Origin: Bacteroidaceae bacterium
GTDB lineage: Bacteria; Bacteroidota; Bacteroidia; Bacteroidales; Bacteroidaceae
Assembly (NCBI GenBank): GCA_017615125.1
Contig: JAGAAS010000021.1
Coordinates: 1-45,631, forward strand
Direction of reading: 5' to 3'
DNA: 45,631 nucleotides
The translations under genes were made by a program, and so were the position numbers. Below, piece by piece: positions 1-45,631 of the stretch. Each line of letters begins with the position of its first letter. Positions within the stretch are counted from its first letter, which is position 1. The notes beneath the pieces were generated by a model. It was not told where the DNA came from and ran no database searches. It saw only the letters and a list, made by a program, of their open reading frames with translations.

Positions 1-158
1 CCAAGCGTGACAGTTGTGACAGTTCCAATTAGAAAAAAAGAGGTATGCACACTCCTTCTATTCCTTTATAATTAATTAATATTTAATTAGTTAAATATAT
101 AAAGAGAGAAGTGGATACCCTCAAAAAAATAACTGTCATCTGTCACAACTGTCACGCT
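1..158. repeat. 19-bp perfect inverted repeat flanking an AT-rich core
   Basis: Positions 4-22 read AGCGTGACAGTTGTGACAG and positions 140-158 are its exact reverse complement. Each arm contains the nonamer GTGACAGTT or its complement in tandem or near-tandem. The roughly 117 bp between the arms are very AT-rich at 60-105. The pair could form a long stem or offer paired protein-binding sites. The element touches the window edge, so further repeats may lie upstream. Its function is not known; a link to the P-loop gene remnant just downstream is inference. Confidence 0.8.
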
Positions 159-292
159 CTTAGCCACTCACTAGCCTAAAATACTATAAAACAACAAGAT
201 ACGACGTTGCTGATTCCTCTCTAGGGGGCATTGACCTACCTCAAAAAGGACAATTATGCTTCATTTTACTCCTCTAAAAGGCCCTAAATGGC

Positions 293-481
293 ATGCATGA
301 ACCCCTTGTTCCGATGATTTTCCCCGCATTTGCCGCACACTTGAGCGATGTGAAGTTCATGTACTGCGACAACAAATGGCACGAACTATGCGGGAAAATG
401 GGGCATCGGATAGGGCCTTCGGGCATCGGAAAGGCTCAATTGACACATCTTATTGAAGCGGTGATGCGCACGTTCCGCTAA
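293..481 (+). pseudogene. Remnant of a DUF3987/VirE-like P-loop protein
   Basis: This is a 62-codon open frame that looks like an internal piece of a larger protein. The residues around HLSDVKFMYCDNKWHE and the glycine-rich GPSGIGKAQLTHLIEAVMR resemble the P-loop region of DUF3987/VirE-type proteins common in Bacteroidales. The Walker A lysine is followed by Ala rather than Ser/Thr. The frame is stopped upstream by TAA at 275-277 and ends right after the P-loop, so any parent domain would be cut on both sides. There is no signal peptide and no clear promoter. The family assignment is from memory of the motif only. It could also be a chance open frame. Confidence 0.35.
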
Positions 482-942
482 AACGGACATCCTCTCCAGC
501 CCGACTGACAACTCTTCCTTTCCAAAGCTCTCGCTTCTGTTCTCTCTGCCCTTTGACTGACAGGAGAAAAAAGGAAACAGCAACTTACAATTCGTAACTT
601 GTCAAACTGCCCCGAGCAACCCCGATATTTGCGCGCTTAAACCCCATGTTTGCCTTTCAACCCCTGTTTTCTTTTGCCAAAGTGCCATTTTAACTCTTGA
701 AAAGTCCGTTTTCGCACCCTTTCTTCCTCACTTTCAATTCAAAAGAAGCAAATTTTGCTAGGAGAAAAAAGATTTTTCCCTTCTCGAGCCGGTCGGCTGG
801 AGAAGGGAAAAGAGGGACTGTAAGGACTTTAAGGACCTTAAAACTCTGCTAGGCAGATACCCCATTCACCAAGCGTGAAAGCACTGATTCACCAGGCACA
901 TAGTGCCGATTGGCCAGTTAACCAGCAGCGGCTTCGCCCGCC
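482..942. other. Non-coding stretch with one strong hairpin
   Basis: I see no gene here. The one clear structure is a hairpin at 779-808, where CCCTTCTC pairs with GAGAAGGG and GAGCC with GGCT. Its outer arm CCCTTCTCGA is one of the words of the dispersed modular repeat family seen elsewhere in the window. Downstream are short direct repeats of the type AAGGAC at about 820-840. The stretch lies after the stop of the minus-strand acyltransferase gene, so the hairpin could also help end that transcript. Confidence 0.5.
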
Positions 943-2049
943 CTACACCTTGAGGAAGACTTTCTTCTTGTAGAGGAAGTAGAGGAACAGCCACCAGACG
1001 ATGATGTAGCAGACGTTCCAGACGACGGGCTGGACGGACTCGGAGAAGAGGGCTACGGTGCCGTCGAAGAGTCGGTGGGTGGCGCCGTCGAAGAAGGCGA
1101 AGCGCTGGGCAAGGTAGATGGTGATGGAGTTCATGCCTATGACCACGAAGAAGAAGTCCCAGCCGCGCCACTTGAGCACGTCGATGATGAAGTAGAACAG
1201 GGCGAACATCACCAGCGAGTAGCCTGCCACCGCACAGACGAACGAGCTGGACCAGAGGGCTTTGTTGATGGGATAGATGAAGTTCCACGCCCAACCGAGC
1301 ACAGCAAAGGTGACACCTGCCAGGAACAGGAAGAGGGCTTTCCTGTAGGGGGGGCAGCGCTTGTCGCTGAGCTTGACGAAACGCCCGGTGAGCATGCCCA
1401 GCAGGGCGGTGCCGATGGCGGGGATGGTGGAGAAGAGGCCCTCGGGGTCGTACTCGGGACGGTAGCAGTGGGCGCCGAGGAGGGTACGGTCGATGTAGCA
1501 GCCTATGTTCCACTCCTTGCTGAGGGGATCGGCACCGGCGGGAGCGCCGGGGGCGATGAGGAGGACGTTGCAGAGCCAGTAGCCCACGAGGAGCACGACG
1601 ACGATGGCGGCCAAGATGCGCACATCCTTCACCGAGGTGTAGATGAGAGCACCGAACATCCAGGCGAGGCCTATGCGCGAGAGCACGCTGCAGAAGCGCA
1701 GGGTGTCGAAATGGAAGTTGAGCAGCCCGTTATAAAGCAAGCCTAAAAGCACGAGCACCAGGCCACGACGGATGATGCGCAGGTAGATGCTGCGGCGCGA
1801 CTTGCCCTTCTCCTGCTGACGCTCAAGCGAGAAGGGGAACGAGATGCCGGCGATGAAGAGGAAGAGGGGGAAGATGGTGTCGTGATGACGGAGGCCGTCC
1901 CAGGGGACGTGCTCCATGTTGTCGGCAATGACCTGCCAGAAGTGGCTCTCGGGGAAGCAGTTGGCGATGGCGACAAGGAGGGCAGCGCCGCCGCAGATGA
2001 AGAACATGTCGAAACCTCGCAATGCATCGAGTGACTCAAGTCTTTTCAT
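943..2049 (-). CDS. DUF5009/HGSNAT-like membrane acyltransferase
   Basis: This 368-residue multi-pass membrane protein starts MKRLESLDALRGFDMF, the opening typical of the DUF5009 / heparan-alpha-glucosaminide N-acetyltransferase-like family (COG4299, NagX-like). The HHDTIFPLFLFIAGISFPFS segment at about 54-73 is also characteristic: a conserved histidine pair just before the second membrane segment. About ten hydrophobic helices can be counted. Family members are thought to move acyl groups across the inner membrane onto sugars; the substrate here is unknown. It is the last gene of a minus-strand string and sits 27 bp after the phosphodiesterase gene. The DNA is noticeably richer in G+C than the rest of the window. 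Confidence 0.85.
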   Translation of the reverse strand: MKRLESLDALRGFDMFFICGGAALLVAIANCFPESHFWQVIADNMEHVPWDGLRHHDTIFPLFLFIAGISFPFSLERQQEKGKSRRSIYLRIIRRGLVLVLLGLLYNGLLNFHFDTLRFCSVLSRIGLAWMFGALIYTSVKDVRILAAIVVVLLVGYWLCNVLLIAPGAPAGADPLSKEWNIGCYIDRTLLGAHCYRPEYDPEGLFSTIPAIGTALLGMLTGRFVKLSDKRCPPYRKALFLFLAGVTFAVLGWAWNFIYPINKALWSSSFVCAVAGYSLVMFALFYFIIDVLKWRGWDFFFVVIGMNSITIYLAQRFAFFDGATHRLFDGTVALFSESVQPVVWNVCYIIVWWLFLYFLYKKKVFLKV

Positions 2050-2076
2050 GGGGATGAGGGGAATGAGGGTGAAACA

Positions 2077-2889
2077 CTATTGTTTTTTCGGGCTTTCCAA
2101 CAGGCTGCGCGCCACGTCGGGACGGTCGGTAGTGAGCTGCCCGATGCCCATATAGAAGAACACCTGCATGAGGGAGTCGTCGTCGACGGTCCACACATTG
2201 GTGCACATGCCCGCTGCGACAGCCTCCCGCAGCCAGGTGCTGTCGGTGAGGAACACGTTCTGGTGCGTGTCGATGCCGCTAATTCCCTTCTCGCGGAGCT
2301 GTGAGGGACGAATATCGGAGCCGAGGTACTGGACGGTGAAGCCCGGAGCAAGCTGCGCCAACTGCTCGCAGGCATGCAGGCTGAAGGAGATGAACATGAC
2401 ACGCGAGGGAGAGAGCAGCCCGTAGCGCTCCAGCGCCTGCAGCGAAAGGGCGATGGCGATGTCCTCCACCTCGGGGGTGCTGTGCTGCTTGAGCTCAAAG
2501 ACAAGCTGCGTGGCGGGATAGTCGACAGCCGCCAGCAGGAAGCTGTCGAGCACGGGGATGGGCTCGCCGTTCGCCAGGCGCACGTCGGCAAAGTCGGCAT
2601 AGGGATGCTCCTCGATGACCTTGCCGTCGATCCAACGGTCGTGGAACACGAGGAGCACGCTGTCGGACGTCATGTTCACGTCGAACTCGGAGCCCTCGAA
2701 GTGCTCCTCCCCTGCCTGACGGAGGGCAGCGATGGAGTTGCGGGCATAGCCCGACGCCTCGCAGTTCCAGTAGCCGCGGTGGGCTACTATCGCCGTCGTC
2801 GGCACCTCGGCCTTCGGCTTACAGGAAAGGAGACAGGCGGTTGCCAGCAGGCTACACGCGACGGATAAAAGGATGGTACGTTTCTTCAT
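2077..2889 (-). CDS. Glycerophosphodiester phosphodiesterase family lipoprotein
   Basis: This 270-residue protein has a signal peptide ending in a lipobox-like Cys near residue 20-23, so it is probably a lipoprotein. Motifs of the GDPD TIM-barrel family are present: AHRGY (His37, Arg38), GSEFDV with the metal-binding Glu68/Asp70, and VFHD with His83. These correspond to the family's catalytic histidines and metal ligands. The enzyme would hydrolyse glycerophosphodiesters or a related phosphodiester in the periplasm or at the cell surface. It lies 15 bp after the PD40 lipoprotein gene and 27 bp before the acyltransferase gene, so it is probably co-transcribed. The substrate is not shown by the sequence. 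Confidence 0.88.
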   Translation of the reverse strand: MKKRTILLSVACSLLATACLLSCKPKAEVPTTAIVAHRGYWNCEASGYARNSIAALRQAGEEHFEGSEFDVNMTSDSVLLVFHDRWIDGKVIEEHPYADFADVRLANGEPIPVLDSFLLAAVDYPATQLVFELKQHSTPEVEDIAIALSLQALERYGLLSPSRVMFISFSLHACEQLAQLAPGFTVQYLGSDIRPSQLREKGISGIDTHQNVFLTDSTWLREAVAAGMCTNVWTVDDDSLMQVFFYMGIGQLTTDRPDVARSLLESPKKQ

Positions 2890-2904
2890 AGTGTATATGG
2901 TTTA

Positions 2905-4422
2905 TCAGTTATCGTCTCTTGTCGGCAACGGCTCGGCGGAGAAAGGCTCGGCGGGAACGTTCTTCCTGAGCCGCCCGATGACGCGGGCGTCGAAGGGCAC
3001 GGGCGAGCTTCCCAGGTCGGGGATGTTATAGGACTTGAGGAACAGGCGGTCGTGCTCGGGGTTCCTCTGCGGCAGCTGGAAGGGACAGCCCACGCGCCCC
3101 TCTTCGTCGACATGCGCGAACCAGATGCGCCCGTAGATGCCGTCGCCCCTCTTCGAGGCGAAGGCTATCCACCGCCCCGTGCTCGACCAGCTGTGATAGG
3201 ACGAGGAGGCATTCGCAGCGAGTTGCGGCAGGGTGTCGACAGCGCCCGTCGTCATATCCATCATCTGCAGGGAGGTCTCCCTGTGCCAGATGGGGAAGGT
3301 GCCGAAGGCGGAGCGGCAGAAGAGCAGCCAGCGCCCGTCGGGGGAGAGCTTGGGGAAGGAGGCGGAGGCGGCGTTGTCGTCCCCGCTCCAGACGGTCTCG
3401 ATGCTGTCGCCCCAGGTGCCTGTCGCGGGAGAGAAGGCGATGCGGGCGATATCGTAGTGCAGGCAACTCACGCTGTCGGGCAGCTCCGTGCGGGGGGCGC
3501 GACAGAAGTAGACATACTGCCCGTCGGGGGAAAACGTGGGGAACGTCTCCAGCTCGTCGGAACCCGACACCAAGGGGGAGAAGAGCAGACGGTCTGCGTC
3601 GAAGTCGGCAACCAGCAGGTCGCTCTCGCTATCGTAGACCTCCATGCGGTTGCTGCCCAGCATGCGCAGCGAGGGCAGCACCACGTTGTACGAGAAGACG
3701 CCGTAGCGCCCCGAGGGATGCAGGTCGCCATAGGTAGCAGCCACAGGCATGCTGTCGGTCTTGAGGGTGAGCTTGCGGAGAGTGCCCTCGCGGTTGAGGA
3801 TGGTCCCCCCGCCCTTGCCGCGCAGGTGGAAGAAGCTCAGGTCGCCGCGCGCGCCAGCGTGGGTGTGGCAGTTCATACAGCTGTTGTCGGTATGTCGCCA
3901 GTCACTCAGCACTCGCTCACCGAAGCCTGTGATATCCCTCTCGCATATCTCCACGCGGTGCCACACCTCGAAGCCGGGATCGATGAGGCGGTAGGTGACA
4001 TAGGCGTCAATGCTGTCGGGAGAGACGACGACACCTCCTGTGGGGCCCACCCACGGGACGCAGCTATTGTCGCCGACGACAACGCCATCCAGCGACAGCG
4101 TCAGCCGATGGCCCTTCTCGCACGCCAGGAAGCGCTTCCACTTCTTCTCGGGGAATATCACCCGCCCCCTCCGGGCACGCGTGCTTAGGGCCCAGCGGCT
4201 CCCGCGCACCTCGATGCTGGCATGCGCATACTCGCTGCCGTCGAGCAAGAAGTTCAGCGGGGCTATATTATAGGGTATCACCACGTCGGACTCTTCGGGC
4301 GTGCCGACTGCGGCACTCTCCCCCGCCCCGGATGTCTCCAGAGGCTTCAGGGAGGAGTGGCGGCAGCCCGCAAGCAGCAGGCATGACGCGATGACGACTA
4401 TATGCAACACCTTTCTATTCAT
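2905..4422 (-). CDS. PD40/TolB-like propeller lipoprotein with CxxCH motif
   Basis: I place the start at the ATG at 4422 (MNRKVLHIVV), which gives a signal peptide with lipobox LLAGC (Cys20) and 505 residues. The open frame runs further upstream but lacks a signal peptide there. Residues about 45-175 look like a beta-rich N-terminal domain. CMNCH at 182-186 is a c-type haem attachment motif. It is followed by WD40-like PD40 repeats with FPTFSPDGQYVYF, FPKLSPDGRWLLF and YHSWSSTGRWIAF, which suggest a beta-propeller. The start codon overlaps the stop of the preceding gene by 8 bp (ATGAATAG), so translation is probably coupled. Whether haem is really attached is unknown. Confidence 0.82.
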   Translation of the reverse strand: MNRKVLHIVVIASCLLLAGCRHSSLKPLETSGAGESAAVGTPEESDVVIPYNIAPLNFLLDGSEYAHASIEVRGSRWALSTRARRGRVIFPEKKWKRFLACEKGHRLTLSLDGVVVGDNSCVPWVGPTGGVVVSPDSIDAYVTYRLIDPGFEVWHRVEICERDITGFGERVLSDWRHTDNSCMNCHTHAGARGDLSFFHLRGKGGGTILNREGTLRKLTLKTDSMPVAATYGDLHPSGRYGVFSYNVVLPSLRMLGSNRMEVYDSESDLLVADFDADRLLFSPLVSGSDELETFPTFSPDGQYVYFCRAPRTELPDSVSCLHYDIARIAFSPATGTWGDSIETVWSGDDNAASASFPKLSPDGRWLLFCRSAFGTFPIWHRETSLQMMDMTTGAVDTLPQLAANASSSYHSWSSTGRWIAFASKRGDGIYGRIWFAHVDEEGRVGCPFQLPQRNPEHDRLFLKSYNIPDLGSSPVPFDARVIGRLRKNVPAEPFSAEPLPTRDDN

Positions 4423-5920
4423 GAGCATCCATACTTGCGAAGTGGAAGAAGAACCAATACGTCTTCCCGTATTTCTGCTGCAGACGACGGATGGCGCCCT
4501 CGCCCTCCTTGTAGAGCGTGTTATACTCGCGGAAGGCAGCGACGGTGGAAGGAGAGATGTTCCAGCGCGCCATCTCCTCTTCGGCACCTCCGTTCGCCGA
4601 GATCAAGATGAGCAGGGCTTCCTCCCAGAGGCGATGCGACTCCTGACGCGGGCAGTAGTGCGTGTAATCCTGCACGAAGACTCCCACATCCTTGTGCATC
4701 AGGTCGAAAGCCAGCAGGTACTGACGCGCAAACACGTTGTCGGGGTTGTCGTCGAGAAGGTGTACGAGCGAGCGGCGGAGGTCCAACGGGGCACGCACGA
4801 GGTCTGTCGAGGCGATCAGCGAGCGCTTCATCGTGAGCCAGCGCTGCACCTCAGGCGTCTGCTGTCCCGGCATGCGGGCACGGGCCCAGCGGCGATAGAC
4901 GAGCGTCCTTTCGAGGATACGCAGGTACTTCATGGCAGCCTCATCGTCGCCGTTGATAAGGTTGATCTCCGCCAAGCGGCGCAGAGGGCGCACACCCTTC
5001 CCCTTAGGGGAGAATATCATTCCCAGCATGGTGGAGTGCTCGGCATTGGTCATATCGCCCAAGAGGAACCAGAGCTCCCCCGACGCATAGACGATGGGAT
5101 AGGAGACCTTCTCGTCGACAGGCAGGAAGAGTCCCAGCTCGAAGGGCTGGTAATAGTCCAACATATCGTCGGAGAGACGATACTGGTTGGCAAGCCACAG
5201 ATTGCGGTAATAGGCATTGAAGCGGTTGGGTGTGGAGGCATACTTGTCGAGCAGGCGCCCCATTATGTCGTAGCGCCCGAAATAGTACTCCGTATCTACC
5301 GCCAGCATACGCTCCTGCGTCATGTTGGGCATGAAGACGCTCCGCTTCTCCCAGTCGCCCCACCCGAAGAGCCAGATGCCAGCACCCAGCAGGAGCACAG
5401 CGACGACATAGCGGAGAAACAACCCCTTCCAACGGAGGAACACCCATCGGCAGAGCAGCAGCGTAGCAACAAGTCCTATCCACTGCCAGGTGCTGCTGAG
5501 AGGATACGTCAAGCCACATTGCCTGCCTGTCTCCATCAGCACCGCACAAAGGGCTGGGACAAGTGCCCACAAACGGAGGTAGCGGAAGAAAAGACGATAG
5601 ACAAGGACACCGAGCAACATTAGCGTGAGCGCCATGATGACGGGGCCCATGTATCGGAAATAGAAGAACTGCGTCAGGAAATCGCCCACGAGGCAGCTTA
5701 TCGCCGCGGGTGCCTTCCAGTAGGCCTGCAACGCATCGGGAGCCGTCAGGAAAAGAGAGAACTGCTCACGGTGATAGAGATGATAGCGGTAGAAGAACTG
5801 GAAGAAGACAAACAGCAAGAGGCATCCGACAATCAGTATTGTCAGGCAAACCGTCTTGCCGCACCTCTCCTTAGCGGGCAGGCGTTTTGTCTCGTCCGAA
5901 GTTTTTTTTCCGCTTCCCAT
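4415..5920 (-). CDS. DUF6057-like membrane protein
   Basis: This 501-residue protein starts at the ATG at 5920; a TTG lies one codon upstream. The N-terminal half has about five or six hydrophobic helices (around residues 25-45, 80-115, 120-145 and 150-185). The C-terminal half, from about residue 200, is soluble and helical, with spaced Tyr/Leu/Ala patterns like TPR repeats. The arrangement matches what I recall of DUF6057, a Bacteroidales family of unknown function found next to PD40 lipoproteins. It is 9 bp after the small lipoprotein gene and overlaps the PD40 gene by 8 bp. A run of eight T/A bases lies just after the start codon (5902-5909) and could be prone to slippage. Confidence 0.75.
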   Translation of the reverse strand: MGSGKKTSDETKRLPAKERCGKTVCLTILIVGCLLLFVFFQFFYRYHLYHREQFSLFLTAPDALQAYWKAPAAISCLVGDFLTQFFYFRYMGPVIMALTLMLLGVLVYRLFFRYLRLWALVPALCAVLMETGRQCGLTYPLSSTWQWIGLVATLLLCRWVFLRWKGLFLRYVVAVLLLGAGIWLFGWGDWEKRSVFMPNMTQERMLAVDTEYYFGRYDIMGRLLDKYASTPNRFNAYYRNLWLANQYRLSDDMLDYYQPFELGLFLPVDEKVSYPIVYASGELWFLLGDMTNAEHSTMLGMIFSPKGKGVRPLRRLAEINLINGDDEAAMKYLRILERTLVYRRWARARMPGQQTPEVQRWLTMKRSLIASTDLVRAPLDLRRSLVHLLDDNPDNVFARQYLLAFDLMHKDVGVFVQDYTHYCPRQESHRLWEEALLILISANGGAEEEMARWNISPSTVAAFREYNTLYKEGEGAIRRLQQKYGKTYWFFFHFASMDAHE

Positions 5921-5929
5921 CAAGAGAGG

Positions 5930-6073
5930 TCAGACAGGGTCAACCCTTGGGACGTTGGTGGTGTTCCCGTTATTTGTTTCGTGGGTGGGATCGTCGCCTG
6001 TCTGCGGCTGGCAGCTGCAGAAGCACGAAGCCAGGACGAACGAAGCAAAAAGAATAAATAGAACTCGTTTCAT
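5930..6073 (-). CDS. Small lipoprotein, 47 residues
   Basis: This short gene reads MKRVLFILFASFVLASCFCS and continues through a polar tail to PRVDPV. It has a basic start, a hydrophobic stretch and the lipobox LASC (Cys17), giving a mature lipoprotein of only about 30 residues. The tail is rich in Asn, Thr, Asp and Gly and looks unstructured. The stop TGA at 5930-5932 is 9 bp from the DUF6057 start, so it is the likely operon partner of that membrane protein. I do not recognise a family. The lipobox, the position and the tight spacing are the evidence that it is real. Confidence 0.7.
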   Translation of the reverse strand: MKRVLFILFASFVLASCFCSCQPQTGDDPTHETNNGNTTNVPRVDPV

Positions 6074-6132
6074 ATCGTTTGGTATAAATTATGTTTCCAA
6101 TAACAAGAAAAGCCCCCCTCGTCTCTGCTGAT

Positions 6133-6726
6133 TTAATTCTCGGGATAAAGGCTTTTCATAAATTCCTTCAAGGGGCTCTCGACGCCCTCTGCCATCCTGC
6201 GCGTGCGGGCGACATAGGCGTTGTACATAGAGTCGCGTTTGTGCTGGAACAAGTCACGGGATTTCTCGTCGCCAGCCTCTGCGGCAAAATCGATGATGCC
6301 TCCGAGGCTCTTTATCTTGCGGTTGATCTCCTCCGTAGCCAGTTGCCAAGCCTGCAGTGTGTCGTTTCCGGCAGTTCCCGAGACTTTGCTCTCAGGACCC
6401 AGACCGACGTAGATGTCTCCCGGTTCCGTCACAATAAGCACATTAGGGATATGCACACGAGTGAGGGGTTTCACGCGGATTTCGCCTACAAAATGCTTGT
6501 AGCCCTTGAATTCGAATGTTCCGTTCTCTATTTTTGTCGAGCTGACGGGGTCTTTTTTCTCTGTGCCGATAGGACAAAGAGAAACCTCAGCCCCTTCCAG
6601 TTCGTTCACCCAGGCTGTTCCGTGAATCCGGTATTCCTCTGCCGGATCGTGTGGCGCGCGGCATCCCAACAGCATTACGGCAAGAAACAAGGCTGGAGAT
6701 AGAATATGTATGTGTGAGCGCTTCAT
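6133..6726 (-). CDS. DUF4369-type lipoprotein
   Basis: The start chosen is the ATG at 6726 (MKRSHIHILS), giving 197 residues with lipobox LLGC near residue 22; an upstream in-frame ATG would add 16 residues without a signal-like start. The mature part begins with a beta-rich segment (YRIHGTAWVNELEGAEVSLC and on to FEFKGYKHFVGEIRVKP) like the DUF4369 domain that precedes thioredoxin domains in Bacteroidales lipoproteins. A helical C-terminal half follows, around residues 115-195. No thioredoxin CxxC follows, so it is a stand-alone version. It sits 87 bp after the fucosidase gene and 59 bp before the small lipoprotein gene. Function unknown. Confidence 0.72.
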   Translation of the reverse strand: MKRSHIHILSPALFLAVMLLGCRAPHDPAEEYRIHGTAWVNELEGAEVSLCPIGTEKKDPVSSTKIENGTFEFKGYKHFVGEIRVKPLTRVHIPNVLIVTEPGDIYVGLGPESKVSGTAGNDTLQAWQLATEEINRKIKSLGGIIDFAAEAGDEKSRDLFQHKRDSMYNAYVARTRRMAEGVESPLKEFMKSLYPEN

Positions 6727-6813
6727 TTTTGTCAGATAATCAAATAATCCCAATAAGTAGTTTTTTGTTTTCAATAAGGCAGCCTGAAAAAACGAGGCGT
6801 ATTCTCTCCTTCC

Positions 6814-8205
6814 TTATTTAATATGAAACCTGAAGGCTACGGCATCCTTTCCGAGTAGGTTTTTCGGCAGGGTGACGTGCGTCTTTCCCTGCGCATCCAC
6901 ACGCCAGCGGAGCGTTTTTCCTCCGTCGAGCAGCGTTATCTTCGTTCCCTTGCGAGGGGTGTTTCCCTCCCACTCCACCGAAGCGGGAAGCAGCGATTCG
7001 TTGTCGGCACGGGTGACGATGCCGTAGAGCGTCTTTCCCTCTTTGTCGGCTGTGAACCATACGGAGTGCTCCTCGTTGGTATAGACAGGCGTCGTACGTG
7101 TTTCGTAGATAGCCTGCCCGTTGCGTTTCATCCACGCTCCAACTTCTTCGAGGATGTCAACGGAGCGCTGCTCGATGGTGCCCTGCGGAGTAGGTCCCAC
7201 ACCCAGCAGGAGACTTCCCCCTTTGGCTACCACTTCGCTGAGCATGCGGATGACGGTGGAGGGCGATTTGTAGCGCGACTCCTTCGACACCCATCCCCAG
7301 TCGTCAGTGAGGGTGATGCAGCTCTCCCAAGGGGTGTTGATCTGCCCTTCGGGAATCATCCGCTCGGGTGTCTGGTAGTTCTCGTGCTTACCGGGACAAG
7401 CCCTCTCCACAACTATCAGTCCGGGCTGGTGACTGCGGGCCATATCCACGATGCTGTCGAGCCCAATATCCTCGCGCGGAGCTGTGCACCACCCGCCATC
7501 GAGCCAGAGGATATCCACCGAGCCGTAACCCGTCATCAACTCTTCCACCTGATTGTAGACGAAGCTCTTGTAGCGTTCCCATTTTTCAGGATACTGGCTG
7601 ATGCTGTAGTTGTGGAGCCTGTTAGCTGTAGCTCTCGAAGGCCACCAGTAGTCGGGCGAATGCCAGTCGGGCTTCGAGAAGTAGCAACCTATCATCATGC
7701 CCTCGTTGCGGAAGGCGTCGAAGACATACTTCGTGACATCCACGCGCTCGTTTCCGGCAAAGCCGCTGTGGGCTACCGTATAGTCGGTTTGCTGGGAGTC
7801 CCACAGGCAGAACCCGTCGTGATGCTTCGTTGTGAACACCACATAGCGCATGCCGGCATCCTTTGCCACCCGAGCCCAGCCCTCAGGGTCGAACTGCGTG
7901 GGATTGAAGTCCTTGCTCAACCCCCAGTACCATTGCTTATACTCCTCGTAGGTGCGCGTAGTGTCGGGTGTGATCCAGTCCTCGCTGGTGATGGTCCACG
8001 ACTCGCAGATTCCCGGCACCGAGTAGACGCCCCAGTGGAGGATGACGCCGAACTTCAAGTCCTGCCATTCGTGCAGCTTCTGCACCACAAGCCCGTCGTC
8101 GGGCCAAATGTAATCCGTGCTCTGCTCGTGCACATACGACTGGGCTCCAACGGCCATACTGACAGACAAGACAGCCAACAAAAGAGGTAATCTTTTCATA
8201 TGCAT
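6814..8205 (-). CDS. GH29 alpha-L-fucosidase
   Basis: This 463-residue secreted enzyme has a signal peptide (LLLAVLSVSMAVGAQS). GH29 motifs are clear: FGVILHWGVYSVP near residue 52, VVFTTKHHDGFCLWDS near 122-136, and ILWLDGGW near 232-239, where the Asp at about 236 is the catalytic nucleophile of the family. The catalytic barrel ends near residue 345 and a short beta-sandwich follows. It would remove alpha-linked L-fucose from glycans in the periplasm or at the surface. The start could be the ATG at 8205 or at 8199. A promoter with -7 TATCTTTG lies at 8218-8225, so this is the likely first gene of the string down to 943. Confidence 0.93.
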   Translation of the reverse strand: MHMKRLPLLLAVLSVSMAVGAQSYVHEQSTDYIWPDDGLVVQKLHEWQDLKFGVILHWGVYSVPGICESWTITSEDWITPDTTRTYEEYKQWYWGLSKDFNPTQFDPEGWARVAKDAGMRYVVFTTKHHDGFCLWDSQQTDYTVAHSGFAGNERVDVTKYVFDAFRNEGMMIGCYFSKPDWHSPDYWWPSRATANRLHNYSISQYPEKWERYKSFVYNQVEELMTGYGSVDILWLDGGWCTAPREDIGLDSIVDMARSHQPGLIVVERACPGKHENYQTPERMIPEGQINTPWESCITLTDDWGWVSKESRYKSPSTVIRMLSEVVAKGGSLLLGVGPTPQGTIEQRSVDILEEVGAWMKRNGQAIYETRTTPVYTNEEHSVWFTADKEGKTLYGIVTRADNESLLPASVEWEGNTPRKGTKITLLDGGKTLRWRVDAQGKTHVTLPKNLLGKDAVAFRFHIK

Positions 8206-8217
8206 CAATTTTGACTA

Positions 8218-8225
8218 CAAAGATA
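8218..8225 (-). promoter_or_regulatory. Promoter -7 box for the fucosidase gene
   Basis: On the minus strand this reads TATCTTTG, matching the Bacteroidetes TAnnTTTG consensus, with TTTG 20 bp upstream. Transcription would start about 13 bases before the ATG at 8205. The box is the last unit of the promoter-like repeat at 8218-8340. Confidence 0.7.
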
Positions 8226-8340
8226 GTGCGAGCAGAGAGAAAAACCAAATATATTTGGGTATTTCCGAGGCGAAGCCTATCTTAAACCGAAGGTTAAAGA
8301 TAGTACGAGCCGAGCGGAGGACAAAATAAATTCCTTTTAT
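8218..8340. repeat. Promoter-like palindromic repeat, second locus
   Basis: Read on the minus strand, this stretch holds a TTATTTTG box, a CTCCGCTCG spacer and TATCTTTAACC, then an inverted copy (GGTTTAAGATA), then the true promoter ending in TATCTTTG. The arms TATCTTAAACC and GGTTAAAGATA at about 8267-8295 can pair. The order of words is the same as in the array at 35672-36031. Confidence 0.65.
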
Positions 8341-8444
8341 TTTTCACTCAACGTCAACCTCCTTCCAATTTAAAGTGAAAAAAAGGAGGAAAGTATGCTT
8401 TGAGAAACTGCCTGCATACGAAAAGGCTCAGCGCAGAAATATGA

Positions 8445-8516
8445 AGAAAAAAAAATTATTCGAGAAGGGAAAAAATTTTTTCGAGAAGGAATCCGGCGAG
8501 ATGTAGAAAGAAAAAA
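8445..8516. repeat. Modular intergenic repeat, degenerate copy
   Basis: The words TTCGAGAAGGGAAAAA, TTTTTTCGAGAAGGAATC, GGCGAGATGTAGAAAGAAA appear in order. They are shared with the copies at 17096, 22313, 29042 and 45418. The central palindrome is degenerate here (CGGCGAGAT). The rest of 8345-8445 shows nothing I can name. Confidence 0.6.
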
Positions 8517-8527
8517 TCGGGGTTTAT

Positions 8528-8558
8528 TTTGAATTGCGAAAGCTACTCATTATCTTTG
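8528..8558 (+). promoter_or_regulatory. Promoter for the PL1 gene
   Basis: TTTG at 8528-8531, a 19-bp spacer and TATCTTTG at 8551-8558 fit the Bacteroidetes promoter exactly. The start codon is 20 bp downstream, leaving a very short leader. Confidence 0.75.
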
Positions 8559-8577
8559 CGATAAAATACCGAGAAAA

Positions 8578-11271
8578 ATGAGAAAAACTTTGTTCGTCCT
8601 GGTGCTAACAGCAAGTGTTTTGTCTGCCAAAGCCCAGAGCATCGACTTCAACCTTCCTGGACGGCAGGAGGCGCAAGTTACCGCAGAGGGATACATCCCC
8701 TGGGCTGTGGGAACAGGGAAAAGCGAATCGAAACTTATTGACAGCATCCGGATAACCGTAAGCAACGGACCTCAGTCGAAGGGCGACGTCCTTCGCTCCC
8801 AATGGAGCAAGAATATCACCCAGAATTCCGACAAGCTGGTAGGCGACGGCATCTCTGTCTTCCTTCTCGACAGCGACGGAAATACGCCACAGCTGCAAGG
8901 GCCTGCAGGAGAAATAGAGGTTTCCATTTCGGGCCTCTCGAAGGGAGTTCACACGCTGCTGGCTTACCACAACAACAGCACCAACTACCAGAGTCCCCTG
9001 CTTGCGGTATACGTGAACGGAGTGTTGACGCAAGACAGCATTGTCCAGACATTAAATAAGGAGAAAGCATCCGAAAGCGGCTATTCCTATGTGAAGTTCA
9101 ACGTAGAGGAAAAAGAAACGGTAACCGTCTGGTACCGCGCTCTCCCCGACCCTGATGAAGACTATACCGTAGGAAACAAAAACACCTCCGTCTTCCTCAA
9201 TGCGCTTATCATCGACAAGCCCAATCCTGCCACGATGGCCTTTGACCCCACTCCTGCCGACTTTGACTTCCACGCTGCCTGCGACGGCGACAGCGTCACG
9301 CTCTCCTGGCGCCCCGCTCCCATCGCCAAGAAGCACCATCTGTGGATGGGAACAGAGGAGGACGGACTCAAGGAAATAGCTGTGCTTTCAGACACTTCCT
9401 ATACTGTCAACGGAATTTATTCAATGAACACGTACTGCTGGCGCGTCGATGAGGAGAAAGCAGACGGGACTATCCTGGAAGGAGAAACGTGGCAGTTTCA
9501 GCCGCGACACCTCGCTTTTCCCGGCGCCGAGGGATATGGGCGGTTTGCCAAAGGAGGAAGGGGAGGCTCTGTGTATCACGTCACAAACCTCCGAAACGAC
9601 CATCAGCCGGGCTCGTTCCTCTACGGGCTCGTCGATGTTGAAGGACCACACACCATTGTCTTCGACGTTTCGGGCCTTATCGACATGAACTTTGAGGCTG
9701 TCTTCGTAAAACCCGACATCACTATTGCGGGACAAACAGCTCCCGGCAAGGGAATCTGCCTGGAACATGCAAATATCAACATCGGGAGCGACAATATCTG
9801 CCGTTTCCTCCGAGCCCGGCGCGGCTATGGGCCTACAGGCAACGCAATGGGTGTCACAGGAGCCGACAACACGATAATAGACCACGTGACAGCAAGCTGG
9901 GGGACCGATGAGACTTTCTCAAGCCGAGGAGCGCTTAACGTAACGTTCCAGAACTCCATCATAGCCGAAGCGCTGGGTATTGCCGACCATAAGAACTATC
10001 CTGCCGGCACCAATCACGGATACGCAGCAACCATAGGGGGCGATGTAGGCTCCTTCCATCATAACCTTCTTGCCGACTGTCAGGGACGAAACTGGAGTAT
10101 GGGCGGAGGACTGGACGGCAACGGATACTATGCCGGGCGTCTTGACATCTTTAATAATGTGGTCTACAACTGGGGCGGGCGTGCCACAGACGGAGGAGCG
10201 CACGAAATCAACTTTGTAGGCAATTATTACAAGGAAGGACCTGCCACCAAGCAGCATACCATCTTCATTCTTCAGCTCGAAGGCGTCGGAAAGGGTACCC
10301 AAAGCGCTTATGTCAAAGACAACATCCGCGACAATTACGGTACAGGGCGTATCGACAGAGACAAAAACGACATGAAGTCTCTGCAGGCAAGTCAGAGTTA
10401 CAACTGGACACCTTTCGTCAATGCTCCCTTCTTCCCCTCTCACGCAACTATCGACGATCCTGTGGTTGCCTACAAGAAAGTCCTCAGCAACGTGGGGGCA
10501 AACCAGCCTGTGATGGACGAGAATGATTCGCGCATGATCCGCGAAACACTAACGCGCTCCTGGACCTATCGGGGCAGTCGTTCGGATATTTTAGGAGAAA
10601 TAGACCACGAAGACGACTGCGGAGGGTTCGAACTATATCCCGAGGAAACCCGTCCTGCCGATTACGACACCGACAAAGACGGAGTTCCCAACTGGTTTGA
10701 GAAACTTGTCGGCACCAATCCCGACGTTGAAGACAACAATGCCGATTCCAATCAAGACGGATATACCCATCTGGAGGATTATCTCCATTGGATGGCAGAA
10801 GAGCATCGCATTGTTCCGGCTGATTCTGTAGTTACCATCAACTTCCCTACCCTCTTTGCCGGCTTCACGAAGTCTCCTGCCTTCTCCTACAGCTGCGACG
10901 ATGAGGGACTCACCATTTCCTTCTTTGACAGCCAAACACTTAGGATTTCAGCCACCATTACTTCTCCAGCCCTTCACTCCATCCGACTGGAAGTAACGGA
11001 TGCAGAAGGAGCAACTATGCAACGTATGCTGAACATTGCCTTCACCGATGAAACGTCAGCTATCTCCGAAACAACCTATGAGCAGGATTTTCTCCTTTCT
11101 GCCTACGCAATTTATACACTTGAAGGCAAACTCATTTACAAAGAACACATCGAGTGCAACGACAAAGCCCTCCGCCGAGCAGATTTCAAGATGCTCGACA
11201 AAGGGCGTGTCTACATACTCCGAGCCACCGACAAAACGGGGCATACATCTTCGTATAGGATAATCCGATGA
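8578..11271 (+). CDS. Pectate lyase-like PL1 family secreted protein
   Basis: This 897-residue protein has a signal peptide (residues 1-19). Residues about 21-215 form a beta-rich domain of unclear family. Residues about 216-310 look like a fibronectin type III-like domain. From LAFPGAEGYGRFAKGGRGG at 312-330 there is a right-handed beta-helix typical of polysaccharide lyase family 1 pectate lyases, with ITIAGQTAPGKGI, NTIIDHVTASWGTDE and SFHHNLLADCQGRN. After the helix comes a calcium-type DTDKDGVPNWFE / DSNQDGY stretch near 695-735. The final 70 residues (ending YILRATDKTGHTSSYRIIR) resemble a type IX secretion sorting domain. It would cleave pectic or related polyuronans at the cell surface. 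Convergent with the GH5 gene, 16 bp away. Confidence 0.85.
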   Translation: MRKTLFVLVLTASVLSAKAQSIDFNLPGRQEAQVTAEGYIPWAVGTGKSESKLIDSIRITVSNGPQSKGDVLRSQWSKNITQNSDKLVGDGISVFLLDSDGNTPQLQGPAGEIEVSISGLSKGVHTLLAYHNNSTNYQSPLLAVYVNGVLTQDSIVQTLNKEKASESGYSYVKFNVEEKETVTVWYRALPDPDEDYTVGNKNTSVFLNALIIDKPNPATMAFDPTPADFDFHAACDGDSVTLSWRPAPIAKKHHLWMGTEEDGLKEIAVLSDTSYTVNGIYSMNTYCWRVDEEKADGTILEGETWQFQPRHLAFPGAEGYGRFAKGGRGGSVYHVTNLRNDHQPGSFLYGLVDVEGPHTIVFDVSGLIDMNFEAVFVKPDITIAGQTAPGKGICLEHANINIGSDNICRFLRARRGYGPTGNAMGVTGADNTIIDHVTASWGTDETFSSRGALNVTFQNSIIAEALGIADHKNYPAGTNHGYAATIGGDVGSFHHNLLADCQGRNWSMGGGLDGNGYYAGRLDIFNNVVYNWGGRATDGGAHEINFVGNYYKEGPATKQHTIFILQLEGVGKGTQSAYVKDNIRDNYGTGRIDRDKNDMKSLQASQSYNWTPFVNAPFFPSHATIDDPVVAYKKVLSNVGANQPVMDENDSRMIRETLTRSWTYRGSRSDILGEIDHEDDCGGFELYPEETRPADYDTDKDGVPNWFEKLVGTNPDVEDNNADSNQDGYTHLEDYLHWMAEEHRIVPADSVVTINFPTLFAGFTKSPAFSYSCDDEGLTISFFDSQTLRISATITSPALHSIRLEVTDAEGATMQRMLNIAFTDETSAISETTYEQDFLLSAYAIYTLEGKLIYKEHIECNDKALRRADFKMLDKGRVYILRATDKTGHTSSYRIIR

Positions 11272-11287
11272 GGACGGCTTCCCTCCG

Positions 11288-12610
11288 TCATTCCTTAAGT
11301 TGGGAAATCTGCCGGCAGGCTTGAGAGATAACAGCAACGGTAGAGCTGTCGGAAGCAAACACGGAATTCAACCCCTGCTGCTCCTGAGCCGGATCGCCTG
11401 TATAGTCATCGCCCGGAAGCCACATTTCGTGCGCGGGATTGGCAATACCTCCCCAAGCCCAGAAGTTACAGCCAGCAAAGGCATCGCCCTCCTCGGCGCT
11501 TTGCACCACTCGGCCTAACACATATGCATAGAAGGCATCACGCGCCGTATGGGGAGACTCCTTAGCGAACTGGAATCCATCGCGCGGATAGCCAAACTCC
11601 TCCATCACAGCGGGTTTTCCCAAGCGACGCGCCATTTCGACGTGCATATCCATATAGGCTTTTGCCTCTCGCAAAGCAACATTCAAAGAGTCGATGACGG
11701 TTTCCTTGTTTATCCACGACCAATTGAAAGGCCAAAGATGGAACGTCAGATAATCGACGTTTGGATCGGAATGTATCTTCTCGCAAAGCGGTACATCTCC
11801 GTCGCATCCCCATTTTCCTTCGCTACCGACAGAAACCATGTGGTTGGGATCGAGAGCTTTGATTTGCGCTGCCGTAGCTGCCACCCACTCGGAAAAGGCG
11901 GGCTTGCTGATTTCTCCGAAGGGACGCGGCTCATTGCAGAGCTGCCACGAGAAGATAGCAGGATCGTCGATATAGCGCTTTCCCGTGATGGTATTGGTGC
12001 GAGTAACCACTTTTTCCACGTGACGTGCATACATCGCTTTCGTGGAGTCGTTGCGCAAGAAACGGCTCACCTGAGACTGATAGTTTGTCCAACCCACTAC
12101 GTCGGGTTCGGGGACTTCACCCAAACCTGCCCATTTGAGATAGACGCTCCATCCGCCGCTCCATCCCCAAGAATTAGTAAGATAGAGAACGGCTGTCATC
12201 TCACGTTTCCCCATCTCCGACAGAAGAAAATCCAATCCTTCGAATATGGTATCGTTGTATTCCCCAGGATACTTCTGAAGAGTGGGCTCAATCCTTGAGG
12301 GGATGCCTCCCAACCCTTCTGCGCCCACGAGGACACGAAGGTTTTCTATTCCCTTCTCTTTCATCATATCAAGTTCACGAACCAGACGAGCTCTGTCGCC
12401 CCCACAGCCTTCAGAGCCGAGAATGGCACCGTACCAGAAGTTCGTTCCAACGAAATAGTAGGGCTTCCCCCCGCGGAAGAACTGCCCTTGTTTCACACGA
12501 ATGAACGCCGAATCCGTCTCAGCCTGAGAGTGAGAACGGCAGGAAAGGAATGTAGCACAGAGCATCAACAAGCTAAAGACGCCCACTAAGGTGATTTTTC
12601 TCTTTTTCAT
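11288..12610 (-). CDS. GH5 family glycosidase (mannanase-like) lipoprotein
   Basis: The start chosen is the ATG at 12610 (MKKRKITLVG), giving 440 residues with lipobox FLSC (Cys24); an in-frame ATG at 12622 is possible. GH5 hallmarks are WQLCNEPRPFG, with Glu227 as acid/base, and KPAVMEEFGYP, with the Glu337/Glu338 pair holding the nucleophile. FRGGKPYYFVGTNFWYG near the start and TFHLWPFNWSW near 289-299 resemble subfamily 7, the endo-beta-1,4-mannanases. The exact specificity is inference. It is the last gene of the sialidase-GH31-GH5 operon, 21 bp after the GH31 stop. Confidence 0.85.
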   Translation of the reverse strand: MKKRKITLVGVFSLLMLCATFLSCRSHSQAETDSAFIRVKQGQFFRGGKPYYFVGTNFWYGAILGSEGCGGDRARLVRELDMMKEKGIENLRVLVGAEGLGGIPSRIEPTLQKYPGEYNDTIFEGLDFLLSEMGKREMTAVLYLTNSWGWSGGWSVYLKWAGLGEVPEPDVVGWTNYQSQVSRFLRNDSTKAMYARHVEKVVTRTNTITGKRYIDDPAIFSWQLCNEPRPFGEISKPAFSEWVAATAAQIKALDPNHMVSVGSEGKWGCDGDVPLCEKIHSDPNVDYLTFHLWPFNWSWINKETVIDSLNVALREAKAYMDMHVEMARRLGKPAVMEEFGYPRDGFQFAKESPHTARDAFYAYVLGRVVQSAEEGDAFAGCNFWAWGGIANPAHEMWLPGDDYTGDPAQEQQGLNSVFASDSSTVAVISQACRQISQLKE

Positions 12611-12631
12611 ACTCAGAATCATTGTTTTGTT

Positions 12632-15619
12632 TTATTTGACACTCCCTGCTCCTCTGCTGAGACATACGGCAAGGGGTTCTCCAGTATAGGTGAAGGATGT
12701 GCGACTTGTGCCGGAGGGCGTTACATACGTTACGTTGAAACATTTATCCTTTGTGGTAAAAGGCATTTTCAGCACGCTTTCACCAACAGAGAGAGTTGCA
12801 GTTGCATCGTCATAGGAAATAGGAATCACGTTATACCATCCTTTCTCGTAATCGTAACGCTCACCATCATCTTCGTATATGGCAAAGCTTCCGTCGCTCC
12901 CTCCATAGACCATCAGATTTATTTCCTGCAAGGGTTTCTCGTTACTATACTCCATATCGGGTCCCATAGGAATAATGGCTCCTGCAGGAACATGAAGTGG
13001 TATGCGCTCGTAGGGAGCGGAGACGCAGAGTTTACATCCTCCCTGAGTGATATGCTCTCCCGTATAGAAATCGTACCATCCTCCCTTATGCTCCGGGAAA
13101 TAGACCTCTCGCTCACGAGCGCCATACTCATATACAGGACTAACCATAAGGGATGGGCCCATCATGAACTGATCTCCCACATCAGCCGTATTCTTATCAG
13201 CAGTAAAATCCATCGCCAAAGCACGCATCATCGTATAATCAGCGAAATGAACCATCCCATCCAACGAATAGATATAGGGCATCAGACGATAGCGCAAACG
13301 AGCATAATACTCCCAACTCTTATAGGCTGGATGACCCGCGGGAGCCAAGTTCCACGGTTCGCGCGGAGGATATTGCCCGTGCGAACGGAAAAGCGGAACA
13401 AAGGCTCCGAACTGGAACCATCGCGTTTGCAGCTCGCGCCATTCGTCAACAGCAAGAGCATCGGGAGCAGCCAAACCTATCCGTGCATTCTTTTCAGGAT
13501 TGCCGGAGAGAACATTCATGGCCATATTAGCTCCACTACGCCAAGCTCTCTCATACCGCTTTTCCACACAGAATCCTCCTATGTCCATTCCCCAGAAAGG
13601 AATGCCCGACATACTGAAATTGATTCCTGCCGAAATCTGCGCCTTCATATCCTCCCATCGAGTACCAATATCGCCGCTCCAAACAGCTGTGCTGTAGCGT
13701 TGTAAGCCCGCGAAACCGTTTCGAGTGAGCAGGAAGACTCGTTGATCAGGGTTCTCTTCGCGCTGTCCTTGATAGATAGCCTCTGCGTTCATAAGCGCAT
13801 ACGCCAACAGGTATTCCGTAGAGCTTCCGAGCTCCGTAGGATTGCAAAGGGCTTTCATATACGACATTTCCTGACAGTCCTTCACGTTTGGCTCGCTGGC
13901 ATCCATCCACCAAGCGTCAATCGGATAACGGCTGTAAAGATGTTCCTTCATTTGCTGCCAGAAGAGTCGGCGTGCACCAGAACTGTAGGCATCGTAGAAA
14001 GAGCCCACGTACCCTTTTCCTACCCAGTCGCGAATACTGTCGACGACAGCCTGACGATACATCCATCCGTGAGCGTCAAATTCGCGGAAATGCTCTGTCG
14101 TGCAATAGAACTTTGGCCAGACAGAAAGCATATAGTGCCCGTTCAAAGCATGAATGCTGTCAATCATTGCCTTAGGATCAGGAAAGCGGAGAGGATCATA
14201 CTCATGACTACCCCACTCGTCTTCTTTCCAATAAAACCAGTCTTGAACGATATTATCTATAGGCAATTGACGACGACGGAACTCAGAAAGAACCGACAGA
14301 ATATCGTCGGATGAATTGTACCGCTCACGCGACTGCCAGAAGCCCATCGCCCATTTGGGCATAACCTGCGCTTTTCCCGTAACAGCCCTATATCCCGCAA
14401 TAACACGATCCAAATCAGACAAATGGGAAGCAAAGGAAGGAACAACATCCGAACTATCAGCCTGCCCGTCAACGAAATAATAGTCTTCATCATCTCCCAT
14501 CTCACTCCAAAAACTGATAGTTCCCGCTTCGGAGGGACAATGAGAAAGAGCTCTCAGCCCAAGATAGGAAGTACCACCATCAGGTTTCCACTCCACTAGA
14601 AGATGTACTTTCTTCCCTTCTTCCATCGGATAGCTGAACTTGTATGAGTTCGGATTCCACGCTGTACGCCAACGCTCGCCTACGACTTCGTTCTCATCCA
14701 TTATCACGCGCACATATCCTGCGTAATAAAGTAGGAACTGATAGATGCCAGCTTCCGAAGGCTCAATATATCCCTCAAAGGAAACCGAAGCATCGTCAAG
14801 CGGGAAATGAGGCAGATACTGCTTGTTGGCCTGCTCGTTTTCAAATCCCAGGAAAGGCTCTATGCGCACGAGCGTATCTGCCGCAGGACTCGCATAGGTT
14901 CCCGTAAGTCCTCCTTCGGTGCCTTCTCTATCGAACACCTTGAAGGCTTTGTCCAACGACAAATAGTCCCGGGCATCGCCCCAGCGACTGAAAGACGTGT
15001 TGTTCCACAAGATACCGTAGCCGCGATTGGAAACAACAAACGGAACTGAAACCTTCGTATTGTACTGGAAAAGCTGCTCGTTGCGATTCTTGTAATTGAA
15101 CTCGTCGGACTGATGCTGCCCCAGCCCGAAATAAGCCTCATCGTCTGCCGAATGCCAAAGCTGACGGATGGTATAGGCCCGTTTGTGCTTTCCTTCCTTG
15201 TTCTCCTGCGGATCTGTCATAGGAATAAGCATGCGTTCCTTTTCTGAAAGGATGGGGTGCCCGTCTGCATCGGTAAAGCTTACAGTTCCGTCGGGAGAGA
15301 CAATAGCCCGCACAGCCGACGTAGCAAGGATGACTGAGCCGTTTTCCCTCTTCTCGACCGTCCACATTTTTTCCGCGGGATAGTCAAAGGATGCCATCAG
15401 GCTCTTCTTTGCCGAAAAATGATTTTCCGCAGTAGCGCTCACGCGGATGACATGCTCGTTGACGACTTCGAGGCGTACTTTCTTGACGCTGGCTGTTTGT
15501 TCCTTCTCGGGGGCTTTCACTCTGACAACAATTCCGTGCTCTACTTCCTGCACCGAAGGCTGACAAGCCATCAGGAAGAAAGTTGCCACACAGAAGCCTA
15601 AACGAATCAGGCGTATCAT
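12632..15619 (-). CDS. GH31 glycosidase with PA14 insert, alpha-xylosidase-like
   Basis: I chose the ATG at 15619 (MIRLIRLGFC) because AAGGAAAAG precedes it; the ATG at 15643 is also open. The result is 995 residues with lipobox LMAC (about Cys19). The GH31 barrel carries DAWWMDASEPN, with nucleophile Asp573, and AVWSGDIGTRWEDM, with acid/base Asp650. A PA14-like domain interrupts the N-terminal part at about 235-365 (SVSFEGYIEPSEAGIYQFLL). A PA14 insert is known from Bacteroides alpha-xylosidases such as BoGH31A of xyloglucan degradation. Substrate here is therefore likely alpha-xylose or alpha-glucose ends, but is not proven. It lies 54 bp after the sialidase gene. Confidence 0.88.
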   Translation of the reverse strand: MIRLIRLGFCVATFFLMACQPSVQEVEHGIVVRVKAPEKEQTASVKKVRLEVVNEHVIRVSATAENHFSAKKSLMASFDYPAEKMWTVEKRENGSVILATSAVRAIVSPDGTVSFTDADGHPILSEKERMLIPMTDPQENKEGKHKRAYTIRQLWHSADDEAYFGLGQHQSDEFNYKNRNEQLFQYNTKVSVPFVVSNRGYGILWNNTSFSRWGDARDYLSLDKAFKVFDREGTEGGLTGTYASPAADTLVRIEPFLGFENEQANKQYLPHFPLDDASVSFEGYIEPSEAGIYQFLLYYAGYVRVIMDENEVVGERWRTAWNPNSYKFSYPMEEGKKVHLLVEWKPDGGTSYLGLRALSHCPSEAGTISFWSEMGDDEDYYFVDGQADSSDVVPSFASHLSDLDRVIAGYRAVTGKAQVMPKWAMGFWQSRERYNSSDDILSVLSEFRRRQLPIDNIVQDWFYWKEDEWGSHEYDPLRFPDPKAMIDSIHALNGHYMLSVWPKFYCTTEHFREFDAHGWMYRQAVVDSIRDWVGKGYVGSFYDAYSSGARRLFWQQMKEHLYSRYPIDAWWMDASEPNVKDCQEMSYMKALCNPTELGSSTEYLLAYALMNAEAIYQGQREENPDQRVFLLTRNGFAGLQRYSTAVWSGDIGTRWEDMKAQISAGINFSMSGIPFWGMDIGGFCVEKRYERAWRSGANMAMNVLSGNPEKNARIGLAAPDALAVDEWRELQTRWFQFGAFVPLFRSHGQYPPREPWNLAPAGHPAYKSWEYYARLRYRLMPYIYSLDGMVHFADYTMMRALAMDFTADKNTADVGDQFMMGPSLMVSPVYEYGAREREVYFPEHKGGWYDFYTGEHITQGGCKLCVSAPYERIPLHVPAGAIIPMGPDMEYSNEKPLQEINLMVYGGSDGSFAIYEDDGERYDYEKGWYNVIPISYDDATATLSVGESVLKMPFTTKDKCFNVTYVTPSGTSRTSFTYTGEPLAVCLSRGAGSVK

Positions 15620-15673
15620 CTTTTCCTTTTGAATCTTTCTCATTTGTCTTTGTCTCTTTATCGGATTTCCGAA

Positions 15674-16984
15674 CTATTTGCGATATGAATAAGCTCCTCC
15701 TGTTATTGTCTGGAGGGTATAGGGTTTATAGACAAGCGTATAATCCTTCCCGAAAGTTGTCTCTTCGTAGAGGAAGGCGATGGTTCCGTCGGGCAGGAGT
15801 GTCATTGTGGAATAGGCTGAAGGAAGTGAAGTCGACTGGTACCGCCCGTCCCAGTCGGCAGCGAAGTGAGACGACGAGTCGTAGTCGGAAGCATTGTCGA
15901 GTTCCTTATAATAGATGCCCACGTTGGCTCGTCCCGGCCCGAAAGGAACGGACTGGAGGACAATATGGACTTTTGCCCCATCGCTGTTGCGGCGTGCGGG
16001 CAGGACGAGAATCTCTCCGTTACACGAATTACCCACAGCCACTACTCCGCGGTTTTCTTCTCCCGATGCTGCATACGTCTCCCAAGTTCCCTCTGCCTTT
16101 TTTGCATCGGTATAGGTGAAGATATTGAAGTAACGTCCTCCCGTAACACGGCTGCTGCAGATAATTCTGCCGTCGGGAAGCTCTTCCACCTTCGGCTCGT
16201 CGGCATTCTGAGGGATAGCGGGAGTATCAATGTCGCCCAGCACTTGCCAGGAACCCCCGAAGTCGTCAGACCAAAGGACATAGTTGCAATTGACTCCGTC
16301 TTTGTCCTTTGCCAAAACCGAACAATAGAGGCGATAATACTTCCCTACACGGATAGAACGGCTTTGGTGGATTTTCCCTGAGCCGATGAACATCGAACGG
16401 ATGGGGCCTCGCGCGCTTTTGTCGAAAAGCCCGTAGATTTCATCCTGCAGATAGTCTGGTTCACTCCACGTCTTCCCTTCGTCCTTGCTGTAGAAGCGGG
16501 CTATGCCCTGATGCAGTTCTCGCGTGCCGGCCCAGAAAGGTGTGTTCCCCGAGCACGACATTACCAGAATCTTGTTGGAAGTTCTGTCGCTGACGATACA
16601 CGGATCTCCATACGCAGCGTTGTAGTTAGGATGAGTCTCCATATCTTTATCACCGTGAGTGAACTCCACAGCCTCGCTCCAGGTCCGCCCGTTATCGGCG
16701 CTTGTGCGGCAATGAAGTTCCACTGTGCCCCAGCCGATATCCGTTCCTCCGTAACGGTAGTCCGCCACAGCGACGATAGTTCCTTTTCGCGTAACCGTAA
16801 TAGCCGGAATGCGATAATAGGGCAAATCCTTTGTGACGAAAAGGTAGAGCTGACTGTCGCAGGAGGCGACATCGGCAGGCTGGGACTTGCTGCTGACGTG
16901 ATGCTGGCAGCCGAAGGAAACGAGCATTGCACACATGCAGAGGGCAAGGGTGCAAGATTTCTTTGAAATAGTGAAAAGAGCCAT
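15674..16984 (-). CDS. GH33 exo-sialidase lipoprotein
   Basis: This 436-residue protein has a signal peptide with lipobox SFGC (Cys26). It carries the sialidase YRIP motif at 57-60 (arginine of the triad) and Asp boxes SADNGRTW at 95-102, SKDEGKTWS near 175 and SDDFGGSW near 243. The fold is a six-bladed propeller that removes terminal sialic acid from host-type glycans. It is the first gene of a minus-strand operon with GH31 and GH5 enzymes. A -7 box TATCTTTG lies at 17013-17020. No sialic acid transport or catabolism genes are in the window. Confidence 0.92.
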   Translation of the reverse strand: MALFTISKKSCTLALCMCAMLVSFGCQHHVSSKSQPADVASCDSQLYLFVTKDLPYYRIPAITVTRKGTIVAVADYRYGGTDIGWGTVELHCRTSADNGRTWSEAVEFTHGDKDMETHPNYNAAYGDPCIVSDRTSNKILVMSCSGNTPFWAGTRELHQGIARFYSKDEGKTWSEPDYLQDEIYGLFDKSARGPIRSMFIGSGKIHQSRSIRVGKYYRLYCSVLAKDKDGVNCNYVLWSDDFGGSWQVLGDIDTPAIPQNADEPKVEELPDGRIICSSRVTGGRYFNIFTYTDAKKAEGTWETYAASGEENRGVVAVGNSCNGEILVLPARRNSDGAKVHIVLQSVPFGPGRANVGIYYKELDNASDYDSSSHFAADWDGRYQSTSLPSAYSTMTLLPDGTIAFLYEETTFGKDYTLVYKPYTLQTITGGAYSYRK

Positions 16985-17012
16985 CTTTGTTTTTTTCTCT
17001 GGTTTCTACATG

Positions 17013-17020
17013 CAAAGATA
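17013..17020 (-). promoter_or_regulatory. Promoter -7 box for the sialidase operon
   Basis: On the minus strand this reads TATCTTTG, about 29 bases before the ATG at 16984. No clear TTTG is seen 19-20 bp upstream. Confidence 0.6.
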
Positions 17021-17095
17021 AAAAAGATTTCGGAAAAAATCCGTTTTCCTCCTAAATAAATCGAAGAGAAGAACAAACATCGCAATATGCTTTCT

Positions 17096-17226
17096 ACATA
17101 AAGATTTTTTCTTTCTACATCTCGCGAGATGAAGAAGGAATCTCGCGAGATTCTTTCTTCATACGGATTTTTCCCTTCTCGAAAAAATTTTATTCTTTCT
17201 TCATACGGCGAGATTCTTTGAGCATA
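17096..17226. repeat. Modular intergenic repeat with two ATCTCGCGAGAT palindromes
   Basis: Exact 12-bp palindromes lie at 17119-17130 and 17140-17151. Around them are TTTCTTTCTAC, GAAGAAGGAAT, TTCTTTCTTCATACGGAT, CCCTTCTCGAAAAAA and GCGAGATTCTTTGAGCAT. The last word also occurs at 45463-45480. Together with the terminator at 17249-17286 this fills the 324-bp gap between the sialidase gene and the lectin-like gene. Confidence 0.75.
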
Positions 17227-17248
17227 ATTTTTTAAGCCCTATTATTTT

Positions 17249-17286
17249 AAAAAGGAGAAGGCATCTCCCTTTCGGCAGATGCCTCC
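17249..17286 (-). terminator. Terminator of the lectin-like surface protein gene
   Basis: On the minus strand AGGCATCT pairs with AGATGCCT, extended by GGAG/CTCC, and is followed by TTTTTAAAA. Confidence 0.75.
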
Positions 17287-17308
17287 TCGCATAAGAGTCA
17301 GTTCTCTT

Positions 17309-20300
17309 TTACTTGAACAGAACCTTCTTGCCGTTTACGATGTAAAGTCCGTTCTCGGGATTCTCTACACGACGTCCGGTAAGGTCGTAGATGCCTTCGG
17401 CGAAGCGCTCGATAGTAGCAGGCTCAGCAGAGATAACATCGATTTCCGTTCTCAGCGAGCTAGCGTCGCGGATGTACCAAGCCGAAGCATTGTTAGCGCT
17501 CGTGCCCCAGTAGCAGATGCCGCCCCACTTGCCTGAGCCGCTGCTGTGCCAGATAGCGTGCAAGCACCAGTCGGCAGCCGATCCTGGACGGGCATCGTGG
17601 ATGTTGAACTGCTGCGAGCCAACGGATACGAGTTCGAAGGGCTGCGAAGCAACTTCCCTCAATTCAATACATGTGCTCTTTCCGTCAGCACCACCCATAA
17701 ACTTGCCGGTACCAACGTTCTTCAAGTAGTACGTTCCTTCGTCGGCTGGAACGAATTCCCAGACATAGTCATCGCTTGCTACGTTCAGATATGTCCAAGC
17801 GCCCCAATTTTTGCTAGAATCGGCACACATAGCCATCTCAACGCCAAAGTTATCCTTGAATGCAGGAGTACCGTTGATGATGAAGTATTGCTTGCCTTCC
17901 TCCGGCATTACAATTTCAAGTCCTGCAATAGCAGCGTCGATAGCAGCAATAGCAGCATCGATTTCCTGATCGGAGCCTCCGTTGTTGAGCAGATTCTCTG
18001 CATTCTCGAGGGCTGCGTTGTATGCCTTCAGATCCTTGACACAACCTATATCATTTCCCTCAAGGTATTCGTTGGCAACAGCAGCATCGTAGGCCTTCTG
18101 CAGCTCGCTCAGCTTGCTGACACCTCCGTTGATGGTAATTACGGAAACACCCTCGGTGTTGGTGAACGAAACGGCAAACGTCTCGATGTTGGAAGAAAGC
18201 GCTACGGTAACGGAATTACCAGCCTTTGACGAAGTAAACTCGATAGGTTCACCTGCAACGTCGGTAAGTGCAAGGTCTGCGAAGTCGCAAGCCTTGTCGG
18301 CAGCGATAGTAAACATATTCACGCCCTTGAACAGGTGGAACATACGCGTCTTAACCGTTGCTCCCTCAACAAGTGCGCTGAGAGGCAGCTCGTCTACCTG
18401 ACGGATAAACCAAGCAGAAGCTCCTCCGGCACCCGTAGACCACTGAACGATAGGTCCGCATACTCCGTGGATACTGAATCCATTGGGATGCACGCCACTC
18501 TTACCACCGCCCTGCGAGCCGGGATCTGTCGATGCAGCACCATTATTGTGGTTGCAAGCATGGAGACAGAGCCAATCGCCCGATTCTGAACGTCCGAACA
18601 TATTGAACTGTCCCTGTCCAACAGATTTAAGAATGATGGTGTCGCCTACATCGTTCAGTCTTACATGCCAAGGATTACCCCAGTCGATATCGGAACCGTC
18701 GGTATCGACACCAGCCTCGTTGGTGAAGTTGCCGAGATACTTGCCCGTACCAACATTCTTAACCTTGTAGCAGGCATCGCCGTTGTCATTCGGTCCAAGA
18801 GGCTCAAACGTGAAGAGCTGGTTCTTGTCGCCGGCAGCACCGCTTTCCCACCAGGCAATTGTATCCTGAAGGACAGTCATGTTCTTAATCACATCCTGTT
18901 TAGCAAAGAACTCAGCCACACCGCTGGTAAGATGATACTCTACGCCAGGCTCCGGCATATTGATGACAGCCTCGTCAACAGGACCTTCTGTTGCCTCCAG
19001 AGCATCGATTGCGGCAGCCATCTCAGCATCGGTAGCATCTTCGTTATCATAAACGGCCTTTGCGTTTGCATAAGCTGCGCGGAAGGCGGTGAAGTCTGCT
19101 TTATAGAAGCCGGGTTCATCGCCGGAATAACGGTTGTAATACTGGCCAGCATCCTTGATAACCTCGCCCAGATCGGACTTGGCGCTGCTCAAACCGGTGA
19201 AGACAATTTCAGACGGCATATTTCGGATACGCGTATCGCTCCACTCAATCTCAATAGCGAGGCTGAACGTCAGCAGATCCTCAGGAATCTTAACCTGCAG
19301 ATTGTGATAATATTCTGCGGGAGCTGCAGCAGACGACCAAGCCGAATGGAAGAACGAGCCGATGGAACGGTCGTAAAGGGCTTCGTAAGAGCCTTCGCTC
19401 GTCTCCTTTGCATTTGAACCATAATAAGAAGGATCCAGAGGAGTGATGTCGTTGCCGTCAGCATCGTAGAGATAGAACTCGTTGATGTTGAAGTAAGGAC
19501 CATCGGTTGCTTCAGCCACCGAACGGTCGTTGATTACGTGCAGTACAGTAATAACAAGTGTGTTGATAGGATAAGGCAACGTAATCTGAGGAGACTCGTA
19601 GCGGAAGCACTCATATCCGTTAGGACTTTCCGACTTGAACGTGTTCACGTAGTCGTTGCCAGTCCATCCTGCATCCATATAAAGAGGTTTCGAAACATCA
19701 TTCGGATCGGGAATAGTAATAATCTGCAACGGCAGCGTAGGCTCGGGAGTGATATTGGCAATAGCCTCTGCCACAGCAGACCTGATCTTTGTAATGTATG
19801 TCATACCCTCAGCAGCTGTCTTCGTATCACCTATCTGGTCAAGAACGTCAGCTGTCTCAGTCATAAGATCCGTAAGGCTTTCCACATACTTGTAAGGAAC
19901 CTTTCCAACTTCCGTACCTGGATCAGCTTCGGCAAAGCCGGGGAATTCATAATCCTCAGCAAGTCCAAGAGCTACCAAGTCCTCAGGAGTAAGATCCTCG
20001 GGGAAGTCGATAAGTGTCTGAAGAGCATTGATAAGGTCGTAGATTTCATCGACGGCTACAAGGTCTGAAGCCTCCTGCAGGGCAGCCTTCAGAGCAGCAA
20101 CATCGTCGCGCGTCAACTCGCCTGCAGCAAGAGCAGCTTCAGCATCTTCGATAGCTGCCTTCAGGTCTTCCAGATAATCCTGAACCTGATCGCTCCATTC
20201 CTTTGCAGCAACCTCCTTGCCCTTTTCAATCACATCCTTCAGGCCTTTGTAGTCGTTGACAGACTTGCGAGCGGGAATGAAGGCAGTACGAATGGCAACA

Positions 20301-21094
20301 ATACCATTTATAATACCGTCAACATCGGTAGCAGCCTGAGCCATTTCGATAGCGGCATTAAGGGCAGCAAGAGAATCGGCATTCATTGGATTCTCCTTCA
20401 GGACGTTCATCTCGTCAACCACTTCCTGCAAGTCGAGTTTATACACGTCAAGCAGAGCAGCATCGGTTGTCACGTCGCCAGCATAGTAAAGGCGCGCATT
20501 GTCGAAGGTGATGAAGGAAACATGACAGTCGGCTTCCGTCTTAACACCCACATTCAGCGTACCATCAGTAACGGTAGTAGCAGCGTTGAAGCGACGGATG
20601 GGAACTACATAGAAACCTCCGTCGGGATTGTCGGTAGCGATAGGCTCCTCACTATCGTTAGCAAAAACATAAGCGCCATAAACGTCGGCAGCATTGGAAT
20701 CTTCCTGTCCATCAACATACTGAATGCATGCTGTGGCTGCTACGCCGAATACGTACGTTCCGTTCGGAAGGTTCGTCAGCAACTGGCTGGCACTCGATGC
20801 GCCGATGTAGTTGCCGCGCCCGAGATCAGAGTTTTTAGTTGACCAAACCTGCAGGCACTTGTTGTAGAAGCCAAAGTAGTTTGATCCCTCAGCACGATAC
20901 TGGGTTTCCCAGATATAGCCCGAATGGGAATCCGTTGTGATTTCGCCCGTGAACGTGATGTTCCAGCCAGGCATGCCCTCTTCGATATCGGCATTCCACA
21001 ATTTGGAAGTGTAGTCTTCCACTGTGGCAAACACGTTTGTGGATACCAATGCGACGAACAAGGTCAACAAAGTTAAACGTAAAGTTTTTCTCAT
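17309..21094 (-). CDS. Large multidomain surface protein with duplicated lectin-like module
   Basis: This 1261-residue protein has a signal peptide (residues 1-23). Residues about 25-205 are a beta-sandwich-like domain. Residues 210-450, 640-705 and 990-1062 are alanine-rich helical segments like FIVAR repeats. Residues about 465-635 are another beta-sandwich. Two related modules lie at about 715-900 and 1065-1210: both have YxxKNVGTGKxxG, a QFN motif, DWCLHA or DWLCLHA and SAWxIR, like ricin-type or trefoil lectins. The end (GIYDLTGRR, then GLYIVNGKKVLFK) is a T9SS-type sorting tail seen in Prevotella. It is probably an exported glycan-binding or adhesive protein; no catalytic motif was found. 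A promoter lies at 21185-21192 and a terminator follows the gene. Confidence 0.75.
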   Translation of the reverse strand: MRKTLRLTLLTLFVALVSTNVFATVEDYTSKLWNADIEEGMPGWNITFTGEITTDSHSGYIWETQYRAEGSNYFGFYNKCLQVWSTKNSDLGRGNYIGASSASQLLTNLPNGTYVFGVAATACIQYVDGQEDSNAADVYGAYVFANDSEEPIATDNPDGGFYVVPIRRFNAATTVTDGTLNVGVKTEADCHVSFITFDNARLYYAGDVTTDAALLDVYKLDLQEVVDEMNVLKENPMNADSLAALNAAIEMAQAATDVDGIINGIVAIRTAFIPARKSVNDYKGLKDVIEKGKEVAAKEWSDQVQDYLEDLKAAIEDAEAALAAGELTRDDVAALKAALQEASDLVAVDEIYDLINALQTLIDFPEDLTPEDLVALGLAEDYEFPGFAEADPGTEVGKVPYKYVESLTDLMTETADVLDQIGDTKTAAEGMTYITKIRSAVAEAIANITPEPTLPLQIITIPDPNDVSKPLYMDAGWTGNDYVNTFKSESPNGYECFRYESPQITLPYPINTLVITVLHVINDRSVAEATDGPYFNINEFYLYDADGNDITPLDPSYYGSNAKETSEGSYEALYDRSIGSFFHSAWSSAAAPAEYYHNLQVKIPEDLLTFSLAIEIEWSDTRIRNMPSEIVFTGLSSAKSDLGEVIKDAGQYYNRYSGDEPGFYKADFTAFRAAYANAKAVYDNEDATDAEMAAAIDALEATEGPVDEAVINMPEPGVEYHLTSGVAEFFAKQDVIKNMTVLQDTIAWWESGAAGDKNQLFTFEPLGPNDNGDACYKVKNVGTGKYLGNFTNEAGVDTDGSDIDWGNPWHVRLNDVGDTIILKSVGQGQFNMFGRSESGDWLCLHACNHNNGAASTDPGSQGGGKSGVHPNGFSIHGVCGPIVQWSTGAGGASAWFIRQVDELPLSALVEGATVKTRMFHLFKGVNMFTIAADKACDFADLALTDVAGEPIEFTSSKAGNSVTVALSSNIETFAVSFTNTEGVSVITINGGVSKLSELQKAYDAAVANEYLEGNDIGCVKDLKAYNAALENAENLLNNGGSDQEIDAAIAAIDAAIAGLEIVMPEEGKQYFIINGTPAFKDNFGVEMAMCADSSKNWGAWTYLNVASDDYVWEFVPADEGTYYLKNVGTGKFMGGADGKSTCIELREVASQPFELVSVGSQQFNIHDARPGSAADWCLHAIWHSSGSGKWGGICYWGTSANNASAWYIRDASSLRTEIDVISAEPATIERFAEGIYDLTGRRVENPENGLYIVNGKKVLFK

Positions 21095-21184
21095 AGGAAA
21101 AAGATTTTTAGGTTAAACAATAATTTTCTATAGGTTAAGTAAAAAAATTAGCTCGGTAGGGTTTTCCCAGTATTAAAAACGGGA

Positions 21185-21192
21185 CAAATATA
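21185..21192 (-). promoter_or_regulatory. Promoter -7 box for the lectin-like gene
   Basis: On the minus strand this reads TATATTTG with TTG about 20 bp upstream. The leader to the ATG at 21094 would be about 85 bases. Confidence 0.6.
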
Positions 21193-21253
21193 CTCCTTTT
21201 TTATTTAAGAAACAATTTTTTCTCCAAAAATCGTACATTCAAAAAAAATTTAC

Positions 21254-21261
21254 TAACTTTG
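21254..21261 (+). promoter_or_regulatory. Promoter -7 box for the metallopeptidase gene
   Basis: TAACTTTG fits TAnnTTTG and lies 34 bp before the start codon. No clear TTTG is seen 19-20 bp upstream. Confidence 0.55.
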
Positions 21262-21295
21262 CAGTCATCAAAAACCATAAAAAACAAATCATCTT

Positions 21296-22159
21296 ATGAA
21301 ACTAGAAGGAAGACGCGAAAGCGCGAATGTAGACGATCGCCGCGGAAAAACGGCAGGAAAAGTTGCCGGAGGCATGGGTCTCGGAGGACTGGTCATTGTA
21401 GCTCTCTTTACTCTCATGAGAGGAGGCGGCCTGGGCGACGTACTGCAGCAAGTATCGAATTATACCTATGCTACCGAAGACGGCAGCACCTACCAGCCTA
21501 CAGCCGAAGACGAGGAGCTGGCGAAGTTCGCAAGCCAGATCCTTGCAGGCACCGAAGACGTGTGGACAGCAGAGTTCAAGAAATACGGAAAAACCTATCG
21601 TGCCCCGAAGCTTGTCCTCTTCTCCGGAAGCGTTCAGTCGGGATGCGGCGGAGCTACATCCAGCTCGGGCCCGTTCTATTGCTCGGCAGACGAGAGCGTG
21701 TATCTCGACCTGGACTTTTTCAAGACGATGAAACGACAGTTCGGCACAGCAGGCGACTTTGCCTACGCCTACGTCATCGCCCACGAAGTGGGGCACCACG
21801 TTCAGAACCTGCTGGGGACGCTTAATCAGGCTCACTCGCAAATGGCACGCATGAGCCAGACACAAAGCAACCAGATGAGCGTGCGCCTTGAGCTGCAGGC
21901 CGACTTCTACGCCGGAGTGTGGGCCTACAACGACAACAAGATGTTCGGCTCGCTTGAGAGTGGAGACGTAGAGGAAGGATTGGCAATAGCAGCAAAAATC
22001 GGCGACGACTACCTGCAGAAGCAGACCTACGGAAGGACACAGCCCGAAACCTTCAATCACGGAACCTCCGCACAGCGCCAGAAATGGCTCAAGAAGGGAA
22101 TTGCCACAGGCGACGTCCGTCAAGGCGACACATTCAGCCCCGCCTACAACGAGCTGTAA
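21296..22159 (+). CDS. Neutral zinc metallopeptidase, YpfJ-like
   Basis: This 287-residue protein starts MKLEGRRESANVDDRRG, the usual opening of the putative neutral zinc metallopeptidase family (PF04228, YpfJ/KPN_02809). One hydrophobic segment follows at about 26-43. CGGATSSSGPFYCSADESVYLDL lies near 116-139. VIAHEVGHHVQNLLG near 159-173 holds the HExxH zinc site, and ELQADFYAGVWA near 198-209 supplies the likely third ligand. It would be an inner-membrane-anchored protease; its target is unknown. It is divergent from the lectin-like gene. Confidence 0.9.
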   Translation: MKLEGRRESANVDDRRGKTAGKVAGGMGLGGLVIVALFTLMRGGGLGDVLQQVSNYTYATEDGSTYQPTAEDEELAKFASQILAGTEDVWTAEFKKYGKTYRAPKLVLFSGSVQSGCGGATSSSGPFYCSADESVYLDLDFFKTMKRQFGTAGDFAYAYVIAHEVGHHVQNLLGTLNQAHSQMARMSQTQSNQMSVRLELQADFYAGVWAYNDNKMFGSLESGDVEEGLAIAAKIGDDYLQKQTYGRTQPETFNHGTSAQRQKWLKKGIATGDVRQGDTFSPAYNEL

Positions 22160-22312
22160 ATCCCCTTTCACGAGCTTCGCTTGAAAAGCCGTCAGCACAT
22201 CCTCAGAGCCGCAGTCAAACGATTGTGGCTCTGACGTTTAATAAAGCCCTACTCTCAAGAAGCAACTCATTTGAAGCCCTTCCTCCTGCCCCATCCAGCA
22301 TCTTCCGAGCAA

Positions 22313-22465
22313 ACGGATTTTTGGAGAAGGAATCTCGCCGTATGAAGAAAGAAAAAACTTTTTTCGAGAAGGGAAAAATATTTATCAAGAAGGGAAAAAT
22401 CCATATGAAGAAAGAATCTCGCGAGATTCCTTCTTCATCTCGCGAGATGTAGAAAGAATAATTTT
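22313..22465. repeat. Modular intergenic repeat with two ATCTCGCGAGAT palindromes
   Basis: Exact palindromes lie at 22416-22427 and 22437-22448. Around them are GGAATCTCGCCGTATGAAGA, TTTTTTCGAGAAGGGAAAAA, a second AAGAAGGGAAAAATCCATATG and GATGTAGAAAGAA. This is the longest copy of the family. The rest of the 555-bp gap (22160-22714) holds no gene I can support; its end carries the promoter of the next gene. Confidence 0.75.
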
Positions 22466-22612
22466 TCCTAGTCTTAGCAGATTCCGCCAACTCTTGCCTC
22501 CCCACAGCCGAAACATCTACTGACAAAAGCAGGAAAAAACATCGCGCGCCTGTCAGCCAAAATCCCTTTAACAAACTTTAGGCTTTCCCGAGAACGACTT
22601 TTCGGCCAGATA

Positions 22613-22644
22613 TTTGTTTTATTGAAACAGAACCACTACTTTTG
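22613..22644 (+). promoter_or_regulatory. Promoter for the BspA-like gene
   Basis: TTTG at 22613-22616, a 20-bp spacer and TACTTTTG at 22637-22644. The leader to the ATG at 22715 would be about 65 bases. Confidence 0.6.
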
Positions 22645-22714
22645 TCGCGCTTTTCGGGATTCCCCAAACAACCCAATTTCAAGGAAAGTCCCAAGAAAGG
22701 CATAATTTTTTACG

Positions 22715-24085
22715 ATGAAGAACATACGATTCCTCCTGCTCTCGGCCCTCGCCCTCACAGCAAACATTTCCGCCTCAGCCTACAACTTCAGCGCTACCTA
22801 CAACGGCACAACCATCTACTACAACATCACAAACAGCGCCAACAAAACGGTAAGTGTGACATGCAAGGATTATTATTATAATAGCTATTCGGGTGCAGTT
22901 ACTATCCCAAAAACTGTTACAAACAACTCAATAACCTATACAGTTACCGCGATAGGAGAGACAGCTTTCTATGAATGCAGTAATCTCACCAGCATTACCC
23001 TCCCTGAAAGCATTATAAGCATCGGATACGTTTCATTCTATAATTGCACAAGCCTAAATAGCATTGTCCTTCCCAGAAACGTTACCTCCATCGGGGAAGG
23101 AGCTTTCGCTAACTGTAGCAAGCTCACCAGCATCAATATTCCTAATGGTGTTACATGCATCGCAGCCAACACCTTCTATTGTTGCAGCAGCCTCTCCAGC
23201 ATCACCATTCCTTCTGGAGTAACAGACATTGGCAAAGAGGCTTTCTACGGATGCTCAAGTATCAGTTCCATTAACATTCCATCAGGCATTACCAAAATCA
23301 ATGAAAGGACTTTCACCAATTGTTACAAGCTGGAAAAGGTCGTCCTTCCTTCCTCCTTAAGCATCATTGGCAAAGAGGCCTTCTACGGATGTAATAACCT
23401 TAAAACCATTAATATCCCAGAGGGTGTTACAAGCATTGAGACAGGAGCTTTTCGGGGATGTTCAAGCATAGTTAGCCTTGTTCTACCTGAAAGCATCACG
23501 GAAATAAAGGACTATGCATTTTTCGGTTGCAGCAGTCTGTCAAGCATAAACATCCCATCAAAAATCACGAAGCTAGAGGATTCAGTTTTCTATAATTGCA
23601 GAAGTCTTACTCAAATTACCATCCCTGAAAATGTAACATCAATTGGAGATTATGCCTTCCGAGGATGCACCTCACTCATAAGTATAACTATCTCCAAAGG
23701 TGTCACCAGCATCGGCAACTACTCCTTTTATGCCTGCAGCAACTTAACCGAAGTTATCTCCTATGCGCGAAAACCAATCTCCCTAGGAAGCGATCCTTTC
23801 GGAAGTATTTCTGAAGAATGCACCCTGAGCGTTCCCTCTGGCTCAAAAGACGCTTACTCTGAAGCTGGCTGGACAACGAGTATCTTTAAGGGCGGTATCA
23901 AAGAATTCGGCCCTTCAGCCGATGTAAACAGAGACGGAGCTATAAATGTCTCAGACGTAACCTTATTAGTAAGCCTTATTCTCAATGGAGAAGGTACAAT
24001 CGATTATGATTTAAACGGAGACGGGATATTAAACGTAAGCGACATAACCGCACTCGTAAACATTATCTTAGGAAATGAGGAATAA
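22715..24085 (+). CDS. BspA-like leucine-rich repeat protein with dockerin
   Basis: This 456-residue protein has a signal peptide (residues 1-22). Twelve consecutive 23-residue repeats of the LRR_5/BspA type fill about residues 85-370, each of the form IGxxAFxxCSSLxSIxIPxxVTS. The C-terminal 55 residues hold two calcium-loop helices, DVNRDGAINVSDVTLLVSLI and DLNGDGILNVSDITALVNII, which is a type I dockerin. BspA-type proteins bind host proteins and other bacteria; the dockerin suggests attachment to a cohesin partner not in this window. Both statements about role are from family knowledge. The codon use is more AT-rich than that of the neighbours. Confidence 0.9.
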   Translation: MKNIRFLLLSALALTANISASAYNFSATYNGTTIYYNITNSANKTVSVTCKDYYYNSYSGAVTIPKTVTNNSITYTVTAIGETAFYECSNLTSITLPESIISIGYVSFYNCTSLNSIVLPRNVTSIGEGAFANCSKLTSINIPNGVTCIAANTFYCCSSLSSITIPSGVTDIGKEAFYGCSSISSINIPSGITKINERTFTNCYKLEKVVLPSSLSIIGKEAFYGCNNLKTINIPEGVTSIETGAFRGCSSIVSLVLPESITEIKDYAFFGCSSLSSINIPSKITKLEDSVFYNCRSLTQITIPENVTSIGDYAFRGCTSLISITISKGVTSIGNYSFYACSNLTEVISYARKPISLGSDPFGSISEECTLSVPSGSKDAYSEAGWTTSIFKGGIKEFGPSADVNRDGAINVSDVTLLVSLILNGEGTIDYDLNGDGILNVSDITALVNIILGNEE

Positions 24086-24107
24086 GCTGAAAAAAACTCT
24101 CAGATAA

Positions 24108-24137
24108 TTGTTTTTTCAAAAAAAAGCACTACCTTTG
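24108..24137 (+). promoter_or_regulatory. Promoter for rpsP
   Basis: TTG at 24108-24110, 19 bp, then TACCTTTG at 24130-24137. The leader to the ATG at 24202 is about 58 bases. Confidence 0.65.
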
Positions 24138-24201
24138 CGGCGCTAATACGGGTTATTAGCATATTCAAATCCATTAACTAATTAAATGACAAACAAGTAA
24201 C

Positions 24202-24777
24202 ATGGCAACAAAGATCAGATTACAGAGAAGAGGAAAGAAAGGTTATGCCTTCTATTCTATCGTAATTGCTGATGCAAGAGCTCCACGAGATGGACGATTT
24301 ATTGAAAAGATCGGTACTTACAACCCCAACACCGATCCCGCCACAGTAGATTTGAATTTCGAAAGAGCATTGTATTGGGTTAACGTAGGTGCTCAGCCTA
24401 CCGACACAGCTCGCAACATCCTTTCGCGCGAAGGCGTCTACCTGATGAAGCATCTTCAGGGTGGAGTTAAGAAAGGTGCTTTTGACGAGACTGCTGCTCA
24501 GGCAAAGTTTGACGCTTGGAAGCAGAACAAGGAAAGCGCTCTGAAAGCTATCGCCGTAAAGGGCCAGCAAGCTAAGCGCGATGCCGCTAAGGCAGCCCTT
24601 GATGCAGAGAAGAAGGTCAACGAGACTATCGCTGCTAAGGTTGCAGAAAAGAAAGCCGCTGCTGCTATGAAGGCTGCAGAAGAAGCTGCTGCCAAAGCCG
24701 CTGAGGAAGCTGCCGCTGCTGCTCCTGAGGTTCCCGCTGCAGAAGCACCCGCAGCTGAAGCTCCTGCCGAAGCTTAA
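24202..24777 (+). CDS. rpsP: 30S ribosomal protein S16 with long C-terminal tail
   Basis: The first 80 or so residues are S16: [42 protein letters not shown], then the [15 protein letters not shown] region. The protein is 191 residues, about twice the usual 80-90. The extra part is helical and rich in Ala, Lys and Glu, and ends in a low-complexity Ala/Pro/Glu tail. Such extensions are usual in Bacteroidetes S16. It is single, with its own promoter and terminator; rimM and trmD, the partners in many bacteria, are absent. Confidence 0.97.
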
Positions 24778-24800
24778 TCTCTTACATAAAAGAGAAAAAG

Positions 24801-24831
24801 AGCCCGAGCCTTTATGGTTCGGGCTTTTTTA
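24801..24831 (+). terminator. Terminator of rpsP
   Basis: AGCCCGAGCC pairs with GGTTCGGGCT (one G-T pair), with a 5-base loop and then a T run. Confidence 0.85.
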
Positions 24832-24896
24832 TATCCCCTATCTAACTGGAAAACTGCAAATAAAAAAGGACCAAGATTGTTTCTTGATCCTCTAAG

Positions 24897-24969
24897 TACA
24901 CCCTCAGGGGCTCGAACCCTGGACACCCTGATTAAGAGTCAGGTGCTCTACCAACTGAGCTAAGGGTGC
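24897..24969 (-). tRNA. tRNA-Lys (CUU anticodon)
   Basis: The minus strand folds as a cloverleaf: acceptor GCACCCT with AGGGTGT, D arm TTAGCTCAGTTGGTAGAGC, anticodon loop CTCTTAA, and T loop GGTTCGAGCC. The anticodon is CTT, for lysine AAG codons. CCA is not encoded. Confidence 0.95.
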
Positions 24970-24990
24970 ATCCTTTTTCAAAATGCGCTG

Positions 24991-25021
24991 CAAAGGTATA
25001 GCTTATTTTTCTTTCTGCAAA
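24991..25021 (-). promoter_or_regulatory. Promoter for tRNA-Lys
   Basis: On the minus strand TTTG, a 19-bp spacer and TACCTTTG fit the consensus exactly, ending 21 bp before the tRNA. Confidence 0.7.
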
Positions 25022-25094
25022 ACATTTATAGCTTTTTTTAAAGAAAAAACCGAGATTCCAAGACTATCAGGACAAAAATGCCATCATTTCCCGC

Positions 25095-25943
25095 TTATGA
25101 ATTTATTTCTTTCTCTCCCTCATTCACGTTGTCAGGCTCTACCTCAATCTCAAACAGCTCCGAAGGCATAGTCCTTTTCAATGCAGCAAGATGAAAATCT
25201 ACTCCCGCAACAATACCGACTTTGCGAAGGACATACTCTACCGTTTTATATGCCAATTCAGGATGATTGTTTTCCTGACTCAGATGGCAAAGCCACACAT
25301 GTGACGTCCTGGGGGAAAGGTGTTCTGCCAGAAAACTTGCTGTTTCTGCATTGCAAAGATGCCCGTTAGGCCCAGCTATTCGCTCTTTCAAATAAGGAGG
25401 ATAGGGCCCGCTTGCCAGCATCTCTTTGTCGTAGTTTGCCTCAATAATCAAATAATTCGCACTGTCGATGTAAGATGAAACAGACTCGGTGATATGTCCT
25501 ATATCCGTCACGAAACAAAACGTCTTCCCATAGATTTGTATACAATAGCCTACCGTATCCGTTGCATCGTGCGGAACCTCAAACGGGGTTATAGTGAAAT
25601 CGCGAAAATGAAGAGGCGTATCTTTCTCCACATAACGCATACACGATACCAGTTTCTGCGTAGTACAATAGTTGCGGTTGATTCCTATATGCGTTTCGCG
25701 CGTTGCAAAGATGGGAATGCTGCAACGTTCGCCAAGGGTTCCTAACGATTTGATATGATCGGCATGATCGTGGGTGACAAACACAGCCATTACCTTCTCA
25801 AATCCTATGCCAACGTCTTTCAGGTCCTGTTTTATCTTTCTTGCCGGAATGCCTGCATCGATGAGAATCCCATACGTTTCGGTTCCCAAGTAGTAACAAT
25901 TGCCACTACTTCCCGATGCCAGACATATAAACTGTATTTTCAT
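25095..25943 (-). CDS. MBL-fold metal-dependent hydrolase, YycJ-like
   Basis: This 282-residue cytoplasmic protein begins with FICLASGSSGNCYYLGT, followed by the metal site FVTHDHADH (HxHxDH) near 55-63, then PHDATDTVGY and FVTDIGH. These mark the YycJ/WalJ-like branch of the metallo-beta-lactamase superfamily, thought to be nucleases. C-terminal CHLSQENNH completes the site. The tail after about 260 is acidic. The gene follows the Omp85-type gene by 31 bp and is probably in one operon with it. Confidence 0.88.
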   Translation of the reverse strand: MKIQFICLASGSSGNCYYLGTETYGILIDAGIPARKIKQDLKDVGIGFEKVMAVFVTHDHADHIKSLGTLGERCSIPIFATRETHIGINRNYCTTQKLVSCMRYVEKDTPLHFRDFTITPFEVPHDATDTVGYCIQIYGKTFCFVTDIGHITESVSSYIDSANYLIIEANYDKEMLASGPYPPYLKERIAGPNGHLCNAETASFLAEHLSPRTSHVWLCHLSQENNHPELAYKTVEYVLRKVGIVAGVDFHLAALKRTMPSELFEIEVEPDNVNEGEKEINS

Positions 25944-25974
25944 TTATCTCTTATATTCTCTATTAAATGCACTC

Positions 25975-28167
25975 CTAGAAGGGATACCCAACAGCAAAGT
26001 GCCAAGCAAAATCACGTTTGAAGTTAGGATAGAGTACTGGATAATGGTACTTCTTTCCACTATATGCAGGGTTGACGGCTTTCATTCCTCCGTCGAAACG
26101 CACAACGATAAAGCCCAAGTTTAAGCGCATGCCTGCCCCATAGGCGACAGCAATCTGTTTCCAGAATTGATCACGAAGGAATTGCCCTCCCGGCTGATCG
26201 TCGTAGTCATAGATAGTCCAGATATTTCCTGCATCAACGAAGAGAGCTCCGTCAACCTTCCAGAAAAGATGCGGACGATACTCAACACTTGCAAAGAGCT
26301 TCACATCGCCCGACTGATTGATATAGTCTATCGTTCCGTCACGAGTCACATACGTACCAGGCCCCAAGCTACGCAACGACCACCCTCTCACGCTATTTGC
26401 GCCTCCTGCATAATAGCGTTTTTCAAAAGGAAGCATACGCGCGTTCCCATACGGATAGGCAATACCCGTGGAGAAATGAGCAACGAGTGCATTATACTCG
26501 TTGATATTCACGTTCGTTGTCCAAGCAAAATCCGCCTTCACGTATTGCGCATAAGCAATTCCGCCAACACGATACTGCCCAAGGGAATCTTTTTGTGCTC
26601 CGAATGACCTTGAGAGTAACGAAAGCACGTTGCCTGCTGTCTCAATACCCGCACGAACAGAATAATACGCAAACATTCGACTACGATCGACGACTGTCGG
26701 CTGAGAATTATGATAGAAAGAGTAGCCTGTCCTAGCAATAAACAAATCCTCGTAGTTAAACTTCATAATCGAGTTCCGGCTGCTGTACTGATTCAGATAA
26801 TGATCAATAAAGTACTGATCCTTAACAGGAACCGACACGAAGTTCACGCCTAACAAATCAAACTTATGCTGCGTATAAGAGTTGGCATTCCACAAATAAC
26901 TCCACGCGCCAGAGAGCACACGACGCACAAATTCAGGACGATCCTGCGAATTCCATTGCAAATCGAGCTGTGTCGTTGCTTTCGAGTGCCCCAGCGTTTC
27001 GTCTCCCACAAACGGCAGAATGAGTTTGGGGAAATTCAGGCTCAAGTCTGCACCATATTCTATATAATGATCTCCGCTATAGTCCTGCAACTGCGTAATT
27101 GTCTCGTAGGCACCGCGCAATTTCAAGGTCATCAGCTCCGAGCCCTTGAAAAGATTTCGATTCGTAAAAGAAAGAGCTGCCGACATACCCAAGTCGCCTG
27201 CCGTATTCGTTCCGTCGAGCTCCAGGTTCGTAGACATCCGCTTAGCAGGACTTACGGCAACGTGACAGGCAAGCGTGCTGTCTGATGTGGTGTCAAAGCT
27301 GATATTCGTATACTTTACCGCCCCGAAGCGGGTATAGGAATTATAGGTCTTGCGAACACGGCTTGCGCTGTAGAGCTGTCCAGGGCGAATAAAAGAATGG
27401 CTCGACAGCAACCGCTCGCGCATAAAAGGCGCTCCGTTGAATTCATAATGAACGCTGTCGATAGTATAGGTACGGAACTGCTGACGGAGGGAAATTGTCA
27501 CATCCACCTCCGTAGACAGGCGTGCCGTATCGGCAATGAACGTTACATAGTCTTTCTGGAAGGAATAGTAACCGTTATCGTGCAGATAGTCAACAATCCG
27601 TGTCCTTTCCTTGCTGAGCAAACTCTTATCGAAGGCTACGCCTGGATGCAGAAGGGAGTGTATGGAATCTGCTCTGACGCAGTCGACCAAAGCTCTGTCC
27701 TCTCCGCGATACTGAACTTTGCGAATCGTATATAGCTCCTTCGGCTCGACGAAATAAGTAACAGTCGCTTTCCGTCCCTTCGTCGTAGTCACCGATTCCA
27801 CATTCGCCTTCAGATATCCCTTGCTGACAAGGTCGTTTCGTATGCCGCTAACACTCTCTGCCGTACTTTCGGCGCTATATACACGAGGAGCTTCGCCCCT
27901 TTCCTGGAGAACCCGGTTGACAAAATTGTCGGAAGTACCAGCGAGGCAGTATATCCGCAGAGGCCAGCGGAAAAGCCCGAGGATTCGCGTATTCGGCGTC
28001 TGACGTAGATTCGACTGCGCATCCGAAGAGGAATACGCCTTGTCGTTTGAGACAACCTTAACCTTATCAAGCAGATAAGCATTGTCAGGAAGATGCTTGG
28101 ACACGCTACAAGATGCCAGCAGCAGGGCGGCTGGAATCAACATAAGGTATCGTCTGCACTTTCTCAC
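25975..28167 (-). CDS. BamA/TamA-like (Omp85) outer membrane protein
   Basis: This 730-residue protein has a signal peptide with lipobox LLASC (Cys20), then SKHLPDNAYLLDKVKV, the usual opening of the Bacteroidetes lipid-anchored BamA/TamA-like proteins. POTRA-like domains fill about 35-290. The C-terminal part is a beta-barrel with YYAGGANSVRGWSLRSLGPG near residue 590 (the VRG/Y motif of the family) and ends in WHFAVGYPF with the terminal Phe of outer membrane proteins. It would insert or move proteins or lipids at the outer membrane. Promoter at 28194-28201; divergent from the methyltransferase gene. Confidence 0.9.
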   Translation of the reverse strand: MRKCRRYLMLIPAALLLASCSVSKHLPDNAYLLDKVKVVSNDKAYSSSDAQSNLRQTPNTRILGLFRWPLRIYCLAGTSDNFVNRVLQERGEAPRVYSAESTAESVSGIRNDLVSKGYLKANVESVTTTKGRKATVTYFVEPKELYTIRKVQYRGEDRALVDCVRADSIHSLLHPGVAFDKSLLSKERTRIVDYLHDNGYYSFQKDYVTFIADTARLSTEVDVTISLRQQFRTYTIDSVHYEFNGAPFMRERLLSSHSFIRPGQLYSASRVRKTYNSYTRFGAVKYTNISFDTTSDSTLACHVAVSPAKRMSTNLELDGTNTAGDLGMSAALSFTNRNLFKGSELMTLKLRGAYETITQLQDYSGDHYIEYGADLSLNFPKLILPFVGDETLGHSKATTQLDLQWNSQDRPEFVRRVLSGAWSYLWNANSYTQHKFDLLGVNFVSVPVKDQYFIDHYLNQYSSRNSIMKFNYEDLFIARTGYSFYHNSQPTVVDRSRMFAYYSVRAGIETAGNVLSLLSRSFGAQKDSLGQYRVGGIAYAQYVKADFAWTTNVNINEYNALVAHFSTGIAYPYGNARMLPFEKRYYAGGANSVRGWSLRSLGPGTYVTRDGTIDYINQSGDVKLFASVEYRPHLFWKVDGALFVDAGNIWTIYDYDDQPGGQFLRDQFWKQIAVAYGAGMRLNLGFIVVRFDGGMKAVNPAYSGKKYHYPVLYPNFKRDFAWHFAVGYPF

Positions 28168-28193
28168 AGTTTTGCCGATTTGATAAATTCTTG

Positions 28194-28201
28194 CAAAGTT
28201 A
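28194..28201 (-). promoter_or_regulatory. Promoter -7 box for the Omp85-type operon
   Basis: On the minus strand this reads TAACTTTG, 26 bp before the start codon. Confidence 0.6.
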
Positions 28202-28223
28202 AAAATAAATCAGAAAAAAGACG

Positions 28224-28231
28224 TAGCTTTG
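28224..28231 (+). promoter_or_regulatory. Promoter -7 box for the methyltransferase gene
   Basis: TAGCTTTG lies 25 bp before the ATG at 28257. It is back to back with the promoter at 28194-28201, only 22 bp apart, so polymerase binding at one may exclude the other. Confidence 0.6.
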
Positions 28232-28256
28232 CAACAAAATTTATTCCCAAAGCGAA

Positions 28257-29009
28257 ATGCTCAGCAAAGCGAAGATAAAACTCATCCAATCGCTCGATGC
28301 GAAAAAGAACCGTCAGGCAGAAGGGCTGTTTGTAGCAGAAGGGCCGAAAGTAGTAGGCGACCTGCTTCCTCATTTCTCCTGTATCTTGCTGATAGCCACC
28401 AACAAGTGGCTTCAAGACCATCCTCAGGAGAAAGCAGACGAGATTATTGAGGTAACGGAAGACGAGCTGCGCAAAGCAAGCTTTCTGAAGACTCCTCAAC
28501 AGGTTCTGGCGCTTTTCCGACTACCCCTTCCCGCAGTACCGAGCACGACAGGAGAAGAGTTGATGCTTGCGCTTGACGATGTGCAGGATCCGGGAAATCT
28601 GGGCACCATCATACGCATTGCCGACTGGTTCGGCATTCGGCAAATCATCTGCTCGAAAGGATGTACCGACACTTTTAGCCCCAAAGTCATACAAGCCACA
28701 ATGGGGGGAATCGCACGCGTTCAAGTCATCTATGTGGAACTTGAAGAATGGCTCCAGTCGCTTCCCGAAGGTACACCCGTCTACGGAACCTTCCTTGAGG
28801 GTGATAATATCTACTCCACACCCCTTCAGCAAAGAGGCGTCATCGTGATGGGAAACGAGGGAAACGGCATATCAACTGCGGTTGAGAGAATCGTTACACA
28901 GCGATTGTTCATTCCCAGCTATCCTCAGGGATGCGAAACGAGCGAGTCGCTCAACGTTGCGATAGCCACAGCTATCACTTGCGCCGAGTTCCGTAGAAGA
29001 AGGTATTGA
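28257..29009 (+). CDS. TrmH/SpoU family RNA methyltransferase
   Basis: This 250-residue protein has a short N-terminal substrate-binding part (residues 1-90, with LFVAEGPKVVGDLL) and a SPOUT methyltransferase domain. Motif 1 is LDDVQDPGNLGTIIRIADWFG near 104-124, motif 2 is VIVMGNEGNGIS near 198-209, and motif 3 is IPSYPQGCETSESLNVAIATAI near 220-241. It would 2'-O-methylate a ribose in rRNA or tRNA using S-adenosylmethionine. The target base is not shown by sequence. Confidence 0.92.
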   Translation: MLSKAKIKLIQSLDAKKNRQAEGLFVAEGPKVVGDLLPHFSCILLIATNKWLQDHPQEKADEIIEVTEDELRKASFLKTPQQVLALFRLPLPAVPSTTGEELMLALDDVQDPGNLGTIIRIADWFGIRQIICSKGCTDTFSPKVIQATMGGIARVQVIYVELEEWLQSLPEGTPVYGTFLEGDNIYSTPLQQRGVIVMGNEGNGISTAVERIVTQRLFIPSYPQGCETSESLNVAIATAITCAEFRRRRY

Positions 29010-29041
29010 GGACGCGCTTTTCCCTTTCCAAAATTATGGAC

Positions 29042-29108
29042 AAAGAATCTCGCGAGATGTAGAAAGAAAAAAAATTTTTCCCTTCTCGAAAAAAAATTAT
29101 TCCTTCTC
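29042..29108. repeat. Modular intergenic repeat with one ATCTCGCGAGAT palindrome
   Basis: The palindrome lies at 29047-29058, followed by GTAGAAAGAAAAAAA, TTTTTCCCTTCTCGAAAAAAA and ATTCCTTCTCCATAA. It is in the gap between two convergent genes. Confidence 0.7.
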
Positions 29109-29166
29109 CATAATTTCACGTGAACAAAGCAAACGGAAACACCAGCTTCCCGAAGCACGAAAAAGA

Positions 29167-29192
29167 AAAAGCAGCCTGCTTGGGCTGCTTTT
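29167..29192 (-). terminator. Terminator of the ileS-lspA operon
   Basis: On the minus strand AAAAGCAGCC pairs with GGCTGCTTTT around a 6-base loop and runs into TCTTTTT. Confidence 0.85.
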
Positions 29193-29220
29193 CATCTATT
29201 CCAAAAGGCAGATGCTACAT

Positions 29221-30264
29221 TCACTCTTCTTCTTTCAAAGAATCTGTCGCTAAAGAATCATAAGGTACCTCTTCTTTCAAAGAGTCTGTCAACAACGAAT
29301 CACAAGGAATCGAATCGTTCGAAGGCACGAAAGGCTTCTTCCAACGATAGCGCGTCAGATGATGTGACGACGTGATGATCTGATCCTCAGCGTCTTCGCT
29401 CTTGTACCACAGGCTTCCATAAACCTCGCGAATGGCAACCGAATCCTTGTTCTGCAACGAAAGAAGGATGTGCCCGTTATCGTAAAGCAACGTGTCAACA
29501 CCTATTATCGAGTCATTTGTATACTTTATCCTCAAGCTTGCAACAAGACGCGAGCGGAAGCGCGAAACGTACTGAACAGAATCTTTCGACAAATGACACG
29601 AATCGGAAGTCTGTGCAATGAGGGTGTCTGCAGGAAGTTCCACACCTTCTTCACAAAGGCTATCGGCAGCAGCAAGCATCAACGTATCAGCCTGAATCGT
29701 CGAAAGCGTATCGTAAAGAAGAGTGTTCGAAGGAACGAAAATGACATTGAATGTCCACTCAAAGTTGTCGCGCGCATGAAAGTTGCTGTCGGCAGGAATC
29801 GTAAAGGTAAGGATATTGTTGAGAACCGACGTCGAAAGGAGGACAAGGTGCCTTTCGTACCAGACATCTGCCGTATCACCCTCGACAGGCTTCGGCTCGT
29901 AGCGCTTTGCCTCAGCCCTCTTCTCGTTAAGCCGCGCAATCTCTGCGTCTACCCTTTTGTCCAGATGCTCATAGATGGCAGAAAGATCCTTTGGATATCG
30001 CGCATACCAGACTAAGGAAGAATCCACTTGGGCACGCGTAACGTGATGCTTTTCATATACATAGTTCATGTAAAGCTCACGTTTGTAACGGTCTTGTCCA
30101 TTCAAATCGTTGCACATTACCTGCGCCAGATGATAATCGTAGAGCACGGTCTCCATTTTCTTCGGGCTGAGCACGTCGGAAGGGCGCTCCACCTTACAGG
30201 AAGCAAGCAGCAGAACAAAAACCGCCGCAAGCAGCCCAGCAGAAGAAAATCTGGCTTTCGACAT
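29221..30264 (-). CDS. DUF4296 lipoprotein
   Basis: This 347-residue protein has a signal peptide with lipobox LLASC (Cys23). Residues about 28-115 are the helical DUF4296 domain, with KKMETVLYDYHLAQVM and RAQVDSSLVWYARYP. The rest is beta-rich with a repetitive acidic tail: the phrase PCDSLLTDSLKEEVPYDSLATDSLKEEE contains a near-repeat of DSLxTDSLKEE. It follows lspA by 11 bp. Placement next to lspA is usual in Bacteroidales. Function unknown. Confidence 0.85.
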   Translation of the reverse strand: MSKARFSSAGLLAAVFVLLLASCKVERPSDVLSPKKMETVLYDYHLAQVMCNDLNGQDRYKRELYMNYVYEKHHVTRAQVDSSLVWYARYPKDLSAIYEHLDKRVDAEIARLNEKRAEAKRYEPKPVEGDTADVWYERHLVLLSTSVLNNILTFTIPADSNFHARDNFEWTFNVIFVPSNTLLYDTLSTIQADTLMLAAADSLCEEGVELPADTLIAQTSDSCHLSKDSVQYVSRFRSRLVASLRIKYTNDSIIGVDTLLYDNGHILLSLQNKDSVAIREVYGSLWYKSEDAEDQIITSSHHLTRYRWKKPFVPSNDSIPCDSLLTDSLKEEVPYDSLATDSLKEEE

Positions 30265-30275
30265 GTGCTCTTCCC

Positions 30276-30944
30276 TTATGATTCCTTTTTCTCGGAAGAC
30301 TTTCTCTTTCTATCTGCCGGCACCTCGGGATGCTTGAAGCCCCAGTTGAGGCACTTGCTATAGAAAAGCAGAATCATGAACAAGCCTACGGTAATGCACG
30401 AATCGGCAAAGTTAAAGATCGGGCTGAAGAAGATGAAGTGCTTGCCCGCCAAACCTGGCATCCACGAAGGCCAGTTCCATTCCACCAACGGGAAATAAAG
30501 CATGTCGACAACCTTCCCATAGAACAGTTGCGAATACCCTTGTCCCCAAGGAACATGATGAGCGATGCTGTACGGCGTGCTTGCGCTGAAAATCTCGCCG
30601 TAGAACAAACTGTCGAAAATGTTGCCTGCAGCACCAGCTATCACCAAAGCTAAGGCGACAAGATATCCTTTGGGGAATCCTTTCCCTGCTATCCTGGCAA
30701 CGTACCAGACTATCAAGGCAATAGCAATCAGTCGGAAAGACGTCAGGAAAAGCTTTCCGAATATCTCCATCCCGAAAGCCATCCCGTTGTTTTCCGTAAA
30801 ATAGATATAGAACCAGTCGGTAACGTGGATGCTTTCGTAAAGGCGCATTCCCAGCTTGACCGAAATCTTGATGACTTGGTCAATAATGAGCATGACTACT
30901 GCCAACACGGCTACGAGCAAGCCGTCTTTCGTGCTTTTCTTCAT
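30276..30944 (-). CDS. lspA: Lipoprotein signal peptidase (signal peptidase II)
   Basis: This 222-residue inner membrane protein has four hydrophobic segments. Conserved motifs are IDQVIK near 20-25, FTENNGMAFGM near 50-60, GAAGNIFDSLFYG with the first catalytic Asp, and FNFADSCIT with the second. It cleaves signal peptides of lipoproteins ahead of the lipid-modified Cys. The length is greater than the 160-170 residues common in other phyla because of a loop around residues 120-160, as usual in Bacteroidetes. Many predicted lipoproteins in this window would be its substrates. It follows the DksA-like gene by 48 bp. Confidence 0.96.
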   Translation of the reverse strand: MKKSTKDGLLVAVLAVVMLIIDQVIKISVKLGMRLYESIHVTDWFYIYFTENNGMAFGMEIFGKLFLTSFRLIAIALIVWYVARIAGKGFPKGYLVALALVIAGAAGNIFDSLFYGEIFSASTPYSIAHHVPWGQGYSQLFYGKVVDMLYFPLVEWNWPSWMPGLAGKHFIFFSPIFNFADSCITVGLFMILLFYSKCLNWGFKHPEVPADRKRKSSEKKES

Positions 30945-30992
30945 CCCGCTATTATTTCAATTTTCGAGAATCAGCCGATAAGCGTCACGCGC

Positions 30993-31370
30993 TTATCTTC
31001 TCTTTTTCTGCTTAGCCTCGATGCTGAGCGTAGCGTGAGGAACAGCGCGCAGGCGCTCCTTCGGAATAAGCTTGCCCGTCTCGCGACAAATGCCGTAGGT
31101 ACCATTCTCAATGCGGACGAGAGCTGCCTGAAGATCGTTGATGAATTTCAGCTGACGCTGGGCAAGACGCATCGTCTCTTCCTTTGCCAACGTATTCGCG
31201 CCTTCCTCCAGCACCTTGTACGTAGGAGCTGTATCCTGATCGTCGTTGTCTTTATTCATCAGACTATTCTTGAGGTTCTCATAGTCGCGCTTTGCCAAAT
31301 CCAGCTTTTCCAGGATAATAGCGCGGAACTCTTCTAACTCTTCCGTAGAGTATCTTGTCTTTTCTGCCAT
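30993..31370 (-). CDS. TraR/DksA family protein lacking the zinc-finger cysteines
   Basis: This 125-residue protein has the coiled-coil DksA-like N-terminus (RAIILEKLDLAKRDYENLKNSL) and the AALVRIENGTYGICRETGKLIPKERLRAVPHAT segment of the family. The usual four-Cys zinc site is reduced to a single Cys in GICRETG. Family members bind in the RNA polymerase secondary channel and help adjust transcription with ppGpp. It lies 25 bp after ileS and before lspA, the usual Bacteroidales order. Confidence 0.88.
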   Translation of the reverse strand: MAEKTRYSTEELEEFRAIILEKLDLAKRDYENLKNSLMNKDNDDQDTAPTYKVLEEGANTLAKEETMRLAQRQLKFINDLQAALVRIENGTYGICRETGKLIPKERLRAVPHATLSIEAKQKKRR

Positions 31371-31395
31371 AGTGGTAAAGATTTTACAGTTTTAA

Positions 31396-34300
31396 TTATA
31401 TCTTGCGGATTTCCGCTTTTACTACAAAGTCGTCAAACTCCAAATCCGTTGCATCGCCGGCAACAGCATCCACAATTTCCAGCTTGTCTGCCAGCACCTG
31501 ATTGCAGATATAGGAACGATGTGCTTCGACAGAAGCATCGAGGAGATTGTTTGACGTCAGACGAACAGCTATTCTATCGCTTATCTCGAAGTTGCTTGCC
31601 TTGCGGATATTCTGAATCTTGCTGACAAGTTCACGAGCAAGGCCCTCAAGGCGGAGCTCATCCGTCACGACGATATCCAAAGCTACCGTCAGCACTCCTT
31701 CGTTCGTCACTACCCAGCCCGGGATATCCTCGCTGAAGATTTCCACTTCGTCGGAAAGGATTTCAATTACCTGCGTAGTACTCGGAAGGAACAGATTTAC
31801 TTTCCCTTCATTCTCAAGCGTTGCAATCTCCGACTGAGACATGCTTGCTACAGCTGCAGCCACTTGTTTCATGAGCGAGCCGTACTTCTTGCCAAGCACC
31901 TTGAAATTGCATTTCACCTTCTTGACAAGAATACCTTCGGCACCTTCCACAAAGTCTATCTCCTTCACGTTCACCTCGTTCATGATGAGCGACTTGACAG
32001 CCTCAAGACGTTCCTGCATCTCAGCATTTACCGGAATCATGAGCTTCTGCAGAGGTTGCTTCACAATGATGTTCGACTTCTTGCGCAAGGCAAGCCCCAT
32101 CGACGAAATCTTCTGGGCAAGCTCCATACGTGCCTCCAGCTCCTTGTCGATGACGCTGTCGTCAGCCACAGGGAATTTTGCCAAATGCACGCTGCACACA
32201 TCATCGTGCCCCGTGACAGCCACCAAGTCCATGTAGAGCTTATCGGCATAGAACGGAGCGATGGGAGCCATCAGGCGCGCTACTGTTTCCAGACAAGCAT
32301 ACAATGTCTGGTAGGCAGCAAGTTTATCTTTCGTGTAGCCCGTTCCCCAGAAACGTTTACGGCACAGACGAACATACCAGTTGGAGAGATTATCCGTCAC
32401 GAAATCACTTATCAGACGTCCTGCACGCGTAGGCTCATAGTCCGTGTAGCATGCATCCACATTCTTGATGAGCGAATTCAGTTCCGAGAGAATCCATCTG
32501 TCAATCTCGGGACGTTCAGCAACTGGAATGTCTTCTTCCGAATAGCAGAATCCGTCGAGATTCGCATAAGGAGCGAAGAACTTATAGGTATTGTGAAGTG
32601 TTCCGAAGAACTTACGCGTAACATCCAGCACGCCGTCTTCGTCGAACTTCAGGTTGTCCCAGGGAGAGCTGTTGGTAATCATATACCAACGCACTGCATC
32701 CGATCCGTACTTCTCAATAGCGCCGAAAGGATCGACGGCGTTGCCCAGACGCTTCGACATCTTGGCTCCGTTCTTGTCGAGCACCAATCCGTTGCTGATG
32801 ACGGCCTTATAGGCAACGCTGTGCTTCACCATCGTGCTGATGGCGTGAAGGGTGAAGAACCATCCGCGCGTCTGATCCACACCTTCGGCAATGAAGTCGG
32901 CAGGATAGACGGCGTTGCTGTCCACCAGCTCCTTGTTCTCGAAGGGATAGTGCATCTGGGCAAAGGGCATCGCACCGCTGTCGAACCAAACGTCGATCAA
33001 GTCTGCTTCGCGCTTCATCGTCTTTCCTGATGCGCTCACCAAGAGGATGTCGTCCACATACGGACGATGGAGGTCTATCTTCTCGTAGTTCTCCTTCGTA
33101 TAGAGTCCGGGAACGAAACCTTTCTCCTTATAAGGATTGGCCTTCATTACTCCTGCCTCAACGGCCTTTTCCATTTCAGCGTAGAGTTCTTCTACTGAGC
33201 CGATGCAGATTTCCTCGCCGTCTTCGCTGCGCCAGATAGGCAGCGGTGTGCCCCAATAACGGCTACGGCTCAGATTCCAGTCGTTCAGGTTCTCAAGCCA
33301 CTTGCCGAAGCGCCCTGTTCCTGTCGACTCGGGTTTCCAGTTGATGGACTTGTTGAGTTCCATCATCTCCTCCTTGCGAGCCGTGCTGCGGATGAACCAA
33401 CTGTCGAGGGGATAGTAGATTACAGGCTTGTCCGTGCGCCAGCAATGAGGATAGTTGTGCACGTGCTTCTCGATGCGGAAGGCTGTTCCCGCGTACTTCA
33501 TAGCCATACAGAGCACAATGTTCAGATCCTCAGCCTTCTGCGCAGCAGCTTCGTCGTAGCGTCCGCCTTCGTTGAACTGCGGATCGTAGGCGTTCTTCAC
33601 GAAGCGCCCTTCGTACTCTTTGTAGAGTTCTACGTTGACGTTGCTCTTCACAAATGCCTCGTCCAAGTCGGAAATCAGGAAGAACTTGCCCGTAAGGTCA
33701 ACCATCGGGCGGTTTTCTCCCTTCTTATTCACCATATAAAGAGGAGGAACGCCGGCAGCAGCAGCCACCTTGGCGTCGTCAGCACCGAACGTAGGCGCAA
33801 TGTGAACGATACCGGTACCGTCTTCCGTCGTTACGTAGTCGCCAGGAATCACACGGAATGCTCCTTCGCCGGGATTCACCCAAGGGAAGAGCTGCTCGTA
33901 CTGCATGCCTACCAGATCGGGACCTTTGTATTCGCCCACGATGCGGAAGGGAACCATCTTGTCGCCTGCCTTGTACTCCATCGGCAGATCCTTGCCGGCG
34001 GGATTGAGGTAAGCCTCGAGGCGAGCCTTTGCCAGAACGACGGTGATGGGTTCTGCCGTGTAGGGATTGAAAGTCTGAACAGCCACATAGTCAATCTTTG
34101 GCCCAACGCAGAGGGCGGTGTTCGAGGGCAGTGTCCAAGGTGTCGTCGTCCACGCGAGGAAGTAGGGTGTGCCCCACTCCTTCATCTCGGGACGCGGATT
34201 CTTAATGCGGAACTGCGCGGTGACTGTCGTGTCCTTCACGTCGCGGTAGCAGCCGGGCTGGTTGAGCTCGTGCGAGCTGAGCCCCGTTCCTGCTGCTGGG

Positions 34301-34851
34301 CTGTAGGGCTGAATGGTGTAGCCCTTGTAGAGCAAATCCTGCTTGTAGAGTTGCTTGAGCAGCCACCAGAGGGTCTCGATGTAACGGTTATCGTAGGTGA
34401 TGTAGGGATCGTCCAGGTCTACCCAGTAGCCCATCTTGTGCGTCAGCTCGGTCCACTCGCGCGTATATTTCATTACCTCCTCGCGGCAGTTGCGGTTGTA
34501 CTCATCCACCGAGATGGTCTTGCCGATATCCTCTTTAGTGATGCCGAGCTTCTTCTCCACACCCAGTTCCACGGGCAGTCCGTGCGTGTCCCAACCGGCC
34601 TTGCGCTTCACCTGAAAGCCTTTCATCGTCTTGTAGCGACAGAAAGTGTCCTTGATGCTGCGGGCCATAACGTGGTGGATGCCAGGCATACCGTTTGCCG
34701 AAGGAGGACCTTCGTAGAATACAAACGACGGACATCCCTCGCGCTCTGTCAGGCTCTTGCCGAAGACATCCTGCTCATCCCATTTCCGAAGCACTTCCTT
34801 GTTGGTTTCGGAGAGGTTCAGCATCCCATATTCTGAAAACTTCTTATCCAT
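31396..34851 (-). CDS. ileS: Isoleucyl-tRNA synthetase
   Basis: This 1151-residue class I synthetase charges tRNA-Ile. YEGPPSANGMPGIHHVMARSIKDTF holds the HIGH-type site at 57-60, here GIHH. KRKAGWDTHGLPVELGVEKKLG follows. The editing domain fills about 190-420. WFDSGAMPFAQMHYPFENKE and VDQTRGWFFTLHAISTM are typical. NGAKMSKRLGNAVDP carries the KMSKS-type loop near residue 697. The long eukaryote-like form and the GIHH variant are usual in Bacteroidetes. It is the first gene of the ileS-dksA-like-lspA-DUF4296 operon; promoter at 34878-34908. Confidence 0.97.
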   Translation of the reverse strand: MDKKFSEYGMLNLSETNKEVLRKWDEQDVFGKSLTEREGCPSFVFYEGPPSANGMPGIHHVMARSIKDTFCRYKTMKGFQVKRKAGWDTHGLPVELGVEKKLGITKEDIGKTISVDEYNRNCREEVMKYTREWTELTHKMGYWVDLDDPYITYDNRYIETLWWLLKQLYKQDLLYKGYTIQPYSPAAGTGLSSHELNQPGCYRDVKDTTVTAQFRIKNPRPEMKEWGTPYFLAWTTTPWTLPSNTALCVGPKIDYVAVQTFNPYTAEPITVVLAKARLEAYLNPAGKDLPMEYKAGDKMVPFRIVGEYKGPDLVGMQYEQLFPWVNPGEGAFRVIPGDYVTTEDGTGIVHIAPTFGADDAKVAAAAGVPPLYMVNKKGENRPMVDLTGKFFLISDLDEAFVKSNVNVELYKEYEGRFVKNAYDPQFNEGGRYDEAAAQKAEDLNIVLCMAMKYAGTAFRIEKHVHNYPHCWRTDKPVIYYPLDSWFIRSTARKEEMMELNKSINWKPESTGTGRFGKWLENLNDWNLSRSRYWGTPLPIWRSEDGEEICIGSVEELYAEMEKAVEAGVMKANPYKEKGFVPGLYTKENYEKIDLHRPYVDDILLVSASGKTMKREADLIDVWFDSGAMPFAQMHYPFENKELVDSNAVYPADFIAEGVDQTRGWFFTLHAISTMVKHSVAYKAVISNGLVLDKNGAKMSKRLGNAVDPFGAIEKYGSDAVRWYMITNSSPWDNLKFDEDGVLDVTRKFFGTLHNTYKFFAPYANLDGFCYSEEDIPVAERPEIDRWILSELNSLIKNVDACYTDYEPTRAGRLISDFVTDNLSNWYVRLCRKRFWGTGYTKDKLAAYQTLYACLETVARLMAPIAPFYADKLYMDLVAVTGHDDVCSVHLAKFPVADDSVIDKELEARMELAQKISSMGLALRKKSNIIVKQPLQKLMIPVNAEMQERLEAVKSLIMNEVNVKEIDFVEGAEGILVKKVKCNFKVLGKKYGSLMKQVAAAVASMSQSEIATLENEGKVNLFLPSTTQVIEILSDEVEIFSEDIPGWVVTNEGVLTVALDIVVTDELRLEGLARELVSKIQNIRKASNFEISDRIAVRLTSNNLLDASVEAHRSYICNQVLADKLEIVDAVAGDATDLEFDDFVVKAEIRKI

Positions 34852-34877
34852 AAAAGCAACGTTATCGTTTTGGAGTG

Positions 34878-34908
34878 CAAAGGTACACCTTTTTAAATTA
34901 AAAGCAAA
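34878..34908 (-). promoter_or_regulatory. Promoter of the ileS operon
   Basis: On the minus strand TTTG, a 19-bp spacer and TACCTTTG at 34878-34885 match the consensus exactly, ending 26 bp before the ATG at 34851. Confidence 0.75.
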
Positions 34909-35167
34909 ATAATCCTCCTAAAAAGTACCGCCTCCGGAACGAAAGAAAAAGTAATCATTTGTTTACAAAAGGAGGAGAAGGACGATTTACTATGAAGGTT
35001 AAGGACAGGCTTCCCGATGGAGAAAAAACGCAAGATGGGTTAACTGTAAACGAAAGAGATTATGTGAAAAAGAAGGGCTTCGGCTGGGGGATATTTGGAA
35101 AGAGCCCTTCTGTCCTGAAAGGAATTTCCCTTCTCGATAAAGAAATTTCGCAGTCCCATTTTATTGT

Positions 35168-35247
35168 GCCTTCACGAAGGAACACGTAAGCCTTCACGAA
35201 GGAACACGTTCGCCTTCGTGATGTCTTAACTTCTCCTTCGTGATGTC
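35168..35247. repeat. 22-bp-period repeat with CCTTCACGAAGG cores
   Basis: Two exact copies of GCCTTCACGAAGGAACACGT lie at 35168-35187 and 35190-35209, and two shorter inverted forms (CCTTCGTGATGTC) follow at about 35213-35225 and 35235-35247. The cores are palindromic. The stretch 34909-35167 before it holds a CCCTTCTCGATAAAG word near 35132 and no gene I can support. Confidence 0.7.
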
Positions 35248-35293
35248 AAAACAACTTTGCTTTTCAGACAGGCTAGGTGACAGGAACTTACAT

Positions 35294-35328
35294 ATAAAAA
35301 GAAAAGTCAGCATTAATTGCTGACTTTT
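35294..35328 (-). terminator. Terminator of the tRNA-Ser/tRNA-Glu operon
   Basis: On the minus strand AAAAGTCAGC pairs with GCTGACTTTT around a 7-base loop and is followed by CTTTTT. The stem begins right at the 3' end of tRNA-Glu. Confidence 0.8.
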
Positions 35329-35403
35329 GGTAGCGCCTACGGGATTCGAACCCGTGTGCCATGCGTGAGAGGCATGAATCCTAGACCCCTAGATGAAAGC
35401 GCC
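35328..35403 (-). tRNA. tRNA-Glu (CUC anticodon)
   Basis: The minus strand folds as a cloverleaf with acceptor GGCGCTT and AGGCGCT, anticodon loop CTCTCAC and T loop GGTTCGAATCC. The anticodon is CTC, for glutamate GAG codons. An ACCA end can be read from the sequence, so CCA may be encoded. Confidence 0.93.
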
Positions 35404-35434
35404 ATAGGTAAGGCTTTGCGCCTAATGTCTTTTG

Positions 35435-35521
35435 CGGAAGCTGGGGGATTCGAACCCCCGGTACAGTTACCCGTACGGCAGTTTAGCAAACTGCTGGTTT
35501 CAGCCACTCACCCAAACTTCC
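35435..35521 (-). tRNA. tRNA-Ser (GCU anticodon)
   Basis: The minus strand gives acceptor GGAAGTT with AGCTTCC, a long variable arm (about CCGTACGGGTAACTGTACC) and anticodon loop TTGCTAA. The anticodon is GCT, for serine AGC/AGU codons. It is 31 bp upstream of tRNA-Glu on the same strand. Confidence 0.94.
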
Positions 35522-35560
35522 AAACGGGAGTTATTAACCGTGTGCAACCTTTTTGCGGTG

Positions 35561-35568
35561 CAAATGTA
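35561..35568 (-). promoter_or_regulatory. Promoter -7 box for the tRNA-Ser/tRNA-Glu operon
   Basis: On the minus strand this reads TACATTTG, 39 bp before tRNA-Ser, with a CTTG about 20 bp upstream. Confidence 0.6.
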
Positions 35569-35671
35569 AGGCCGTTTTTTGTTGTTCACAAGTTTTTTCG
35601 GAAAAAAATTCATTTTTACTCCAAAAAAACAGGCAGACGCAACGGGAATGCCCCTATTCTCTGCCTTTTTG

Positions 35672-36031
35672 CTCGCTTAATCGTATCTTTAACCTACGGT
35701 TTTAGATACTCTCGCTCGGGAACCGAAGGAGCAGCGAGAAAAGAGATGAAAACGCAAAGCCTTTTTCTTCTCTTCCGAGTCGCGACTGAGGAAGAACGAA
35801 GTTCAATAAAAAGAAAAACAAGTTTTCCTTTTGTATTCCTCTCGCTTAATCGTATCTTTAACTCATTGTTTTAGATACTCACGCTCGGGAGAAAAAAATA
35901 AAAATCACTTTTTATTTTGTTCTCCTCTCGCTTAATCGTATCTTTAACTCATTGTTTTAGATACTCATGCTCGGGAGAAAAAATAAAAACCTCTTTTTAT
36001 TTTGTTCTCCTCTCGCTTAATCGTATCTTTG
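35672..36031 (+). repeat. Array of about 85-bp palindromic promoter-like repeats
   Basis: The phrase CTCGCTTAATCGTATCTTT begins at 35672, 35841, 35927 and 36012. The last two intervals are 86 and 85 bp; the first is 169 bp, about two units, so one unit in between has decayed. Each full unit reads TTATTTTG, TTCTCC, CTCGCTTAATCG, TATCTTTAAC, a short loop, GTTTTAGATA, GCTCGGGAGAA, AAAATAAAAA, so its two halves are imperfect inverted copies. The first half carries TTTG, 19 bp, TATCTTT. Only the last unit keeps TATCTTTG and drives the gene at 36059. With the tRNA promoter it fills the 537-bp gap 35522-36058. Confidence 0.85.
36001..36031 (+). promoter_or_regulatory. Promoter for the cupin-GNAT gene
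   Basis: TTTG at 36001-36004, a 19-bp spacer and TATCTTTG at 36024-36031. The leader to the ATG at 36059 would be about 20 bases. Confidence 0.75.
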
Positions 36032-36058
36032 TAGCCAGAGACAAGAAAACCATCAGGC

Positions 36059-37423
36059 ATGCAGAATCTACCACGCGGTTGCAGGCTCATACACTTCCCC
36101 AAAAACGCCGACGAACGGGGATGCCTTTCTTTCGCCGAGGGACAGAAGCACATTCCGTTCCCCATCGAGCGCGTATTCTGGATTTACGACGTTCCCGAGG
36201 GGCAGAAGCGCGGAGAACACAGCCACAACGAGTGCTCCGAAGTCATCGTGCCCGTTTCGGGCAGCTTCGATATGGAGGTAGACGACGGCATCCAGCAGGC
36301 AACCGTCCACATGGATTCGCCTGAGACAGGCATCCTCATCCCTCCCAGCGTGTGGTGCCGACTGCAGAACTTCGCGCCAGGAACGGTGTGCATCGTCTTT
36401 GCCTCACATCCTTACAATGCTTCGGGATATACTCACAACTACGACACATTCCGTCGTTCCGTCGTTCAAACCGTCCCTTACGACGCTTCCCGCACCGAGG
36501 AGTGGAACCGGCTGGTAGCCGATTCGAAGAATGCCACCTTCCTGCTCGACCGACGCTACATGGACTATCATGCAGATCGTTTCCGCGACTGCTCTCTCCT
36601 ATTTTATAAAAAAGGAACGCTCATCGCCGCCCTTCCTTCTAACTTTGTCGAAGAGGAAAAAGCCGTCTATTCGCACGCAGGGCTCACTTACGGAGGACTA
36701 ATCCTCTCTCCCGCTATTACTGCCGTCGAGGCGCTGGAGGTATTCAGCTGCGCTATCCATTATTTCCGCACGCGATTGGGAGCCAAGCGCTGGATCTACA
36801 AGCCCGTTCCCTACATCTATCACCGTCTTCCTGCTGAGGAGGACCTCTACGCGCTGTTCCTTTCGGGAGGCAAAATCCAGGCGAGAGCTGTCTCCTCCGT
36901 CGTTGACCAACAGCACCGGCTCCCTATGCGGAAACTACGCCAGAGAGGCATCAACAAGGCGGCGAAAGCACAAATCACCTTCTGCGAGTCAAGCAGCTAC
37001 GAACTTTTCTGGCCCATCCTCGCTGAAGTGTTGCAAACTAAGCACGGAAAAAGGCCCGTTCATACGTTGGAAGAAATCGAAAGGCTGCATGCCTCCTTCC
37101 CCGACAACATCCGCCTTTTCCTCGCGCAGAAAGATGGAACAACGCTTGCTGGCACCGTTGTGTATGAGACTGAGACTGTTGCGCATGCGCAATACATCGC
37201 TTCTTCGAAAGAAGGGACTGAAGTGGGCGCCCTCGACGGCCTTTTCGACTACCTCATCAACGAGAGGTACAGCGACAAGAAATGGTTCGACTTCGGCATC
37301 TCCACAGAGCAAGGCGGAACGTATCTCAACGAAGGGCTCGTCTTCCAAAAGGAAGGATTCGGCGCGCGTGCTGTCGTCTACGATCAATACGTTATAAATC
37401 TAACAGAGAGTTACGAAGAGTAA
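36059..37423 (+). CDS. FdtA-like cupin fused to a GNAT/FemAB-like acyltransferase
   Basis: Residues about 1-140 are a sugar 3,4-ketoisomerase type cupin (FdtA/QdtA, WxcM-like): RVFWIYDVPEGQKRGEHSHN with His54 and His56, SEVIVPVSGSFDMEVDDG, and the closing YNASGYTHNYDTF. Residues about 145-450 look like a FemAB/GNAT acyltransferase, with DRRYMDYHADRFRDCSLLFY, HAGLTYGGLIL, RWIYKPVPYIYHRLP and FDFGISTEQGGTYLNEGL. FdtA-type enzymes isomerise dTDP-4-keto-6-deoxyglucose on the way to amino sugars, and acyltransferases finish such sugars; the aminotransferase that would act between is not nearby. The substrate is therefore inference. The gene stands alone, with its own promoter and a terminator at 37439-37474. 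Confidence 0.8.
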   Translation: MQNLPRGCRLIHFPKNADERGCLSFAEGQKHIPFPIERVFWIYDVPEGQKRGEHSHNECSEVIVPVSGSFDMEVDDGIQQATVHMDSPETGILIPPSVWCRLQNFAPGTVCIVFASHPYNASGYTHNYDTFRRSVVQTVPYDASRTEEWNRLVADSKNATFLLDRRYMDYHADRFRDCSLLFYKKGTLIAALPSNFVEEEKAVYSHAGLTYGGLILSPAITAVEALEVFSCAIHYFRTRLGAKRWIYKPVPYIYHRLPAEEDLYALFLSGGKIQARAVSSVVDQQHRLPMRKLRQRGINKAAKAQITFCESSSYELFWPILAEVLQTKHGKRPVHTLEEIERLHASFPDNIRLFLAQKDGTTLAGTVVYETETVAHAQYIASSKEGTEVGALDGLFDYLINERYSDKKWFDFGISTEQGGTYLNEGLVFQKEGFGARAVVYDQYVINLTESYEE

Positions 37424-37438
37424 CACGTTACATAACAA

Positions 37439-37480
37439 AAGAAGGGCACCGACAAAAACGCCGTTGCCCTTCTTTCTTTT
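37439..37480. terminator. Terminator between convergent genes
   Basis: AAGAAGGGCA (37439-37448) pairs with TGCCCTTCTT (37465-37474), followed by TCTTTTT on the plus strand. On the minus strand the stem is followed by only a short T run, so its action there is less certain. Confidence 0.75.
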
Positions 37481-37494
37481 TCATGTTCCTTCAA

Positions 37495-37665
37495 TTAGAG
37501 TCTCTTCTTTCCGTAAAGGTAATGAACGACAATACCTATCCAACTGGTAGCAAGCAACAAAATCATAAAGATAATGCGCTCAATCAACGAATGATTTGAC
37601 TTCCAAATGTCAATACAACCCAGAATAGCAAGGACGACGCCTGCCCAATAGACAATCTGTGCCAT
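37495..37665 (-). CDS. Small membrane protein, 56 residues, PLDc_N-like
   Basis: This short gene reads MAQIVYWAGVVLAILGCIDI, a polar turn (WKSNHSLIER), then a second hydrophobic helix ending WIGIVVHYLYGKKRL. The last part resembles the phospholipase D N-terminal (PLDc_N) motif with an aromatic, Gly and a basic end. It would be a two-helix inner membrane protein of unknown role. It follows the pyruvate:ferredoxin oxidoreductase terminator by 32 bp on the same strand and has no clear promoter of its own, so it may rely on read-through. Confidence 0.65.
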   Translation of the reverse strand: MAQIVYWAGVVLAILGCIDIWKSNHSLIERIIFMILLLATSWIGIVVHYLYGKKRL

Positions 37666-37688
37666 AACAATCTATTTTATTAGTTATA

Positions 37689-37723
37689 CAAAAGAGAAAG
37701 CGGCAAGCACTATGCTGCCGCTT
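37689..37723 (-). terminator. Terminator of the pyruvate:ferredoxin oxidoreductase gene
   Basis: On the minus strand AAGCGGCA pairs with TGCCGCTT and runs into TCTCTTTTG. It begins 12 bp after the stop codon. Confidence 0.75.
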
Positions 37724-37734
37724 CCTCCGTTTCC

Positions 37735-40700
37735 TTATTCTTCCTGAGACCAATCCATCTTGCTCATGCGCACATAGCTGGCGTAACGTTTCTTGGCCAT
37801 TGCCTCTGCCGCATTGAACAGGTCTTGTGCTTCGTCGGGATACTGCTTGAAGACGCTCGCGTAGCGCACTTCACCCTTGAGGAAGTCCTGGAATCCCTCC
37901 CACTTAGGCTCTTTAGAGTCAAGCGTGAACGGATTCTTTCCTGCGGCTTCCAGTTCAGGATTGTAGCGCCACAGATGCCAATATCCGCAAGCTACTGCTT
38001 CGGCCTCCTCAGCCTGCGACTTACCCATACCTTTCTTCAGTCCGTGATTGATACACGGAGCATAGGCGATGATAAGCGAAGGTCCATGATAAGCCTCAGC
38101 TTCGCGGATAGCCTTGAGACATTGACTGTTGTCGGCACCCATTGCTACCTGAGCCACATACACATATCCGTAGGTAGTAGCAATCAGGCCAAGATCCTTC
38201 TTGCGCACGCGCTTTCCGCTGGCAGCAAACTTGGCAATAGCACCGAGAGGAGTTGCCTTCGACGACTGGCCTCCTGTGTTCGAATAGACTTCTGTGTCAA
38301 GGACAAGGATATTCACATCCTCGCCGCTGGCAATCACATGATCCAAACCGCCGTAGCCGATGTCGTAGCTGGCTCCATCGCCTCCGATAATCCATTGGCT
38401 GCGCTTTACCAGGTAGTCTTTCAGCTCATTCAATTTCTTGTTCGTCTCGCATCCGAGGGCAGCTTCCTTTTCAATCATCGGACGCAGAACCTCTGCCGCA
38501 GCTTTGCTGGCAGCTGAATCGTTCATGCCGTCAATCCAGGCTTGAGCTGCCTCCTTGTACTCGGCAGGCGTCTCCTCTTTGGCGATAGCACCTTCCAGAG
38601 CCGTTTTGATGCGGTTGCGAAGCTTCTTGTTTGCCAACTCCATACCCAAGCCATATTCGCAGAAGTCCTCGAAAAGGCTGTTTGCCCATGCGGGGCCTTG
38701 TCCCTTCTCGTTGACAGTATAAGGAGTGGAAGGAATAGAGCCGGAATAGATGGAAGAGCAGCCCGTAGCGTTCGACGCCATCATTCTGTCACCGAAGAGC
38801 TGACTAATCAGTTTCACATAAGGCGTTTCGCCACATCCCGAGCAAGCACCCGAGAACTCAAAGAGAGGCGTAGCAAACTGACTGTTCTTGGGCGACTGCT
38901 TAATGTCGACAAGGTCTTGCTTTGTCTTCACATTAGCTACCAGCCAATCCCAGTTAGCAGCCTCGCCAAGCTGTTCCTCCAGAGGAACCATCGTGAGCGC
39001 GCTGCCTGTAGCAGGCTTTCCAGGACAAACGTCGGCGCAGTTGCCGCAGCCCAAGCAGTCCATTACGCCCACCTGAATACGGAAGTGCATTCCCTTCATG
39101 GCTGCAGGCGCTTTCAGCTCCAACGTGGTAGCATCGAAGCCGGCTTTCTCCTTTTCGTCAAGAACAAACGGACGAATGCAAGCATGAGGACAAACAAACG
39201 CACACTTGTTACATTGGATACAGTTGTCAGCATTCCATACCGGCACGAACGTGCCTACACCACGCTTCTCGTAAGCAGCCGTACCCGAAGGCCACGTACC
39301 GTCGACACTCTCCTTGAAAGCGCTGACTGGCAGCAAGTCACCATCCTGTGCATTGATAGGACGTACCACATCGTGAACGAAAGCTGGATCGTTGTGCACG
39401 GGTTCTGCAGGCTCGGCAAGCGAAGCCCATGCAGGGTCCACAACCAGTTCCTTGTATTCGCCGCCGCGATCTACCGCCATATTGTTCTTATCGACGATAT
39501 CCTGACCCTTCTTTCCGTAGCTCTTGACGATAAACTTCTTCATCTGCTCTACGGCAAGCTCCACGGGGATAACTCCCGTGATGCGGAAGAAGGCGCTCTG
39601 CAGGATGGTATTCGTACGGTTGCCGAGCCCTATCTCCTGCGCAATCTTCGTTGCATTGATGTAATATACCTTTATATTATTCTTCGCGAAGTATCTCTTT
39701 ACCTTCACGGGCAGGTTGGCAGCCAGCTCGTCGCCTTCCCAGATGGTGTTGAGCAGGAATGTTCCTCCTGGCTGCAAGCCGCGCGTGACGTCATACATGT
39801 GCAGATAAGCCTGCACGTGACAAGCTACGAAGTTGGGCGTATTTACCAGATAGGTGCTGCGGATGGGAGTATCGCCGAAGCGCAGGTGCGAGCAAGTGAA
39901 ACCTCCCGATTTCTTCGAGTCGTAGGAGAAGTAAGCCTGGCAATGCTTGTCGGTGTTGTCGCCGATAATCTTCACGGAGTTCTTATTGGCACCTACCGTA
40001 CCGTCGGCACCCAACCCGTAGAACTTAGCTTCGAACATGCCCTCTCCTCCGAGCGCCATTTCCTCACGCTTGGGAAGCGACGTGAAGGTAACGTCATCTA
40101 CAATACCGATAGTGAAGTCGTTCTTCGGCGTAGGCAACTCGAGGTTGTCGTAAACGGAAAGAATCTGCGCGGGGGTGGTGTCGTGAGAGCCAAGTCCGTA
40201 ACGTCCGCCTACGATAGTCAGGCCTTGACGTGTCTTGAGCGCCTCCACAACATCCATATACAAAGGTTGTCCCAAAGCTCCGGGCTCTTTCGTACGATCG
40301 AGCACGGCAATGCGCTTTACCGTATTGGGAAGAACATCCAGCAGGTACTTCACGCTGAAGGGACGATAGAGATGAACGGCAATCATGCCCACCTTCTTGC
40401 CCTGCGCACGCAGATAGTCAACCACCTCGCGGTTTGCTTCGTTGACAGAGCCCATGCTGATAACGATATGCTCTGCTTCGGGGTCTCCGTAGTAGTTGAA
40501 AGGCTTGTAGTCGCGTCCTGTCAGCTCGTTGATCTTCTGCATGTAGTCGTTCACGATGTCGGGAACAGCGTCGTAGTAGGGATTGCAAACCTCGCGGTGC
40601 GTGAAGAAGGTATCGGGATTCTCAGCCATTCCGCGCATCACGGGATGCTCGGGGTTGAGCGCGCGGGCGCGGAACTCTGCCAAAGCCTGCTGGTCGATGA

Positions 40701-41286
40701 GGGGAGCCAAGTCCTCGTTGTCGAGACGCTCGATCTTCTGTATCTCGTGCGAGGTACGGAATCCGTCGAAGAAGTTCACAAAGGGCACGCGGCTCTTGAT
40801 GGTTGCCAGATGGGCAACTCCTGCCAAGTCCATCACCTCCTGCACGGAGCCTTCAGCCAGCATTGCGAAGCCTGTCTGACGGGTCGACATCACGTCCTGA
40901 TGGTCGCCGAAGATACACAAGCTATGCGAAGCCAGCGTGCGGGCGCTTACGTGGAACACGCAGGGAAGCAGCTCGCCGGCAATCTTGTACATGTTGGGAA
41001 TCATCAGCAGCAAGCCCTGACTGGCTGTGTACGTCGTCGTCAGCGCGCCAGCCTGCAGCGAGCCGTGAACAGCGCCTGCAGCGCCAGCCTCCGACTGCAT
41101 TTCCTCCACGAAGACAGTCTCGCCGAAGATGTTCTTCCGTCCGGCTGCAGCCCATTCGTCTACGTGCTCGGCCATTGTCGACGAAGGAGTAATAGGATAG
41201 ATAGCTGCTACTTCGGTAAACATATACGAGATATGTGCAGCAGCTTCGTTTCCATCACAAGTGATAAATTTTTTCTTTCTTTCCAT
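37735..41286 (-). CDS. nifJ: Pyruvate:ferredoxin (flavodoxin) oxidoreductase
   Basis: This 1183-residue protein is the single-chain fused form of the enzyme that oxidises pyruvate to acetyl-CoA and CO2 and reduces ferredoxin or flavodoxin. The N-terminal part (TCDGNEAAAHISYMFTEVAAIYPITPSSTMAE) is the pyrimidine-binding domain. Two 4Fe-4S sites are present: CIQCNKCAFVCPHAC near 687-701 and CLGCGNCADVCPG near 741-753. The thiamine diphosphate domain follows, with ACSGCGETPYVKLISQLFGDRM and GGDGASYDIGYGGLDHVIASGEDVNILVLDTEVYSNTGGQ split over about 820-1010. It is typical of anaerobes. No TAnnTTTG promoter was found directly upstream. Confidence 0.96.
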   Translation of the reverse strand: MERKKKFITCDGNEAAAHISYMFTEVAAIYPITPSSTMAEHVDEWAAAGRKNIFGETVFVEEMQSEAGAAGAVHGSLQAGALTTTYTASQGLLLMIPNMYKIAGELLPCVFHVSARTLASHSLCIFGDHQDVMSTRQTGFAMLAEGSVQEVMDLAGVAHLATIKSRVPFVNFFDGFRTSHEIQKIERLDNEDLAPLIDQQALAEFRARALNPEHPVMRGMAENPDTFFTHREVCNPYYDAVPDIVNDYMQKINELTGRDYKPFNYYGDPEAEHIVISMGSVNEANREVVDYLRAQGKKVGMIAVHLYRPFSVKYLLDVLPNTVKRIAVLDRTKEPGALGQPLYMDVVEALKTRQGLTIVGGRYGLGSHDTTPAQILSVYDNLELPTPKNDFTIGIVDDVTFTSLPKREEMALGGEGMFEAKFYGLGADGTVGANKNSVKIIGDNTDKHCQAYFSYDSKKSGGFTCSHLRFGDTPIRSTYLVNTPNFVACHVQAYLHMYDVTRGLQPGGTFLLNTIWEGDELAANLPVKVKRYFAKNNIKVYYINATKIAQEIGLGNRTNTILQSAFFRITGVIPVELAVEQMKKFIVKSYGKKGQDIVDKNNMAVDRGGEYKELVVDPAWASLAEPAEPVHNDPAFVHDVVRPINAQDGDLLPVSAFKESVDGTWPSGTAAYEKRGVGTFVPVWNADNCIQCNKCAFVCPHACIRPFVLDEKEKAGFDATTLELKAPAAMKGMHFRIQVGVMDCLGCGNCADVCPGKPATGSALTMVPLEEQLGEAANWDWLVANVKTKQDLVDIKQSPKNSQFATPLFEFSGACSGCGETPYVKLISQLFGDRMMASNATGCSSIYSGSIPSTPYTVNEKGQGPAWANSLFEDFCEYGLGMELANKKLRNRIKTALEGAIAKEETPAEYKEAAQAWIDGMNDSAASKAAAEVLRPMIEKEAALGCETNKKLNELKDYLVKRSQWIIGGDGASYDIGYGGLDHVIASGEDVNILVLDTEVYSNTGGQSSKATPLGAIAKFAASGKRVRKKDLGLIATTYGYVYVAQVAMGADNSQCLKAIREAEAYHGPSLIIAYAPCINHGLKKGMGKSQAEEAEAVACGYWHLWRYNPELEAAGKNPFTLDSKEPKWEGFQDFLKGEVRYASVFKQYPDEAQDLFNAAEAMAKKRYASYVRMSKMDWSQEE

Positions 41287-41361
41287 TGTTGTCTGTAATA
41301 TGAATAATTCTTATGTCGATATTCGTAATAATTCGTTCTGAAGAAGACTTCCTGGGGTATT

Positions 41362-42540
41362 CTAATATAGGAAGCCGAAGAGCCAGAGGGGAATGGCGTG
41401 ATCGTGGCCTTTCTCCTTCCGCCTGATAGCATACCAGACGCCTGGCGCAACGCGCGCGGGCAGCGAGTCAACACACACGCGGAAGCGGTGCTCGTTGTCC
41501 ACGATATACAATCCTTCCCTGTCGCCCTTGTTAACCACATGATCCTTCCAAAGCGAGTTGACAAGGAAAATCTCCAGTATCTCCTGCTCGTCGGCCTTCG
41601 CGGGATAGATGCTGTAGGCGAGGTTCGGATTGTGGAGCATCACCTTAGCGGGTTTCTTCGGGAAGTCGTCGCCGCAGCGGTAAACCAGGTTGATGAGCCT
41701 TGCGTCGGCAAGGTATTTGATGTAGTTCATCACCGTCGCGCGCGACAAGTCTATCTCCTTTGCCAGGTTGCTGACGTTGGGAGCCGACGAGCCGTTGACG
41801 GCAAGCAGGTAGAAGAGCTTCTTGATCTTCGCCAAGTACTTCAGCTCTATCTGCTGAATGAGCAGGATGTCCACCTCGGTCATCATGTTCATCGTCTTCA
41901 GCAGGTTCTCGGCGAAGTTGCGCTTCTCGAGGAAGAAGGGATAGAAGCCGTGATGCAGATAGTCCTGGAAGTAGTCGAGCGGCTTCACCGTAGGAAGGAT
42001 GCGCCGCACGAGGTCCTCGTGGTGATGCAGGATGTCGTCGAGCGAGTAGACGGGGAAATGGGTGCCGGCACGCAGGTTAAGGAACTCACGGAACGAGAAC
42101 CCTCGCAGGTTGTAGGGCGTGACGATGCCGTTGAGAACGGGGTTCTGCTCCTTCAGGCGCATCACGCTCGAGCCGGTGAAGACAATTTTCAGCTTCGGGA
42201 ACCGCTCGTAGCACGTGCGCAGCTGCTCGCTCCAGCCGGGAATCTTGAACACCTGGTCCACCAGCAGCGTCTTCCCCCCGCGGCGCACGAAGTCCTCGGC
42301 AAAGTCGACAAGCGAATGTCCCTGGAAATAGAAGTTGTTCATGTTGATGTAAAGGCACGAACGGTCCTTCTGGTGGTACTCCTGCGCATACTGGATAAGG
42401 AATGTGGTCTTCCCCACTCCGCGCGTACCTTTGATTCCTATCAGCCGGTCGTCCCAGTTGATTTCGTCCATCAGGTTACGACGGACGGGCGCATCGGTAT
42501 GCGTCAGGAGGTACTCGTGAGTCTTGTAGAAAGCTTCCAT
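41362..42540 (-). CDS. AAA family ATPase with DUF4143
   Basis: This 392-residue protein has a Walker A at 38-45 (GTRGVGKT), LLVDQVFKIPGWSEQLRTCYERFPKLKIVFTGSSVMRL for Walker B and sensor 1 around 92-130, and a C-terminal DUF4143 domain with VSNLAKEIDLSRATVMNYIKYLADARLINLVYR near 265-300, which includes a winged-helix-like part. Members are common in Bacteroidales, of unclear function, often suspected of links to defence or mobile DNA. It stands alone; the gap of 75 bp to the pyruvate enzyme gene has no terminator that I see. Confidence 0.88.
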   Translation of the reverse strand: MEAFYKTHEYLLTHTDAPVRRNLMDEINWDDRLIGIKGTRGVGKTTFLIQYAQEYHQKDRSCLYINMNNFYFQGHSLVDFAEDFVRRGGKTLLVDQVFKIPGWSEQLRTCYERFPKLKIVFTGSSVMRLKEQNPVLNGIVTPYNLRGFSFREFLNLRAGTHFPVYSLDDILHHHEDLVRRILPTVKPLDYFQDYLHHGFYPFFLEKRNFAENLLKTMNMMTEVDILLIQQIELKYLAKIKKLFYLLAVNGSSAPNVSNLAKEIDLSRATVMNYIKYLADARLINLVYRCGDDFPKKPAKVMLHNPNLAYSIYPAKADEQEILEIFLVNSLWKDHVVNKGDREGLYIVDNEHRFRVCVDSLPARVAPGVWYAIRRKEKGHDHAIPLWLFGFLY

Positions 42541-42564
42541 TTCCTAAAAGTCCATATTTCGGTG

Positions 42565-42572
42565 CGAAATTA
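42565..42572 (-). promoter_or_regulatory. Probable promoter -7 box for the DUF4143 ATPase gene
   Basis: On the minus strand this reads TAATTTCG, one mismatch to TAnnTTTG, with TTTG 20 bp upstream. Confidence 0.45.
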
Positions 42573-42721
42573 GTGAAAAGATTTCTTTTTTGCAAACCCG
42601 ACTTGACAAAATTTGAAACTTTTTTTGCCGTTATCATTGACAACTATCAGTTTTTCGACGCCGAGCGAGGCAAATGCGTTATCTGCAGAGACTTCCGAGC
42701 GGGGGTTTTTAGGGGAGGGGG

Positions 42722-42787
42722 TTTATCAACGCGTTGATAAAGGTGTCTCAACGCGTTGATAAAGGTGTCCCAACGCGTTGATAAACC
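42722..42787. repeat. Triplicate 22-bp repeat with palindromic core
   Basis: CAACGCGTTGATAAA begins at 42727, 42749 and 42771, an exact 22-bp period, with GGTGTC spacers. The first copy is a full 20-bp palindrome, TTTATCAACGCGTTGATAAA. Three perfect CAACGCGTTG palindromes one to two helical turns apart look like an array of operator-type sites. The rest of the 323-bp gap (42541-42863) shows no gene. Confidence 0.85.
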
Positions 42788-42863
42788 CACGAAGTCAAAG
42801 AAAAAAACTTTATGGAAAAGGAATAAGGTTGCAACGAGTACCTTCGGCACTCAACGGAGAGAC

Positions 42864-43895
42864 TTAATTCCACAGACGATAAGTGGGGCTGCCGTTAGCA
42901 TAAGTGGCGCTTTCGGCTACGTTGTCCAAGCTGGGCAATTCGCCGTACTCCTCGTTCACACGCCCGTGAATCGTCAGATGCCGATAGAGATTTGCAGGGT
43001 TATCCTTCAGGTTGACGGCATCGCGCACCTCGCCCTTTGTCAGCTTGACAACGACAATCTGGTTTTTCTCCGTCAGCGCAGCCGAGTCGGCAAGCATCAC
43101 GTTGAATTCGTATCCCGTCTTGTCGAACTGAGGGCTCTTGTTGTAATAGCCGACAATGTATCCCGTCACCCACACTTCATCCGAGTAGCTCCTCTCAACG
43201 CGAAGCAATGTCTGCATGCTATCCACATACGCCACAACTTCCGCCACAGAGACGGGCTCGTCTATCGTGTTGGCGCGGAAGGGGGAGTCGGAGGGGTTCT
43301 CATTCGGGTTCTGCGGGTTGTCGTTTCCGTTGCCTTGATTCTCTTCCGGGTTGTCGTCGTTGCCAAGAACGAACTCCTCCACCTCATACACGCCCGTGAT
43401 GGAGAGATACTGCGTGAGGTTTCCGTGAACCTTCAGCCGCTGGTGCATCACCGAGGGGTTCTCGTAGAGGTTCAGCTCGCTGCGCTCCTCCGAGCCATTA
43501 GCAAGGCGGATAGCTATGCAGCGACGATAGTCCGTCGTGAGCGTGTCGGCAAGCAGCAGGTTCGACTGCTTGATAGCACTCTTGTCCGAGAGCGAGAATA
43601 CGGCGCTTGCCGAAGCGCTTGTCCCCTTCACAAAGCCTACAACGATGCCTTCCACCCACACGTCGCTCGCTGGGGCTACCTTCCACGCCTCCAAAACGGA
43701 ATAGGGATCGGTGCGCGTGCCGAGAGAGACAACCTGTATCGAGTCGTAGTCGATGCCGGAAGGGTTGACATCGGTTGAATCCTTCTTCTCCTCATCGTCG
43801 GGAAGGACTAGGGGAGCCGTGCAGCCAGCAAGGAGAGCCAGCAGCCCGACGAAGACAACAGAGCATACCGAACGACGCATAGCGGATTTGTTCAT
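42864..43895 (-). CDS. Lipoprotein with two DUF6359-like domains
   Basis: The start chosen is the ATG at 43895 (MNKSAMRRSV); an upstream TTG is unlikely. The protein has 343 residues and lipobox LLAGC (Cys25). Two related OB-fold-like domains lie at about 55-175 and 210-335: the first has WVEGIVVGFVKG, RCIAIRLANGSEERSELNLYENP and LKVHGNLTQYL; the second has WVTGYIVGYYNK, QIVVVKLTKGEVRDAVNLKDNP and LTIHGRVNEEY. A low-complexity Asn/Asp/Pro/Glu linker joins them. The WVxGYIVG pattern is that of DUF6359. It is divergent from the aldolase gene. Function unknown. Confidence 0.75.
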   Translation of the reverse strand: MNKSAMRRSVCSVVFVGLLALLAGCTAPLVLPDDEEKKDSTDVNPSGIDYDSIQVVSLGTRTDPYSVLEAWKVAPASDVWVEGIVVGFVKGTSASASAVFSLSDKSAIKQSNLLLADTLTTDYRRCIAIRLANGSEERSELNLYENPSVMHQRLKVHGNLTQYLSITGVYEVEEFVLGNDDNPEENQGNGNDNPQNPNENPSDSPFRANTIDEPVSVAEVVAYVDSMQTLLRVERSYSDEVWVTGYIVGYYNKSPQFDKTGYEFNVMLADSAALTEKNQIVVVKLTKGEVRDAVNLKDNPANLYRHLTIHGRVNEEYGELPSLDNVAESATYANGSPTYRLWN

Positions 43896-44008
43896 TACAG
43901 ATGACAAAATAACGGCATCTCTCCCGAAAAAACAAGAAAAATCGGCTCAATCTGCTGCGACTCGCCCAAAAAAATGGGAAATAAAAAACGTGGCGCGAAA
44001 AAATTCAC

Positions 44009-44016
44009 TACATTTG
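44009..44016 (+). promoter_or_regulatory. Promoter -7 box for the aldolase gene
   Basis: TACATTTG matches the consensus. The leader to the ATG at 44114 would be about 90 bases, long for this window. Confidence 0.6.
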
Positions 44017-44113
44017 CGAACAGAAAAGGGAAAAGCCCTAAGAAGGGAGCCGTTTTCTCCTTTTCCCGAATCAGACAGAAGTATTCATCACCATAAACAA
44101 ACAACTATCAAAC

Positions 44114-45115
44114 ATGGTTAACTACAAAGATCTGGGTCTTGTGAACACACGCGAAATGTTTGCTAAGGCCATCGATGGCGGCTATGCCATCCCCGCTTTC
44201 AACTTCAACAACATGGAACAGCTGCAGGCTATCATCATGGCTGCTGCCGAGACCAAGTCGCCCGTCATCCTTCAGGTATCGAAAGGTGCCCGCAACTACG
44301 CCAACCAGACGCTTCTGCGCTACATGGCCGAAGGTGCTGTTGCCTACGCAAAGGAACTGGGCTGGGAACACCCGCAAATCGTTCTTCACCTCGATCACGG
44401 CGACAGCTTCGAGCTTTGCAAGAGCTGCGTCGACATGGGCTTCTCAAGCGTGATGATTGACGCTTCCTCCCTCCCCTACGAGGAGAACATCGCCCTCACG
44501 AAGAAGGTTGTCGACTATGCTCATCAGTACGACGTTACCGTAGAGGCTGAGCTGGGCGTGCTGGCAGGCGTGGAAGACGAAGTATGCGCTGAAGAGTCGC
44601 ACTACACCAAGCCCGAAGAGGTTATCGACTTCTCCACCCGTTCCGGTTGCGACAGCCTGGCTATCTCCATCGGCACCAGTCACGGAGCCTACAAGTTCAA
44701 GCCCGAGCAGTGCACCCTCGATCCGAAGACGGGACGTCTCGTTCCTCCCCCACTCGCCTTCGACGTGCTCCACGAAGTAGAGAAGCGCCTTCCCGGCTTC
44801 CCCATCGTGCTTCACGGCTCCAGCAGCGTGCCGCAGGAAGAGGTTGACACCATCAACAAGTATGGCGGAGCCCTCAAGGCTGCCGTAGGTATTCCCGAGG
44901 AGCAGCTGCGCGAAGCTGCCAAGAGCGCCGTTTGCAAGATTAACATCGACCCCGACTCCCGTCTGGCAATGACGGCAGCCGTACGCAAGGTCTTCGCCGA
45001 GAAGCCTGCCGAGTTCGACCCGCGCAAGTACTTGGGCCCCGCTCGCGACAACATGAAGAAGCTCTACATCCACAAGATTGTGAATGTTTTGGGCTCCGAC
45101 GGCAAAGCGCTTTAA
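44114..45115 (+). CDS. fba: Class II fructose-bisphosphate aldolase
   Basis: This 333-residue zinc enzyme splits fructose 1,6-bisphosphate into dihydroxyacetone phosphate and glyceraldehyde 3-phosphate. GYAIPAFNFNNMEQLQAII opens the barrel; VLHLDHGDS near 95-103 gives the catalytic Asp and zinc His; VEAELGVLAGVEDEV follows; ISIGTSHGAYKF and IVLHGSSSVP supply the other zinc histidines and phosphate contacts; KINIDPDSR closes it. It acts in glycolysis and gluconeogenesis. Single gene with a promoter and a strong terminator downstream. Confidence 0.96.
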   Translation: MVNYKDLGLVNTREMFAKAIDGGYAIPAFNFNNMEQLQAIIMAAAETKSPVILQVSKGARNYANQTLLRYMAEGAVAYAKELGWEHPQIVLHLDHGDSFELCKSCVDMGFSSVMIDASSLPYEENIALTKKVVDYAHQYDVTVEAELGVLAGVEDEVCAEESHYTKPEEVIDFSTRSGCDSLAISIGTSHGAYKFKPEQCTLDPKTGRLVPPPLAFDVLHEVEKRLPGFPIVLHGSSSVPQEEVDTINKYGGALKAAVGIPEEQLREAAKSAVCKINIDPDSRLAMTAAVRKVFAEKPAEFDPRKYLGPARDNMKKLYIHKIVNVLGSDGKAL

Positions 45116-45118
45116 AGA

Positions 45119-45275
45119 AGGCTAAGGGCTAAATAGGCTAAAGGCTAATGGGCTAAGAGGCTAATTAAAGGCTAAAAGGCTAAAGGCCAATAAAACCTAG
45201 AGCCCTAGAAATTCTAGGATTCCTAGAAAAACTAGAAAACTAGAGAAACCAGTAAGCCTAGTAAGCCTAGCGCAA
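45119..45275. repeat. GGCTAA and CTAG short-repeat tract
   Basis: From 45119 to about 45190 the word GGCTAA or a one-base variant recurs about nine times at uneven spacing. From about 45200 to 45275 the word CTAG recurs about nine times (CCTAGA, TTCTAGGA, ACTAGA, GCCTAG). No open frame fits it. It lies between the aldolase stop and its terminator, so it would be in the 3' end of the mRNA. Confidence 0.75.
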
Positions 45276-45288
45276 AGCCCCCCCAAGC

Positions 45289-45326
45289 AATTCGGCTGGC
45301 AGAATCTGCCAGCCGAATTCTTTTTC
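45289..45326 (+). terminator. Terminator of the aldolase gene
   Basis: The 15-bp arms AATTCGGCTGGCAGA and TCTGCCAGCCGAATT are perfect, one base apart, and followed by CTTTTTC. Confidence 0.85.
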
Positions 45327-45417
45327 TCGCGCGCGTACCTTATTATATAATGCGGCTTACAGCTTCCTTTCTGCGAAGTATGCCTTGAAACAGGAGAAAA
45401 ATCAAAGCTCTAAGGAA

Positions 45418-45602
45418 ACTGGTTCTTCCCTTTTAGAGAAGAATTTTTTCTTTCTTCATCTCGCGAGATTCTTTGAGCATATTTATCTATGCTCTTCCTC
45501 TGTCGCGACTCACCATAACTTGTGCAAGCACAGTTCTGGCTTCGCTGCTCCATCGGTTCTTCATACGGATTTTTTCTTTCTTCATAATTCTTTTTCGAGA
45601 AC
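45418..45602. repeat. Modular intergenic repeat with one ATCTCGCGAGAT palindrome
   Basis: The palindrome lies at 45458-45469, between TTTTTTCTTTCTTC and TCTTTGAGCAT. A second part at about 45558-45602 has TTCATACGGATTTTTTCTTT and CATAATTCTTTTTCGAGAA. No gene is seen between 45327 and the window end. Confidence 0.7.
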
Positions 45603-45631
45603 ACATATTGCGACAGGAAGGAAGGAAGGAA

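Follow-up and report, generated by a model that had tools for sequence, protein, structure and literature searches.

Directly in front of a predicted sugar-cupin gene in a contig from a member of the Bacteroidaceae (JAGAAS010000021.1, assembly GCA_017615125.1) lies an array of short palindromic repeats, the last of which runs into what appears to be the promoter of that gene. The question raised by this locus is how a promoter comes to be repeated in this manner, and whether the repeats arose in place, act as RNA or were brought in by an element that moves. The window, as used below, is the whole stretch of DNA analysed (45,631 nt), and the genome to which it belongs is referred to as the own genome. 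Judged from sequence, the repeated unit is probably a non-autonomous mobile promoter element which inserts at -7 boxes and forms arrays by serial insertion and duplication, and it would belong among elements of the MITE/REPIN kind.

The array in the window

All four copies of CTCGCTTAATCGTATCTTT reported in an earlier note at 35672, 35841, 35927 and 36012 are found there, and the 17-mer core gives 4 matches (up to 3 mismatches) in the window against 0.08 expected. For 35808-36030, Tandem Repeats Finder gives a period of 86 with 2.6 copies and 91% matches. The units are in tandem as described, but the distance between 35672 and 35841 amounts to two unit lengths (169), with mostly foreign sequence in one unit (Table 1). 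This replacing sequence includes CTTCCGAGTCGCGAC, which is common to the window and the array of contig C74 (by eye); the left-arm pattern matches 35704-35719 with 0 mismatches. The claimed palindrome is real, the unit at 35836-35922 folding at -20.6 kcal/mol compared with a shuffled mean of -7.9 (z -5.3), and the claimed layout of TTTG, 19 nt and TATCTTTG stands as given. The gene behind the array had been labelled cupin-GNAT, of which the N-terminal sugar cupin is borne out (Pfam FdtA, E 4.5e-44) but no second domain passed 1e-5. The divergent neighbour, a tRNA-Ser gene, recurs upstream of the orthologue in many of the relatives examined. Other short tandem repeats detected in the window by Tandem Repeats Finder are 22-bp units at 35168-35217 and 42726-42785, and repeats of the AGGCTAAT type at 45119-45195.

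Table 1. Features of the array and its neighbours in the window.
Feature	Position	Strand	Basis or remark
First recognisable copy, right end (CTCGCTTAATCGTATCTTT, then A)	35672..35690	+	sequence inspection; eroded/foreign sequence on its left
Next unit: tip hairpin (AACCTACGGTT) and left arm (AGATAC...CGCTCGG)	35691..35719	+	
Different sequence replacing part of that next unit	35720..35804 (approximate boundaries)	.	by eye
Second copy: A-tract/T-tract hairpin and right end	35805..35859	+	
Complete unit, 86 nt	35860..35945	+	
Complete unit, 85 nt, ending in the live (predicted) -7 box	35946..36030	+	
TTTG, -33 position, from last unit	36001..36004	+	spacing test; consensus as in the accessible part of PMC7366714
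-7 box TATCTTTG: TATCTTT from element, final G read as host	36024..36031	+	
Served gene, 454 aa, N-terminal FdtA/WxcM-like sugar cupin	36059..37423	+	
tRNA-Ser, divergent neighbour of array	35434..35521	-	

Copies and anatomy of the unit

That the feature might be special to the window locus is not supported, since the core 19-mer is dispersed at 60 places of the own 3.03-Mb genome (38 forward, 22 reverse; up to 3 mismatches), many of them in tandem at 82–86 bp; the reversed 19-mer, used as a control at the same threshold, has 0 places there. The window array is one of about thirty such loci. Delimited by both ends, 113 units were available, 39 from the own genome, 64 from named contigs and 10 from other loci. 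In the own genome the element is 75–86 nt long, without coding capacity and present in high copy number.

Followed in the direction of the served gene, a unit starts with a small variable tip hairpin directly after TTT, succeeded by the left arm AAGnTAC. CGCTCGG, an A-tract/T-tract hairpin and CTCGCTTA-TCG form its middle, and the right arm GTAnCTTT its end. The arms AAGnTAC/GTAnCTT match each other, with the left one sitting behind the variable tip and not at the very end of the element. The right half contains TTTG, about 19 nt and TAnnTTT, while the Bacteroidetes promoter consensus consists of TTTG near -33 and TAnnTTTG at -7 (PMC7366714, accessible part). A TTTG at a spacer of 18–21 is present in 43/60 own right ends, in 77/86 right ends of named contigs and in 26/34 of the own terminal copies, compared with 0/60 own and 2/86 named right ends at the control spacer of 22–25. 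The right half of the unit is thus predicted to be a Bacteroidetes primary-sigma promoter, its activity being proposed from the sequence.

Several variants of this organisation were observed. At L034 (own contig C10, 3105-3266) one AT hairpin is common to two right ends that face away from each other, and the two are predicted to act as divergent promoters, one for a DEAD-box helicase gene and one for a second gene. A 41-nt unit at L083 (5639-5691) looks like a deletion between two CTTTCGCTCG copies flanking the AT hairpin. A related repeat family, termed B (the element described here being family A), has a right end like CTCGGCTTGCACTANNTTTG and a left end like TTAGATAGGCTGCGGCTCGG, and lies left of several A-family copies and next to RAYT-like genes (L013, L031, L040, L049; L151, L152). 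In addition, the arrays at L032 (2574-2620) and L036 (2542-2590), both on the reverse strand, start directly after another repeat, CCTCCTTTTGGGAGGGG-TGGGGGTAGG.

Genes behind the terminal copies

A same-strand open reading frame of at least 70 aa starts within 250 nt of 26/32 terminal copies. By a crude ORF call, 11/32 terminal copies fall inside some open frame longer than 100 aa, and these frames we take to be spurious. Six served proteins were given to Pfam, which returned an FdtA-type cupin (window), a PfkB kinase, a PASTA protein, an Exo_endo_phos protein, a DEAD helicase and a 2-oxoacid dehydrogenase acyltransferase; no common pathway is apparent among the six. At L032, near 2340-2388 on the reverse strand, a terminal copy is followed by the apparent start of a tRNA-Leu gene, with no ORF (by eye).

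The final G of the -7 box

The earlier note had stated that only the last copy keeps the final G of the box. This is the case in the window and in the own genome, where G follows 33/34 terminal and 3/26 non-terminal copies, the latter being followed by A in 23/26 (terminal G vs non-terminal A, Fisher p 2e-12), but not in other species, whose named contigs have G after 49/50 terminal and also after 31/36 non-terminal copies. On our reading the final G comes from the host site, and the base that follows a displaced box comes from the inserted element; with the G supplied by the host site, the last copy of an array would end in G. What had been called a decayed promoter is better read as a displaced one, whose last base has given way to the first one of the incoming element, and the A after displaced boxes may be read as a trait of this lineage's elements, not as decay.

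Filled and empty orthologous sites

Among 15 genomes of the genus compared at the window locus, four are filled, namely the own genome with 4 right ends, G005 with 4 (of another subfamily), and G013 and G007 with 1 each. The remaining 11 are empty (for two of these the sequence upstream is short, 198 and 132 nt), and several empty relatives have a TAnnTT(T/C)G box at the expected place. The empty G002 and the filled G013 align on both sides of the insertion and the split is almost clean, with TACCTTT|G separated by about 83 nt that begin with the tip and end with GTATCTTT. Copies at many promoters and in variable number, proposed earlier as signs of a mobile or switching element, are hence both observed, the same locus having 0, 1 or 4 between related genomes.

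Two further loci were compared; L033 was set aside, as its gene start had been misplaced. In front of the endonuclease/exonuclease/phosphatase gene the own genome is filled and 11/11 others are empty (1/12 filled). Of these 11, however, five have an identity of only about 50% and are perhaps not true orthologues; another two matches, weak or second ones, were left out. At this locus TTTGC...CCTATCTTCG is found in G003, G009 and G016, and a similar TTTGC...TTATCTTTG lies directly left of the element in the own genome. In front of the PASTA-domain gene the own genome is filled and 17/17 relatives are empty (1/18 filled, one second match of G012 left out). Here the leader after the box is conserved between the own genome and G005 (87% protein identity), and the left flank in the own genome is the end of a related repeat, so that only the right junction is informative.

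All empty sites lie in species other than the own one, and the comparison thus displays fixed differences, not live movement; transposition is the route that we infer. With regards to target duplication, nothing beyond TTT or CTTT is common to both junctions, and as the element's own right end accounts for this, the mechanism of insertion is not diagnostic. One alternative that fits such junctions is a site-specific cassette, moved by a tyrosine recombinase with the -7 box as its core site in the manner of CTnDOT, the core site of which is GTAnnTTTGC. It would explain TAnnTTT at both junctions with exchange next to TTT, as well as the variation from copy to copy of the bases next to the left box. 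However, the target often has no leading G and no tested evidence links an integrase to the element, which makes this alternative unlikely.

In the preferred explanation, a non-autonomous mobile element enters a Bacteroidetes -7 box that is already present, between its TAnnTTT and its final G. The right half of the element would bring a promoter complete but for the G, which the host site would supply, and the gene would for this reason keep its start region and 5' leader while gaining the promoter of the element. Transcription would then proceed from the element's promoter, leaving the old one upstream, and in the own species the first base of the element (A) would usually take the place of the old promoter's G. 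Since the right end would make a new TAnnTTTG box, it would present a target for the next copy, and arrays would follow by serial insertion and local duplication.

Target box and growth of arrays

Among 47 units not preceded by another copy, 24 have a TAnnTT(T/C)(G/A) box within 28 nt left of the left arm and 23 have no box by this test, compared with 2, 1, 2 and 2 boxes in controls shifted by 40, 60, 80 and 100 nt. Not every case is independent of the others, as several of the own ones lie on the related family B (with a right end resembling CTCGGCTTGCACTATCTTT) and L018, L021 and L023 have upstream sequence in common. In 19 units the flank and the unit's own right end carry different bases at the variable position of the box, which makes these units informative; the left arm follows the own right end in 18 of them and the flank in 1. 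The inherited unit therefore extends from left arm to right end.

The closest copy of the 21 own array units is next door in 9 and elsewhere in 12, but three of the 12 are near-ties and four lie in the opening stretches of contigs C97 and C98, which resemble each other; leaving these four out makes it 9 to 8. The two complete units of the window share 95% identity, compared with 91% to the next best copy, and the last step there was thus probably a local duplication. At L021, L035 and L036, on the other hand, neighbours are of different hairpin types, which points to serial insertion. Isolated copies reach as much as 97% identity with those of other loci. These counts suggest that arrays grow by serial insertion plus local duplication, the latter explaining part of them. 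Accounts in which ordinary promoters are multiplied locally through slippage or unequal crossing-over and reach other genes by rare gene conversion, with no mobile element, would accommodate the 9/21 units closest to a neighbour and the 95% identity in the window. They are quite unlikely overall, given the filled and empty sites with their boundary at TTT|G, the isolated copies nearly identical to those of other loci, and a left arm that follows its own right end. The earlier suggestion of a promoter duplicated by a small palindromic element was right in essence, with copies at many promoters and copy number varying between related genomes.

The TAnnTTT half of a -7 box can base-pair with the left arm, AAGnTAC, as the two are complementary. 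It is possible, and put forward only tentatively, that the element is a selfish one homing to promoters by base pairing, a single-stranded form recognising the boxes and inserting after TTT. Each insertion would then rebuild a promoter with unchanged start site, and because of this insertion would be nearly harmless and copies could stack. If true, dozens of unrelated genes would have come under one promoter family.

Foldback and the question of RNA

The foldback was examined in an alignment of 38 units, comprising 36 of the 39 own units (three left out) and 2 from relatives, in which 91.6% of cells are paired. Double changes number 92, against 36.9 in shuffles, a comparison inflated by the relatedness of the copies, and against 2–22 in slid structures, which retain that relatedness, the tested structure itself being drawn from the same sequences. 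Two of five foldback measures are weaker against shuffles, with 39 and 28 of 500 reaching the observed value. Compensatory changes preserve the foldback.

The pairing gives no firm strand bias when G-T and A-C pairs are counted (40 vs 25 in 111 units with 13 pairs; 30 vs 34 in 38 units with 23 pairs), and the pattern fits a palindrome at the DNA level at least as well as RNA. The RNA folding check suggested for a single unit yields a stable prediction (-20.6 kcal/mol, z -5.3), as would be expected if transcripts from displaced promoters folded and attenuated or stabilised the message. Action of the units as RNA is nevertheless very unlikely, as the terminal copy stops with the -7 box and so lies ahead of the point where transcription is expected to begin, the served genes are unrelated and strand bias is not evident. 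The small non-coding RNA family considered in the earlier note is likewise unsupported, there being neither a clear strand bias in pairing nor an Rfam family at gathering score at the array.

Distribution and the search for a mobilising enzyme

In a first set of 61 genomes, all 18 relatives of the same genus have 9–73 right-end matches. Outside the genus three genomes of the same family are rich (144, 39 and 20) and the others have 0–2, like the reversed control. Across 201 genomes of the family, 50 have at least 10 matches, in eight genera. In each of the groups g6 and g13, two sampled species are rich in the element while the rest are not. The named carriers are 44 stretches, mostly from Prevotella or Prevotellaceae assemblies and many from ruminant gut, with one isolate contig among them (Prevotella sp. 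AGR2160). Plasmids searched for the element gave no match and phages one partial match (75%), while viral contigs gave 0 matches to the full-element pattern and 4 to the right end. One contig of the viral collection (L212, 6066-6150) bears a variant form, with left end GGCACTCTCGCTCGG and right end CTCGCTTATTCGTACCTTTG on the minus strand.

In the own genome no autonomous copy or parent insertion sequence became apparent, a left-arm scan giving no distant left/right pair; the 864-nt gap at L083 contains other repeats, with no recombinase recognised among the listed ORFs. PF01548 (IS110 family), considered as mobiliser, occurs in 3/23 element-rich vs 3/29 element-poor genomes, and PF01797 in 10/23 vs 8/29; both were rejected.

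A more specific alternative is a REPIN, in which a RAYT (HUH/Y1) transposase would move a REP-doublet hairpin in single-stranded form and insert it 3' of a short target. The foldback with compensatory changes and the tandem clusters, as in REPINs (PMC3116915, accessible part), agree with it, as do long RAYT-like proteins (alignment A1, H-x-H motif) in 31/50 element-rich vs 24/151 other genomes. Among the first 61 genomes, G028, G032 and G035 outside the genus are element-rich with RAYT matches, and the other 15 same-family genomes with 0–2 element matches have no RAYT match. All five RAYT-like proteins tested match NCBIfam REP_Tyr_transpos with E 8.6e-13 to 4.1e-8, below its curated cut-off in every case. 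However, the association, although holding across genera, is gone within them (201 genomes, permutation p 0.45), and for this reason RAYT is no longer relied on as the mobiliser. Furthermore, the own genome (assembly 87% complete) has no RAYT match, and the element-rich G114 and G101 (both 99% complete) have none to A1, PF01797 or PF01548. An A-family element lies near only 1/64 RAYT-type loci, some of which overlap. A GTAG or CGTC tag at the foot of the hairpin is expected of REP/RAYT elements (title of PMC3733652), whereas the present ends read AAGnTAC / GTAnCTTT (alignment A2). With neither such a tag nor a RAYT link, the element is not filed as a REPIN, and this alternative is regarded as doubtful.

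The RAYT-like proteins themselves (L147-L164, L181-L210) are about 340–560 aa long with a long conserved C-terminal part, which gave no convincing Pfam match in the five tested and which by eye recalls, we presume, DprA-like folds. At two genomic loci (in G015 and G013) a family-B element stands beside a RAYT-like gene.

Comparison with known systems

The element behaves like a mobile promoter. If the preferred explanation is true, with the leader left intact, about thirty loci of one genome would share a single promoter family. This would amount to a natural experiment in which promoters are replaced, and the way in which a mobile element reads a promoter box would become directly testable. 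For annotators there is also a warning, since such arrays break assemblies, contigs C97 and C98 both beginning inside one.

The putative mobile promoters of Matus-Garcia et al. (2012; cited in PMC4596501) are reportedly similar promoters before unrelated genes of one genome; in contrast to these, the ends, target site and foldback of the present element can be delimited. No account of such an element in Prevotella was present among the open-licence literature matches listed. Correia elements and promoter-bearing MITEs are, in the accessible part of PMC10969869, likewise small non-coding mobile elements that bring promoters to genes. The present element differs from them in that no clear target duplication flanking terminal inverted repeats is seen, and in that it would replace the core promoter at a fixed register and not land nearby.

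REPINs and the REP-RAYT system of Pseudomonas and E. coli share with it a short palindromic extragenic element with a predicted whole fold, compensatory changes, many copies and tandem clusters (PMC3116915, accessible part). REPIN doublets have been described as randomly distributed in extragenic space, whereas the present element sits in the -7 box and carries a predicted promoter, lacks the tag, and is neither tracked by RAYT nor, bar the single locus above, found beside it. A Bacteroidetes HuH subclass is described as flanked by atypical structures (PMC6006769, accessible part).

The nearest Bacteroidetes case found is the BrickBuilt MITE of Porphyromonas gingivalis, also an element with tandem repeats, which its authors suggested as a possible putative mobile promoter (PMC4596501, accessible part). 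In BrickBuilt, 23-nt repeats lie inside one element, whereas in the present case it is the entire element that is repeated in tandem. Mobile promoters known so far alter expression by chance, after landing in the vicinity of genes; the present element appears to aim at the core box itself.
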